A stretch of DNA of 64,000 bases, taken from contig BDDD01001651.1 of NCBI GenBank assembly GCA_001972305.1, forward strand, positions 124,001 to 188,000, written 5' to 3'. The notes under the pieces are model-generated. The model was given only the letters and a program-made list of their open reading frames with translations, was not told the origin of the DNA and did not search any database. Made by a program: the position numbers and the translations under genes. The stretch comes from Cephalotus follicularis (lineage: Eukaryota > Streptophyta > Magnoliopsida > Oxalidales > Cephalotaceae). This document shows, in pieces, positions 1 through 64,000 of the stretch (the first letter of the stretch is position 1; every line of letters starts with the position of its first letter).

Positions 1-341
1 GTCATATTAATAAAAACACCCACGTGTCTTGTGTCATATACTGGTATGCGGAGGATGCAATCAAGAGGTTAAGAGATTAAGAGATGTACATCACAGTTAT
101 GCGGAGGGCAAGTACATCACAGCTCTAAAAGCTGGAGCTAATGAATCTGCTCTAGTTATTATGAAACCTTCCCTAACTAGCCGAACTACAGTGGCAGGCT
201 ATTCAAAATCCTATTAATTCAGGTCACACAACGACTTGTAAATACACAATTGTGCCCAGGTACTACTGTGTGTACATTATTGTCAGTGAGAGGTTAAGAG
301 ATGTACATGACTGCTCTAATTGTATGATGACTTAAAAATGG

Positions 342-396
342 CTGAGAGGGAGAGTATATAAGCTTAATAATGTCTGAGAGGGAGAGTATATAAGCT
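342..396 (+). repeat. Two-copy 32-bp repeat, each with a TATATAAG
   Basis: A 23-base unit starting CTGAGAGGGAGAG and ending TATATAAGCT occurs at 342-364 and again, identical, at 374-396. Each copy carries a TATA-like core. No coding region directly downstream supports a promoter role, so this is recorded only as a repeat. Confidence 0.7.
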
Positions 397-405
397 ATTG
401 ACCGA

Positions 406-457
406 TTCAGTAAATAAATTCAATAAATAAATTCAATAAATAAATTCAATAAATAAA
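406..457. repeat. 13-bp tandem repeat, four copies
   Basis: The unit TTCAATAAATAAA is repeated four times without gaps; the first copy differs by one base (TTCAGTAAATAAA). Simple AT-rich minisatellite. Confidence 0.9.
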
Positions 458-645
458 CAGTTATACGATAATCCAAATCACCGCCAGTAGCATCTATAAA
501 TAAATTAAATCCTCGGCTCAAATTTAAAAAACAAAAACAAAAACCAGGGGATGCAACAATTCAAGAACGGGCTAAGAAATAATCAGTCACAAATAATGAT
601 TCACCAACTAAAAACAAAAACAAAAGAAAAAGAAGTGACTAACCT

Positions 646-1010
646 AGTTTATACACGCTCTCAACTGTCTAAGTCGGGAGAGTGAGAGGGAGAGGAGAGG
701 AGATGATGAGGATACGTCGTTGACTCGTTGTCGACTTGCCGTTGCTAACGAAATCGGATGAGGAGGCAAGGAGACGAGGAGGAGCCGCCGTTGACAGTGC
801 TAGGGTTGCGAACGAAATATGGAAACGGTGTGCGTCTGTGATTTGCGATTTGGGAATTGGGAGAGGATGGCGAAATGTTGAAGCGTGCGTTTTGCTGCAA
901 CAAGTACAATGCGGTGCGGAGTGTGTAATGGACTGGTCAGTGAGCTCACTCACTGGGCTATAATCCCGAAGGCACAAGCACAGGCCAATTTTAAGCCCAA
1001 ATGCCAATTC
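646..1010 (-). other. Possible first exon or 5' UTR of a minus-strand gene
   Basis: This block is clearly richer in G and C than its AT-rich surroundings. Read on the minus strand it has the pyrimidine-rich, AACCCTAG-containing look of a plant 5' leader, and ends near 644 with a plausible splice donor (AG followed by GTTAGT). A 112-codon open frame (1007-669, minus) spans it but shows no known domain, so a noncoding leader is as likely as a coding exon. The rest of such a gene would lie left of the window. Weak call. Confidence 0.3.
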
Positions 1011-1483
1011 AAATTTTCGGGTATTGGGTGGGCAATTGATGGGTTGTAGGGTTTGTTTGGCAATTGAGATATAAGGGATATTATTAGGGATAAAAATATA
1101 GTCATATAGATTTAAGATTTGTGAGATTAATGTATAATATATGTATATATATATTTGAGATAACGATTAATGAGTGCTATATTGTATACTATTTTAAATA
1201 TGTTGTATATCCAACCTATAAGTATTTAATGATATATTATATAATATATAAGATAATTATGATTCATAATATGACACATATGACTATCAATTATGTTAAT
1301 ATATTATATAAGGTAATAAACATCACATGAGTTTTACTAATAGCTATTTATGACATTAACATATATTATTAAGAGTAAAGTGAATATGAGATGACATATT
1401 ATACTATTATGTGGTGAATTAATATAATTATTATATTTAACATGTATATTTTATAAATATAATCGTTGGATTTGATCTTTTAT

Positions 1484-1506
1484 ACACACACACACACACA
1501 CACACA
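1484..1506. repeat. (CA)n microsatellite
   Basis: Uninterrupted CA dinucleotide run of about eleven units in AT-rich DNA. Confidence 0.95.
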
Positions 1507-2244
1507 TACACAATACATCATGTATGTCGATTTTATCTATATATAGCAATATGATTAGTATGGGTGTTTTATACTAATACATCACATAAGAATATAATAT
1601 ATATCATCTATTACTGATATAAGTTAAATGATCAAAATTCATAATGTATTAATGAACAATACATATGACACAAATATTGAATTAACAATAGTTCTTTTTT
1701 TGTGTAATCAACTAAAAAGTTTCAATTTAGAGATTAAAGTTAAAGTCTTCTTAATTATTATTAGCTAATGCATAATTTATGTTTTATGAATCTAGTTATT
1801 GAAATTGATATTATATCTAAGGTTAATTTATTCACTCGTCTGGATAATTGAATGTCTTAATAATTTTATTTATGGATAGTAATCAAAATTGTTATATTAT
1901 TTTATCGTATATAATTGAAGAATACCTTATTCAATAGAATATCAATCATAAGTCAGATAATTGTATAAGACATAACACTTATTATCTTGTATTAAGTATT
2001 TCTCATATGCAATTAGGCACTCTCTTCTTTAATTTTATATTAGAGTTTTAATTGATATAGTTTTATTTCTATTGTTTTAATATTTTTTGTTGACTATAAT
2101 TGAAATAAAAATGTTTAACAAATATAAGTAAAATGTTTGGTACAACTTACTGGTTAAAGATCATCTTTATATCCAAGAGGTCATGGGTTCAAACCTTAAC
2201 CTCAATGTAGCCAAAGTATATTTTTATAAATAACATACATATTA

Positions 2245-2480
2245 TCGAGCTTATCAACGAGCCTCTAATCGAGCCTATTAACGAGCCTCTTAACAAACTT
2301 CTAATCGAGCCTCTTAACGAGTCTGTTCGCGAACATTAACGAGTCGAACGCTTCTCTGTTCGAGCTCGACTCGTTAATCTTAACGAGCTTAAAAATCGAG
2401 CTCGGTTCGTTAAGCTTATCGAACGAACACAAACGAACTCTTATCGAGCCGAGCCACAAGCTGCTCGCGAACAGCTTGGT
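2245..2480. repeat. Degenerate CGAGCC/TTAACGAG repeat block
   Basis: Short units built from ATCGAGCCT and TTAACGAG recur about every 17-20 bases, then continue as partly palindromic GAGCTCGACTCG-type sequence. Similar CGAG-rich blocks are common dispersed repeats in plants. I cannot assign a transposon class. It is preceded by a GGGTTCAAACC motif at 2185-2195 that resembles a polymerase III B box. Confidence 0.5.
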
Positions 2481-3825
2481 TCGCTTGAAGCCCTAATCAC
2501 ATACTTAAACAAGACCACAACCTAGTGGTATCTAACTCACTTTGGAGTAGTCACATGCATAAACAGGACTACAAACAAGTAGGGGTATCATCTGAGAAAA
2601 TTCCAATATCAAATTATTCAGCTGCATCCTGTAATTAACACCGCACCTTCATTAGCAGTTTATTTTATTTTTATCAGAGAAAAAAAGAAGACCCCACACA
2701 GTCATTAATTTTTATTATCATTAATTCGTTGAAAAAATAATTATTCTTTATTTTTTTTTGCCCTTTTATCCTGTTTTGCAAGAAGAATCTGCTACTAAAC
2801 AATTGGTACATTATTACAATAAAAAATGAAACCAATAATTTGCTTTAACACTTGTGTGCTGCTTGCTGGCTATTTTATCCCCACCGTCACAATCACATAG
2901 AAACTATTAGTCTATCATATCTGCTGAAAGCTCACCACTCTACAAATTCAATCATGCATTAATTAGAATATCAAAATTAAGTGTTTTTTTTTCTACTTCA
3001 AACAATTATGATCACAAAAAGGTAACGTTAACCGTTCAAATCCAATTTTAATATGATGGATTGCTCCTACAGAACCAAACAAAACATTTATTTTTATTTT
3101 TGAAAAAACACTGTTACTTGAAGCTAAGAGATACCATGGAAACTGAAAAGCTAAAATATATGCTCCCTCCACTTACAAGAAACTAAGGTCTTATTATTAT
3201 TATTTTTGTTCAAGGTCTTATTGTTAAAGATCTATCTATACTTAGGAAGGGAAGAGTATGTCATTGAAATTGAGAGAAAAAAAATTATGTATCGTATATA
3301 GTGGTGGATTTCCATGACTATCTAAGGGCATATGCAGAACTCATATACACGTATGTATATTTTTCAGGATACAAAATGAAAATATAATTGTAAAAACAAA
3401 ACAAATATATATATAATTTTCTCAAAATATTCGGGATGCAATTACGCACTTGCGTTAAGCTTTGCCACTGTTTATATAACATATAACAATCAGAGTTTTT
3501 TATTTATTTATAATTTGGTTACTTCTGCAACTACTTCATTTTAATGGATCTAGTCACGCATTAAAATTCAAGTCAAATAGCCAACAAATATATAACCTGA
3601 TGAGACTTCTCAAGATTAGTAAGTCAGTGGTTTGAGCCTACTACCCATAATGTAATAAAAAAAAAAAATTCAATTCAAATAGTACAAAGCTTCCTCAAAA
3701 ATAAAATTTGGACCAGCTAAACATGGCAAAAAGTAACATTGTTTACGATATAAACCTACTTTGTCGGCAAATACTACTTTTCTCTGACTTTCAACAAGGA
3801 AAATACAAAAAAAATAGTAGACCAT

Positions 3826-3845
3826 TATATATATATATATATATA
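3826..3845. repeat. (AT)n microsatellite
   Basis: Alternating AT run of about ten units, no associated gene. Confidence 0.9.
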
Positions 3846-4787
3846 AGGTCTACTTAATCTGGGTTTACACAATAATTTTTTTTTATTTTTGATACTGAAG
3901 ATATAAAGTCAGAGATGATACCTTTCAATTCAATTAATTGTTAGGCAATTTAATTTCATGGTTTTTACTTTTACTTTTTCTCTTGTTTAATGGTTTAAAT
4001 TTTATTAATCACCTTTGGTGGATCGACGATCATCGAGATCGCCTACCTAATCAAAGACAAAAACGGCATTAGATGGAGATCATTAGAATTGTGGAACAAG
4101 GGCCTCGTGTTTGATATTTTGAAAAGTAAGCCTTTCTTAAGTTAAACACCCCACCTTTGATACATAAGAGCTTTCCGTCTAAATGGCAAAGATCTCTATA
4201 ACGGAGCAATGAAACATCATGTCATGTTTATTTTACCCCATATTGTGCACCACAGTTTCATAGTCTGAATGAGTTTATACTTAACATGCATGACTTAATC
4301 TTTGAGACAAGCATATGACTATCGGCAGGATCAATCAGGTAGAATTTTGAATTATTTAGAATCATATCAAAACATAATATTATATGCATAAGACAACTAT
4401 TGTGTTTTAGGTATAAGGTGTGACATCCGTGTCCCAGTCAATTTTTGACCTTGTCCCTGTGAGCCAAGTGGCTTTCTGTCTGTCAGTGAGTCGCATAATT
4501 TCATGTTTGGCATACATGACATATTATACATATTACTCAAGTTTTATACAAATTTATACTACTTAAGAAATTATAGCTATGATCAATTAGATTTTTTTTT
4601 CTCTCTTTCCAAACTGCTTTCAAAGTTTTTCGTAAATTCGCGTATCTTACTGATATTGTATTCTATCTGCTTTTCCATACAAAAACTACCTTATATTTGT
4701 TAAACTGATAAAAATATCAAGTGACCAGTCCATTGATGAATTTGGGTTCGACCGGCACAAGGATCGGATGACGGGTCGAGTCGTAGC

Positions 4788-4796
4788 TTATAAAAG
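4788..4796 (+). promoter_or_regulatory. LTR TATA box
   Basis: TTATAAAAG is followed about 15-80 bases downstream by a nearly pure CT leader (4801-4882). This is the usual arrangement of an LTR promoter and start region. Inferred from position and composition only. Confidence 0.5.
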
Positions 4797-5555
4797 TTCT
4801 CTTCTCTTATTTTTCTTTCTCATTTTTGCTATTTCCCTCTATCTCTCTTCTCTCTCTCTTCTCCCTTCTCTCTCTCTCTACACACAACTTTAACCTTGTT
4901 GTTCGAAATCTTCCCGGTATCGGATCGACGCAAGACCACCACCATTGGACTCCTCTCTGTCGGGGCTTCCTTCTGTCACCAAAGTCTCCGCCATCCATCG
5001 CCATTGACTGCCGTTGACCGCCGTGGGCTGACACTGACCGGGATCCTACCACTACCATCTGAAAGCCCCTCTCCCGACCTACCAAAAAGTCTGAAGGAGC
5101 ATTGTCATTTGGCCACCAGAAGTGCCTGAAACAACCATAGGAAGGTCGCGGCTTGTGCTGTTCCGACGAACTCCTTTCCGTGCTCCGTTCAGAGTTCTGA
5201 GACCATAGCCCGACTCCTTTCGACGAGACGAAGCTAACCGCACCAGCCCCGTGATCAACCGAGGCCGGTAAGGCAACGCGTGTCACGCACGCACCATCCT
5301 CCGACGACGACGTCCCGCCGGCGTCACCACCATTTTGATCCTTGCCCTCCGCTGACCTTCTGGTTCAAGTTTCATCCAATTTGGACTTCGGTAAGGCCTT
5401 GAACGATTCAAATTGTCTATCTTTAACGTTGGTTTTCTATCCCGATGCATCGGTTTCCGTGTTCATTTTGTTTAATCATTATACTAAATTTTTTTAAGCA
5501 TATTTGATCTGTTTGTGAGGTTGTAAGGTATTTTGGATATCCTGGACACTTTAAC

Positions 5556-8422
5556 TGTGACATTCGTGTCCTTGTACGGTCGGTGTCTGTGAGCCTACGA
5601 GGCTTCTATCTGTCTGTCTGTCTGTCTGTTAATCTGTTTTCTGGCATTCATGATATGCATCATGGCTTTATTTAAATTTTTATGATTTTATTCTGTTGGT
5701 TTTCTGCATAAGAAATTAATTTATCTTTCCGTAAATTAAACAATGTTTTACTGAAACTGCTGCTGATTTCGGAAAAAATAGCCCAAGTGGTATGTCCTAA
5801 ACATCCGATTTCTGTCCGTAACGGTTAAATTCTGGACAAAACTCATTCTGTTATGGTGGAGATTATATATATATCTGAAAATGCAAAAATTTTATTAATA
5901 AATTGGACTCTCTCTCTTCTCTCTCCCGCTCTCTCTTTCCTCTCTCCCGTCTCTCTCTGCCATCTGTCGTCTACCGCCGGCGTCAGTGCCGATCTGACGC
6001 CGGCGAGGGTATCGATCAAACCGCCGTCACCTCCCGAGCACGCCGAGCCCCACCACCGCGCCGGCAACCGCGCTGTTTGCGCGTCGTGAGGTCTTCTCTC
6101 TCTCCGGCTGTTTTCCTTCGTTCCGTCGTCTCCGGTGGTTATCACGGCAAGGCGAGCCCAGATTTGGACTCCTGGCATTGCGGCCGTTCGAACGGCACCA
6201 GCCTCGACCCTTGACGACGTCGACAACGCTGATAGCCGGCGAAGGCAGCCGCGGTCAACGCGGCCGTTCCGGCCAGATGCGGCGACACCAGACCCAACGC
6301 GCCTTAGATCCGTGCTCCCCGGCTTCTAGCGCTCCAGATGCGCCCTCTGCGGCTGATCGGTGACGTGCGTGGCTGTCACGCGCCGGCGACCCTCCGGCGA
6401 GAAATTTCGGACAGTTTTCCGACTCCGTTCTCTGCGGTGATGTGATCCGTTCTAGTTCTGCTGCGGGATTTCGACTCTGTACTCCGTTTCATCAGCTTTC
6501 AGTAAATTCTGAACTCTGTTCCGTTAGTTCTGTTTTCCGTTGTTTTTTGTATTTCTGTATCTGTTTCTGTTGCATATGAACTTAAATTGCTTTTATGACT
6601 CGAATTGGATAACTCGGACAACCACTTGGACTTACTTTAATGTTTTCGAAAGGATGTTTAAAATGAACGTTTAAATGATGTTTTTAATAATCTGATTTCT
6701 GTTTTTGTCGACCGTATAGGTCGTTATGGTTTTCTGACATCTGCACGCATGTCATTGCATAACGCATTGCACGGTTTTGTGCATGTTTAGGTTCTGATAG
6801 TCTGTTGTCTGTTTGAGTTCTGATGGTCTGTCTGTCTGTCTATTGGCAGAGGATCCTGCCTTTGAGGTCGACCATGGAGGCGACCAGTCGAGGGACTCGC
6901 TCGTCTGTACTGTGAGTGGAACACTTTCTTTAACCTTTTTACTCTGAAGTTTCTTTTAATGGTTTGAATGTTTCAAACGTTTTACGTTTTGCTTTCCGTA
7001 TATGAATGAAACTTGATCTGTTTCTATTATGAAAATCTATTTAAGTTAATATCTGAAACTTTCATTTACTGTTTTCAAATGCTCGCACGGTTATAGTCAT
7101 ACTATGACACTATTTTCTGCTATATCTGTATACGATGAGGAAAATGATTTCCTCTATCTGTTTAAATCTGTTTTTATGACGATGATATGTGAAATCTGTT
7201 TTGATGACTCGGATGAGTCTCTGTATTCTGTATTCTGAAATCTGAGTTTCTGTTTTCTGAAAATCTGTTAAATATGTTTAGATGCATGGTGATCTCGGTA
7301 TTGTATTATATATATATATATCTTATGCCCATGAGAGGCTTTGTCTACACGTGTATGACTTTCTGCTGATGCTTGGACACGACGGTGTCCTTGCCACTAT
7401 TTCTGCTGGACGTTCGGCCCGACGGGGCCCAGGCGTCGACCTTACTTAGTAGACCCCATGGCATCTTTATATATTTTTCTGTTTAAACTAAGTTACTATC
7501 ATATATATGTACATATGAAAATCTGAGGATTTAATCTGTTTGAAAGGAATGATATAAATTTCGGTTTTAGAATTGGTCTTGGATTTATATTTCGTTTAAA
7601 ATGTCTTAAATGGTTTTATAAACCAGATTCTGTCTTTTGTTTCTGTTTCTGAATTTCTGTTTTCAGTTTATTTTATACTTTTGTTATATCTTTTCTGCAA
7701 AGATATTTATATGCGAGCAAAACTCCGCGGAGTCTTTTTGTTCCATCTCACTAGTCCTGTGGACTAACCCTCTCATCTGTTTTCTGTTTTTAGTTCTGAC
7801 AGGTAAGTCTGCTGAGCTCTGTCAGCTGGAGTCTGTCTATCTGCTGAGGTGAGACCACATAGGGCATGCTACCAGAGTCAACATATGCATATCATCATTA
7901 CATTAATGTTTTAAATTTTGCATTACTTATATGTTTATATAACTGTTCTGTTTTCATTTAAAAAGGGCTGAGCCCTATTCAGGTTTTAAGTTTTATTTAT
8001 ATGGTTGAGGCGGAGCCCAACCCATTACTTGTTTTCTGTTTATATTGTGATCTGCTGAGGGCTGAGCCCATTTTATAAACTGTTTTCTCCTTCAGGAGTG
8101 TGATCTGTTGAGGGCTGAGCCCATATTACAACTGTTTCCTCCTTCGAGAGTGTGATTTTATAAAACTGTGTTTTTATATACAGGGGGCATAGTCATATAA
8201 ACGAATACTACATGCCCGATTTTCGTAAAATTTTAAGAGTTAGAATTATTTTCAAGTTTTTCAAGAAACTTTTCTGTTTTCTTTCTATTTTGAAGAACTT
8301 TCTGTTTTAAAATGCTTTTCTGAAACTCTGTTCTGCTGAACCTACGAGGTGAGTCTCTGTTGGAAGGCTTGGCCTCGTAGCGGGCATGACGGATTCCAGC
8401 CGAGCTGGGTCCGGGCGTGACA
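5556..8422 (+). mobile_element. Nested 2.9-kb solo LTR of a related family
   Basis: Starts TGTGACATTC and ends GGGCGTGACA, flanked by exact 5-bp duplications TTAAC (5551-5555 and 8423-8427). No gag-pol inside. It shares its start, end and several internal blocks with the surrounding LTR and with the short LTRs of the element at 46693-49445, so all belong to one LTR superfamily. It has its own AT-rich promoter-like stretch (5862-5876), CT-rich leader (5907-5965) and GC-rich zone (5970-6400). The many small open frames in that zone show no domain and I do not call them genes. Confidence 0.8.
7396..7425 (+). repeat. Conserved GC-rich LTR block, inner copy
   Basis: A block containing GGACGTTCGGCCCGA then GGGGCCCA appears here and again at about 9172-9201 in the outer LTR, although the surrounding sequence has diverged. 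A second shared block (CATCTCACTAGTC then TGTGGACTAACCC) lies at about 7746 and 9391. These show the two nested LTRs are homologous. Confidence 0.7.
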
Positions 8423-10000
8423 TTAACTGTAAAAATCGGCACCGTTAAGAACCCTCCGGATTTCTTTTAGACCCTTGGATAATGGACTGTCACTGGATTT
8501 TAGTTTTAATAGTTTAAAAACGTATCTGGACTTTAAAAGTTATAATTTGATAAAACAACAAGAGATTTTAGGCCATTGGCCTTTGTGAGAGATTTGAATA
8601 GTGTTTTTATAATCGTACTTCTGCTATTGTTGGTCGTATAGGTCATTTATAGTTCTCTGACATTTGCACGTATTTCTATTGCATAAGTATTTCACACATA
8701 GTCCGTGTATGAGAGTCTACTTAATTGTTGAGTCTGGTCTGACGCGCATATATCTGTCTGTTGTCTGTATATGGCAGAGGACCCTGCTCCTGTTGCTGGG
8801 TCGGGTGGAGACGGTCAGGCATAGTTGCACATAGTACAGTGAGTGGAACTTTCTGTTTAACCTTACTATTTATGAAACGCTTTTAATGTTTTATTGAATT
8901 CTGAAGATTCTTTTTATCTATGTTATGAACTATTAAATTGAAACTAGTAGCCGTACTCACGGCCTATGTCTTCTATAAACTAGCTTTATAGCAAAGACTT
9001 TTAAGTTACTTTGATTTCTGCTTTAAATACATGCTTTAAATAGTATACATTATTGATGCACTCGGGGACTTAGATCATTGATGATACTGTTACCAACCGT
9101 AGTGGTTTATCTCTGCACGTGTATTGAGCTCTGTTGATACGTGGGTACGACGGTACCTACGTCACTTTCTGCTGGACGTTCGGCCCGATGGGGCCCATGC
9201 GTCATTATTTTTATTTATCAGGGACCCTTGCATCACTTGTATCACTCTGTTTTACTTCTGTTATTACTCTGATTTAATTCTGATTGTATCATGTTTTACT
9301 TCTGTTTATTATTCTGTTTTAGTTCTGTTTTAAATTCTTTTTTGAACCTCGAGTATAGGTGAGCGAGTGTATTATGAGTCTTCTGGTTTCATCTCACTAG
9401 TCATGTGGACTAACCCCCTCCCTGTTTTAAATTTTCTTTCAGTTTTGAGACCGGTGGTCCAGCTCTCGTGACGAGCTTACTTTTCCATTTTATTGTCAGT
9501 CGAGGTATACGTGGAGCTACTTACTACACCTACCGAGTCTGCATGCCTCATTTCTGCATTTCACGCATCTGGGGCATTTTGGAGAGTTTATTTTATTTCC
9601 CATATATGTTTGTATATATTAAATTTACCTCAGTTCTTTTATTTCTGTTTGGTTGAGGCTGAGCCCGACTTTTCTTTTTATCATTTCTGCTTTAAATTGT
9701 GGATTTCCTCCTGCGGGAGTGTGGCTTGCTGAGGGCTATGCCCATTTTTATAAATTGTGTTTTCCTTTACAGGGGGTATAGTCCGATAAACGGATACTAC
9801 ATGCCCGATTTTCGTAAAAATTTAAGAGTTAGATTTATTTTCAAGTTTTTAGAAAAGTTCAACTTTATGATTTACAAATTGATTGAACGGTTTTTAAGTA
9901 GTTTTCAAACTGGTTTTTATATATCACGTGGAAGTTTTTAAAAGGAAGCTTGCCATGTGGTGGTCACATCCGCCTCGGGTGGGACGGTTGTGACATAAGG

Positions 10001-10460
10001 ACTACATGCATAACTGTAATAAAAAACTCATAATTAACAGACATTGATATATATATATATATATATGAAATATCTATTTCTTAATTACTGTACTTGTGAA
10101 TGGTATTTTTCAAATCCAACAATTGAATTTGATATTATATTAATATAAATTACTCATACAAATTTTCAATTCAATCGGATATCTGTAAATATTATATTGA
10201 ATAAGATAATATTTTATTGTTTGTGAGTAAGTTATAGAATAATTAAAATTTTCATCTGAAAATGAAATAATTAGAGATATTCAATTGACCTAAAAATTTA
10301 CATACATGATCTAGACAAATAGATCATAAAATCCATCAATTATATTTGAAAAATAATATTCATAAGTACGATAATTAAGGTGACACTGTAATATATATAT
10401 ATAATCCTACTTTGTCCGTAAATACTTATTTTCTCTCAACTTTTATGAGAACATTATATA
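10001..10460. other. AT-rich DNA with a dispersed-repeat copy
   Basis: No gene. A TA microsatellite lies at 10048-10066. Bases 10080-10390 share the wording of an AT-rich repeat (phrases such as ATCCAACAATTGAATTTGAT, CAATCGGATATC and ACATACATGATCT) also seen near 13650-13950 and, inside a callose synthase intron, near 29920-30185. Confidence 0.5.
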
Positions 10461-11204
10461 TATGGTGTAACGCTCCAAACCTCAGGGGTCAACCCCCAAG
10501 ATTTGACGCACTACTAACAATGTCATTCAATAAAATTGCAGAAAAAATTAAAACATTTAAATCAATATAATAATAATGCATGCGGAAAATCGAAATAAAT
10601 AATAACATTAGTGGATAGAACCCATTTATACAATTATTAAATATAAAAAACTTTACCATAGGCTGGCAGGTCATAATACAATTTCCCAGAAAATCCAAGG
10701 TCATCAAACGGCATCTGGAAGAGGAGACTTACCCCGGTTCAGTCTTCGATTCGCTGTGAAACTCCACCTGTACCTGACCCATTACATTAAATATGCAATG
10801 GGTCAGCAACCACTGGTTGTGTCGGAACCCCTACCCATGCATGTGTGGAGTGCAATACAGCAGATATAAATATGTATGCAATGAGAGATGCATCAATGAA
10901 CAGTACAAAACATTTATTTATTCAATTACAATCATTAGCAGTCAATCATTAACAGTCCATTATCCATTCTATCATTAACAGTCATTATAAAATCCTTCCT
11001 CGGCATCCCCACTTGGGGAGGAGCGGTAACGCACTCCGGACGTTGAAGGCGGAGAAGCCGAGAGGAATAAACATTATAATTTAGGCAGACCAACTCCTCA
11101 AGTCCTCGGCTGTAGGAAGAGCAATATATGCGTTTTAGGCGTTTTAGGCAGAGGAGAGGAATAAACATTCATTATACAATAAAAATCATTCAGTCAGTGT
11201 GGCT

Positions 11205-11395
11205 CATTTTGGTTTGTGATCCACTGGCTCATCTCAATCGGTGATTCACTGGCTCATCTCGGTCGGTGATCCATTAGGCTATTTTGGTGACCCACTTGGT
11301 TCAACTCAATTTGGTGACCTATTAGGTCATCTCTAGCCTTACTGGCTCATCTCAAACGGTGATCCCCGTAGGGCTCATCTCGGTGGTGATCCAGT
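11205..11395. repeat. Degenerate ~30-bp repeats (GGCTCATCTC / GGTGATCCA)
   Basis: At least six diverged units combine GGCTCATCTC, GGT and GTGATCCACT, spaced roughly 28-35 bases. They lie within the solo LTR and have no coding meaning that I can see. Confidence 0.7.
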
Positions 11396-11559
11396 ACAGT
11401 ACATTTTACTACACTACAATACTATTTCGGTACATTACAGTTCATTTGTGAGGTCTGCCCTTTTGCACATTCACTACACTACATTCAGTCATCATTTACC
11501 TTAATATCATATTTACCAACTCCTGTAAGCATAGCAAAAACGCTTTAAGACCCAAGTAA

Positions 11560-12500
11560 AACGCAGGCATGTGCATGGAGCTAAACGCACCGTTCAAGCA
11601 TTTATTCTTAAATCCCTTCTCATTCGTTAGTTTGCATGCACGCCCAGAACGCGTCCCTGCTTGTGCTAAGGCCATCCCCCGTCATTGCATATCCCAGAGC
11701 CATGGCGCACGAAGTAGCTTACTTGGGGCGTATGACAATGGATGGTGCATGCCCATGGTACATGGAGGACATGCTTGGACGTCATCTGACACACAGGGGC
11801 ATCATGGCAGAGGACAAGCTCGACACGTTGGCGTTGTGGGTAGAGGACGAGCTCGGCAGGTATGCATGGCAGAGGGCGATGGTGCCCTCGGACGCTGGAA
11901 TGGTGCGTGACACGTTCAGAGGACGATGGCGTCCTCCGCACCTTGGCACCTCGGCACACCCCTGGCGCAGGCATGGCGCACCTCGGCATCCTTCCACCTC
12001 GAGAGTTTGGCACCTCGGCGTTTCCACCTCGGGCATTTTCCACCGCAGTACGGAGGATGGAACGCATGCAGAGGACAATGGGTGTCCTCTGCGCTTGTGT
12101 CCTTGGGCGTTCACAGATAGCAGAACGCGTGTAGAGGACAATGGCGTCCTCTACACTGGCATCTCGGGCATTCTTACGGTGGGAGCTCGGCACCGTTGCA
12201 TGCACAGGTCGCATGCGGTGCACAGTGGCGAGCTCGACTTGGCGTCCTCGGCAGTGTGTCCTCGGCGTCTTGCGCGGGTGCGTCCTAGCACAACGGCAGC
12301 AGCACGCAGGCACCTCTGGCGCACGACGATGGCACCCCAGGCGCATAGTAGTGGCTCCTCGGCGTACCGCGGGGGTACCTCAGCACACGGAAGCAGTGCC
12401 TTGGTGCATAGCGGCGGGAGTCATGGCGTGTCGACTGGTGGGTTTGGACGCATGGCGAGGATGTCGCCTTCTGCGCATGCTCTGTTTCCTTTCCTCTCAA
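11560..12500. other. GC-rich core of the solo LTR
   Basis: About 900 bases strikingly richer in G+C and CpG than everything around it, with overlapping open frames on both strands (up to 319 codons on +, 226 on -). Their translations are low-complexity, rich in R, H, G and S, and match no family I know. Open frames on both strands are expected where AT-rich stop codons are scarce, so I read this as noncoding LTR sequence built of degenerate GAGGAC / GGCGTCCTC / CACCTCGGC units. Confidence 0.6.
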
Positions 12501-13285
12501 TTGAAATATGTATACATACATATATAATTCTATTATGCCCAGGCAGTCGTCATTTAACATATATATATATATATATATTCATCCATTGCCTATAACCAAA
12601 CATCATGACAAATATAACAACACTAAGTAAAGGTATAGGCTCTGAGTAGGAAGGAGTTCCTACCTCAATTCAACGAGATTGCAACAGTCTCCTCTGTTTA
12701 ACGAAATTTCTTCAATTGCTCCTTGTCTTACACTGGGCTACTTTCTCCACTAGATCTTTCTCTTGCCCTCTGGATCGTCCTCTTCAAAGATGGAAATGAG
12801 AGAGATTTAATGGGAGTGAGGTGGGAGAGACAAGAAGTCTCCAGATAGCAACCCCTCCGTTGTCTCTTTCTCTCCTTTTTCCAACAGCAGCCGTCCCCAT
12901 CAACACAATTCTCCTTTTATAGCTGCCAGTAGAGTTTTCTAGACTTTTATACACGTTCTCACACAATTTGGGCTGAAGGAAAATTGGAGAGGGTCTGCCC
13001 AGTTCCCTCATTGTGGGCTGCCGAGGACGGCCCAATGTACTTTCTTTTTTCCTTCATTAATTCATTTCTAAAATCAGGCCTTAAGCATTTTGAGCCCAAA
13101 TTCCATTTCAATTTCAGTCCAATACCATAAAATTCCGTTCAAGGCCCAAAAGCCATTAATTCAATTACAGTCCAAACATTTTGGACCTGAAATATTATTC
13201 CTCAAAATACTGTACATTTATACGGATACACTGTACATTTATACAGATACATTTTATTTACAAAATTTCTGGGTATTACATATGG

Positions 13286-16200
13286 GATTGAGGGATGTGA
13301 GCACAATACCATGAAATTGTTTCTCTAAACTTTTATGAGAACATTATTTATATGAGATTGAGGAGTGTGAGCAAAATACAAAGAAAGCGAAATACTTTTA
13401 ATGGTGGAAGTCTAACTTTAATCGCCGAAAATCACTTTATATAACTGTTCACACACACACATATATATTATATACTCTTAAAGGGGTTTTTGTAGTGGCT
13501 TTTAGGATTGGTTCTGATAAAACTTTTGCAAAAACTTTAAAGTTTTGTTTTGAAGCTTTTAGAGCTTTTGGTTAGAGATTTTGCTATGTTTTTTTTTAAA
13601 TATCTTCAAATGTAATTGGCGGTTATATCCATTAGAGTATATAACTCCAACATTTAAAATATAACACTTATGATTAATATTTTATAAATCAAACAATGGA
13701 TTTGATGCTTTATATATTTAAATCATATAAATAAAATTTCAAATCTATTGGATTTGCATACAATTTTATCAAATTAGTTACTTTTTAGTATATATAAACA
13801 AACTATATAACGATTAAAATTATTCAAATGAAATAGTTAAGAGATTTTTAATTAACTTAAAAATTGGCAAAAACAATCTACATGTATGAAACTATAAATC
13901 TAGTGGTTGGATTGGTAAAATATTAATAACATATGTGATCTTTAGTTATTGAAGTATATAATTTATATACTCTGTTGGAGTGTATTCGTTTTTCCCTTTT
14001 CTTTTTATATAACTTCGTTGGGAAAACACCTCAAATTCTACATTGTTTAATTATAAGGAGTTAGAAATTGACCTCAACTTGTAAATAAGGCTCGTTTGCG
14101 TGAGTTTTATTTACTCATAAATTTCTTGTATATCAAATATCTAAATGAGTTGAGCTATTACGAAAGATGTAACCGAGCTTTTGGGTAGTGATAGTGGTGA
14201 TTTTTTGTAGTATTTCTATTTTTAAAAAGTTGTATTTGAGTTGAAATTTTAGTGGATATCGTAAACGTGAGTATATGTGAGTTAGCCGAACCACACAAAA
14301 ATATTTTCTTTAAATTATTATTTGTTGCGTTTATGTGTTGAAATTACTTTTCAATTCATATCAGTCTCAATTACACATGTAACGTAACACTTAAATTATT
14401 AAATATATTTTTTAGTAAATTTAAATTGAAAAAATTCTTCTTAAAATTATCATTTGAACATAATTTTTTTTCATAAAAACTCTAAAAAAAGAAAAAGAAA
14501 AAAAGAAAAAAAGAAAACAAGCCACGTTTGCATATGCTAATTAGTGAAGAAGAGCTCTGGTCAAGACCAGTCCATTTTTTTTAGGTTTAGTTGGACCCCA
14601 CAATCCTAGTTTTAATAATCCGAACTTTTTTTTTCATAAAACGATCTTATCTCATTGATGCAATGTATCCCTACTTTTGTGTTATTTTAGTGTATTCATT
14701 GTCCTCTTCACTCTACACTTTTTTTTTCCTCTCCTCTTTTCATTTTCGTTCGTTTTTATGAGTGTTCTTATCTGGGCTTGTGTATTAAAATTGTAAAACT
14801 TATAATTGGTTTGTTTTGTTATTTTTTGTGGCAATCATACTGTTTATTCGCATGGATTTGTTTACTGTAACATGGAGAAATTGGAAAGAGGCAAAGGGCA
14901 ATTGTTAACATGCTTGTTTTCTAAAATGTTACCAAAGTTTTTGTAAGTAGTAAGTACAATCTATGAACTTTGCTTGATAGATAACTTAGCATATAAGGGA
15001 AGTCATAGGCTCACATTCACTAATGATTGACTTGTAATAATTTTAGAGGATTTAGATTTATGTTATCGTATTATAAAATATTAAGATATATTTTTTATAT
15101 ATTTTTCGTCATATATATTTGTCAAAAATAAATGTTATGTTTTTTTTATAAAATAAAAAAAATGATTAATATGTAAACACTATATGTGACGAGATACTTA
15201 TCATTCTATATTGCGATTGTACTAAAAATTCTTTCCGCGTACACTAACACTGAGGAGCCATTAATATCAATTTGAACATATCACCTATTTATCATTGTCA
15301 TCATGTTATGTTCCAAGTTTTTTTTAAGAAAGGTTTTAATCATATGTTCTCTTTACACATGTAAGTGTATAGTAAATCTCCAAGAGATTAATACATGATT
15401 CACTATCTTTGATTTCTCACATGTGTCTTAATTTAATTTGATGAAAAGTCGAACTTTGAACATGTGTGCTTACAACATTTATCTCAAGTTCGTCTTAACA
15501 ATAGGTTATGTATGTTTTAAGTTCATGTTAGCAAGAAAGAGAAAATCTTCTTCAAACAAATTAATGTTGATTAGTTCCTCAATAATTCAAAGTTGTAAAG
15601 TTCTATCTCATCTATACCTTTTAGTTTTAAACGATTATTATCTACTAAAGGTATAATTGTAAATAAAATATGTGTTTATTCATGTCACATTTTAATCATC
15701 GATAACTTTAATTATTTTGGTGAATAAATTTGTATTTTCAAAATATTAATTCTAAGGATTTATTATAACACGTTCTTATAGATATCATAAATGTCTAATG
15801 ATGTGTGTTTCTTAAAAATGTTTTTTTAATATACTTTTAGTAAAAATAGTGTTATCAAAATTGTTTTTACAGTGAATATGTGTTTGGTAAATATATTTTT
15901 GAAATCTCTGTAAATATCATAATTTTTTTTGTCAAATATTAAAATTTATGAAAATTCTTAACAAGTTAAAACATATAGTTCATAAAAACACTTTTCAAAC
16001 TGACTTCATCAGGTCAATTTAAAAGGTGTTTTGACTCTTTTTAAAAATAAAGAGGTCAGTTTAAAAAGTGTTTTGATTATTTTTAAAAACAAAAGCATTT
16101 TTATTAAAAATATTTCTGTTAAAGTTTTACAAAACAATACATTGAGCCCAAAAAAATATTTTTGATAATACAAAAACATTATCAAAGGAGGAAGATCTTG

Positions 16201-16780
16201 CTGTTTATCAATTCACCCTTAACGGCTAATTTGTAGGCGCTTGCTAATAAGTGACCTTACACTTATTGTAATAGAAAAATAAAAAAATAAAAAATGTTGT
16301 AAGTGAAGTTAACTAAAATTAACGAGGAAAGAGATATTTTGGTGCTTTTTTTATATTTTATTTTACTTTTAGTATTATTATAATATAAATAATTAATACT
16401 TATATTTTTTATAAATTAATTATTTTTTTATTTTATAGGATAATATAATTGATTAACACACGTCACAAAAATTATATCCTATTTTATAATAATACTAGAA
16501 TTTTTGTTACTTTTTTTCTGAGAGAAGACCAATAATTTGCGTGTAGCAATTGAATTTTGTAACATAAAATAGACAAACTATGTATTGAAAGGCATAATCA
16601 GGTGAGATGAAGCACATGAAGAAGCAGTGGATTTTTCATTGACCCAGCAAGATAAAGAAGTCTTGTTCAGTTTCTTCATTTATCACAATAAAAAATATTA
16701 ATTCAAAGAATTAATTGGGGAAAGAAAACTCTCAAGTCATGAGCTGGCATAATCTCATTGGCTAGTGCAGAAAAGAAAAA
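13286..16780. other. AT-rich intergenic DNA, no gene seen
   Basis: About 3.5 kb with no open frame that carries a domain. A 72-codon frame at 15438-15656 is unsupported. The start (13281-13378) repeats host sequence seen left of the solo LTR. Bases 13650-13950 hold a copy of the dispersed AT-rich repeat. Bases 15830-16150 contain mutually similar TTTTTAAAAA-rich phrases, possibly a decayed MITE. Confidence 0.5.
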
Positions 16781-16800
16781 TCCTGTGAAGTATAAAAATA
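16755..16800 (+). promoter_or_regulatory. Probable core promoter of callose synthase
   Basis: TATAAAAATA at 16791-16800, with ATTGGC (a reverse CCAAT motif) about 30 bases upstream near 16757. A pyrimidine-rich stretch (CT repeats around 16880-16915) follows, as in many plant leaders. Placement about 1.2 kb before the ATG fits a spliced 5' UTR. Confidence 0.5.
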
Positions 16801-16824
16801 GAACAGAGCCATGTGGCCCATGTC

Positions 16825-18031
16825 TTAGTGACATGTTGTAGTTGCTTCCTTCTTCCCCTTGTTTACAGCTACCACTCTGTGAACCAACATTACTCTCTTT
16901 CTCTCTCTCTCTCTATACCTACATACATACATACACATATATTTATATATACAAAACACATCCATGTGTGCATAGATTACTGAGTGTTCAGTTGTTACTT
17001 ATCTTTACTAGATTATACTATATACTAATATATCTGTTAGCAAACAGTATGATCATTCACAACATAACTTCTCCTTGAAGCTTTACAATATCTCTTTCAA
17101 CTGGTAATCTTCAACTCTCAGTTTCATTCCTTTTTATTTTTATTTTTACTTTCATAATGTCAAATTTTTGTATGGTTGAAGAAGAAAGCAGTGCCTCCAA
17201 AACAACAAGGAGTGAATTTTGATATGCACATGAATTCTAGATATTAACAGAAGCCAGAGTTATTGGAAAGTTTCATTTTCTTCTTCTTTTTGGTATATGT
17301 AATACTGTTTTGATGCTAACTCAAATATTATTTTGGTTGATATAGTTCTGTTTTATTTCCTTTTGTTTCTAATCAACCCAAAGGGGTTTGATACTGTATT
17401 TTTTTTCATGGGTTGACGTTTCTTTTAATTCCTTGAAAGGATTGCTGTCAAAATAGATGAAAAAGAATAATTGTAGGCTTGTTAAGCATTCTGTTGGTTT
17501 ATTTTGTAAAGGGTCAATTATTTCTGTTGGTTAATTAATTATTTCTTAATGATACTAGACTCAATATACAGAGTTTTTTCCAGCTTTTAAAGGATCCTAA
17601 AGGATTGCCCAAATTTCATCTTGTCTTTGTTTAATATTTCTTTTTGTGGGTAGTCTTTACTTAATATGGTTCATAGCAACATGTCAAAGTGTTTGTGTGG
17701 GCTTTATCAGCCTCCGTTTGATTGCAGAGTAAATATGATCTAAGAAAATTAAATCTCGTGTCTTAACTCTCATGTGTTGTGATGTATGTCTGAAAGACAA
17801 CGATAGAAGCTGTGTTTAACTAAGTTGAATTAAGCATCGTCTAATGAAGTTCTCTTGTTTTGCATGGAGAATAAATAATGTAATTGTTTAGCTGATATAG
17901 AGCGGGCTGAATTAACTGGGTAAATTGTGGTGAGAATTTCAGAGAAATTTTGTTTCTCAAGTTGTCTGATGGTTTTTCGTGGGTTTTGACAGGTAAAAGT
18001 AGTCTAAGTTGCTATCTGGTAGGATTAAAAG
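16825..18031 (+). other. Probable 5' UTR with an intron
   Basis: A noncoding exon is likely from about 16825 to 17103, ending at a GTAATC donor. An acceptor TTTTGACAG ends at 17992, leaving 39 bases of leader (17993-18031) before the ATG. The intervening 17104-17992 is T-rich like a plant intron and has no long open frame. Inferred from splice-site consensus; the transcription start is a guess from the TATA box. Confidence 0.5.
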
Positions 18032-21000
18032 ATGGCACAGAGAAGGGGGTCTGATCAGCCCCCGCTGAGGCGGATCCAGCGGACTCAGACTGCTGGTAAT
18101 CTTGGTGAGGCGATGTTAGATAGTGAGGTGGTGCCTTCTTCTCTGGTTGAGATTGCTCCAATTCTCCGAGTTGCTAATGAAGTAGAGGCTGCCAATCCTA
18201 GAGTTGCTTATCTCTGTAAGTTGCTCTTCATATGTTTCTACCATTATGTGTGAGTATGTATTATTATTAGTTTGTATGACAGTCTGACATCAATATAATA
18301 GTAATTATGTTATTGTAATTGCTGATAAAAACGCTGGGATAATAATTGAGAATTCAGATTCATCTGCCTTTGTCAACTATCTTGCATCATTTAGTTGCTG
18401 AGGAAAGATAGGAAAAGGAAGAGAGAAGAAGGCATAGTAGTATTCATGCAACAACAGTCATCTCAACTTTGCCTAATGCAACTATTTGGCTCACCTGAGT
18501 AGAAATGCCTTTTTTCATAATGGCCCAAAATATATTTCTACAATGGAATGGCATTTTCACATCAAGTCAGATAGGCAAGCTATCACAGACTAAAAGCTTT
18601 AAAAGATTTGTTTATAGTTTCACATCTATTAATGAGATCGACTAAATGAGAATGTCTAGATGAATGATGTGATAATATAATTTTGCATAAATATAGTTGA
18701 ATGGAGTAAGTTTTGATGTCTACAGAACAGAAATATATAATTTATTCCCGTAAAAAGTAAAACGGAATTGCTCACAGGAAAGAACTAAAAAGCATCTTCT
18801 AAGTGTTTGTCCTTGATGTTTTGTTGTCAAGAGAAAGATGCATGGAACGTGCAAATGGATACTGTATGTGACTTTTAACATTCTGTTCCCCAACATAGAG
18901 AGCAAGTGTTTTGCTAATTTTTTTCTCATAATTTATTGAGTACCAGAATGACTTGAAGTTTTCATCATGAGATATGAGATATTATGGTTCGCTTTCTTTT
19001 AGTTGTAGACATGTTTGATGTCAGTTTTCCAAAAGTAAGGGGATTTTAATTATGTAGCAGCCTTACTTTGCAAAATTTAAAGAATTTACCTGAGATTTGT
19101 CTGCATTGATGGGGGGTATGGATAACTGCTTTCAGTCAGTGGAATGATTTTTTTATTGAGGGTATGGTAACACATTCAAAAAGGTTTGTGTACTTTCTGT
19201 TTGTTTGATATTCTTTCACTGTTAGTTATTTACTTTAATATGTATATTTATTACAGGTCAATGGTAATTAGAACCTAATGCAGTAAATGGTCTCATCTTT
19301 TCTGCTTGCCTCTTCTAATTATGAATCTTTGCATTTTGTTATGTATTTGTTGTGTGGTGGTAATCTTACCATGCCATAATAATAATAAGATGCAATGGTA
19401 TGCTTATTGAACTCTAACATGTATCTGAATTTAAATGCATATTAATGTGAATGTGGATATCAGGCCGGTTCTATGCTTTTGAGAAAGCTCACAGACTAGA
19501 TCCCACGTCAAGTGGCCGTGGTGTTCGGCAATTTAAAACTGCGCTGCTACAACGCTTGGAAAGAGTAAGCTCTTATTTCACTGTTTCTTAAGATCTATAG
19601 TTTTTTGTTTTACTGTATACTTATTGGCCAATGATACTACGTTGTTTAGAGATACTTTTGCAAGAAAATTCTATGTAGCTTGTTAGATAATCTTGTTTCC
19701 GTGTCTTGATTTTATGAGATGCTGTGATTGCCTTAAAAATTTTGATGAATGTTTCTAGCTGTTGAATACTCTTCAACCTCCTTGCCCTTTTTGTGGGAGT
19801 TGAGAGTTTAAATTTAATATGTATATATATATATATATATGATGCTTTTCAGGAAAATGAAATTACATTGGCAGGAAGGCAAAAGAGTGACGCTCGTGAA
19901 ATGCAGAGTTTCTATCGACATTACTATGAGAAGTATATTCGAGCTTTGCATACTGCTGATAAAGCCGATCGGTTAGTTTTCTGACAGAATGTATTTGATT
20001 TTTATTGGTTGCCTGGATGCTTCACTCTAATGCATTTCACTTAAATTGATATCAAGTCTATCTTCCTAGTTCAGTGCCCAACTTACAAAAGCATATCAAA
20101 CTGCTGCGGTCCTATTTGAAGTTTTAAAGGCAGTTAATCAGACAGAAGATATAGAAGTAGCTGATGAGGTGAAACTGAAATTTTTCTTTGTTTCAGTCAG
20201 GCTAAGTGATATACATTTTGCTGTGGTTGTTACCTAATGTTGAATTTTCATATTCCTTTTCTTTCTTTTAATTCTGCATTGTAGATTTTGGAAGTTCAGA
20301 CTAAGGTCGAAGAAAAGACGAAGATATACGTCCCTTACAATATACTTCCTCTTGATCCTGATAGTCAAAATCAAGCTATTATGCAATATCTGGAGGTTAA
20401 TTATTGCTCTTCACCTATATGCTATATCTCTTTGTTTGGTTTACTGTTAAAATAATTTGGTTGCTTATTTTATTTCTAGATTCGAACTACTGTTGCTGCA
20501 CTTCGTAACACTAGGGGTTTGCCATGGCCAAAAGGCTACAAAAAGAAATTAGATGAAGACATTCTGGACTGGCTTCAGGCTATGTTTGGATTTCAGGTGA
20601 CTTATAAGCATGTTTGTTTTCTGCAGCTTGATTTTCATTATTTATATGCAGCTTTATTAACATATTAATCTGCAGAAGGATAATGTGGCAAATCAAAGGG
20701 AGCACTTGATTCTGTTGCTTGCTAATGTGCATATTCGACAATTTCCAAAGCCAGATCAGCAACCCAAGGTTTTTTTTTAGGGCATATGTGTTTATTCTAT
20801 CTAGGCCTACTCTTTGTGATCCCTTGCTGATTGTGGTTCAAATATCCGGTTAGTTGGATGACCGGGCACTGACAGAAGTCATGCAGAAACTTTTCAAAAA
20901 CTACAAAAGATGGTGCAAGTATCTTGGTCGCAAAAGTAGCCTTTGGTAAGTTCTCCCATAAAAGTTATTAGTTTTGTGATTTTACTAACTCCTCTGTTAG

Positions 21001-24000
21001 TTTTAATTTTTATATTTAAATGAAACTCCTTTGTTAGTTGGTTCTAACTTTTCGGTTACTTTTCTGCTCTGTCATTTTTTTTTACCGTTGTCATCAAGGC
21101 ACTGTTAATAATTTGCAGGTTGCCAACTATTCAGCAGGAAGTTCAGCAGCGGAAATTATTATACATGGGTCTGCATCTTCTTATTTGGGGAGAAGCGGCA
21201 AACCTGCGATTCATGCCAGAATGTCTTTGCTATATTTATCACCATGTATGCGTTACTTGACAGATTTTAAAATTTTTTAGGACATAAATTTGAAACCAAT
21301 TCCGTGATGAAAATTTTGATTTTATTTTCTTGTTGTCAACCTTATGTAGTGAATTATCTCCTGCATGAAGTATCCTATTATTACATGCATGTGCATTTTC
21401 ATAGAGGTTGGCATTAATTAACTATGCTAACCTTTGGAATAAGTTAATCTATATATGATGCAAAGAAAAAATTGTCACACAAAACTACGTGCCATTATAT
21501 TTTTCCAAATAAAGTTTGATTAGTTTCAATCAATTCAAATATTCTAATTACTTGATCCCACAATAAAATTAAATTAAGCTCAAATGTCCCATTGAATGCA
21601 CGTAATGTAGATAGTTTTACTTGTACTAAGGTACAATTGGAGAGAAAGAGAAGGGGTATCACATTTTTTATGTATACTTAGCGTCTCGGTTTTCCTCTTT
21701 AATGAGTTTTCCTTTGTATGTGATACATAATCCAGGAGTATTTGTAGAGAAGTATTTGTTATAGTTCTTTATCACAATTGTAAATTGCATCCTGAAATGG
21801 TGGTTGGGATTTTGACTTTGCTGAGTTGAGCTTTCATTCGGTTGTTGTTTTCAAATAGATGGCATTTGAATTGTACGGAATGCTGGCTGGGAGTGTGAGT
21901 CCAATGACAGGTGAGCACATAAAACCAGCCTATGGTGGTGAAGATGAGGCTTTCTTGAGGAAAGTAGTGACTCCAATATATGAAACACTGGCAAAGGTGT
22001 TTCTCCTGCTCCATTTCCTGGTTGTAACTTTGCTTGAATTCCTTTTGATGTTTAACTGGTTCTTTTATTTGACAATTTGTGCCTTACAGGAAGCTTCGAA
22101 GAGCAAAGGAGGAAAATCAAAGCATTCTCAATGGAGAAATTATGATGATTTAAATGAATACTTTTGGTAATATGCTTTTCTTTGGTACTCTGAAAGTCCC
22201 TGTACCCAAATTTGAAATTATGGCTTCACTCTGTTGGTGTGATATTGCAGGTCAGTTGAGTGTTTTAGATTAGGTTGGCCTATGCGTGCTGATGCTAATT
22301 TCTTTTGTCCGCCTCCAGGAGAGATTGAAGTCGACAAACATGAGGTAGGGTTTGCAACCCTTTCGAATATATTGTTTGATTGTGCGCCTTTCTTGCTTAT
22401 CTTCCTTCATTTCAACATTTGACTGGTAACCTCTTTTACTTTTAAAATCATTGAATACTGTCGTTCTCTTGGGTAAGTTAACTTTCTTGCTTTATACAAA
22501 CCATATTTGTGTTATTCAAGCATTTTGAAAGTGATGATTTAGTTACTGGATTGATGTGACATTCTCAGAAATGCCTCAATGCTCACTCTCGAGGGAACTG
22601 TTTTGAAGTGTGAGATACATGTCCCCTGTGTTACATGTAATTTTTGCTAATTAGTATGCCTATGTAGCATCCTTCGTGGTATCTGCCATTACTAAGATAT
22701 GTGGGTGTGGTTCTCTTTACCTATAAGTGTGAGTGTGTCATGGTCTGGTAAAACAATTTCCAACTCTCCATCCTGTCGTTGTATTACTAAAATCTGAATA
22801 TGATCTGTCGTTTATCTCTCTCACCATGCTCGGTTTAAATTAGCTCATTGACCTTGATATGTGTCGGCAACTCATCTTACCTTTGTATTTAAAGAGGTGA
22901 GAATCGATCTTATGGTTCAGTCCACAATGTATTGGAATATGCAAGGTTGCTCTGCATTCTCTTAAGCACATTCAAATTAGAAGATTTGGATTTCACCTCA
23001 TGCTTTCATTAATTTTGTGCTGTATTTACACTCAAGCGGTTGCCTGGTTATGGACAAGTATAAGCAGGCCACATTTTGTAATTCTATGGGTGTACAAAGA
23101 ATTTTAAATGAGCCATAATTTCGGGTTATTTATCAGAAATTCTTTTGTTGAGAGAGTGATCACAGTAACCACACCCCAAAGACAATCAAGTGGGTTATCT
23201 TCACCATGTAGCATTGTGATGGTTACACCCATCTAGAAGCATATTCTCTTCTTTGCTTGTCAATTGAGATGGATAAATTAACTTCACAATTATTGCATGT
23301 TGATGGTTGTTTTATACTCAACTAGAATCTGATTCTTCAGTACTCATTAGTTGGGATAGCTATGTTTTACACGTCCACACTCGACAAACATTTCAGAAAA
23401 AATGAGAGAGAGAGAAGTCCCATTAGCATTTGCAATATTGCAACAGTAATAGGAAGCAAAACCACTTGAGAAGTTGATGGTGCCACTAATCAATAAAAAG
23501 TAGGATGTTGAACCACCACTAATAAATTGTTACTTTGCACCTCAACCATATGTTAAGCTTACTATATCCAAAGGGAAGGGCCCCGTTGTATCGTGCTTAT
23601 ATCTGATAGTATGTGTAATAATAATGAGATTAATTTTTTGTCCCATCTCATTAGGAGAAAATTTCTTTTCTTAAAACTAACCAATTTTTTTTCTTAAGTT
23701 ATCTAATTCCGGTTTCAACTTGGGTTGTCTAATTGTTATTTAACAATTGATATACAACAGTACTTTATTGATGGCACTTTAGTCTTCCACTCAAATTGAA
23801 TATTGTAAAACTCACAGACCATTTCAAGTATTCCATTTGGCTGACTGCACCATTTTCAAGAAGGATATTGTTTCTAGTGGTTCAACTAACTATGACATTC
23901 AATTTTGTTTTCTATATTGCAAAGTCCCTCATGTTTTTCTATAAAATGCTGTAATCTTGTCTCTGGAGAAGATTGAGTAAGTATCATTTTCCTCAATCCA

Positions 24001-25406
24001 AATTTTGTGAGTCATTTATTTCTAACAATTGTATAGATAAACACAAAATTGGATTTGTTCTGAAATTGCACATCTCAATGTCGTAATCATGATGTTCAGG
24101 ACAAAAAACCAGTTACCGGGGCTCGATGGATTGGAAAAAGTAACTTCGTTGAAATACGCTCATATTGCCATATTTTCAGAAGTTTTGATAGGATGTGGAG
24201 CTTTTATATTTTGTGTTTACAGGTGTTCCTCTTTTCTTTTCTTATTAATTATTATATTGATATTCCTCTTTTTATGTATGCCATTGTTGCCTCTACTTCA
24301 TAACTGTATGTCCAGTTAATTTTGGCTTCTTTGTTATGTTGATGTATGCTGTCTACTTTAGGCAATGATCATCATTGCTTGGAATGGGTCTGGGAAATTA
24401 ACTTCCATTTTTGAGGGTGATGTCTTCAAGAAAGTTCTGAGTATCTTCATAACTGCTGCTATATTGAAGCTCGTACAAGGTATAAAGCTAGTTGATCTTA
24501 TTCGCTTCAGAATTCATACTTAACTAACTTTCAGTCTAATGCCTTTAGTCTAGTAATTAATTTTCCATTCTATTTTCCGACTCCTCAAATTTCCATTGTG
24601 CACTTACATTTCGTGATCACTACGGGAATCTTCTCCATTGTGATTGTTGTTGCTTCATTATGTTTCTAATTTTATTTTTGCAGCTGTACTTGATATAATA
24701 TTGAGCTGGAAAGCAAGGCAGAGCATGCCATTATATGTCAAGTTGAGATATATTTTGAAGGTTCTCGCAGCTGCAGCATGGGTCATAATTCTACCAGTAA
24801 CTTATGCATATAGTTGGAAAAATCCTCCTGGAATTGCTCAGACCATCAAACAGTGGTTTGGAAATAGTCCAACTTCACCTACCTTGTTCATTTTGGCAAT
24901 CATCATTTACTTATCACCAAACATGCTCTCCATGTTGTTGTTTATGTTACCATTTGTTCGGCGGCTTCTTGAAAGATCAAACTATAAGATTGTGATGCTT
25001 GTGATGTGGTGGTCCCAGGTATGCAGAAACATGTATTGGAACTTTTTTTTTTAATGACAGCTGTGCTTTGAGCTCCAAAAGCGACTAATTTGTAGTTTCT
25101 GTAGACTGGAAACCGTTAATTCTCTTTTTTTCCTCTAATAAATATAGTTCAATGTCTATATCTGATGTCACATTTTCCCTTTATCTAATAACTTGCAGCC
25201 TCGGCTCTATGTTGGAAGGGGAATGCATGAGAGCTCATTCTCGCTTATTAAGTAAGTTTATAAGTGTTTTTTTTTGGGTGGGAATGGCTTGAAGTAGATA
25301 TTCACGACTCTGGCTCATGAGTTCTTAACTATGACAATTTTTTAGGTACACTATGTTTTGGATTCTACTGATACTATCAAAACTAGCATTCAGCTACTAT
25401 GTTGAG
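18032..25406 (+). other. CALS3: Callose synthase exons 1-17
   Basis: Exons: 18032-18215, 19464-19564, 19853-19971, 20075-20168, 20285-20395, 20480-20596, 20676-20768, 20854-20945, 21119-21245, 21859-21996, 22090-22166, 22251-22344, 24100-24222, 24362-24479, 24684-25018, 25199-25251, 25346-25406. They encode residues 1-679: the cytosolic N-terminus, the FKS1-type domain and the first membrane segments. All introns are GT-AG and phases agree throughout. Long introns are intron 1 (18216-19463), intron 9 (21246-21858) and intron 12 (22345-24099). I saw no gene or clear transposon in them; intron 2 contains a TA repeat. Confidence 0.85.
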
Positions 25407-28400
25407 GTATTTCCCTTTGCTATTCTCGGAAATTAAGATGCTCTTCGTTTCTGATCCGGACATTGCTTTTGATTTGACCTAATTTGGTTCCAATGATCCA
25501 ATTGGGAGAACTGTATGAGTTATTTCTAGCTGTACTTGTTTCTGAAATGCATTTATATTTTGGGGGGCTGAAAATTTCTAACTTCCACAAATATAACAAT
25601 AAATGAATAATCTACCATAAAACTTTGAACGGAATCATTTATTACTGTTGTTTATAATCAATGACTTCTACAATTGGTTTGTATTTGTCTACATGGTCAC
25701 CTTGTTATCTTAATAAAAAAATCTAGCTAATATATTTCATTCTCCTTTTATTTTATTTGAAGTCAATCAAAATCTCTTACTTTATTAACGAGACATTAGA
25801 ATATAGTAGTTTGCATGAGATGGTAAAAAGGTAGTTTGCATGGGAAATATCTTGCCCTGTCCGGCGCAGGCTTATAAAGCACACCTTACTAATGTCAGAT
25901 GCAGTCACACATGGATGTTGAGTGTCCTGGAAATTGGTTATCAATGGCATATTGGTCACACTGCCCAGCAAATATTTGATCAAGAAATCTAATCGTTATA
26001 CTGTTGATATTCTGATGTCAGCCTATTTGATCCTATATTTTGGGCTGTATTTGAAAACTTGTTGGTGGTATCAGCTATTATATTATGGTTGTGCTCGTGT
26101 GTGCAAGCAGGAGAATCATGAATGATGTTTTAGAGTTTAATAAGAATATTTTTTTTTTTTGTTTGAGTTATCTCAACCAATTGGAAGCTTTCTTTGTGTG
26201 TCATTTTGAGCTATTTCAACCTACTAGGACTGACACTGGGCAGATAAATTAATGATGCCTGGGTGTAGTTTGATGGATTTCTTTTGAATGTTGGTTTGCA
26301 TATGCAATTGATCCTCTTATTTATATTATCTTTTCAATTTTACTAGTTAAAAATTTATGACTATTGCGACATAGTTGGCATCTAAAACCTTAGCATTCGT
26401 CCATCTGATTGATCCATCTGATAGTTTCTTTATGGTAACAGATTAAACCCCTTGTGGCTCCAACAAAAGCTATCATGGAAGCTCACGTTACGGCTTACCA
26501 ATGGCATGAGTTCTTCCCTCGAGGTAATGTCATGTGTGAAATGAATGCTTCTTGTTTTGTGAAAATGTTTTTAATATCATCTGCTGTTTGCAGCCAAACA
26601 CAACATCGGTGTTGTGATTGCACTATGGGCTCCGATTGTCATTGTATGTTCAAATATATTCTGGTACCACACAGTCCATTCCGTATCTTAAACGTCTCTA
26701 TCTTCCTTCTGATGGTAGCAACTATTTTCAGGTCTATTTTATGGATACTCAGATTTGGTATGCCATCTTCTCCACTATATTTGGAGGTATATATGGAGCT
26801 TTCCGCCGTCTTGGGGAGGTTTGCTCAGCTTCTTGTTCTTTATATATTTGTATCTCACGTTTTTTTTTGCCTTTGGCCAATCAAATGATGTGCTTTACCA
26901 GTTAGTGGAATTATGATGGCAATTTAACAATATTCTAGCCCGTTTTACACTCGTACTACTATATACAAGGGCACAAGAGAAGTAACGCATGCAGGGTATC
27001 TCCTAATGTGAACAAAAATATGAAGTTAATGATAAAGCTGTATTTGATATACAAACAGATGTGATTTCCATTAAAAAAGTTGGTCTGCCCTGAATTTTAG
27101 GATTTAATCTTGAAATGGTTACCCGTTGGTTCTCGTTCACTTTCAGATTCGGACTTTGGGAATGCTGAGGTCTAGATTTCAATCCTTACCTGGTGCTCTT
27201 AATGCCAACTTGATTCCAAAGGAAAAGAACGAAAGGATTAAGAAGGGACTAAAGGCTGCTTTCTCTCGTAAATTTGATGAGGTTTGGTGACTCCTGTGTC
27301 ATTGGCCCTCATACCTGATGATGAGTTTAGATCTTCTTCAATTGGCACTCCTTAAATTATTAGATTCTCTAAAAGTCCTGTCCTAGAATCATGTTGAATT
27401 GGTTGGTTATTTCAGATCCCATCTAGTAAAGAGACAGAGGCAGCAAAGTTCGCTCAGATGTGGAACGAAATAATAAATAGTTTCAGAGAGGAGGATCTGA
27501 TTAGTAATAGGTAACAGTATTATATCCAAACCTTGAAACTTGTCCTGTTTAACTCTTGAAATTTCCAATGCTTATGTTCATCAATTTGCAGGGAAATGAA
27601 CCTGTTACTTGTACCGTATTCAGCTGATCCTGATTTAAATCTTATCCAGTGGCCTCCTTTTTTGCTTGCCAGCAAGGTATATGTACTCCTCATTTGATGT
27701 CCTATTTATCTACCTCCAACCTATATTTTTACTCTGCTTCTTTTCCCTGTAGATCCCAATAGCATTGGATATGGCAAAAGATAGCAATGGAAATGACCGT
27801 GAGTTGAAGAAGAGATTGAATGCAGACGGTTACATGCACTGTGCAGTTCGAGAGTGCTATGCTTCATTTAAAAATATTATTAATTTTTTGGTTTTGGGTG
27901 AACGTGAAAAAAGGTATATATGAAATGTTTAATCAAAAGGGAAGAGAATAAATTCTATGCTGATATGTTCCAGAGTTTAGCTGATGGTTTGTTTTACCAG
28001 GGTTATTAGTGAGATTTTCTTCAAAGTTGATGAACATATACAGAAGGACAATCTGATAACTGAATTGAACATGAGTGCTCTCCCTAGCCTCTATGAACAG
28101 TTTGTTAAGCTCATTGATTATTTGGTAAGTTCTTTTTTCCTAAAAAAAAAATGTTTTATAAACCAAAGGTTAGTTACAAGTTGTAACTGAATCAGTCTAA
28201 TTACGACAGGAAACAAATAAAGAAGAGGACACGGATCAAGTTGTTATAGTCTTGCTCAACATGCTAGAGTTTGTTACCAGAGACATAATGGAGGATGAAG
28301 TTCCTGGGTAAATCATTTGGATGCAACTACCTTTAAGCATGTCGTTTTTTTATGTTATTATTATTATTTGATCAATAGTTTCTTTGCATAGTTTGCTAGA

Positions 28401-29645
28401 TTCAAGCCATGGCAGATCTTATGGAAATCATGAGGGAATGATACCCCTTGATCAACGAGAGAAGGCTTTCCGTGATCTTAGATTTCCAGTTACTGAAACA
28501 GAAGCTTGGAGAGAAAAAGTAAGTTTCTCGTACTTATCTGTGTGGTACGATATGGAAAAGGCACTATTTCGTTCACAAGAAACCAAATATAAGCTTACGA
28601 CGTAGAGTCGCATAAATCCCTTGTAACTAGTTTCTCATCTTGCGTATTTTTGTTTATCTTTCCTTTTCTCTTTTACGTCTTTCAATTATTGAGAAAATTG
28701 TTTGAGGATTTCATGTAAAACTCTCTTATATAAATACATTATTTCCTTCAGATTAGGAGGCTTCATTTGTTGCTTACTGTGAAAGAATCTGCCATGGATG
28801 TGCCTTCTAATTTGGAAGCTAGGAGGCGCATATCTTTCTTTTCCAATTCACTGTTCATGGACATGCCTCCTGCACCCAAAGTTCGGAATATGCTTTCCTT
28901 CTCGTAAGCCCTATTTACATTGGACTATCCACTATCTTTGTTGGAGATATTGAGAATTTACTTTTATGTACACTTGCTTTCCATATTGCAGCAACTCCTG
29001 AATATTTCAAGTTATGATATCCACCTTAGTTTCGCATAATTATTTACTGTTTGAAATTGCAATACTTGCTTTATTAATATTGTCAAACTGAAGCTATATG
29101 AAGCAGGATTTGTCCTCATCTTGGTTGTACATACACATTATCCAGCACTGGTTTGCTAAAGAATAGTATGGCAGATATGTTTCGTACCTAAAATCATGCT
29201 TGCATTGATTTCTGAACACCTTTATGTTTGTAACTTCTTTTGCCAGTGTTCTGACTCCTTACTATTCGGAGGACGTTCTTTTCTCCATAAATGGCCTGGA
29301 AAAACAAAATGAAGATGGAATTTCTATCCTTTTCTACCTGCAAAAGATCTTTCCAGGTTTATTATATATTCATCATTAGATCTAAAATCACACCATTTTC
29401 TAATAGAGTAAGCTGTTAGATAGCGGGTTGTTTCATAGTACTTTGAAGTGACATGCACTTAACTGGATTTGTCATTTTATGCAGATGAATGGACAAACTT
29501 TCTTGAAAGGGTTAATTGTGGCAGCGAAGAAGAACTCAGAGCACATGAAGAACTTGAAGAAGAACTTCGTCTATGGGCATCATATAGAGGCCAAACATTG
29601 ACTAAAACCGGTACACTCTCTTTCTCTGTCACACACACTCACACT

Positions 29646-29719
<74 letters not shown>

Positions 29720-32700
29720 AAAATAGTTGGCTACCAATGTGGATAAACCTCTTATTACGGACAATTGTGATATTTTTATATCTTGTCCCATATTACACAG
29801 TCAGGTGAGTTGCTTGTGCATTTTTAAATAATGACTAATACTTGACATAACATGGATGTGTCACATTAAGTATACGTAGAAGTTGCTCCACACTAGTGTG
29901 AAGCCAAGTTTGTTTATATATAATTATATAGGGATAGCTTATATAAATTTTATAAATCCAATTGTAGGATTTGATGTTCAATATAGGTAGATTATATATG
30001 TTAGTTTTCAAATTTATTGAATGTCTTTAACTATTTCATTTACATATAATAATTTCAACCGTCTTATGATTATATCATATACATATACAATGGAATATCT
30101 ACAGATATCCGATCAGCTTGAAATATAACATGTATGATCTGCATAGATAAAACAATAAATCCAACATTGAATTGATAAAATATAAATCATAGAACTTGAT
30201 TAGGAGTAGCTTTCATACTCATTAACCCATCCATATATATACCTTCATATGACAATGAACATTTGTCTGTGCATCTGTTCTGCACTTCCACACAGTACGA
30301 GGCATGATGTATTTTATATAAAAAGGACTTAAAATTCATGTTTACCTTCATATGACAATGAACATTTGCCTGTGCATCTGTTCTGCACTTCCACACAGTA
30401 CGAGGCATGATGTATTACCGAAAAGCTTTGGAACTTCAAGCCTTTCTTGATATGGCGAAGGATGATGGTAATTTTCAGAAACTTGGCCATGAACTTGCAA
30501 TTGTTTAGTGTATTGTAAAGGTTGACAAATTATTCTTCTAATTGATATTCAGAATTAATGAAAGGCTATAAGGATGTTGAGTTAAATAAAGAGGAACAGT
30601 CAAAGAGTGAGAGGTCACTGTGGTCACAATGTCAAGCAGTAGCTGATATGAAGTTCACGTATGTGGTGTCGTGCCAGCAATATGGTATTCATAAACGATC
30701 TGGTGATGCTCGTGCCAAAGACATTCTAAGGCTTATGATAACGTATATGACCTATATTTTACTTAAAATTTTCAATTTTCAATTTTTTTTGGTGATGAAT
30801 TGTTGCTTATGTGGAAATACTCCCCATGTTGTAGGTACCCATCTCTACGTGTAGCTTACATTGATGAGGTTGAAGAAACAAGTAAAGATAAATCCCAAAA
30901 GACTCAGAAGGTTTATTATTCGGCTCTTGTGAAAGCTGCGCCACCGACTAAATCTATAGATTCTTCCGAGACAGTTCAAAATTTAGATCAGGTTTGAGGC
31001 CTGGTATATTTTGTAAATATTACTCCAGAAATCGAATAACCTTGCTAAGTTTTTGGAGAGCTTAAAGATTTTTTTGCTAAGCTTTAACAAGTGCTCATAG
31101 CATTGAGTTGCTACACTTGAAGTTTTTGAAATTTTATCACAATTACATGAGACTTTCTTACCATTAACTTAAGAGTATCTCTAGTACGATAGTATTAGCT
31201 TTATCAAATACTAGATTGCTTCTGATGTATTACTTCAAAGTTCCTAGATGTTTAGTTCTATTAAAAAGCTTGCTAAAACTAAGTTCTTTTTATTTTATTT
31301 TATTTTATTATTTCTGATTATATTGATTTTTCCCCCCTATAAAATGCCCTTGTTAAAGGAATGTTATTGATGATTTGTCCTGATTATCGGTTGATATGTT
31401 AATATTTGTCTGTCTCTTGAGTAATAAGATCTAGATGGAACCCAACCCTAATAACATTTGGCAAAAGATTTAAAACTAATTAAGCATTTAAGTGTCATCG
31501 TTTCCCTTTGCCGTTTCACTTTTATAGCTTTTGACCTATCTTTATTGTTTCTTATTGTTTTCTATTCTAGTAAAACTCTGGCATTGCATTTTGTGTGAAT
31601 TGTAATTTCATATTCTAGAGATGTGCTACCATTTCTGCTCATACAACAAAAGAACTACTCAGTTTTGGATCCCCCAATACTTGCTTATATAGCCTAGGTG
31701 GCCCTAGTACATAGCTGATAAAAGAAGCAGGAGAAGCTTGGGTTCTTGGAAATTATTTGTGGTTTAGATATATTTTCTGCTTCTTTGTAATAGTGGTGTA
31801 TCGAGAATTTGGTGTCAGCTATATGTTAAGAAAATTGTGTTCCTATGTTGGCTCTACATGAATAACATGGTTAGCAACCTATTTGGAGACCCTCTTTCCC
31901 ATTATTTTCTTGGCAGTTCTATGTTCATTGACATTGATGAGTTATAAGGCACTGTATTCCATGCATTATATGTACGATTTTGATATATGTCAAGCAATCA
32001 ATCACACAGAAAAATAGCGATGAAGTAAAAGACACAGAGTTATCCAGGTTCACCCCAATTTAGGGCTACGTCCTGCACAAGGAGATTTTACTATAGATTC
32101 AATAGTCTCCTCATACCAGTCTCTGTTACAATGAGAAACTCTCATAAGAGATTGTTTATATAGGCAACACTAGAAAACCCTAGCATTCAAGTAGTTATTC
32201 ATGGGCCAAGCCCAAACTACTAATATAAAATATATAAAACCAGGTTTGCATCCAATTAAGAAAACCTGGTGACCTTTCGGGGGTTAGGGTCATAGGCGTA
32301 CTGTTGATATGTCGAAGTAGATACCAACTCCAACATTATAACATGTTTTGATTTATTAACTGTTTGTTTGTATTTCCTTGTACAGGTCATTTATCGGATA
32401 AAGCTTCCTGGAGATGCAATTTTGGGTGAGGGGAAACCAGAAAATCAAAATCACGCTATTATTTTCACTCGTGGGGAAGGATTGCAAACAATAGATATGA
32501 ACCAGGTAGTACCTTGAATAATAGGCTTAAATTTATCAACGAACCGAGTTCTTTGCAAAACTCAGGTTGTTAAATATGTAACTCTAGGATAACTACATGG
32601 AAGAGGCTTTCAAAATGAGGAACCTGCTGCAAGAATTCCTTGAAAGACATTATAGTGTCAGACAACCTACAATACTTGGACTTAGGGAGCATATATTCAC

Positions 32701-35700
32701 TGGCAGGTAATCATATTTGTCCTGTTCATAAGAAAGTGGACTGTGGTTGCATTTCCGCTGGTAGTTAGCGATTGACATGAGTTATTCATCAGATTTATTT
32801 GTTTATGTGTGCAGTGTTTCATCTCTTGCGTGGTTTATGTCAAATCAGGAGACTAGTTTTGTAACTATTGGGCAGAGATTACTGGCTAACCCTTTGAGGT
32901 AAACTTTTTATTTTCTGTTTCCTTTTTTATTTATTAGTATTATCTTCATGAATATGCTTTAAAAAATATGTAAATATCATGTGCTTGCTGCCAAGAGGCA
33001 CTCCAACTATGCTTTTACTTTGGTTTTAGCATAGTATGATAGTGAATGATGCTTTATGTGTAGAGTAGGCATGTTTTATCATTGTCCATGCATTATTCAT
33101 AATGAACTTCATATGTTGTCACAAATTGCAAATGGGTTTTAAAGCATGACATGATGTGAAATATATTGGCCAATAGATAAACAATCATGGGAAATTTGTA
33201 CTTTCTAGAGGATTGAGAAACATTATTGTAATACCTTCAACTCGGGTACTTCCTTCTGGGTTGGCTCCATTTTGACTTGGTTTTAATTGTAGAGTTGTTG
33301 AATATTCGCACTGCTGAAATGTTCTGTTTCTGGATTTTTTTAGTCCTTTTTTTTTCCTGTCAAATTTGGTCCTATTTTATTTATTTTGATGGTTAGATTT
33401 GTTGGCCTGACCAATATATTACAGAGCAGTACAATATCATTACCGAGTTTTGACCTGTATTCTCTAGAAACTCCGGTCCAAGGGTCAAATATCCTCCACC
33501 CAAGTTGGCACCTAATCTACTTCAGTATGCACTAGCCTGAAATTAGTTTTAGTTATGACTATGGAATGTAAAACCAGAATGTAAAGTAGTTCAAATATTT
33601 CATTTTTAATTCATTGAATGTATGAAACCAGAAATACTATTGGGTACAGGCTGGAGTTCAAGAGTATAAATTTTCTCCCTCAAAAAAAAAAAAAAGTGTA
33701 AATAAAATTTTTCCAAGAGTGATGGACCTTAAAAGTCGAAGTAGATTATGTTCAGATATTGTTTGGTCAAACAATTCTTGGGTTGCCTTTTGAACTCATG
33801 GGCTGAGATTGCAATAAGCATATGAACTACACTTATCACTATTGGGTAATTGGTATGAGGGTGGTGCAGGTATGTAAAAGCCGTTTTAAAACACCCCCAT
33901 CACATTATACTACTCACTGTTTTGTTTCTCTGGGTTATTTCAAATAATTTAATATGCTGACTGGATACTTTGGCGCTGCTTGTTCAGAGTCCGGTTCCAC
34001 TATGGTCATCCAGATGTTTTTGATAGATTGTTTCACATTACAAGAGGAGGTGTTAGCAAAGCTTCTAAAGTCATCAATTTGAGCGAGGACATATTTGCAG
34101 GCACTGTCATAAATTTTTGTCTTTTAGTTAATGAATTTTAAAGTTTTGGTTTCATGACTCAACTTTTGCATGCCTTTATTTTGTTTCAGGTTTCAATTCT
34201 ACACTTCGTGAAGGCAGTGTCACTCATCATGAATATATACAAGTTGGTAAAGGGAGAGATGTAGGCCTTAACCAGATTTCCATGTTTGAGGCAAAGATAG
34301 CTAATGGGAATGGTGAACAGACTTTAAGTCGAGACATATATAGGCTTGGGCATCGGTTTGATTTCTTCCGAATGCTGTCGTGCTATTTCACTACAGTTGG
34401 TTTCTATGTCAGTACTTTGGTGCGTATGAGATACACCTTCTTTTACCTTATATGATATGGTTCCTTGAATTTCTGAAACACTCTGGTTCTGTTTTGACAG
34501 TTAACTGTGCTCACAGTCTATGTGTTTCTTTATGGCCGCCTCTATCTCGTTCTCAGTGGACTTGAAAAAGCACTGAGTAGTCAAAATGGTATTCGAGACA
34601 ATAAGCCTCTTCAAGTAGCTCTTGCTTCTCAGTCTTTTGTGCAAATTGGTTTTTTGATGGCCTTACCTATGATGATGGAAATTGGTCTGGAAAGGGGGTT
34701 TCGTAATGCATTAAGTGATTTCATACTGATGCAATTACAGTTAGCCACTGTTTTTTTCACATTTTCTCTTGCCACAAAAACCCACTATTATGGGAGAACA
34801 TTGCTCCATGGGGGCGCACAATACCGAGGTACAGGTCGTGGTTTTGTAGTGTTCCATGCCAAATTTGCAGATAATTATAGGCTTTACTCTCGAAGCCACT
34901 TTGTCAAGGGAATTGAACTGATTATGTTACTTCTTGTGTACCATATATTTGGTCAATCATATAGAGGTGTAGTTGCATATATCTTGATCACTGTATCAAT
35001 GTGGTTCATGGTGGGGACATGGCTGTTTGCTCCTTTCCTGTTCAATCCATCAGGCTTTGAGTGGCAAAAGATTGTTGACGACTGGACAGATTGGAATAAG
35101 TGGATCAGCAACCGTGGGGGGATTGGTGTTCCTCCAGAAAAGAGTTGGGAGTCCTGGTGGGAGAAGGAACAAGATCATCTCCGTTTTACTGGGAAGCGTG
35201 GCATCATCGTTGAGATATTACTAGCATTGCGTTTTTTCATCTATCAGTTTGGACTTGTATATCACCTGACCATTACCAGGCATACCAAAAGTTTTCTGGT
35301 ATTATCCTTATGTCTGAAGTTTTATATTTTAGCAATATGTTTGAAAATATTTGTAAAATCTGAATATACTTTTGACTGGGATTACAGATTTATGGTGCTT
35401 CATGGCTTGTGATCTTTATAATTCTGTTTGTGGTAAAGGTGAGCACCAAAGCTTCCGACTCCTTCGATAATAACTTCAAATAGCAGTACTTATATAATAT
35501 GTAATTATGTATATATATACATGCATACATTTATTTATTCATCCATATGTTTTTGGAAGTATGCAAATGAATTTCTCTGCCTAAAAGTTACCATGTGGAA
35601 GCTTTCTACTGGGTGTAGATTGTGAAGATGTTTGATCATTGCTAATTTCTTATAGCTCTGCTTGTGCCACTTTGGATGTCTTCCCTGGGAAAACAAACCT

Positions 35701-36636
35701 AGTTTATAACTTGTTTTGAATAGCTTTCAAAAAAGCTCCTCATTCTGAAACTGGACACTTTCTAGCATTTTGCTCAAATAGCTTTTGTGGTATTCTTGGG
35801 AGGGAAAAGTGAACCATTAAGCTGTAGTATATTCAGAGATCTGAACGCCTGATATTAACCTTATTCGGAGAAACTCACCAGTTGTGGATTGGTTTGTATT
35901 TTATATTGTTTTAGCTTTTAATAATTAACGCAGGTCTTTAGTTGAATACATCTCAATAGCATTGTTAAATTATTGCAGGCTGTGTCTGTTGGAAGGCGTC
36001 GATTCAGTGCAGACTTCCAGCTTGTGTTTCGGCTGATCAAGGGCCTGATATTCCTATCATTTGTTTCCATTTTCATTACTTTAGTAGCACTGCTTCATAT
36101 GACCTTTACGGATATCATAGTGTGCATTCTTGCATTCATGCCAACCGGATGGGGGTTGCTGCTGGTTAGTGAATTATTTAGTGCTCGATTGTGTTTTCTC
36201 ACTGTTGTTACTCCTTTAATTCTTAAGATACAAGGCATGCTGATATTATTGCGCATTGGCATAGCCACATTAAGTAAAACTAAATGTTTTCATTGCATTT
36301 ATGCTTTATTATATGCTTGCTACTGGCAATTATCCTTGATTTCAGAATATGCTTTTGATTTGCCTTCTGGTCGTTCCTTGAATGTAGATTGCGCAAGCTT
36401 GTAAACCTCTCGTTTATCGAGCTGGGATTTGGGGCTCAGTTCGAACACTTGCTTGCGGTTATGAATTAGTGATGGGCTTGCTCCTATTTACTCCCGTTGC
36501 ATTCTTGGCATGGTTCCCATTTGTTTCAGAATTTCAGACAAGAATGCTGTTCAATCAAGCATTTAGCAGAGGGTTACAGATTTCCCGCATCCTTGGTGGA
36601 CAGAGGAAGGATCGCTCCGCCAAGAGTAGGGAGTAA
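18032..36636 (+). CDS. CALS3: Callose synthase (1,3-beta-glucan synthase), CALS3-like
   Basis: Plasma-membrane enzyme that makes 1,3-beta-glucan (callose) from UDP-glucose, used at cell plates, plasmodesmata, sieve plates and wounds. I could join 42 exons into one frame of 1,944 codons; the family is usually about 1,950. The start is AGATGGCACAGAG, whose product begins [11 protein letters not shown] and runs into the conserved [12 protein letters not shown]. In order: N-terminal Vta1-like region (about 40-185), FKS1-type domain (about 320-435, with [16 protein letters not shown]), six membrane segments (about 480-750), a large cytosolic loop (about 760-1500) within which the glucan synthase domain begins (about 1060-1800), then a C-terminal membrane cluster. 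The end is [10 protein letters not shown]...KSRE. Unusual residues: Ser839 where relatives have Trp (VPYSADPD) and Cys1885 in LACGYE where Arg is usual. The CALS3/GSL12 assignment rests on remembered similarity and could be a close paralogue. Confidence 0.93.
19815..19840. repeat. (TA)n microsatellite in intron 2
   Basis: A TA run lies 12-40 bases before the exon 3 acceptor at 19852. It could vary in length between individuals and sits close enough to touch the polypyrimidine region. Confidence 0.9.
29642..29716. repeat. (CT)n(CA)n compound microsatellite in intron 30
   Basis: A CT run passes directly into a CA run, starting about 30 bases after the exon 30 donor at 29611. The flanking TCACACACACTCACAC is an interrupted continuation. 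Confidence 0.95.
29880..30190. repeat. Dispersed AT-rich repeat copy in intron 30
   Basis: Phrases such as TAAATCCAATTGTAGGATTTG, TTTAACTATTTCATT, CAGATATCCGATCAGC and ACATGTATGATCT match, with divergence, those at 10080-10390 and 13650-13950. It therefore looks like a transposed repeat that landed in the intron. No clear ends were found. Confidence 0.45.
30241..30313 (+). repeat. Duplicated exon-31 acceptor, decoy copy
   Basis: This 73-base segment (polypyrimidine tract, CACACAG acceptor and the first 18 bases of exon 31) is repeated at 30344-30416 with a single mismatch (T/C). Splicing at this upstream AG (30294-30295) would read VRGMMYFI and then a stop, so only the downstream copy, acceptor ending 30398, keeps the protein intact. 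Confidence 0.9.
30344..30416 (+). repeat. Duplicated exon-31 acceptor, working copy
   Basis: Second copy of the 73-base unit, 103 bases downstream of the first. It continues into the full exon 31 and is the acceptor consistent with the conserved [10 protein letters not shown] sequence. Confidence 0.9.
31971..32335 (-). mobile_element. Copia-type solo LTR in intron 33
   Basis: 365 bp bounded by TG...CA with exact 5-bp duplications TTATA (31966-31970 and 32336-32340). On the minus strand it begins TGTTGGAGTTGG and contains GACGTAGCCCTAAATTGGG followed by GAACC, a phrase resembling the R-region of plant copia LTRs; an equivalent (GTGGACGTAGGTTAATTTG) occurs in the copia LTR at 57622. No coding content. 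It lies antisense to callose synthase. Confidence 0.85.
32386..36636 (+). other. CALS3: Callose synthase exons 34-42
   Basis: Exons: 32386-32505, 32588-32706, 32815-32898, 33988-34100, 34190-34419, 34501-35298, 35388-35438, 35979-36164, 36388-36636. They encode residues 1296-1944: the end of the catalytic loop ([53 protein letters not shown]) and the C-terminal membrane cluster. The 798-base exon 39 is the longest. The intron after exon 37 has a GC donor; the rest are GT-AG. Intron 33 (30992-32385) contains a solo LTR; intron 36 (32899-33987) and intron 40 (35439-35978) show no recognisable feature. Confidence 0.87.
34101..34102 (+). other. CALS3: GC splice donor of intron 37
   Basis: Exon 37 must end at 34100 (GCAG followed by GCACTG) to join the exon 38 start at 34190 and keep the invariant [14 protein letters not shown] frame. 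The downstream GT at 34106 would give the wrong frame. This is therefore a GC-AG intron, the commonest non-canonical U2 class. Confidence 0.8.
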
Positions 36637-36890
36637 ATGCATCCGGGGCAACATCCGCATAAATGTAAGATATATATTTTCTCTTTGCTTCTTACACTCA
36701 CGCCCAGGAAAAGCCATTGCAGTTGCTTTTTATAGGACTTGGTTTAGCACTAGAGAATATATACATACATGAATTGTCCTTATAGTTGTGCATTTTTGTA
36801 ATTATACCATGTAAAAGGGTATCTGTATGTAAAATATGATTTGTGCCCGCAAATTACAGATTGTATATGGATGTGGTTATTCAGTCAGTT
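36637..36890 (+). other. Probable 3' UTR of callose synthase
   Basis: Follows the TAA at 36634-36636. AT-rich with several AATATA/AATTAT-like elements but no single decisive poly(A) signal; the end is a guess. Confidence 0.35.
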
Positions 36891-38139
36891 ATTTATTGAC
36901 AATCTCCTGTAGAATTTAGAAATCTTCTATCATTTGCCAAGTGACAATCTCCTCTAAATTTTACTAACACCCAATTATTTAGAAAAATTCTAAGGTAGCT
37001 TATTCTATTTTAACAGAATCTATTGAGTACTCCTTTATTGTGTTTTGGGATTTAGCAGTATATTCATGCATGTTTGCTGTGAGTTGTGGGGCTCTTGTTT
37101 ATCAGTTTTGAATTCCTGAATATATGTTCTTTCATATGTTTAATCATGGGTCCATCTAGGCCTTATTTCTTGTATGTTATGTTCCCTCAGAGAGTAGCTA
37201 CAGGCAGTCTAAGGGTTTGTTTGGTATTGTTGTGTATTTTATAAAAATATTGTGTGAAAGTATTATGAGTAAAAGTATTGTGCGTAAAAGTGCTCAAATA
37301 AAGTTGAAAGCTTTTGTTAAATTCAACTAAAAGAAAATAACAGTAAATATGTGTTTGATAATAATACTTTTGAAACTGTTGTACATATATAAAATGATTC
37401 AAATAGATATGATTTTGATATGTTTTTGGTCAAACATTTAAATAAAATTTATATTATCAATAATTTTTGTTATTCAAATTGTGAATTTAAAAATTAATAT
37501 ATTTTTAAACTTCTAAGATTAAAAAGAAAATAACTTTTATTTTAAATCTCAATCAATATTTATATTTTGTTAAATTAAAATATATATTAAGTCTTGTAAA
37601 AGTTTTAAAAAATATATTTTTAACCAAGAAATGAAGTAAAGAAATGAAAGCAAATCTGATTGAATATAATTATAAAACTTTTTTAAGTGGTTGAAGACAA
37701 AAGAAGAAAAAAAAATTAGTTGACGAATCTATAAACAAAAAACAAGTAATTGTAAAGTTAATAAAACCAAAATTAATTATTTTAATTGAAAATAAAAATG
37801 TTATGATCAATAAAATTATCAAATTAATGATTCTAATTAAAGAAGATACGAGAGTAATTTAGTCTCAAATTATTGTATTAAATAAATGAAAATATGGGTC
37901 TATGAAAAATATGGGTGGCAATTTAGGTCATGACACGATGATCCGACATAAAAAAACAGGTTAAGGTCAACCATAAATAGGTTCGGGTCAATTTAGGGTC
38001 AATCCGTTTGACACGATTAATAAACCGGTTAATTTCGGGTCAACCTACAAAACCTAAAATTGACTCGCAATTGACATATTTATTAATCATGTACACAATT
38101 AATATGATTAATTTGACATAATAATGTTTATCTTTGTTA
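36891..38139. other. AT-rich DNA with remnants of TIR elements
   Basis: No gene. Two inverted-terminus candidates start here: one near 37209 (TTTGTTTGGTATTGTT) whose partner would be near 52018-52038, and one near 37911 (GGTGGCAATTT) whose partner would be near 51836-51852. If real, the gypsy element inserted into the inner one. Confidence 0.4.
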
Positions 38140-38144
38140 TAAGT

Positions 38145-38635
38145 TTTGATACGAAAATCCTCTACTCAACAGTATTCTATGTGTAGGACTTTGATTTGTT
38201 GAAAGAAACGCTTGATTGCTCCGAGAATGAGTGTTTGGTTGCTTTTCCTGCACAAATAGAACAAACTCATCGAAGGTTCCAGATGGTTTTCTCCCGAGGA
38301 CACTCCGATGCTTAAGTTAGGTAATGCAGAGAAAACTAATGTTCTTTAGTATGTAAAAATGGTGGACCTGTGATATTTCGTTGATTCCTGTATTTATAGG
38401 AGTTGAATTCAAACTAATTGCTTGACTTTCGGAGTTGAAATGTGTTCCCCTAAGGAAATGCCGAGGATCTCAAGCATATCCCTGATTCTCCACCGAATTT
38501 GGCGCCCATACACTATTATGCGTGATTCTTTGGGTTTGGTAACGCCTGACCACTTGCCTTTGGCTCTGGAGGACATCCGTCTCATTTTTTCGAGGACACG
38601 TGGCAGGGTTTATGAGCTGAATTTTTCTCGTATGC
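38145..38635 (-). repeat. Gypsy 3' LTR
   Basis: Aligns along its length with 50967-51426. The left terminus has lost the G of TGTTGATACG, and about 30 extra bases (AAGAAACGCTTGATTGC region) are absent from the other LTR. A minus-strand TATAAATAC promoter element is visible near 38390-38400. Confidence 0.88.
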
Positions 38636-39219
38636 CCTCCTGGTCTTCATTTTCTGGGCTTGACAGAAGATGAGGATCATATGTGGCCAGACTTCAGAAA
38701 AGGGCTCGTGACCCGTGGATGAAAAGAACTAAACCTTTTGTTGGGCCTGATAACCTGGCCCAAGTTTGGTCATTCAAAGTCATGTGGCCTGACAGATGTC
38801 CCATCCGATTTGTATCCCACCAATTAATGCCAATCATGATACGGAAGCGGAAGAGTTTTGCACGCCTTGGTCTCTTCGGTTACCACACATAAACCCTTCA
38901 TTTCCCGCGCGTTACTTGTCTAGCTAATCTCCACTGTATAGATCAAAAGGGATCCAAAGGCTTGAATTCTATCCACAGTTTTTTAAATTCTCCATTCTCT
39001 TGGGAAAAAACTCTTTACACTTTCTTGCCTTCTAAATCTCTGAGTTTTCTGCAACTTTTCTATTCTCTCAATCTTCAAACTCTTGCCTTGCTCAAAAAAA
39101 TCATTATCAAAAGGTGAATTCCCTCTTCTTCTTTCATTTGCATTCTCCCGTTTGAGTACCCAAAGGTTTTTATACAGCTACCATATCTTCGTCTCTCTCT
39201 CTCTCTCTTTGAAGCTGCT

Positions 39220-41554
39220 ATGGCTAGAACCAAACAGACCAAGAGATTTATTAGGAATTTCGAGGATGTAGCCCGAGCATCAATGGGGGTTACAATCTCT
39301 GAGCGCCCTCTCAATGCCGAGGTGGATAGGGAGGCCATTGCTTCTGGGGCTCCCGATGTTGCGTCCACTGAAGCTGTGGTCCAAGTCTTTATGACCCACT
39401 TTGACCAGAGCAAGCTACGCCCGAGGAAGGTGGCCGAATTAGTCAAAGAATACTCCATCCCTAGCAGCTTGGACTATGAGATTCCCGACAATCCCAAGGT
39501 GGTCACGGAGAGCAAACCTGGCTACTTTGTAGTGTTCTAGGATGCCCTAGAGCATGGACTGAGGCTTCCTCTGCCTCCCTTTGCCACGACCATTCTCGGG
39601 CATTATCAAATTCACTCATCGATGCTCAAGGCGCAGTCCTGGGGATTCATCATCGGTTACTTAGTAAGATACTTGGAGTCAGGGGTGACAGCCACCGTGG
39701 GGCTATTCAAGGAGTTCCACATCGTGAATGCCTCTCCAAACAAGCTCGGCTTCTACTTCAAATCCCGTGCAAAAAATACCAGACTGTTGGCTGAGAATAC
39801 CAAGTGAGTCAAGAGTTGGAGGGGGAGGTATCTCATGGTGAAGAATCTCCCTGGTTTCATGCCCTATCCATGGTATGACACCTTGGACATTGTGCGCCTT
39901 AACCAGAGGACAACCTTGACCACGACCGAGAAGGCTGACTTGGGGAGGCTCTCTACCCTGGCGCCCGAGGAGGTGAGCTCCGTGGTCTTTGAGGATCACT
40001 TGCGCCGAGTTGGGCTGAGCATGTCCCTGGGACGTAGGGCTTGCCTGGAGTTGGAAGAGGAGATCCCCGTAGGGATTAGGAGAGAGAGGGACCAAGATGC
40101 CCGAGATGAATCTGCATCCTCGGCTGATGACGAAGGAGAGAGCCGTATTAAGCTTTCCTTTGGATTCTTGTTTTTAATTTTTCTTCGTTCTTTGTTTTTG
40201 ATTTGTTTCTAACAATTTCCTTGTGATCCCCTGCAGTGATGGCATCTCAGGATTCGACCATGGACATCGTCAGGGTTGCCCGAGAGCAAACCGCTAACGC
40301 CGAGGAGCTGAGGCAGGAAGCCCTCAGAAAGAAAAAAGCCCTGGAGAAAACCGCTACTGAAACAAAGAAGAGGATGGCTAAGCAAGTTGCTGCTAAGGCC
40401 AGGGTTGAGGAGCAAGCTTAGATTAATACCGAGGATGCCAGGGCTACGGCCGAGGTAGCGGAGGATGCCGTGGTTGACGAGTCCGTGGAGGCTAGGACAT
40501 AGGAGGCCGAGGCTAGGGCCGAGATTGCGCTTGGCAAGAGGCCCGCCATCGATCCCTTACCTCATCCCTCAAGGAGGCAGAGGATAAATGAGGCAGGTGA
40601 TCCTCGGGATGGGACCACCGAGGAGAGGTCCCAGGATCCTGAGTTTCTTGATCCTCCCGAGGAGTTCAAGCAAATGAGGCAGATAGCCCGAGAGCTAGGC
40701 AGCTCGGGCGTTAGCTTGAAAATGCCAGGGGTGTCCATTGAGCTCGGCAAGCTGAGACTTTTTCCTCATGAGGTTGAGGTGAGGGAGAATTGGTCGCTGA
40801 GAATGCCGAGCTTAAAAGGTCCTTGGACGCAGCTCGTGCTAAGCTAGAGGAAGTACTCGGGGTGCAAGAGTCTGTCATCGCCGAGAAGAATCAGGCTCTT
40901 ATGGACCTTGCAGTGGAGAAAAAGATCGAGCAAGCCACGGTCCACGACAACGTCATTCTCGAAAACAAGTTGAAAGCTTACAGTGATAAGCTTGAAAAGT
41001 TTCATGAACTCGAGGATGCTCGAACCAACGCTGCGGTGGAGAGAGCCATCCTTGACTTCAAGGCTTCCTCAGAGTTCCGAGATGCTCAGGACAGGGCCGT
41101 GGAGAACTTCAGGGCTTCGACGGAATTTCAGGATGCTATGACCAAGGCCGTGGACAACTTCAAGGCCTCTGAGGACTTCAACAAAGAGGTCCTTAAGAAG
41201 TCCTCAGTCCTTTTTCGTCGGGGATTTTACTCCTGCCGAAACATGGTCGAATATTATCCTGAGCTGTCGTTGGAGTCTATCATTTGTGGGCCTCTGGTAG
41301 CTGATTACGACTTCTTTCCCGATGGTGTTGATAATGCCGAGGATGAAGCTTTTCGAGCCTAGGAAAAGGAGCTAAGCCATGCTGGGGAGCTTGGGTGGTC
41401 GCCTGAGGGTCATGAACTGGTTTCATTCACTGAACCTGCCTAGGAGACCGTCCTTGAGCCATTGGCCGTGGAACCTCTTTCTCTTCTTCTTGCCGAGGAT
41501 CCTGTTCTTGAGCTCGTAGTTGTGGACCCTTCCATTGAACCTGTGTCCGAGTAG
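39220..41554 (+). pseudogene. Antisense extra ORF with gypsy-type 'Transposase_28' domain
   Basis: Opposite in direction to gag-pol. The start MARTKQTKRF leads into a conserved segment spanning 39540-39800 (ALEHGLRLPLPPF, then SWGFIIGYL) that resembles Pfam PF04195, 'putative gypsy type transposon', often found as an extra ORF in Tat/Ogre-like elements. The C-terminal half (about 40240-41360) is Ala/Glu/Lys-rich coiled coil with a roughly 20-residue repeat (FKASSEFRDAQDRAVENF-like units). A probable intron runs from about 40144 to 40236 (GTATTA...CTGCAG). In-frame stops at 39538, 39805, 40419, 41360 and 41441 show decay. Function in the element is unknown. Confidence 0.75.
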
Positions 41555-42764
41555 ATTTTTTCTTTTTTTCGCCTTGTAATTTTTTCTACTTTTGCAATAT
41601 AATTTTTTGTTATGAATAAAATGCAAAGCTTTTTCACCTCGGATCTTCTTTACTTTCTTTGTGTCAACTGCTCGGGCTCCACTTGAGCACTTAAAATTCC
41701 CTTGGGATAATTTAACAAACGTAGTGGAACCTAACTCACACCTCTTGTGAGCACCATAATTGGAATTTTAACTTAGTCTTACATATAGACTTAGTATTAT
41801 GGCCTTACAATTTTCAGGCCTAATCACCCAAGCTTTCTAGTCCCCTTAGGACACTTTGTTTAAAAAGTGCTTAGGCAAACAGACTTTGATCTTTACGAGT
41901 TCTTGAGTGTTCGTAGACCAAGCTTTAGGTCTGCTCGGACAAGTTCTTATAGGTTTGCCGAGCAGGATCTCGTCTGATCCATTTATTCTAGACCAGGTCG
42001 TCTGAACTTGCAGTCCACGTAGGGACACTTATTTCAAAGTGTTCAGTCCAACGAACTTGATCGTTGTGAGTTCTTATGGATTCGCCTCTCAAGACACGAT
42101 ATTGTTTGCTCCCTTGGGAGTCATTAGCGCTCCTCGGGAGGAGTCTTTGGTGCTCATTAGGAGGAGTCTTTAGTGCTCATCAGGAGGAGTCTTTAGCGCT
42201 CATCGAGAGGAGTCTTTAGTGCTCCTCAGGAGGAGTCTTTAGTGCTCCTAGGGAGGAGTCTTTGTGTCTTGTCACCTTGGTCTGTTCGAGACCTCAGTCA
42301 AAATTTACTTACCCCCTTAGGAGTTTTGTGTTTTGGTGAAACTTAAGGAACTTGTATCAAGGCCTGCTCTAATTGCTTTCTTAGGAGCATGGTCGGGCAT
42401 GCTTGTAGTTGAGCCTCTTGATTGAGGGAGTTGATCGGTGACTGTTCAGAGATTTAAGGACATAAACATTGGGCCTCCGGTCCTTTGCAAACTTGGAACT
42501 GTGATCTTGCACACATTTTTGAATAAAAAATTGAACTTTATTGATATCTTTCAATGTATGTACAACTTAGAAAAATTATTGGTAATACTTCCTCAGATGC
42601 TCGGCATTCCAAGCTCTAGGAATTTTTCTGCCCCCCAGAGTTTCAAGTTTGAATGTTCCAGGTCAAAGCACCCTTTTCACCTTGTAGGGGCCTTCCCAAT
42701 TAGGGGCTAACTTTCCTCTGGTACCGGTTGGATCTGTGATAGCCAAGTTGCGGAGGACTAGATC
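41555..42764. other. Noncoding spacer between pol and the antisense ORF
   Basis: Pol (minus) and the extra ORF (plus) both end towards this 1.2-kb region, so transcripts would converge here. No open frame with a domain. It contains the 23-bp tandem repeat and several TTAGGACACTT / TCCCCTTAGG-like phrases. Confidence 0.6.
42126..42263. repeat. 23-bp minisatellite, six copies
   Basis: Six contiguous units of the type AGTGCTCCTCAGGAGGAGTCTTT, differing at a few positions. Each contains the short palindrome CTCCTCAGGAGGAG or a close variant. Confidence 0.9.
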
Positions 42765-43570
42765 TCATTTTCTTAATGGTCTGGGGTGTACCCTTTTGTT
42801 ATAGTAACGGCTCACCCTCTGTTGGTAGGCTGCAACTTTGATGGCTGCTTTATTTCTAAGCTCTTCCACTAAGTCAAGGAGGTTCCTCAATCCTTCTTCA
42901 TTATTTTCTTCACTGAAATGCACAACCCTTGGTGACTGTACACCAATTTCCACCGGTATCATAGCTTCAGCTCCAAAACAAAGGCTGTATGGGGACTCAC
43001 CAGTTGTGGTCCGAGGAGTGGTTCTATAAGCCCATAGTACACTTGGTAGCTCCTCGATCCATCTTCCCTTGCTATCCTCAAGGCCCTTCTTCAAGCCCGA
43101 GATGATTTCTCTGTAGATCACCTCGGCTTGACCATTACTCTGGGGGTAGGCAACTGAGGCAAGCCTATGCTCTATCCTCCACTCTTTGCAAAAATCGCAG
43201 AATGCTTGACAATCAAACTGTTTACCATTATCTGAGACTATTATCCTTGGGACCCAAAATCTACAGATGATTGATTTTCATACAAAGCTCTCCGTGTTCT
43301 TCTTTGTGATCATGGCTAGAGGTTCTGCTTCTACCCATTTGGTGAAGTAGTTCACTGCCACAATGAGAAACTTCATTTGCCCTGTCACCACTGGTAATGG
43401 TCAGACGAAGTCCATCCCCCACTATGCAAAGGGCCAAGGGGTCATGATAGCCGTCAAATGTTGTGAAGGTCTTCTGCTTATGTTGGCGTTCCTCTGACAC
43501 CTATCACACTTTCTCACAAAGTCTATGGCCTCCTTGTGCATGGTTGGCCAGAAATAGCCCTGTCACAATA
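42765..43570 (-). pseudogene. Gypsy integrase remnant
   Basis: Minus-strand frames encode CDRCQR-like zinc-finger residues, then WGMDFV, VSDNGKQF (second catalytic Asp), and YPQSNGQAEV with the catalytic Glu, followed by LWAYRTTPRTTTGESPY and a GAEAMIPVEIG tail typical of plant gypsy integrases. Stops interrupt the frame near 43260 and 43400. Confidence 0.85.
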
Positions 43571-43785
43571 ATTTTTGGGACAAGGTTCTGCTCCCACGTG
43601 TGATTGCCACAAATTCCTTCATGGACTTATCTTAGAGCATAATCGGCATCTAAGGGAGTCAAGCATCTCAGCCAAGGAAAAGAAAAGGACCTTTTGTAGA
43701 GGATCCCATCCCGAAGTTGATTATTTGCTCTATACACCAGTTTATTTGCCTCCGATGGGTCCTCGGGCAAAATTTCATTCCTCAG

Positions 43786-44420
43786 CTAATTAATAAATGG
43801 AGTCATCCAGTTTGGCTCCTGTGGTGCATCTATGTCCATCACATCAATCTCTGCAATGGTGAGCCTATCCAGATAGTCTACTAGCATGGTTTGATTTTTC
43901 TTCAACTCCTTTGCTGTGGGTAATTTAGACAACTGGTCTACTCTGACATTTTCTGCTCTGGGGACTTTTAAGACCCTAAGGACTTGGAATGCCGACTTCA
44001 AACTCTGAATGTGTGCTGAGTACTTAGTCATGGTGTCCTCTCTGGCTTCATACTCCCCACTCATCAGTCCAACTACCAGCTGAGAATCACTGGAGGCTTA
44101 TATCTTTTGTACCTTCAAGTGCTTTGCAATTGTCAGCTCGGCAATCAGAGCTTCCCACTCGGCTTCGTTTTTTGTGGCTTTGAATCCGAATCTCAGAGCA
44201 TATTCCAATGTCCACCCATCTGGACTAGTTAACACCAATCCTGCTCCACTGCCAGAGATGCAGGATAAGCCGTCCACGGATAACTTCCATAACCCCTTCC
44301 CTTCTTCAGAGGTGTCTTCTTCCATACACTCCGTAATACAAAGTCGGTCAAGACCTGTGATTTAATTTCTGGTCTGGCTTCAAACTTCACATCAACTCGC
44401 CTAGTTTGACCGACCACTTG
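43786..44420 (-). pseudogene. Second RNase H-like domain of gypsy pol
   Basis: Minus-strand segments LWKLSVDGLSCISGSGAGLVL and NEAEWEALIAELTIAKHL match the archaeal-type RNase H found after the normal RNase H in Tat-branch elements, then QSLKSAFQVLRVLKVPRAENVRVDQLSK. Frame breaks near 44097 and 44330 separate the parts. Confidence 0.75.
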
Positions 44421-44459
44421 ACTAGTCTTCCCGAGGTGTCAGGCTTTGCTAAAACTTGC

Positions 44460-44895
44460 CTAAGTGGTTTGTCAGTCAAAACTTTGATTGTATGGGCTTG
44501 AAACTACGACCTTAATTTTCTTGTCGCTATGATCAGAGTGTAAGCAAATTTCTCCACATCTGGATACCTCTCCTCAGCATCATTCAAGGCCTTGCTAACA
44601 TAGTATACTGGCCTCTGAACTTTCTCCTCCTCCCTGGCAAGCACTGCACTCACTGCGCCTGATGTTGCCACAAGGTACAAATACAAGTCTTCCCGTCCTT
44701 AGGTTTTGATATCAGAGGAGGGGAAGCTAGATATTCCTTCAACTTGTCGAAGGCTGCTTGACATTCGTCCGACTAAGAAAATACCTTGGGATTTCTCAGC
44801 ACTTTGAAAAAAGGGAGGCACTTCTCTGCCGACTTTGAAACAAACCTGATCAGGGCTGCTATTATGCCATTTAGCTTCTGTATATCCCTGATAGT
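44460..44895 (-). pseudogene. RNase H domain following RT
   Basis: The minus strand encodes LYLVATSGAVSAVLAREEE and RPVYYVSKALNDAEERYPDVEK, the standard gypsy RNase H core. A frame break near 44700 separates it from the connection domain. Confidence 0.8.
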
Positions 44896-45573
44896 CTGAG
44901 GAGGCCTCATGCTCTATACCACTGAATTTTTTTCCGGGTTGGCCTCTATCCCTCTGCTCGAGACCATGAACCCGAGGAACTTGCCAGAGGTGACCCCAAA
45001 AGTACACTTAGAAGAATTGAGCTTCATTTTGTATTTCCTCAACACCTCAAAAGTCTCCTCCAAGTCTTTAATGTGGGGATTCCTTGCTGGCGTTTTGACG
45101 AGCATGTCGTCAATATAAACCTCCATGTTTCTCCCGATCTGAGGTTCAAAAATTTTATTAACTAACCGTTGGTAGGTTTCCCCTACATTCTTCAACCCAA
45201 AGGGTATGACCTTGTAGCAATACATCCCCCTGTCTGTGATGAAAGCTGTCTTGTTCTTGTCGGGCCCGTACATGGGGATTTGATTATATCCCGAGTAGGC
45301 GTCCAAGAAGCTTAACATTCTGTAGCCCAAGGTCTCATCCACCAACTGATCAATCTTTGGGAGAGGGAAGTGATCCTTCAGGCAAGTGCCATTTACTTTC
45401 TTGACTAGGACCAGGTTCGCCAGCCAGTCAGAGTAATGCACTTCCCTGATGAATCCCGCCTGCAATAGCTTACTCACCTCTTTTGCTATCACTTGTTGCC
45501 TCTCGGGAGCGAAATTTCTCTTCTTTTGCTTGGTCGGGGGTTTCATTGGATCCACACTTAGTTTATGAACCAT
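44896..45573 (-). pseudogene. Gypsy reverse transcriptase remnant
   Basis: One open frame covers most of the domain: SKLLQAGFIREVHYSDWLAN, RMLSFLDAYSGYNQIPM, AFITDRGMYCYKVIPFGLKN and the catalytic VYIDDMLVK. Order and motifs are those of plant Ty3/gypsy RT. The frame is closed by stops on both sides. Confidence 0.92.
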
Positions 45574-45600
45574 TACATTTGGGTTGATCCCAGAGACCTC

Positions 45601-46687
45601 TTATGTCGACCAGGCAAATACATCCCTATTATTCATGAGGAATGTTATTAATTCCTCTTTCTCCACCTTTCCAAGCTGTGAGCCAACTTGAAAAACTTTT
45701 TCAGTATTGCCCTCCTCCAGGGGCACTTTCACTATATCTTCAACAGGCTGTGGACACTCGGGATCCACGTCCCTTCTGAACTCCACGTTGGCTATGGATA
45801 AGGCCTTCTCTTTTCCCTCATCCATTATGGCAGTTTTATAGCACTGTCGTGCCACCTGTTGATCTCCTTGGACTTCACCTATGTCAAACCTCGTAGGGAA
45901 TTTCATCACCAAGTGCCTAGTTGACACTATCGCCTCCATCAAATTCAGTCCTGGTCGCCCAACTATTGCATTGTAGGGGCTTGGTGTGTCAACTACCAGG
46001 AATGCCATTTGTACTTTGGTTTGACGTGGGGTCGTGCCTACTAGCACGGACAGGTCAATGGATCCCAAAGGATGGACCATCTCCCCTGCGAAGCCCACCA
46101 GTGGTGTCTTCACGGGCCTGAGTTGGTCAAGTGGTATCCTCAATTGATCAAATGCATGCTTGTACAAGATATCAGCCGAGCTCCCGCTATCAATAAGGAT
46201 TCTCTTCATTGTGAACAGCTCTACTTGAAGAGTCACCACCACTGGATCATCATGCGGGAGACGTACTCCCTCATAGTCCACCTCGGAGAAGGATATCACC
46301 TCCTCATCTCCACCAGTCCTCAACCTTTTGCTATGCTGGTATTGTTGCACAGCAAAGGTTTGCATTGCATAGACCTTTCTAGACCTATTGTGGTCACCAC
46401 CAGACGCGACCCCTCCAGAGATGGTGTGGATGACACCTTTGGGCTGCTGTTGCTCCTCTGGTTGCTGTGGAGATTCTTCTCTATGCTCCCTCATTTCCTG
46501 AGGAGCATTCCTGTCCACATACTTGCGTAGATGCCCTTTACGAATCAGGTCCTTAATCTGATTCTTTAGGTGCCTGCACTCCTTGGTATCGTGGCCGTGG
46601 TCACGATGGTACCGGCAATACTTCTCTGTATCCCTCTTTTTCGCTGAGGATCTCATTGGTTCAGGCCATTGGATGGGGACCTTGTCC
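45601..46687 (-). pseudogene. Gag C-terminus (zinc knuckle) and aspartic protease
   Basis: A long minus frame encodes KYCRYHRDHGHDTKECRHLK, a Cys-His zinc-knuckle variant usual in Tat/Athila Gag, followed by a spacer and then RILIDSGSSADILY with the DSG catalytic site, and YNAIVGRPGLN. It joins in sense to the gag half at 49451, the two being split by the nested LTR element. Confidence 0.88.
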
Positions 46688-46692
46688 TTCTC

Positions 46693-49445
46693 TGTGACAT
46701 CCGTGTCCCAGTAGTCTGTGTCTGTGAGCCTATGTGGCACTCTGTCTGTCTGTCTAGTGATCAGTCTATTTTTCTAGCATTCATGACATATGCATCACGA
46801 CATTAATGAAATTTTTACCAGAGTGATTTCATTCTGTTGGTTTTTCTGCATAACAAATAAATGTTTTGGTTTCGTTTAGAAAGGATGAGCCCTTTTATTT
46901 ATTTATTTATTTATGTTTGATAATATGGTTGAGCTGGAGCCCAATGCATACTTGTTTTCAGTTTTAACTTGTGGTCTGTTGAGGACTGAGCCCACTTTGT
47001 AAACTGCTGATTTCCTCCTTCGGGAGTGTGGATTTTATAAACTGTGTTTTTCTTTATATAGGGCATAGTCCGATAAACGGATACTACATACCCGATTTTC
47101 GTAAAAAATTTAAGAGTTAGAATTATTTTCAACTTTTCAAAGAAATTATTCTATTTAAAAATGCATTTTTGAAACTCTGATCTGCTGAACTTGCGAGATG
47201 AGTCTCTAATGGGAGGCTTGGCCTCTTAGCGGGCGCGACGGATTCTAACTGGGCTAGGTCCGGGCGTGTCAAGTTGGTATCAGAGCTTTTGGTTTTTAGA
47301 TTTTCTAGACTCATCTTGACGTCATGCATTTCTGGTAAGCATTCATTTCTGAGTTCTGGTATAAGTGTGGGTAGCATGCCTTGTGGTCAACAGAAATCAT
47401 CTTATGATAAAGTTTGAGTTTGGGTTCGACCCAAATGTTCTGAGGTCTGAGATTTCTGTTCGGGATTTCTCTGTCGCAACATAGTTTGTTGCTAGGGTGT
47501 CACACCCTTATTCCCCCTATTCTAATATGATAGATCTGAAATGTCTGATGATGTTTTGGAGTTCTGATTCTGTTGTTGAAGTTATTGGTTGGTTTTATTT
47601 GAGGTTATAATGATAGAGCTTTTTAATTCAGAAATTTTAAGGTTCAAGTTTTAGTATGTTTATCAGTTTGTGGAATTAAGATTTAGTTTCTGATGAGGTT
47701 ATGATTGGTGTCTGAAATTCTGTCTGATGGAGTTCCCTGTTAAGGGAGATATGTTTGGGAGTCAATAAATTCTGATAAATGTGATGCTTTACTGTGCAGT
47801 AAATGTCGAGTAGTTGATGTGATTGATCCATCCCTCTGGAAAGTTTAATGACTGTGTACCTTTGGGTGAAATTGTAATACGAGGAGATAGGTATAGCTTG
47901 AATTTTGTTTCACAGTTTTAATGTATAATACTTTGGTGTAAACAATATGGAAGTAGTTTGGTTATCCTCCGGAAGGGAAGTTAAAAATGTGAAGAATTTC
48001 TTATGATCTGCAGGCTGGATATGTATTTCAAAGAGACCTAACCTTATACTTGACGAGTACCATAATGTGGAGTCTGTTGATGAACATCTCTTGAGCTAGT
48101 AGGTATGGTTAATTGAATAAGGTTGAATTGGAGTTCAGGATTCAACATTTTTGCTTGATGATAGGAAGTGTGGATCTGTGAAGCGGTAATATATTAATAA
48201 GGTTCTTGATATGCTTATGTGATACCGATGATTGCAGTATGAGTTCTGCTGATTTGGTGATTGTTAAAGATCCTTAATACTTGTGTAAAGTTTGATATGG
48301 TTTAAATTTTGATATTGAATTGAAGTTCCTAGATGATGGAAATGCTACAAGTTTTAGTTATATGTGGAGTCCTCTAGGCAAGAATTATAAAGAATGACAT
48401 GAACCTTTTCAAAACAGACAATTGAGAGTTATAAATATTTGATGTTATAAGTTTTCAATAGTCTCTGTATGGTTATAAATCTGGTAATGTCGAGGATTAT
48501 AGTATAAATTCTGATCAAATGTCTGTCAAGGATTTGTATTCATGACTTAAAGTTTTGACACGATCTGATTAGTGAATGAATTTGAGGTTTCTAGTAGATA
48601 AAAATCTTGCGAGTCAAGATACCTTGTGAATCATGCTTAGAAAAAAACTTTTCAGGTTCTGGTGACGAAAATCTGATAATGATATGTGAATGGTTCTGAT
48701 GTGAGTAAAAGCGATAGTCGAAAGTCTTGAGTAATCTGATTTCTGTATTGTGGAAAAGTTATTATGAGTTTGATCATTTCTGTTTTATCTTATGAAGCAA
48801 GTGCTAAAAATCTTTTCAACCTTTGGAGTTCTGGGAATTTTGAGGACGAAATTCTGTTAAGGGGGATATGTTTGTGACATCCGTGTCCCAGTAGTCTGTG
48901 TCTGTGAGCCTATGTGGCATTCTGTCTGTCTGTCTAACGGTCAGTCTATTTTTCTAGCATTCATGACATATGCATCGCGACATTAATGAAAATTTTACCA
49001 GAGTGATTTCATTCTGTTGGTGTTTCTGCATAACAAATAAATGTTTTTGGTTTCGTTTAGAAGGGCTGAGCCCTTTTTTATTTATTTATGTTTGATAATA
49101 CGGTTGAGCTGAAGCCCAATGCATACTTATTTTCTGTTTTAACTTGTGGTCTGCTGAGGGCTAAGCTCACTTTGTAAAGTACTGATTCCTCCTTCGGGAG
49201 TGTGGATTTTATAAACTGTGTTTTTCTTTACAGGAGGTATAGTCCGATAAACGGATATTACATGCCTGATTTTCGTAAAAAAATTAAGAGTTAGAATTAT
49301 TTTCAACTTTTCAAAGAAATTCTTTAGTTTAAAAATGCATTTCTGAAACTCTGATCTGCTGAACCTATGAGGTGAGTCTCTAATGAGAGGCTTGGCCTCG
49401 TAGGGGGCGCGACGAATTCCAACTAGGCTGGGTCCGGGCGTGTCA
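46693..49445 (+). mobile_element. Nested non-autonomous LTR element (Tekay/Del-derived)
   Basis: Exact 5-bp duplications TTCTC at 46688-46692 and 49446-49450. LTRs at 46693-47271 and 48873-49445, both TGTGACATCC...GGGCGTGTCA. A primer-binding site TTGGTATCAGAGC follows the first LTR at 47275 and a purine tract (AAGGGGGATA) precedes the second. The 1.6-kb interior has no gag-pol. Its 3' end reads GAGGACGAAATTCTGTTAAG, which is the usual end of Tekay/Del pol in plants, so it looks like a deletion derivative that needs another element's proteins. It splits the gag of the host gypsy element. Confidence 0.87.
47275..47287 (+). other. Primer-binding site of the nested element
   Basis: TTGGTATCAGAGC, complementary to the 3' end of initiator tRNA-Met, three bases after the LTR end. 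Confidence 0.8.
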
Positions 49446-49450
49446 TTCTC

Positions 49451-50912
49451 CACGGCAAGTATCCTGGTATGTGTCTCCAGGAGGGGGTTGAAATTGTTAT
49501 AAGCCAGGATTGGCGCCCCTCCCCTGGGTGATCCCTCTCTCTTGGAGAGCTTATGTCTGAGGTCATCCTTGGGCAGCTCAGACCTCTCATTCCTCTTCTC
49601 TTTCTTCCCTTGGAGCATTTCTTGAATGCTCCCCTTTCTCCACCTGATGGCCCGACCAGGATGTTTTTTGTTTCCTGGCTGCCATTGCCTCCTCGGTATT
49701 GACATATTTCTCTGCTCTCCTCAGCAGGTCTGCCATATCTACCGCGAGCTTCTTCATTAGGGAGAAGGTGAAAGGGGAGTTGTCCTTCAATCCGCTGTTG
49801 AGAGCTGCCAGAGTGAAGGATGGCTCCATGTCTTTTACTGTCAGAGACTCCTTGTTGAACCTGGAGAGGTAGTCTCTGAGTGGTTCATCTTTCCCCTGTA
49901 CCACATTAATCAAATGAGTAGAGTTTCTCCTCTTTATGGTACTGTTGAGGAACTTGGTCACGAACAGTTCCGTAAACTGTTCAAAATTCGCCACCGATCC
50001 CTCTGTCAGGGTAGAATACCACGACTGGACTGCTCCAGTCAATGTTGTCAGGAATCCTTGGCAAAGGATCGCGTCCGGGGCCTGGTGCACTAACATGACC
50101 TGAGTGTAGTAGCGCACGTGCTGGATGGGATCCGTGGACCCATCGTACTTCTTGAGACTCAGGAACCGGAATCCCCTTGGGATACGTTCCTTCATGATCT
50201 CAAACGTAAAAGGAATGGCACTAATGTTGCGTACCTCGGACAGGTACCCTTTTGGTTGCTCGGTTCATTGGAACCTTCTCTCCATCTCTGTGAGCCTTCT
50301 ATTCATTGCTCGCGCCACGTCCACAATGTTTCTAGCCCTGCTAGAAACCTGTGACTCCCCCGCCAGTGTAGCTGAGTGGTCCAACCTACTCCCCCGCATT
50401 GTTCCCGTCCTGTGCAAGGCATTGGAGTGCACTCGTGTCTCCTCAACATCCCCCTGGCAATCCACTTCCATTGCTTGGTGCTTGGAACACTATGGTCGGG
50501 GATCGTTGGGGTGATTTCGGGCAGTTTAGGACTCTGCCCTCTGAGATTTATTAATCTCAGGTCTCCTCCTCAGGGGTGTATCAACCCCTGATCGCCTCGG
50601 GGGGTGCAGGCCACTCCTCTGCTGGTTTCGCCTTAGCCCTTGGGGACGTTGTTGATCTTGAGTTGGTCTGCTCCCACCAGGCCGTCCTCGGATAATTGGT
50701 CGGGCAGGTCCGACCTGATCCTGGTTGGCTAAATTGGTTGCTAGCAAGTTGGTGAGACGCTCCATCCCCTAGAGGAGCTGGTTGAATTGCTCCCCAGTGA
50801 TGGGAGCTTGCTCGGCCGTTGCGACAATCTGGCCAGCGACAGGTGGTTGATTTTCAGTGGCAGCCTGGCTGCCTTCAGCTACAAAGTTGTTGGTGTTCTT
50901 TCTCGGAGGCAT
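49451..50912 (-). pseudogene. Gypsy gag, N-terminal and core part
   Basis: Starts at the minus-strand ATG ending at 50912 (MPPRKNTNNF). After a low-complexity Pro/Arg-rich segment comes the retrotransposon gag core: IPRGFRFLSLKKYDGSTDP, VQSWYSTLTEGSVANFEQF and RDYLSRFNKES. In-frame stops near 50770, 50520 and 50265, and a frame change near 49600, show decay. The sequence breaks at the nested insertion and resumes at 46687. Confidence 0.88.
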
Positions 50913-50947
50913 GATTATGTCTTAGTCTGAAGGCCTTTTGAAGCGTT

Positions 50948-50965
50948 TCCCACAGACGGCGCCAA
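50948..50965 (-). other. Gypsy primer-binding site
   Basis: On the minus strand TTGGCGCCGTCTGTGGG lies directly inside the 5' LTR, a primer-binding sequence common in plant Tat/Athila-type elements. The tRNA is not assigned here. Confidence 0.75.
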
Positions 50966-50966
50966 C

Positions 50967-51426
50967 TGTTGATACGAAAATCCTCTACTCAACAGTATCC
51001 TATGTGTCGGACTTTGATTTGTTGTTTGGTTGCTTTCCCTACACAAATAGAACAAACTCGTTGAAGGTCCATGAGGGTTTTCTCCCGGGGACACTCCGAT
51101 GCTTAAGTCAAGCAATGCAGAGAAAACTAAGGTTCTTTAGTATGTAAAAATGGCGGACCTGTGATATTTCGTTGATTCCTGTATTTATAGGAGTTGAATT
51201 CCAACTTATTGCTTGGCTTTTGGAGTTGATATGTGTTCCCCTAAGGAAATGCCGAAGATCTCGGGCATATCCCTGATTCTCCACCGGATTTGGCGCCCAT
51301 ACTCCATTATGCGTGATTCTTTGGGTCTGGTAACGCCTGACCATGCGCCTTTGGCTTTGGAGGACATCTGTCTCATTTTTCCGATGACACGTGGCAGAGT
51401 TTATGGGCTGAATTTTTCCCGTATCA
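50967..51426 (-). repeat. Gypsy 5' LTR
   Basis: Starts TGTTGATACG and ends CCCGTATCA (plus strand), with a minus-strand TATAAATAC promoter element near 51180-51190. Aligns with 38145-38635. Confidence 0.9.
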
Positions 51427-51431
51427 TAAGT

Positions 51432-52504
51432 CATTAACAATAAAACATAAAACATTTTTAATTACCTATCAAAATAATAAAATGTTATTAATTTACAATA
51501 ACAATTATCTTTTTCACTCCTTTTCATATATAGATTAACATATTGATTAAGTAATTTATGTTTATTAAAGTGTGTGTGTGTGTGTGTGTGTATTTATATA
51601 TCATTAATTGTTACTAAAATTTTAAGTTTGAATAAATTTTAATCGAATCAAATTTATATTAAGTTGACCTGATTCGTTTATTAAAGGGGTTGTATGAGTC
51701 GACATGTGTAACACATTTAATAAACGAGTCGGATTAGAATTTGAGTTTTTGGTACGATTAATAAAAAGGTCAGGTTAGGATTGAGCTTTATGGTGTTATA
51801 ACTATTTCTCGATAAGACACGAACTCGACTCATTAACACGAATTGCCAGCTCTAATGAAAAACACTTTCTTGATCAATATATTAGGGTATGGTTAAAAAA
51901 TGCTTTTCTATAGTTAAAAATCAAAAATATTTTTACCAAATCTAATTTGATTGGTTTTTACCAAACGCTAAATACTAATACTTTTACATCTAAAAAATGT
52001 TTTTAATATCCCAAAAACAGTACCAAATATAGACTTAAGAGTAAATGTCCGACCAATAAGTTACTTGTTCGTAGTGTGGTTTGTTTGTTGTCTCTTTTCT
52101 GCTTATCTAATACACAAGAAAATCTTTGTTATAAGCATTTGAGTTTTACTTCAATTAACTTTTTAAACAATTTTTTTTGTATTCACAGCTTTTTTTCAGT
52201 GTTTGAGATTTATGAGAACCTTTGCACTTCACTTGGAAAGAGCATTCTAACAAATTTCAATTGATAGGTTACTAACATTAAGATTCCGAATCAATCGTTC
52301 AACAAGTATCAATAAATCTACAACAAACATTAATATACATTAACAAAGAATCAAAAGCTCAATAAAAATTCAAAAATAAAAATTATAATGTCAACCTAAA
52401 ATATTATATGCATATCCGATACTTCAAAAAACAATTATATGGTAATAATTGAAAATTTATATGCCTATCAATTATAATAACAACATAATGGATCTCAATA
52501 CATT
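51432..52504. other. AT-rich DNA, no gene
   Basis: Contains a (GT)n run at 51571-51591, the right part of the possible TIR element and a phrase near 52018 (ACAGTACCAAATATAGAC) that mirrors 37209. A 62-codon frame at 52076-52264 has no domain. Confidence 0.5.
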
Positions 52505-52509
52505 AAAAT

Positions 52510-53262
52510 TGTTGATGCAAAAATCTTTCCTTCAACAGTATCCCACGTGTAAGTGCTTGATTTGTTTAGGGAAACGTTGTTTTAATGCTCCGAGATGAAG
52601 GTTGAGGATAACTGTGAGTGTTTTCCCTGCACAGAGAAGCAAACACGTTGAAGGTACTGGAGGTTGTTCTCCCGGGGACACTCCGACGCTCAAGTTAGGG
52701 TTTGCACAGAGAAAACAAGGTTCTTTCAAAGGTAAAAATGGCTGACCTGAGATATGTCTTTGATTCTTGTATTTATAGTGCTGGTTTGTAACTGTTTGAG
52801 CGTGAAATGCGGAGGTGATAACTGTCCCCTAAGGAAATGCCAAGGATCTCAGGATTTCCCTTATCTTCACCTGATTTGTCGCTACTTTCTTTGTAGGTAG
52901 TTTATTATATCTCATCTTCCATATTCGGAAGAGGTAAATCCCTGGAAAGTATGCTGATTTTATGGCTTTGTCTTGCCGAGAAAGAGATCTTCTACAGTGC
53001 AGTTGAGGAGGAGCCCCCTGGCTAGGTCCTCGGCACTGATGTTGGAAAGGAGGTCCTCGGCACATATGCCGAGGAGGGTGGATTCTACAACAGCTCTAAG
53101 GAGGAGTTCCTCGGCACTGATGCCGAGGAGGATGTTTCCATCTGCTTCTTGATAAGCTTCCTCTGACCAGTATCCATGTAAACTCTAAAGCCCCTGGACA
53201 CTTGGCTATGTCCACGGATGACACGTGTTATTCTTGGTATAAACTAATTTTTCCCCATATCA
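52510..53262 (-). mobile_element. Gypsy solo LTR, 753 bp
   Basis: TGTTGATGC...CATATCA with exact duplications AAAAT (52505-52509 and 53263-53267). Shares blocks with the gypsy LTRs (CCCGGGGACACTCCGA, GCAGAGAAAAC-like, TATTTATAG), so it belongs to a related family. The minus strand carries a TATAAATAC promoter element near 52770. No internal domain remains. Confidence 0.9.
53055..53128. repeat. Two palindromes of the CCTCGGCA/TGCCGAGG type
   Basis: At 53055-53074 and 53109-53128 an 8-base arm CCTCGGCA is followed after 4 bases by its complement TGCCGAGG. Both lie in a GA/CT-rich part of the solo LTR. Confidence 0.85.
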
Positions 53263-53267
53263 AAAAT

Positions 53268-54757
53268 AATAAAAACCAAACATAGTATAGAAAAATTAAA
53301 CTAATAAAAGAAAGAAAATACCTTGAGAGTTAATGACAGTTGAGGAGGGAAAAATAACTGTAGTCGCATGCTAAAAGTAGTGAACAAGAACTATTTATAC
53401 CAAAAGGAAAATTATGTCATTTCACTTCTGTAGATGGTTTCATCTTAGAAAAACCAAAAAAATATTTAAAAATTTGTAATGTATTTATGATGTATTTAAA
53501 CCTCTGTTCCTAAGTATACAACATGATAAAGTTAAAAGATTATGCTAAGATATGAATATGCAATCTATAAAATTTGTAGAATCTAAATAGATACACATCT
53601 AAATATCTGATAAATGAATTTAAGATAACCAATTTTAAAATAAAACAATGCTTAGATATTTGATAGATTTGACAGAAAATAAAAAATTAAACCTAGAATC
53701 AAAACTAAATGGGATAAAGATAAGAACAATGTAAACTCAAGGGAGATAAAAGAATAACAATAAAATCTATACCATAGTACCATACCTCTATCTATATCCT
53801 AAGATCTCCAAAGCCACATACTCCATATGAATATCATGAGAAATGAAAAAAAAAATGCTTGTATATGAGTTACACGGTTTCACCATTAACTTAGTTCTCT
53901 GTTTTCTTTCTTTATTTGTATTTTTTTATTATGTCAAGTAAAAGCTTTTTAAACACACTTTAGAGTTTAGAGTTAACAGAGGTATGGGGTTGTTATTAAT
54001 CTATTTTCCACCCATAATTTTTATCATGCCACTTATCATTTTTTCAATGCTATTATCTTTTGTCTTACCTGTACATACGACAAACCATTAAAGAATATCA
54101 ATTGAATACAAATGTATTAATTATTGCAATTTCAGTCATTGGATTAAAATTCAATAACTATAAATACATCACTTTAAAAAAAAATATTTTTTGATATGAT
54201 ATATTTATAACCATTAGATTTTAAGCTAACGACTCTTTAAAATAATTGTACCTATAATTATTGTAGATAAATTGGATTAATTAATCTTCCTTGTTCAGAT
54301 CACACATAGTAAGATTAGATTTTGTGCAATTAATGGTTAGAGATACATATTCTTGGTAGGTTGCTAAAGTCTATATTTATAGGTTATAAGTGATTTTATT
54401 TGACGTCAACTAATTGAATTTATTAACCTAAGGTCTTACGTTATTTATAATGAAGTTAGTATATGTTGTCACAATATGCAACATCCTTTAACTTGTCAAA
54501 TTATAATGTAAAGATGTTCGTTGGTTTTTAAAGGATAAGTTCAATAGGATCAAAACATGTGCTAAATCTTAATCAAAGTTTACATTGGCATATGGGTATT
54601 GTACACGAGAAAGAATATCACACAAGTCAAAATCTCAACAGCAACCAATATGAGTATAAAATAAAAATAAACTAAAAACAAGAGAGAAAGATTCACTTTC
54701 CTGCTAATGTCAGTGGTGCACGATGATACAAACAATATCCATAAACAACTTTTCCTT
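53268..54757. other. AT-rich intergenic DNA, nothing recognised
   Basis: No open frame with a domain and no obvious repeat structure over 1.5 kb. Confidence 0.5.
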
Positions 54758-54766
54758 TGGGTAAAG

Positions 54767-56723
54767 GACTTTTTACCTCAAATACCACATTTTAAAAATT
54801 TTATTCCCACTCTACCATATTTTACAAACTATTTCTCACGGTACCACTCCAAATCTCACTTTTCACTCCAAACCTGCCGTTTTTTTCTCTCCCTCTCACT
54901 TACTCTCTCTCTTCTATAATTTCTCTCTCCCTCTCACTTACTCTCTCTCTCTTCCATAATTTCTCTCTCCCTCTCACTTACTCTCTCTCTCTCTCCCAAT
55001 TTCTCTCTCTCCCTCTTTTTTTAATCCCCCTCTCACTTACTCTCTCTCTCCCTCTTTTTACTTTTCTCCCACTACATTATTTTTTTTCTCCCATTTTCTT
55101 CTCTCTCCCGCAATTTCTCTCTCCCTCTTGTTTTTTCTTTCCCTCTCACTTACTCTCTCTCCCTCTTTTTTTTCTCTCCCTCTCACTTACTCTCTCTCTC
55201 TCTCCCACAATTTCTCTCTCTCCCTCTCTCACTTACTCTCTCTCTCCCTCTTTTTTTTCTCTCCCTCTCACTTACTCTCTCTCCCGCAATTTCTCTCTTC
55301 CCTTTTTTTTTTCTCTCCCTCTCACTTACTCTCTATCTTTCCCGCAATTTCTCTCTCCCTCTCACTTACTCTCTGTCCAGTGCATGCATGCATGCCACAT
55401 GGCGTGCAAGCAAACATGGACAAATCCAATCCATCATGTTTGATTTTGAGAATTGCAGTTAAACATAATCTTTGCATTGGAGAAAAAATGGATATTGCTA
55501 AGTATTTAAACCAATATCAGAATGCAGCACCGATGACCAAAATAAGTAGCAAATATGAGAAAACAAAAGCTGCCACTTACTGCTAAAAGCATCTTAATTT
55601 CATTTAAACTTACACTATAATGCTGATGTGTGCCGTATGGTTGTCCAACAAGATCACCAAGATTCAAATTGCTCATTAACTGCTTGCATTCGACAAAAAC
55701 AAGCATTAACATCAATTCATTCAAGTATGAACAATCCTCAATGTCAAGTAAAGAATAGGATTCACAATCTATAAAACATCTTTACTTGGTTGATTTTAGG
55801 TCCTGCTAGAATGAAGAAGCAAGTTTGCTTGGTAATATCTTGAATCTCTTCTTCCCCTTTCACAACCCTTTTTTTTTTTTCTGATCATATGATAACCTTG
55901 TAAGCTGCTGCTTGTTAACTCAACTAAATAAGACCTTACATCCATTGCAATGTGTAAGTACTTTTTTTTTTTAAAAAAATATTTTTACTCTATCTAGGGT
56001 CATATTATCCACAAAGAGATTTTTTTTTGGATTTTTTTTTGTAGTACCTGAACACGAAACAGACAAATCATCCTTATTTATACCGCTTGTTCTTTGTTGC
56101 ATATCACCAAACATTTTAATTAACATTTCTGATCATGTTCCAAACTAATGCTTACCTCTGATTTCTCAGGAAAAAGAGGGAGAGAGAGAAATTGAAGGAG
56201 AGAGAGAGAGAGAGTAAGTGAGAGGAATGAGGAGGCAGGAGAGAGAAAAAAATGGGAGAGAAAAAAAAAGAATGCAGCGGGAGAGAAAAGAAAAAAGAGG
56301 GAGAGAGAGAAATTGCGGGAGAGAAAGAGAGAGAGAGTAAGTGAGAGGAGTGAGGAGGCAGGAGAGAGAAGAAAATGGGAGAGAAAAAAAAAAGAAAGAA
56401 TGCAACGGGAGAGAAAAAGGAAAAAGAGGGAGAGAGAGTGTGAGAGGAATGAGGAGGCAGGAGAGAAAAGAAAATGGGAGAGAAAAAAAAAGAAAGAATG
56501 CAGCAGGAGAGAAAAAGGAAAAAGAGGGAGAGAGAGAAATTGCGGGAGAGAGAGAGAATAAGTGAGAGGAATGAAGAGGGAGGAGAAAGAAAAAAATGGG
56601 AGAGAAAAAAAAATGTAGGTTCGGAGAAAAAGTTAGGTTTGGAGTGGTAGTGTGAGAAATAGTTTAGGAAAGATGGTAGATTGGGAATAAGTTTAAAAAA
56701 AATGGTATTATGGGAAAAAACTC
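54767..56723. mobile_element. Mutator-like element with CT/GA microsatellite ends
   Basis: Exact 9-bp duplications TGGGTAAAG at 54758-54766 and 56724-56732, the size typical of Mutator-like elements. The ends are inverted: GACTTTTTACC at the left and, reverse complemented, GAGTTTTTTCC at the right, continuing with ATACCA, TTATTCCCA and CTACCAT blocks. Each arm (about 54767-55380 and 56165-56723) then runs into hundreds of bases of CT (left) or GA (right) repeats with embedded CACTTACTCTCTC / GAGAGTAAGTGAG. The 780-base middle encodes no transposase, so the element is non-autonomous. Confidence 0.82.
55506..55760 (-). other. Possible captured gene fragment in the Mutator-like element
   Basis: A 72-codon minus-strand frame contains a non-repetitive segment ECKQLMSNLNLGDLVGQPYG followed by a GTAAGT-type donor near 55615. 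Its composition differs from the CT-rich arms and could be an exon carried by a Pack-MULE. I do not recognise the parent gene. Confidence 0.3.
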
Positions 56724-56732
56724 TGGGTAAAG

Positions 56733-57621
56733 ATGAATATGATTTTTTAGCCTTCGTTAAACATCACATGTACTTTCTCTACCTCACTTACTAGAATAAT
56801 CCTCCCTACATGAATGGAACTAAAGGTTTGTTTGGATTGGGAGTTTTAGGTTTTGTTTGAGAGTTTTTAAGTGAAGGGAAAAAAAAGGAGAGTAATACTA
56901 ATTAAAGAAAAGAAAAGAAAAGAAAATAATAGAATATATAGTTCTTGTTTGGATGTTTAAGAGAGAAAAGAAAAGAATAGATAGTTGTTTATGTTTGTTT
57001 AGATAAAAAGAAAAGAAAGGAAAACAAAACATTAGATTAAAATTTACTCTTTTATCCTTTCTATTTTATTATCATAAATCAGGCTAAATACATACGTGAG
57101 TGGACATAATCGTAGATGCAGATAGCAAATCTACGAGGACAAAGATGATCTTTTTTATTAATAAAATTTATTTTTGATTTTGAGTCACTAGTGAGATGAC
57201 TGTGTGATAATCATTATAATATATAGAGATATGTTTTATTATGAACAAGCGTAATTTAAGAATATTTTATTCCACATGAGGATAGTTTTGAAAATGAAAA
57301 TTTTTTTAATTCCAATTTTTGCTTATCCCTCCAAATCTTCCCAAAAGTGAGATGATTATATCTCTAGAAAAAACTTAAATTTGTCTTTTCATTTCTCTTT
57401 GATTCCTTTCCTTTCCCTCTAAATAAACTGTATCCAAACAAGATAAAAGAGATTTCATTTTATTTTTCTTTTCTTCTCCTTTCAAATCTCTCAAAACAAG
57501 CAAACATAAAAGAAGAGAATAGCAAAACAGAATATGTTTTAATGTTGTTTGGATAAAGAGAAATGACAAGAGAGTCCACCATTTGCTATCAGTCCACTTT
57601 TGTCATGATTTAGAGAGAAAA
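56733..57621. other. AT-rich DNA with TTTGTTTGGAT repeats
   Basis: No gene. Motifs TTTGTTTGGAT near 56826, TATCCAAACAAG near 57430 and TTGTTTGGATAA near 57546 suggest decayed MITE-like elements. ATCCAAACAGACC near 61354, beyond the copia element, may be the partner end of one of them. Confidence 0.4.
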
Positions 57622-58030
57622 TGTTGTGTTTTCGTCGTGTATTTTGTTTACTGGGATTTATGTATTTGGGTCTGGTTGTGTCTATTATATGTAGAGTAAG
57701 TAATTATGATTTAGGGTTTAGGTTTTCTTATATATATGTCTCTATATATGTGATTCTAAACCAGGTGATAGGCTAGTTATCAAGGTAGTTGTAAAACAGA
57801 TAGTGTCTAAAACATAAGAGTTGAGTATGAGAAAATTGTAGTGAGGATCTAATTCTTGATTGATAAAGAATAGAAGATCCTCCTAGGTTGATTCTCTGTG
57901 GACGTAGGTTAATTTGAACCGAACTGCATAAACATGTGTGTTCTTGTTTTTAGATTTTCTTGTTACATTCGTGTGTATTTTTGCTCGGATGGATTTGTGC
58001 AGGAAAGGGGAAGCCTGAAATTCCTAATAA
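57622..58030 (+). repeat. Copia 5' LTR
   Basis: Starts TGTTGTGTTTTCG and contains GTGGACGTAGGTTAATTTG then GAACCG, a phrase common in plant copia LTRs. Aligns with 60356-60772; the exact right end is uncertain by a few bases. Confidence 0.85.
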
Positions 58031-58031
58031 G

Positions 58032-58046
58032 TGGTATCATAGCGCC
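58032..58046 (+). other. Copia primer-binding site
   Basis: TGGTATCATAGCGCC, one change from the usual TGGTATCAGAGC match to initiator tRNA-Met, just inside the 5' LTR. Confidence 0.8.
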
Positions 58047-58750
58047 AGAGTTCATTGATCAATGCACGAGATTGTGGAGGATAGATAGAAGAAAGACACG
58101 AAATTAGAAGAAGAGAAAATGGCATATAGACACGATGCTAACGTCACCCACCAAGCCGTTGACGTCAGCACCATTGTCCACCCTTCTTCACCGTTGGTCA
58201 GAGGTAGTCATTGGAGTCCAGAGGCATCGCCGTGATCATGAAGAGTCGGTCATTCTTCGGGTGCATTCAATGTCATCAAGGGTAGCCAGAGGAGGGAGTA
58301 CACGCCGCAAAGAGATCCAGTTCTTTGATCTTTCAATCCTGGTGATACAATTCATGATCATCGTTCGCTGGTTGTCCCAAAGCCTCTGGTCTTGTTGTCA
58401 AAAGTCGCCGAAGATGGCTGTACGTGCCACACACGTCGGCTAGTGAGATTGGGATTTTGTTGCAGCGTGGGGAGAAAAGGAAAAAAAAAACTTTTTGAAT
58501 GGTTGTGATTGCTTAGAATTTTGATCGCAATATCTTGGGTGGTTGAGGAGTTGATCTCGAGGTTTTTGAATGTTTCGGACTCAGTGAACGGGTCATATTA
58601 GTGATATTCAGCTCAGATTGTGTAAATTCTGTTGGTTTGTGTGGTTTTGGCTTGATTTGGGTGATCGAGGGCAAATTGTGAGTTAAATTGAGGTTGATCA
58701 GGACAGTTGAAGCAGATAACAGGGACTGGAGAAGAGGTGGAGCATATTAG

Positions 58751-59565
58751 ATGGCACAGAAATGTTTGAGTTTCCCCATGGTACATTTCAACGACCATAA
58801 TGACTTCATGTTGTGGTTACAACGGGTGAAAAATATTTTGACGTAAGAATGACTGATTAAAGCTCTCAAGAAGGAGACAGAGAAATCGAAAAAATTAACT
58901 AATGAGGCATGGCAGGATTTGAGGGGTTTGGTATGTAGGACAATGTAGCTTTATCTTCCAGATAACACATTACGAGAGATCATTGGTTTAACTGATTCGT
59001 TAGATGTCAGGGAGAAATTAGAGAGCATATACAAGTCCAAGTCTTTTGCAGAACAAGTTATTCTTGAAGAAGAAATTATATGACCTTCAATTAGAAGAAG
59101 GATCAAGTTTCGAGACGCATTTGAGTGAGTTCAACAATATTTTGACAGAACTTGCACTTTGGAAGTGCAGATTGAGAATGAGGATAAGATATTTCTTTTA
59201 ATAACGTTGCTACCCACATCATCTGATCACATAGTCACCACACTGTTGTTTGAAAGGATACTCTATGTTTGAACGAGGTCGTTGCTTCTTTATTGACGAA
59301 TGAGACAATGAAGAAGTGTAGCAGCGAGGTGACTTTAGGAAAGGGTAGTGCCTTGATTACAACTAGTGGTGGTAGATAGAGTAGAACAGAGGACCTGAGT
59401 GATAGGTCTAGCATATTCAGAACGCGCTCAAAGACGAAAGTTCCTAATAGAAACACAAAGTGTTCTGTGTGCAATGAGGAGGGTCATATAAAGAAAATCT
59501 GTCTGCAGTTCAAGGAGTTTATGAAAGGAAAAGAAAAATCATCAAAGATTGTAGTTGTTGAGGTA
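58751..59565 (+). pseudogene. Copia gag remnant with zinc knuckle
   Basis: Broken frames give FEFPHGTFNDHNDFMLW, LREIIGLTDSLDVREKLESI and ENEDKIFLLITLLPTSSDH, matching the UBN2-type Gag of plant copia elements, then the knuckle CSVCNEEGHIKKIC (C-x2-C-x4-H-x4-C) at about 59461-59505. At least five stops or frame changes. The 700 bases before it (58047-58750) are a noncoding leader. Confidence 0.85.
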
Positions 59566-60060
59566 TCATCTGAGGATGAAAAATTGTATCTTGCTACACC
59601 TTTAGGTATGACTAGTTTGGATTGGATTTTAGATTCTGGTTGTGCGTTTTATATGTGTGCAGTCAGAGAGCAGTTCAACATGTATCAGGCTTGCGATAGT
59701 GGTACGATCAAGATGGAAAATAATGCAGAGTGCAAGGTTGCTGGGATTGGATAGATACGGATTCACATGTTTGATGGAATCGTGAGATCTTTGACTGATG
59801 TTCGACATGTTCCAAATCTAAAGAAGAATTTGATTTCATTGATTACTTTGGATTCAAGAGGGTGGAGGTGTACTATTGAAGTTGGAGTCATGAGGATCAC
59901 CAAACGAGCAAGTGAAGTTGCAAGAGAGGATGATTGGAAAACTGTACGAACTTGTAGGGACAGTTTAGACAGGTGAAGGTTCTGTTAGAATATACCAGTC
60001 GAGTGTGTTAGTTGAGGGACGAGGAAATGAGATGGTTCGTCCAAAGGTTTGATGTAGATC
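59566..60060 (+). pseudogene. Copia protease and start of integrase region
   Basis: LDWILDSGCAFYMCAVREQF is the copia protease core (DSG site). After a stop at 59752, DVRHVPNLKKNLISLITLDS is the conserved pre-integrase segment. The integrase core and everything beyond are absent. Confidence 0.85.
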
Positions 60061-60120
60061 GAGGAAGAAACGTGTGGCTTTTGCTTGTGATCTTGAGGGT
60101 AACATTGAGGTGAAGCCACA

Positions 60121-60232
60121 TCACACCATACGATATTGAGCAGTGTGGAACGCCCCAGGCAAGGGCGTGCACATCATCACACCATACGATATTGAGCAGT
60201 GTGGAACGCCCCAGGCAAGGGCGTGCACATCT
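60121..60232 (+). repeat. 56-bp direct tandem duplication
   Basis: The unit starting TCACACCATACGATATTG at 60121 is repeated from 60177, essentially identical to about 60230. It lies at the copia deletion junction between the integrase start and the 3' LTR. Confidence 0.92.
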
Positions 60233-60355
60233 TAGATAGGGGTGTAGGGTCATGTCGATTCGGGCATGATAAACATACAAAGACTGAAGATGTTTAAAGA
60301 ATTGAATACAAGTGATGCTTCAAGATGGTTAGCAGAATTCAAGCCAAGGAGAAAT

Positions 60356-60772
60356 TATTGGGTTTTTGTCTTGTATTCTGTTTATTGGACTTTTGTATAT
60401 TTGAGTCAGGTTGGGTCCATTACATGTAAAGTAATTAATTGTGGTTTAGGATTCATATTTCCATATATATATATATATATATATATAATATGTCTCTATA
60501 TGTGTGATTGTAAACTAGTTGGTAGGCTAGTTGTTAAGGTGGTTGTGAAACAAACAGTGTTTAGGACATAAGAGCTGAGTGTGATAAAATTTTAGTGAGG
60601 ATCTAATTCTTGACCGATAAAAAATAAAAGATCTCTCTAAGTTGATTTTCCGTGAACGTAAGTCAATTTAGACCGAATCACATAAATTTATGTATTCTTA
60701 CTTGTTATTAGTTCGTGTGTATTTTCTCTTGGATCGATTTGTGTATGAGCGAAAAAGTCTGAAATTCTATCA
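60356..60772 (+). repeat. Copia 3' LTR
   Basis: Aligns with the 5' LTR over its whole length, with a (TA)n expansion near 60463-60487. Preceded by a purine-rich AAGGAGAAA (polypurine tract). Confidence 0.87.
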
Positions 60773-61880
60773 TAAAATGATTGTGAGTATTAATATTTTT
60801 TTCTTATTACCTAAACTATCTTGAATTACAAGACTGTATTTCTTAAATTATCCTTTAGTAGACGGTCTTAACCGCCTCACAGAATTGCCACCCTTTTGGA
60901 TCAGCACTTTTGCCCCTTAGATTTGCAGTTATACCACATTCTTTTCGCTTTGATATTGATGCATCTAATTCTATACTGGCGCTAGCTAAGCTCATGCAAT
61001 TACTGTGGCAATTGAAGGTTTGTTAGGTGTTGTCTTCACTGTAACTGATGAACCGATGGATGTTGGGATTGGTCTTCATTTATGTCATTTAAATAACCTA
61101 TTGGATTAAAATGTGAGATCATAAATTAACTAGCTATTTTGTTATGGGTCAATATGTTATGTCGCAAAATAAGTAATCTAATGCAATATTTCAAATAATG
61201 TAATAAGGATATGAAAGTAGTTTTATTTTATGGTTTTCTTTTCTTATCATTTAACCAAATATAAATTTGTATTCTTATTACTAAGCTATTCTTTACTTTC
61301 CTCTTCTCTAATAATTTGTATTCTCGTTTCTTCTCTAATAACGTAGTTGAGTTATCCAAACAGACCTAAATGTTTTAATGAACTTTTTTTTTCTCTTTTT
61401 GAATGGTAAAGACGAAAAGATAAAAAGTAAATGATTATACGTTAAACGAAAACAGATTGTGATTTCGTTAATTTCTTTGATTGATTATTAAATTTAACTA
61501 CTTATAAAAAGATGATAATAAATGATAATATCGAGATAATGTAAGTAATAACTAATAAAAAATAAAAATAAAACTCATATATTATTTATGGATTTAATGT
61601 TTTATCTCTATATTTTAATATCTTATAAATATAATTATGAGATTTAAAATAGATATTGTTCATTCTTTGCTAAAGAAATGGATAAGTGGGTGTATCTTAT
61701 CATAGAATGTTAACATGAATTCTTATCAATAATTTATTGTATATATAGAGTGTGTCAACTCAAAATTTTGTTAATGTTGGTGACAAAATTGTGTAGTTTA
61801 GCACATCACACAAAACAAAAACTACATAAGCTGTTCTTTATTAACACAAAAGAAGCCCCAACACAAAGCCGCTTTGTTGC
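60773..61880. other. AT-rich intergenic DNA
   Basis: No gene recognised. The stretch ends in a region rich in ATCCAAACAGACC-type and simple AT motifs before the RING gene's probable leader. Confidence 0.45.
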
Positions 61881-62838
61881 TTTGCTTCTCAAATCTCACT
61901 TTTTCACTTAGTAGCCGTTTGGTTAAAACAACAAATGAGGCAGGGATGATGATCATTTCCAAAATCTCATGACACCATCACTGATCTATAATCATCATCT
62001 TCTGATAGGTATATTGCCTCTCTTTACCTTGTTCAAGAATCATTGTGTTTTTTTTTTAATTTCTTCTCTTTCTTTCATTTTATTGACTATTGGGACTATT
62101 TGGGAGCGTTATTATCTTGTCCAATTATGATTTAAGGATAATAATATACAGTTTGTGAATGTTTGAGAACCCGAATAATCTATTTTGGCCTATATTTCCA
62201 ATTTCAATTTCTGGGTATAATCTAGGATACGAATATTTCCTTATCAATATATGTCCCTATAACAGTTTTGGCTGTCATAAAACCCATATAGTCTGTTTGG
62301 TTTATGAGAAATTTTTTTAGGGGATGCTTCAAAATCGGAAATTGATACTTCTGGTTATGAAAATGCTTCATCTTTTGGTTGATTCCTGCTCAATTGGGTT
62401 GGTTGATGAGAAAATTTTAGGCGGTGGTTAAAATGAGAAATTGATACTTCTGCTTGCATAGCCTTTTGGTTTATTCTTGCTCAATTGAGTTATAACCCTT
62501 AAATTGTGAATTCCAACATAAACAGTTCTTTATAATAATCGGCAATCTAATGGAATTGGGTTTTAGGAACCCAGCCCGAAGTTGATAGAGAATCGATAGG
62601 TCAAATTCTCACTCGGCCACTTGATTTCGTCTCAAATGACCTTAGCTTGCTCGTGTTTCAAAATCAATCGGGAGAAAAAAATTAAAAAAAAATCCCTAAT
62701 TTGATTTAAATGCATGAAGCAAATTTGAATTTACGCCTGAAGGAACTTTTTTTCACATGTTTTGACAGGAAAGGCTACCATTGTGAGCTTTTGTGCTTGG
62801 TTTTTATTTGGATTCTTAGCCAAAAAGGGAAATAATCT
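61880..62838 (+). other. Probable 5' UTR and UTR intron of the RING gene
   Basis: A plausible leader exon ends near 62007 (TGATAG followed by GTATATTG) and an acceptor TTTTGACAG ends near 62769, about 70 bases before the ATG. The intervening 760 bases are T-rich and without open frames. Inferred from splice consensus alone. Confidence 0.4.
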
Positions 62839-63558
62839 TTGAATATGGATCATGATGTGAGAGGCGAAATCATGGATATTGATTTGAACCAAGAACCTTT
62901 GGACCCTCAGCATGGTTCCATGCATGAATTAGGATCTTTATTGAGTGATATAGATACCACGCATGAACGCATTGAAGAGCGTATCAGACAACTTGAAGCA
63001 GTTACTACCAGAGCTAGACAGCGCCAAAGGTGGAGACAAGGACAAGAAACCTCTCAAGCAGTTAACATTCTTAGGGAACACGTGGCAGCTAATGTTCATG
63101 GTGAGAGTAGATAACTTTCTTGGGAAGTCGATTTTGTTGTCCAACAAATAACGGTTGAGAATGGAAAATTTAGCAAAAGGGATAGTACCCATTTGATAGC
63201 GAAGGCACTGAGAATGGATATAGATGCTAACAAGGCACTAAGTGATACCGAGGGCTTTTATGACTGCAATATATGCTTGGCAAGAGAGCCTATATTGACT
63301 TGTTGTGGTCACTTGTTTTGTTGGTCATGTTTCTATCGACTGTCATATACTCATTCGAATGTGAAGGAATGCCCTGTCTGTAAAGGAGATGTGTTGGATA
63401 CAAGCATCACTCCAATTTATGGAAATGGAAGTGATAACTATGACCACGTGTCGAAGTCTCAGGATTCTGGTTTGGAGGTCCCTCCAAGGCCCCGTGCACA
63501 CAGGATTGAGAGTGTGAGCTCCAAACCACAATCCTTAGACTTGGACACGTGGTCATAG
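62839..63558 (+). pseudogene. RING-finger E3 ubiquitin ligase-like gene with one in-frame stop
   Basis: The N-terminal part (MNMDHDVRGEIMDIDLNQEP, then a coiled-coil-like EERIRQLEAVTTRARQRQRW) is open from 62839. A single TAA at 63112-63114 interrupts it, after which the same frame continues through LIAKALRMD into a C3HC4 RING: CNIC, TCCGHLFCWSCF, ECPVC, then PIYGNGSDNYD. This layout resembles the RNF5/RNF185-like plant RING proteins that in Arabidopsis include MUSE1/MUSE2, which act in immune-receptor turnover. Two residues are missing after the second Cys (CNICLAREP; the copy has CNICLDMAIEP). The frame then runs into the inverted copy and stops at 63556-63558. An intron across the stop (GTGAGA...TTTAG) would be an alternative to a nonsense mutation. 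Confidence 0.65.
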
Positions 63559-63820
63559 TTATCGCTTCCATTTCCATAAATTGGAGTGATGCTTGTATCC
63601 AACACATCTCCCCTGCAGACAGGGCATTCCTTCACATTCAAATGAGTATATGACAACCGATAGAAACATGGCCAACAAAACAAGTGACCACAACATGTCA
63701 GTATAGGCTCTATTGCCATGTCCAAGCATATATTGCAGTCATAAAAGCCCCCGGTATCACTTACTGCCTTGTTAGCATCTGTATCCATTCCCAGTGCCTT
63801 AGCTATCAAATGGGTACTAT
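63182..63820. repeat. Long inverted repeat of the RING-coding segment
   Basis: The arm 63182-63477 (+) and the arm 63519-63820 (reverse complement) match closely from ATAGTACCC through to GGTTTGGAG. The 302- versus 296-base difference is explained by one 6-base deletion in the left arm. Loop 63478-63518 is 41 bases and continues the coding sequence (PPRPRAHRIESV). A transcript through this region would form a near-perfect hairpin of about 300 bp. Confidence 0.93.
63459..63809 (-). pseudogene. Inverted RING fragment, minus strand
   Basis: The minus-strand arm reads LIAKALGMDTDANKAV, a complete C3HC4 RING (CNICLDMAIEP, TCCGHLFCWPCF, ECPVC) and PIYGNGSDNYD, then leaves homology after DCGLEL at the loop and runs back through the left arm. 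It lacks the N-terminal part and an ATG in homologous position, so it is a fragment. It keeps the two residues lost from the + copy. Confidence 0.75.
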
Positions 63821-64000
63821 GTCACGAACTCACTTTAACCGTGCGGCACTTAGCAAACTTTTCCCTCTAAGTTAGCCTAACTCTTATTCCCAAGTGTTTA
63901 ACTCTCACAGAAAGAAAGTGAAGAATTGAGAGAGATGGAATACTCAAGCTTAGAAAGAATGCTTATGCTTTCAATTCACTCAAACTCACTTCTATGTTAC
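63820..64000. other. Window end; possible LTR start
   Basis: Immediately after the hairpin arm the sequence reads TGTCACGAACTCAC and loses similarity to the left flank. TGTCACG is a plausible LTR start, but the partner end lies outside the window. No coding sequence seen. Confidence 0.25.

Follow-up and report, generated by a model that had tools for sequence, protein, structure and literature searches.

In Arabidopsis Sha and C24, siRNAs from truncated copies at the FOLT1/FOLT2 loci silence an intact paralogue (PMC5257005, PMC8042742). In rice Lgc1, a 3.5 kb deletion between GluB4 and GluB5 leaves the two inverted tail to tail, an arrangement that triggers post-transcriptional silencing (PMC10647759). 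The hairpin RNA of Arabidopsis IR71 is processed by DCL2 and DCL3, and secondarily by DCL4 (PMC12825306), and MIRNA genes can arise by inverted duplication of target-gene sequence (PMC3237417). Here we describe an inverted repeat of RING-coding sequence near the end of a 64,000-nt stretch of Cephalotus follicularis DNA (the window, bases 124001-188000 of contig C1651; positions beyond 64,000 continue its numbering) and compare it with these systems as far as the cited accounts describe them.

The Cephalotus locus resembles FOLT in that a complex rearrangement holds truncated copies of a duplicated gene for which an intact paralogue exists. It differs in the gene family, which is that of the RING E3 ligases, and in the position of the intact copy, which is found on the same contig at a distance of 21 kb; furthermore, siRNAs and methylation were measured for FOLT, while the Cephalotus locus is known from its anatomy alone. 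It shares with Lgc1, as reported, an inverted arrangement that here, too, was probably left by a deletion, but Lgc1 consists of two gene copies placed tail to tail, whereas the Cephalotus locus carries a short inverted internal fragment on a truncated copy. IR71 is described as giving a dsRNA of ~3 kb with known siRNAs, in contrast to the Cephalotus stem, which is ~0.3 kb long and predicted only. The likeness to MIRNA birth, in the cited form, lies in the inverted copy of a target-gene sequence; unlike a nascent MIRNA gene, the Cephalotus locus has neither a short imperfect fold-back nor a known miRNA. The arrangement itself is of an already known kind. We consider a latent hairpin siRNA locus directed against the intact sister gene to be the best reading, with a probability of about 0.55, and we are highly confident that the locus is a broken duplicate carrying an inverted RING fragment.

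A truncated RING gene and its intact sister

The sequence-only reading had proposed a search of the genome for an intact parent gene and a test of its complementarity. A whole-genome protein search (13 matches, 27 candidates scored) located an intact paralogue with strong complementarity, gene C, a single open frame of 432 aa on the same strand, 21 kb downstream (C1651:208294-209589), to which the right arm, B, is 95% identical. The matches of this search were gene C, the left copy (A) and the right arm, and otherwise distant relatives; the nearest full-length homologue of gene C among the 27 candidates scored, on contig C328, is 38% identical. The RING of gene C passes the Pfam cut-offs for zf-RING_5 (31.1 bits; cut-off 27.9) and zf-C3HC4_3 (30.9 bits; cut-off 27). 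Matches in the PDB (44 sequences, the best being BRCA1) confirm a generic RING only. MUSE1 and MUSE2, which the sequence-only reading had brought up as a possible type for this family, are given in the literature as the RING E3 ligases AT3G58030 and AT2G42030 (PMC7911189), which are reported to control the immune receptor SIKIC2 (PMC8948693).

Gene C and left copy A are 88% identical in nucleotide sequence over 61802-63515. The match also reaches the upstream segment 61243-61617 (86%), indicating that the duplication took in promoter-side DNA, so that promoter-side DNA, the leader and the 5' part of the RING gene are present twice in direct orientation, ~21 kb apart. The distance between A and C is K 0.068 in the probable leader intron (721 columns) and 0.071 in the arm (371 columns), with segment borders that are approximate to a few bases in both, as they are in the count of transitions given below. 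Upstream of A, the motif scan found a further TATA-like motif at 61624 in addition to the candidate core promoter in Table 1. The upstream leader from which a transcript had been proposed to start is thereby borne out in part, as a probable leader that consists of a leader exon, intron motifs and a TATA-like motif.

The reading frame of left copy A begins with an ATG at 62845, and its translation is 91% identical to residues 1-217 of gene C, with one TAA. Its RING is two residues short, and a Ser replaces the Pro that separates two of the zinc-binding Cys. None of the eight Pfam matches of the left-arm RING reaches its cut-off, whereas five of the eleven matches of the right-arm RING do. The 3' half of the gene is absent from A. 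A search for a second close copy of the 3' half of gene C found none in the assembly (two candidates scored); the sole other match among these is 87 bp at 80% identity, in the distant C328 gene, and A's 3' half is therefore missing from the assembly. As the genome searches score the best candidates, the absence of another copy applies to the scored candidates of this assembly. The comparison with gene C shows left copy A to be a direct duplicate of which the 5' half is present, broken by a stop, by the loss of 6 bp from the RING and by the missing 3' half. The left copy also contains 30 bp in frame (63070-63099, 10 codons) that are missing from gene C.

Table 1. Positions of the features at the RING locus, in window coordinates
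Feature	Position	Strand	Basis or remark
TATA-like motif, candidate core promoter	61740..61746	+	motif scan
Inferred first leader exon, with homology to gene C	61802..62008	+	A-C alignment
Probable 5'-leader intron (GT...AG), inferred; counterpart in gene C	62009..62768	+	splice motifs
Residual open frame of left copy A, 89 codons	62845..63111	+	reading frame
Outer part of left arm; inverted match to 64287-64367 past the solo LTR	63106..63181	+	
In-frame stop TAA in A; TTA in gene C and arm B	63112..63114	+	
Left arm A, RING-coding, 6 bp missing after 63277	63182..63477	+	
41-base loop	63478..63518	+	mostly left gene copy running on
Right arm B, inverted RING-coding copy	63519..63819	-	95% identical to gene C
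Solo LTR, first 181 bp of 467 bp	63820..64000	.	ends at window-equivalent 64286

The inverted repeat and its predicted fold

Arms A (63182-63477) and B (63519-63820) form an inverted repeat with 93-95% complementarity, which the repeat search resolved into 93% over 203 nt and 95% over 99 nt. Both arms, the sequences ATAGTACCC and GGTTTGGAG at their borders and the spacer of 41 bases agree with the description in the sequence-only reading, with GGTTTGGAG closing the left arm at 63477 and the right arm setting in at 63519. The alignment of 63182-63482 with its partner contains 21 differences in 301 columns in addition to gaps, the largest of which is 6 bp; two of the 21 differences fall beyond GGTTTGGAG, inside the loop. 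Across the 29 aligned columns of the loop, A and C have no mismatch. With cut-offs of 100 bp in length and 1e-10 in E, the A/B repeat is the strongest inverted self-match in the window. Other inverted self-matches are a palindrome at 10054-10403, where ~350 bp match their own reverse complement at 68% in the manner of MITEs or foldback elements, and CT/GA-rich pairs at ~54.8 to 56.7 kb.

The RNA of 63162-63840 is predicted to fold with -517.3 kcal/mol, where 20 shuffled sequences average -179.9 (z -47.9), in agreement with the long double-stranded fold that had been proposed for this RING-gene repeat. When the inferred spliced transcript was folded, 284 of the 299 left-arm bases were paired with the right arm; with the LTR retained, 279 of the 299 inner positions and 64 of the 81 outer positions were paired. 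Only 44 of the 279 left-arm 21-mers occur exactly in arm B, so that mismatches would interrupt the duplex at intervals of ~15 bases, a point against the siRNA reading. The locus has the structure expected of an hpRNA locus, namely a long inverted repeat and an RNA predicted to fold into dsRNA, and any RNA from the broken RING duplicate would form a long hairpin.

A solo LTR and a receptor-gene junction at the right arm

Arm B is interrupted by a 467-bp element (63820-64286), whose ends are TG...CA and whose target repeat is ACTA (4 bp). Because nothing else separates the two parts of arm B, this element is a solo LTR. At least 61 matching genome stretches, the element itself included, belong to its family (40 of the 85 candidates scored), and with its TG...CA ends, its target repeat and its many copies it has the hallmarks of an LTR retrotransposon. 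Several stretches of the family lie a few kb apart on common contigs.

The insertion changes how the arm borders are to be read. They had been taken as borders shared by both arms of the duplication, which does not hold: ATAGTACCC is the insertion site of the solo LTR, and the inverted copy resumes at 64287 and runs back to 63106. The segment 64287-64367 is an inverted match to 63186-63106 at 94% (93.8% over the 81 bp of 63106-63186), and a short second copy of arm B's last bases follows, to about 64385.

From 64386 on, the sequence is 94% identical to a stretch of C1532 and 74% identical to one of C4057, both of which extend upstream of the point equivalent to 64386 as one gene. Pfam domains in the C4057 frame are LRR and kinase, and the junction fragment contains leucine-rich repeats. 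Arm B thus adjoins an LRR receptor-kinase-like gene directly, in mid-gene, at about 64385. In the segment C1651:187001-197000, the receptor-like fragment at 64386-64904 and further DNA at 65592-66842 are 94% and 91% identical to C1532. Taken by its alignments, the locus is three pieces joined together: the truncated RING gene A, the inverted fragment B of ~375 bp and a truncated receptor gene. This receptor gene is only a broken neighbour of the RING sequence, and its presence at the junction does not speak for an immune role.

Origin of the inverted fragment

We infer that a single deletion may have removed the 3' half of A together with the 5' part of the receptor gene, and that the ends of this deletion would then have been joined via B as inverted templated filler DNA. 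Both junctions could have involved microhomologies of 3 bases, CTC/GAG between A and B (granting a later loss of 7 bp) and ACT between B and the LRR gene. In yeast break repair, inverted templated insertions arise via fold-back and, in the cited report, are very short, most of them ~5-34 bp (PMC11724301).

The three-way comparison of A, B and C over 335 ungapped columns gave 13 states private to A, to which the 6-bp loss is additional, 5 private to B and 8 private to C, with all three different in one column. These counts are compatible with either A or C as the template of B. The distances are 0.049 between B and C, 0.061 between A and B and 0.071 between A and C. Outgroup states were available from four of the nine family loci (L015, L018, L019, L020 and L023 are missing). 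An AGG double change is common to B and C, with L014, L016 and L021 siding with A (AAA/AAG) and L017 having AAT; a TCG third-position change and the state of a 3-bp indel unite A with B. The A/B/C tree is nearly star-like, and either A or C may have been the template of B.

One account, which concerns the origin only and to which we would give somewhat less than an even chance, is that B was copied from A by snap-back of the broken end, not from C. Beyond the break, the sequence of gene C is GTGAGGCAGCAGCTC, and GGAG is present in arm A; the observed junction would result from a CTC/GAG snap-back if 7 bp were lost afterwards. In addition, A and B share against C the 3-bp indel state and eight base states, and one of these shared states, TCG, opposes the third base of all four outgroup paralogues. 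However, B has diverged less from C (K 0.049) than from A (0.061), and the split of A and B is about as old as that of A and C (0.071; intron 0.068). Furthermore, B and C have AGG in common where L014, L016 and L021, out of four outgroup paralogues, are A-like, and the private changes number 13 in A and 5 in B (binomial p 0.096), whereas equal decay predicts equal numbers. A snap-back origin is compatible with a function as a hairpin siRNA locus.

Two other readings of the origin were rejected. An Lgc1-like convergent gene pair does not fit, as gene C lies in direct orientation and B is an internal fragment that ends in the receptor gene. Our initial reading, in which two paralogues were under constraint before they were joined, was based on the arm comparison (9 synonymous and 10 non-synonymous changes; dN/dS 0.27, Fisher p 0.006). 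Neutral simulations in 20 settings gave P of 0.0045-0.066, the higher values with transition bias, and per branch, with changes classed by hand from the three-way rows, the synonymous and non-synonymous counts are 6 and 7 for A, 1 and 4 for B, and 2 and 6 for C, which confines the synonymous excess to the A branch.

Predicted silencing of gene C

On paper, the locus would work like the truncated FOLT2 copies or Lgc1, as those are described in the cited reports. The leader of A, if still transcribed, would give an RNA with a ~300-bp stem, and a transcript from A's side would consist of A in sense and B in antisense orientation to gene C. Dicer-like enzymes would cut this stem into 21-24-nt siRNAs, of which the antisense strands derived from arm B would match gene C best and could lower it via cleavage or RNA-directed DNA methylation.

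The two arms match gene C unequally. When arms of 299 and 305 bases were compared with one strand of the family loci (L023 absent), arm B had 106 of its 285 21-mers exactly in common with the inferred mRNA of gene C and arm A had 37 of 279; allowing up to two mismatches, the numbers were 267 of 285 and 204 of 279. The eight other family loci contained no exact 21-mer, save for L017 (four from B and two from A). The configuration expected for paralogue silencing is thus found, with an intact gene C that is 95% identical to arm B and contains the 106 exact 21-mers, and within the RING family the guides that B could supply would have almost no match but C. We regard it as an even bet that some siRNAs are made from the hairpin, and a measurable effect on gene C as rather unlikely. 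The LTR inside the arm could end transcripts, which also speaks against the siRNA reading.

Transitions between A and C are distributed differently in the arm and outside it. Copy A has the A/T state in 12 and the G/C state in 2 of these in the arm, compared with 15 and 16 outside, a contrast with a Fisher p of 0.023 in a test that was picked after the data were seen. This A/T lean of the left arm may be a weak trace of what cytosine methylation of the arm would produce. Against this, at two sites of the lean, outgroup paralogues have A's state (CGA in L014, and the second base of AAA in all four), and arm B shows no A/T lean against C (2 to 3), though methylation should reach arm B too. A more far-reaching version of the silencing reading, which we consider speculative and improbable, is that sister-templated repair produced a complete antisense silencer behind A's own promoter in a single step, directed almost only against C within the family, and that the T/A lean of the left arm is the trace of an RNA-directed methylation confined to that arm.

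Nearly as likely as the latent siRNA locus is that the locus is inert debris, a rearranged pseudogene with no transcript through the arms, no small RNAs and no effect. The stop, the 6-bp RING loss and the missing 3' half of A are what such a remnant would have, as is an LTR sitting within the arm; the B-specific changes (1 synonymous, 4 non-synonymous) carry no sign of coding constraint, and the lack of a deamination lean in arm B also fits. The preservation of the leader, the probable intron and the TATA-like motif argues against it, as does the pairing of the arms, which persists over almost their full length.

The weight of the locus depends on which of the two readings is right. Within the family, the predicted target is a single gene. 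If siRNAs are present, the locus would show that a gene-specific silencer can arise immediately from the repair of a deletion between two genes; without them, the locus is ordinary pseudogene debris. In either case it offers a snapshot of the birth of a hairpin locus, in which every part can be named, from the intact sister and the broken copy through the inverted fragment to the truncated receptor gene and the later LTR.

MIRNA fold-backs are usually limited to about 300 nt. A young MIRNA locus, formed by inverted duplication of its target as the sequence-only reading had also suggested, is very improbable here, because the near-perfect stem of ~300 bp lies in a fold of ~640 nt, the window has no Rfam hit at or above the gathering score, and long inverted repeats are, in the cited account, handled by DCL2, DCL3 and/or DCL4 (PMC12825306). 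An assembly artefact is the least credible of the alternatives: the assembly is in 9746 contigs, but the arms differ by ~7%, which is unexpected for a duplicated or snapped-back read, B has its own solo LTR with a target repeat, and the window is free of N.

Other collections and other features of the window

Bacterial, viral and plasmid collections yielded no relative: genome_contigs gave 69 pattern stretches, none of which was confirmed, viral_contigs no stretch and plasmids no match. Nor did a 26-base segment taken from the LTR occur exactly in genome_contigs.

Elsewhere in the window, 46693-47271 and 48873-49445 form a direct repeat of ~580 bp (91%) close to minus-strand pieces of retroelement gag and reverse transcriptase, and a 56-bp unit is present as a perfect tandem pair at 60119-60230. 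An open frame at 34507-35409 matches part of the Pfam family for glucan synthase, or callose synthase (177.5 bits).
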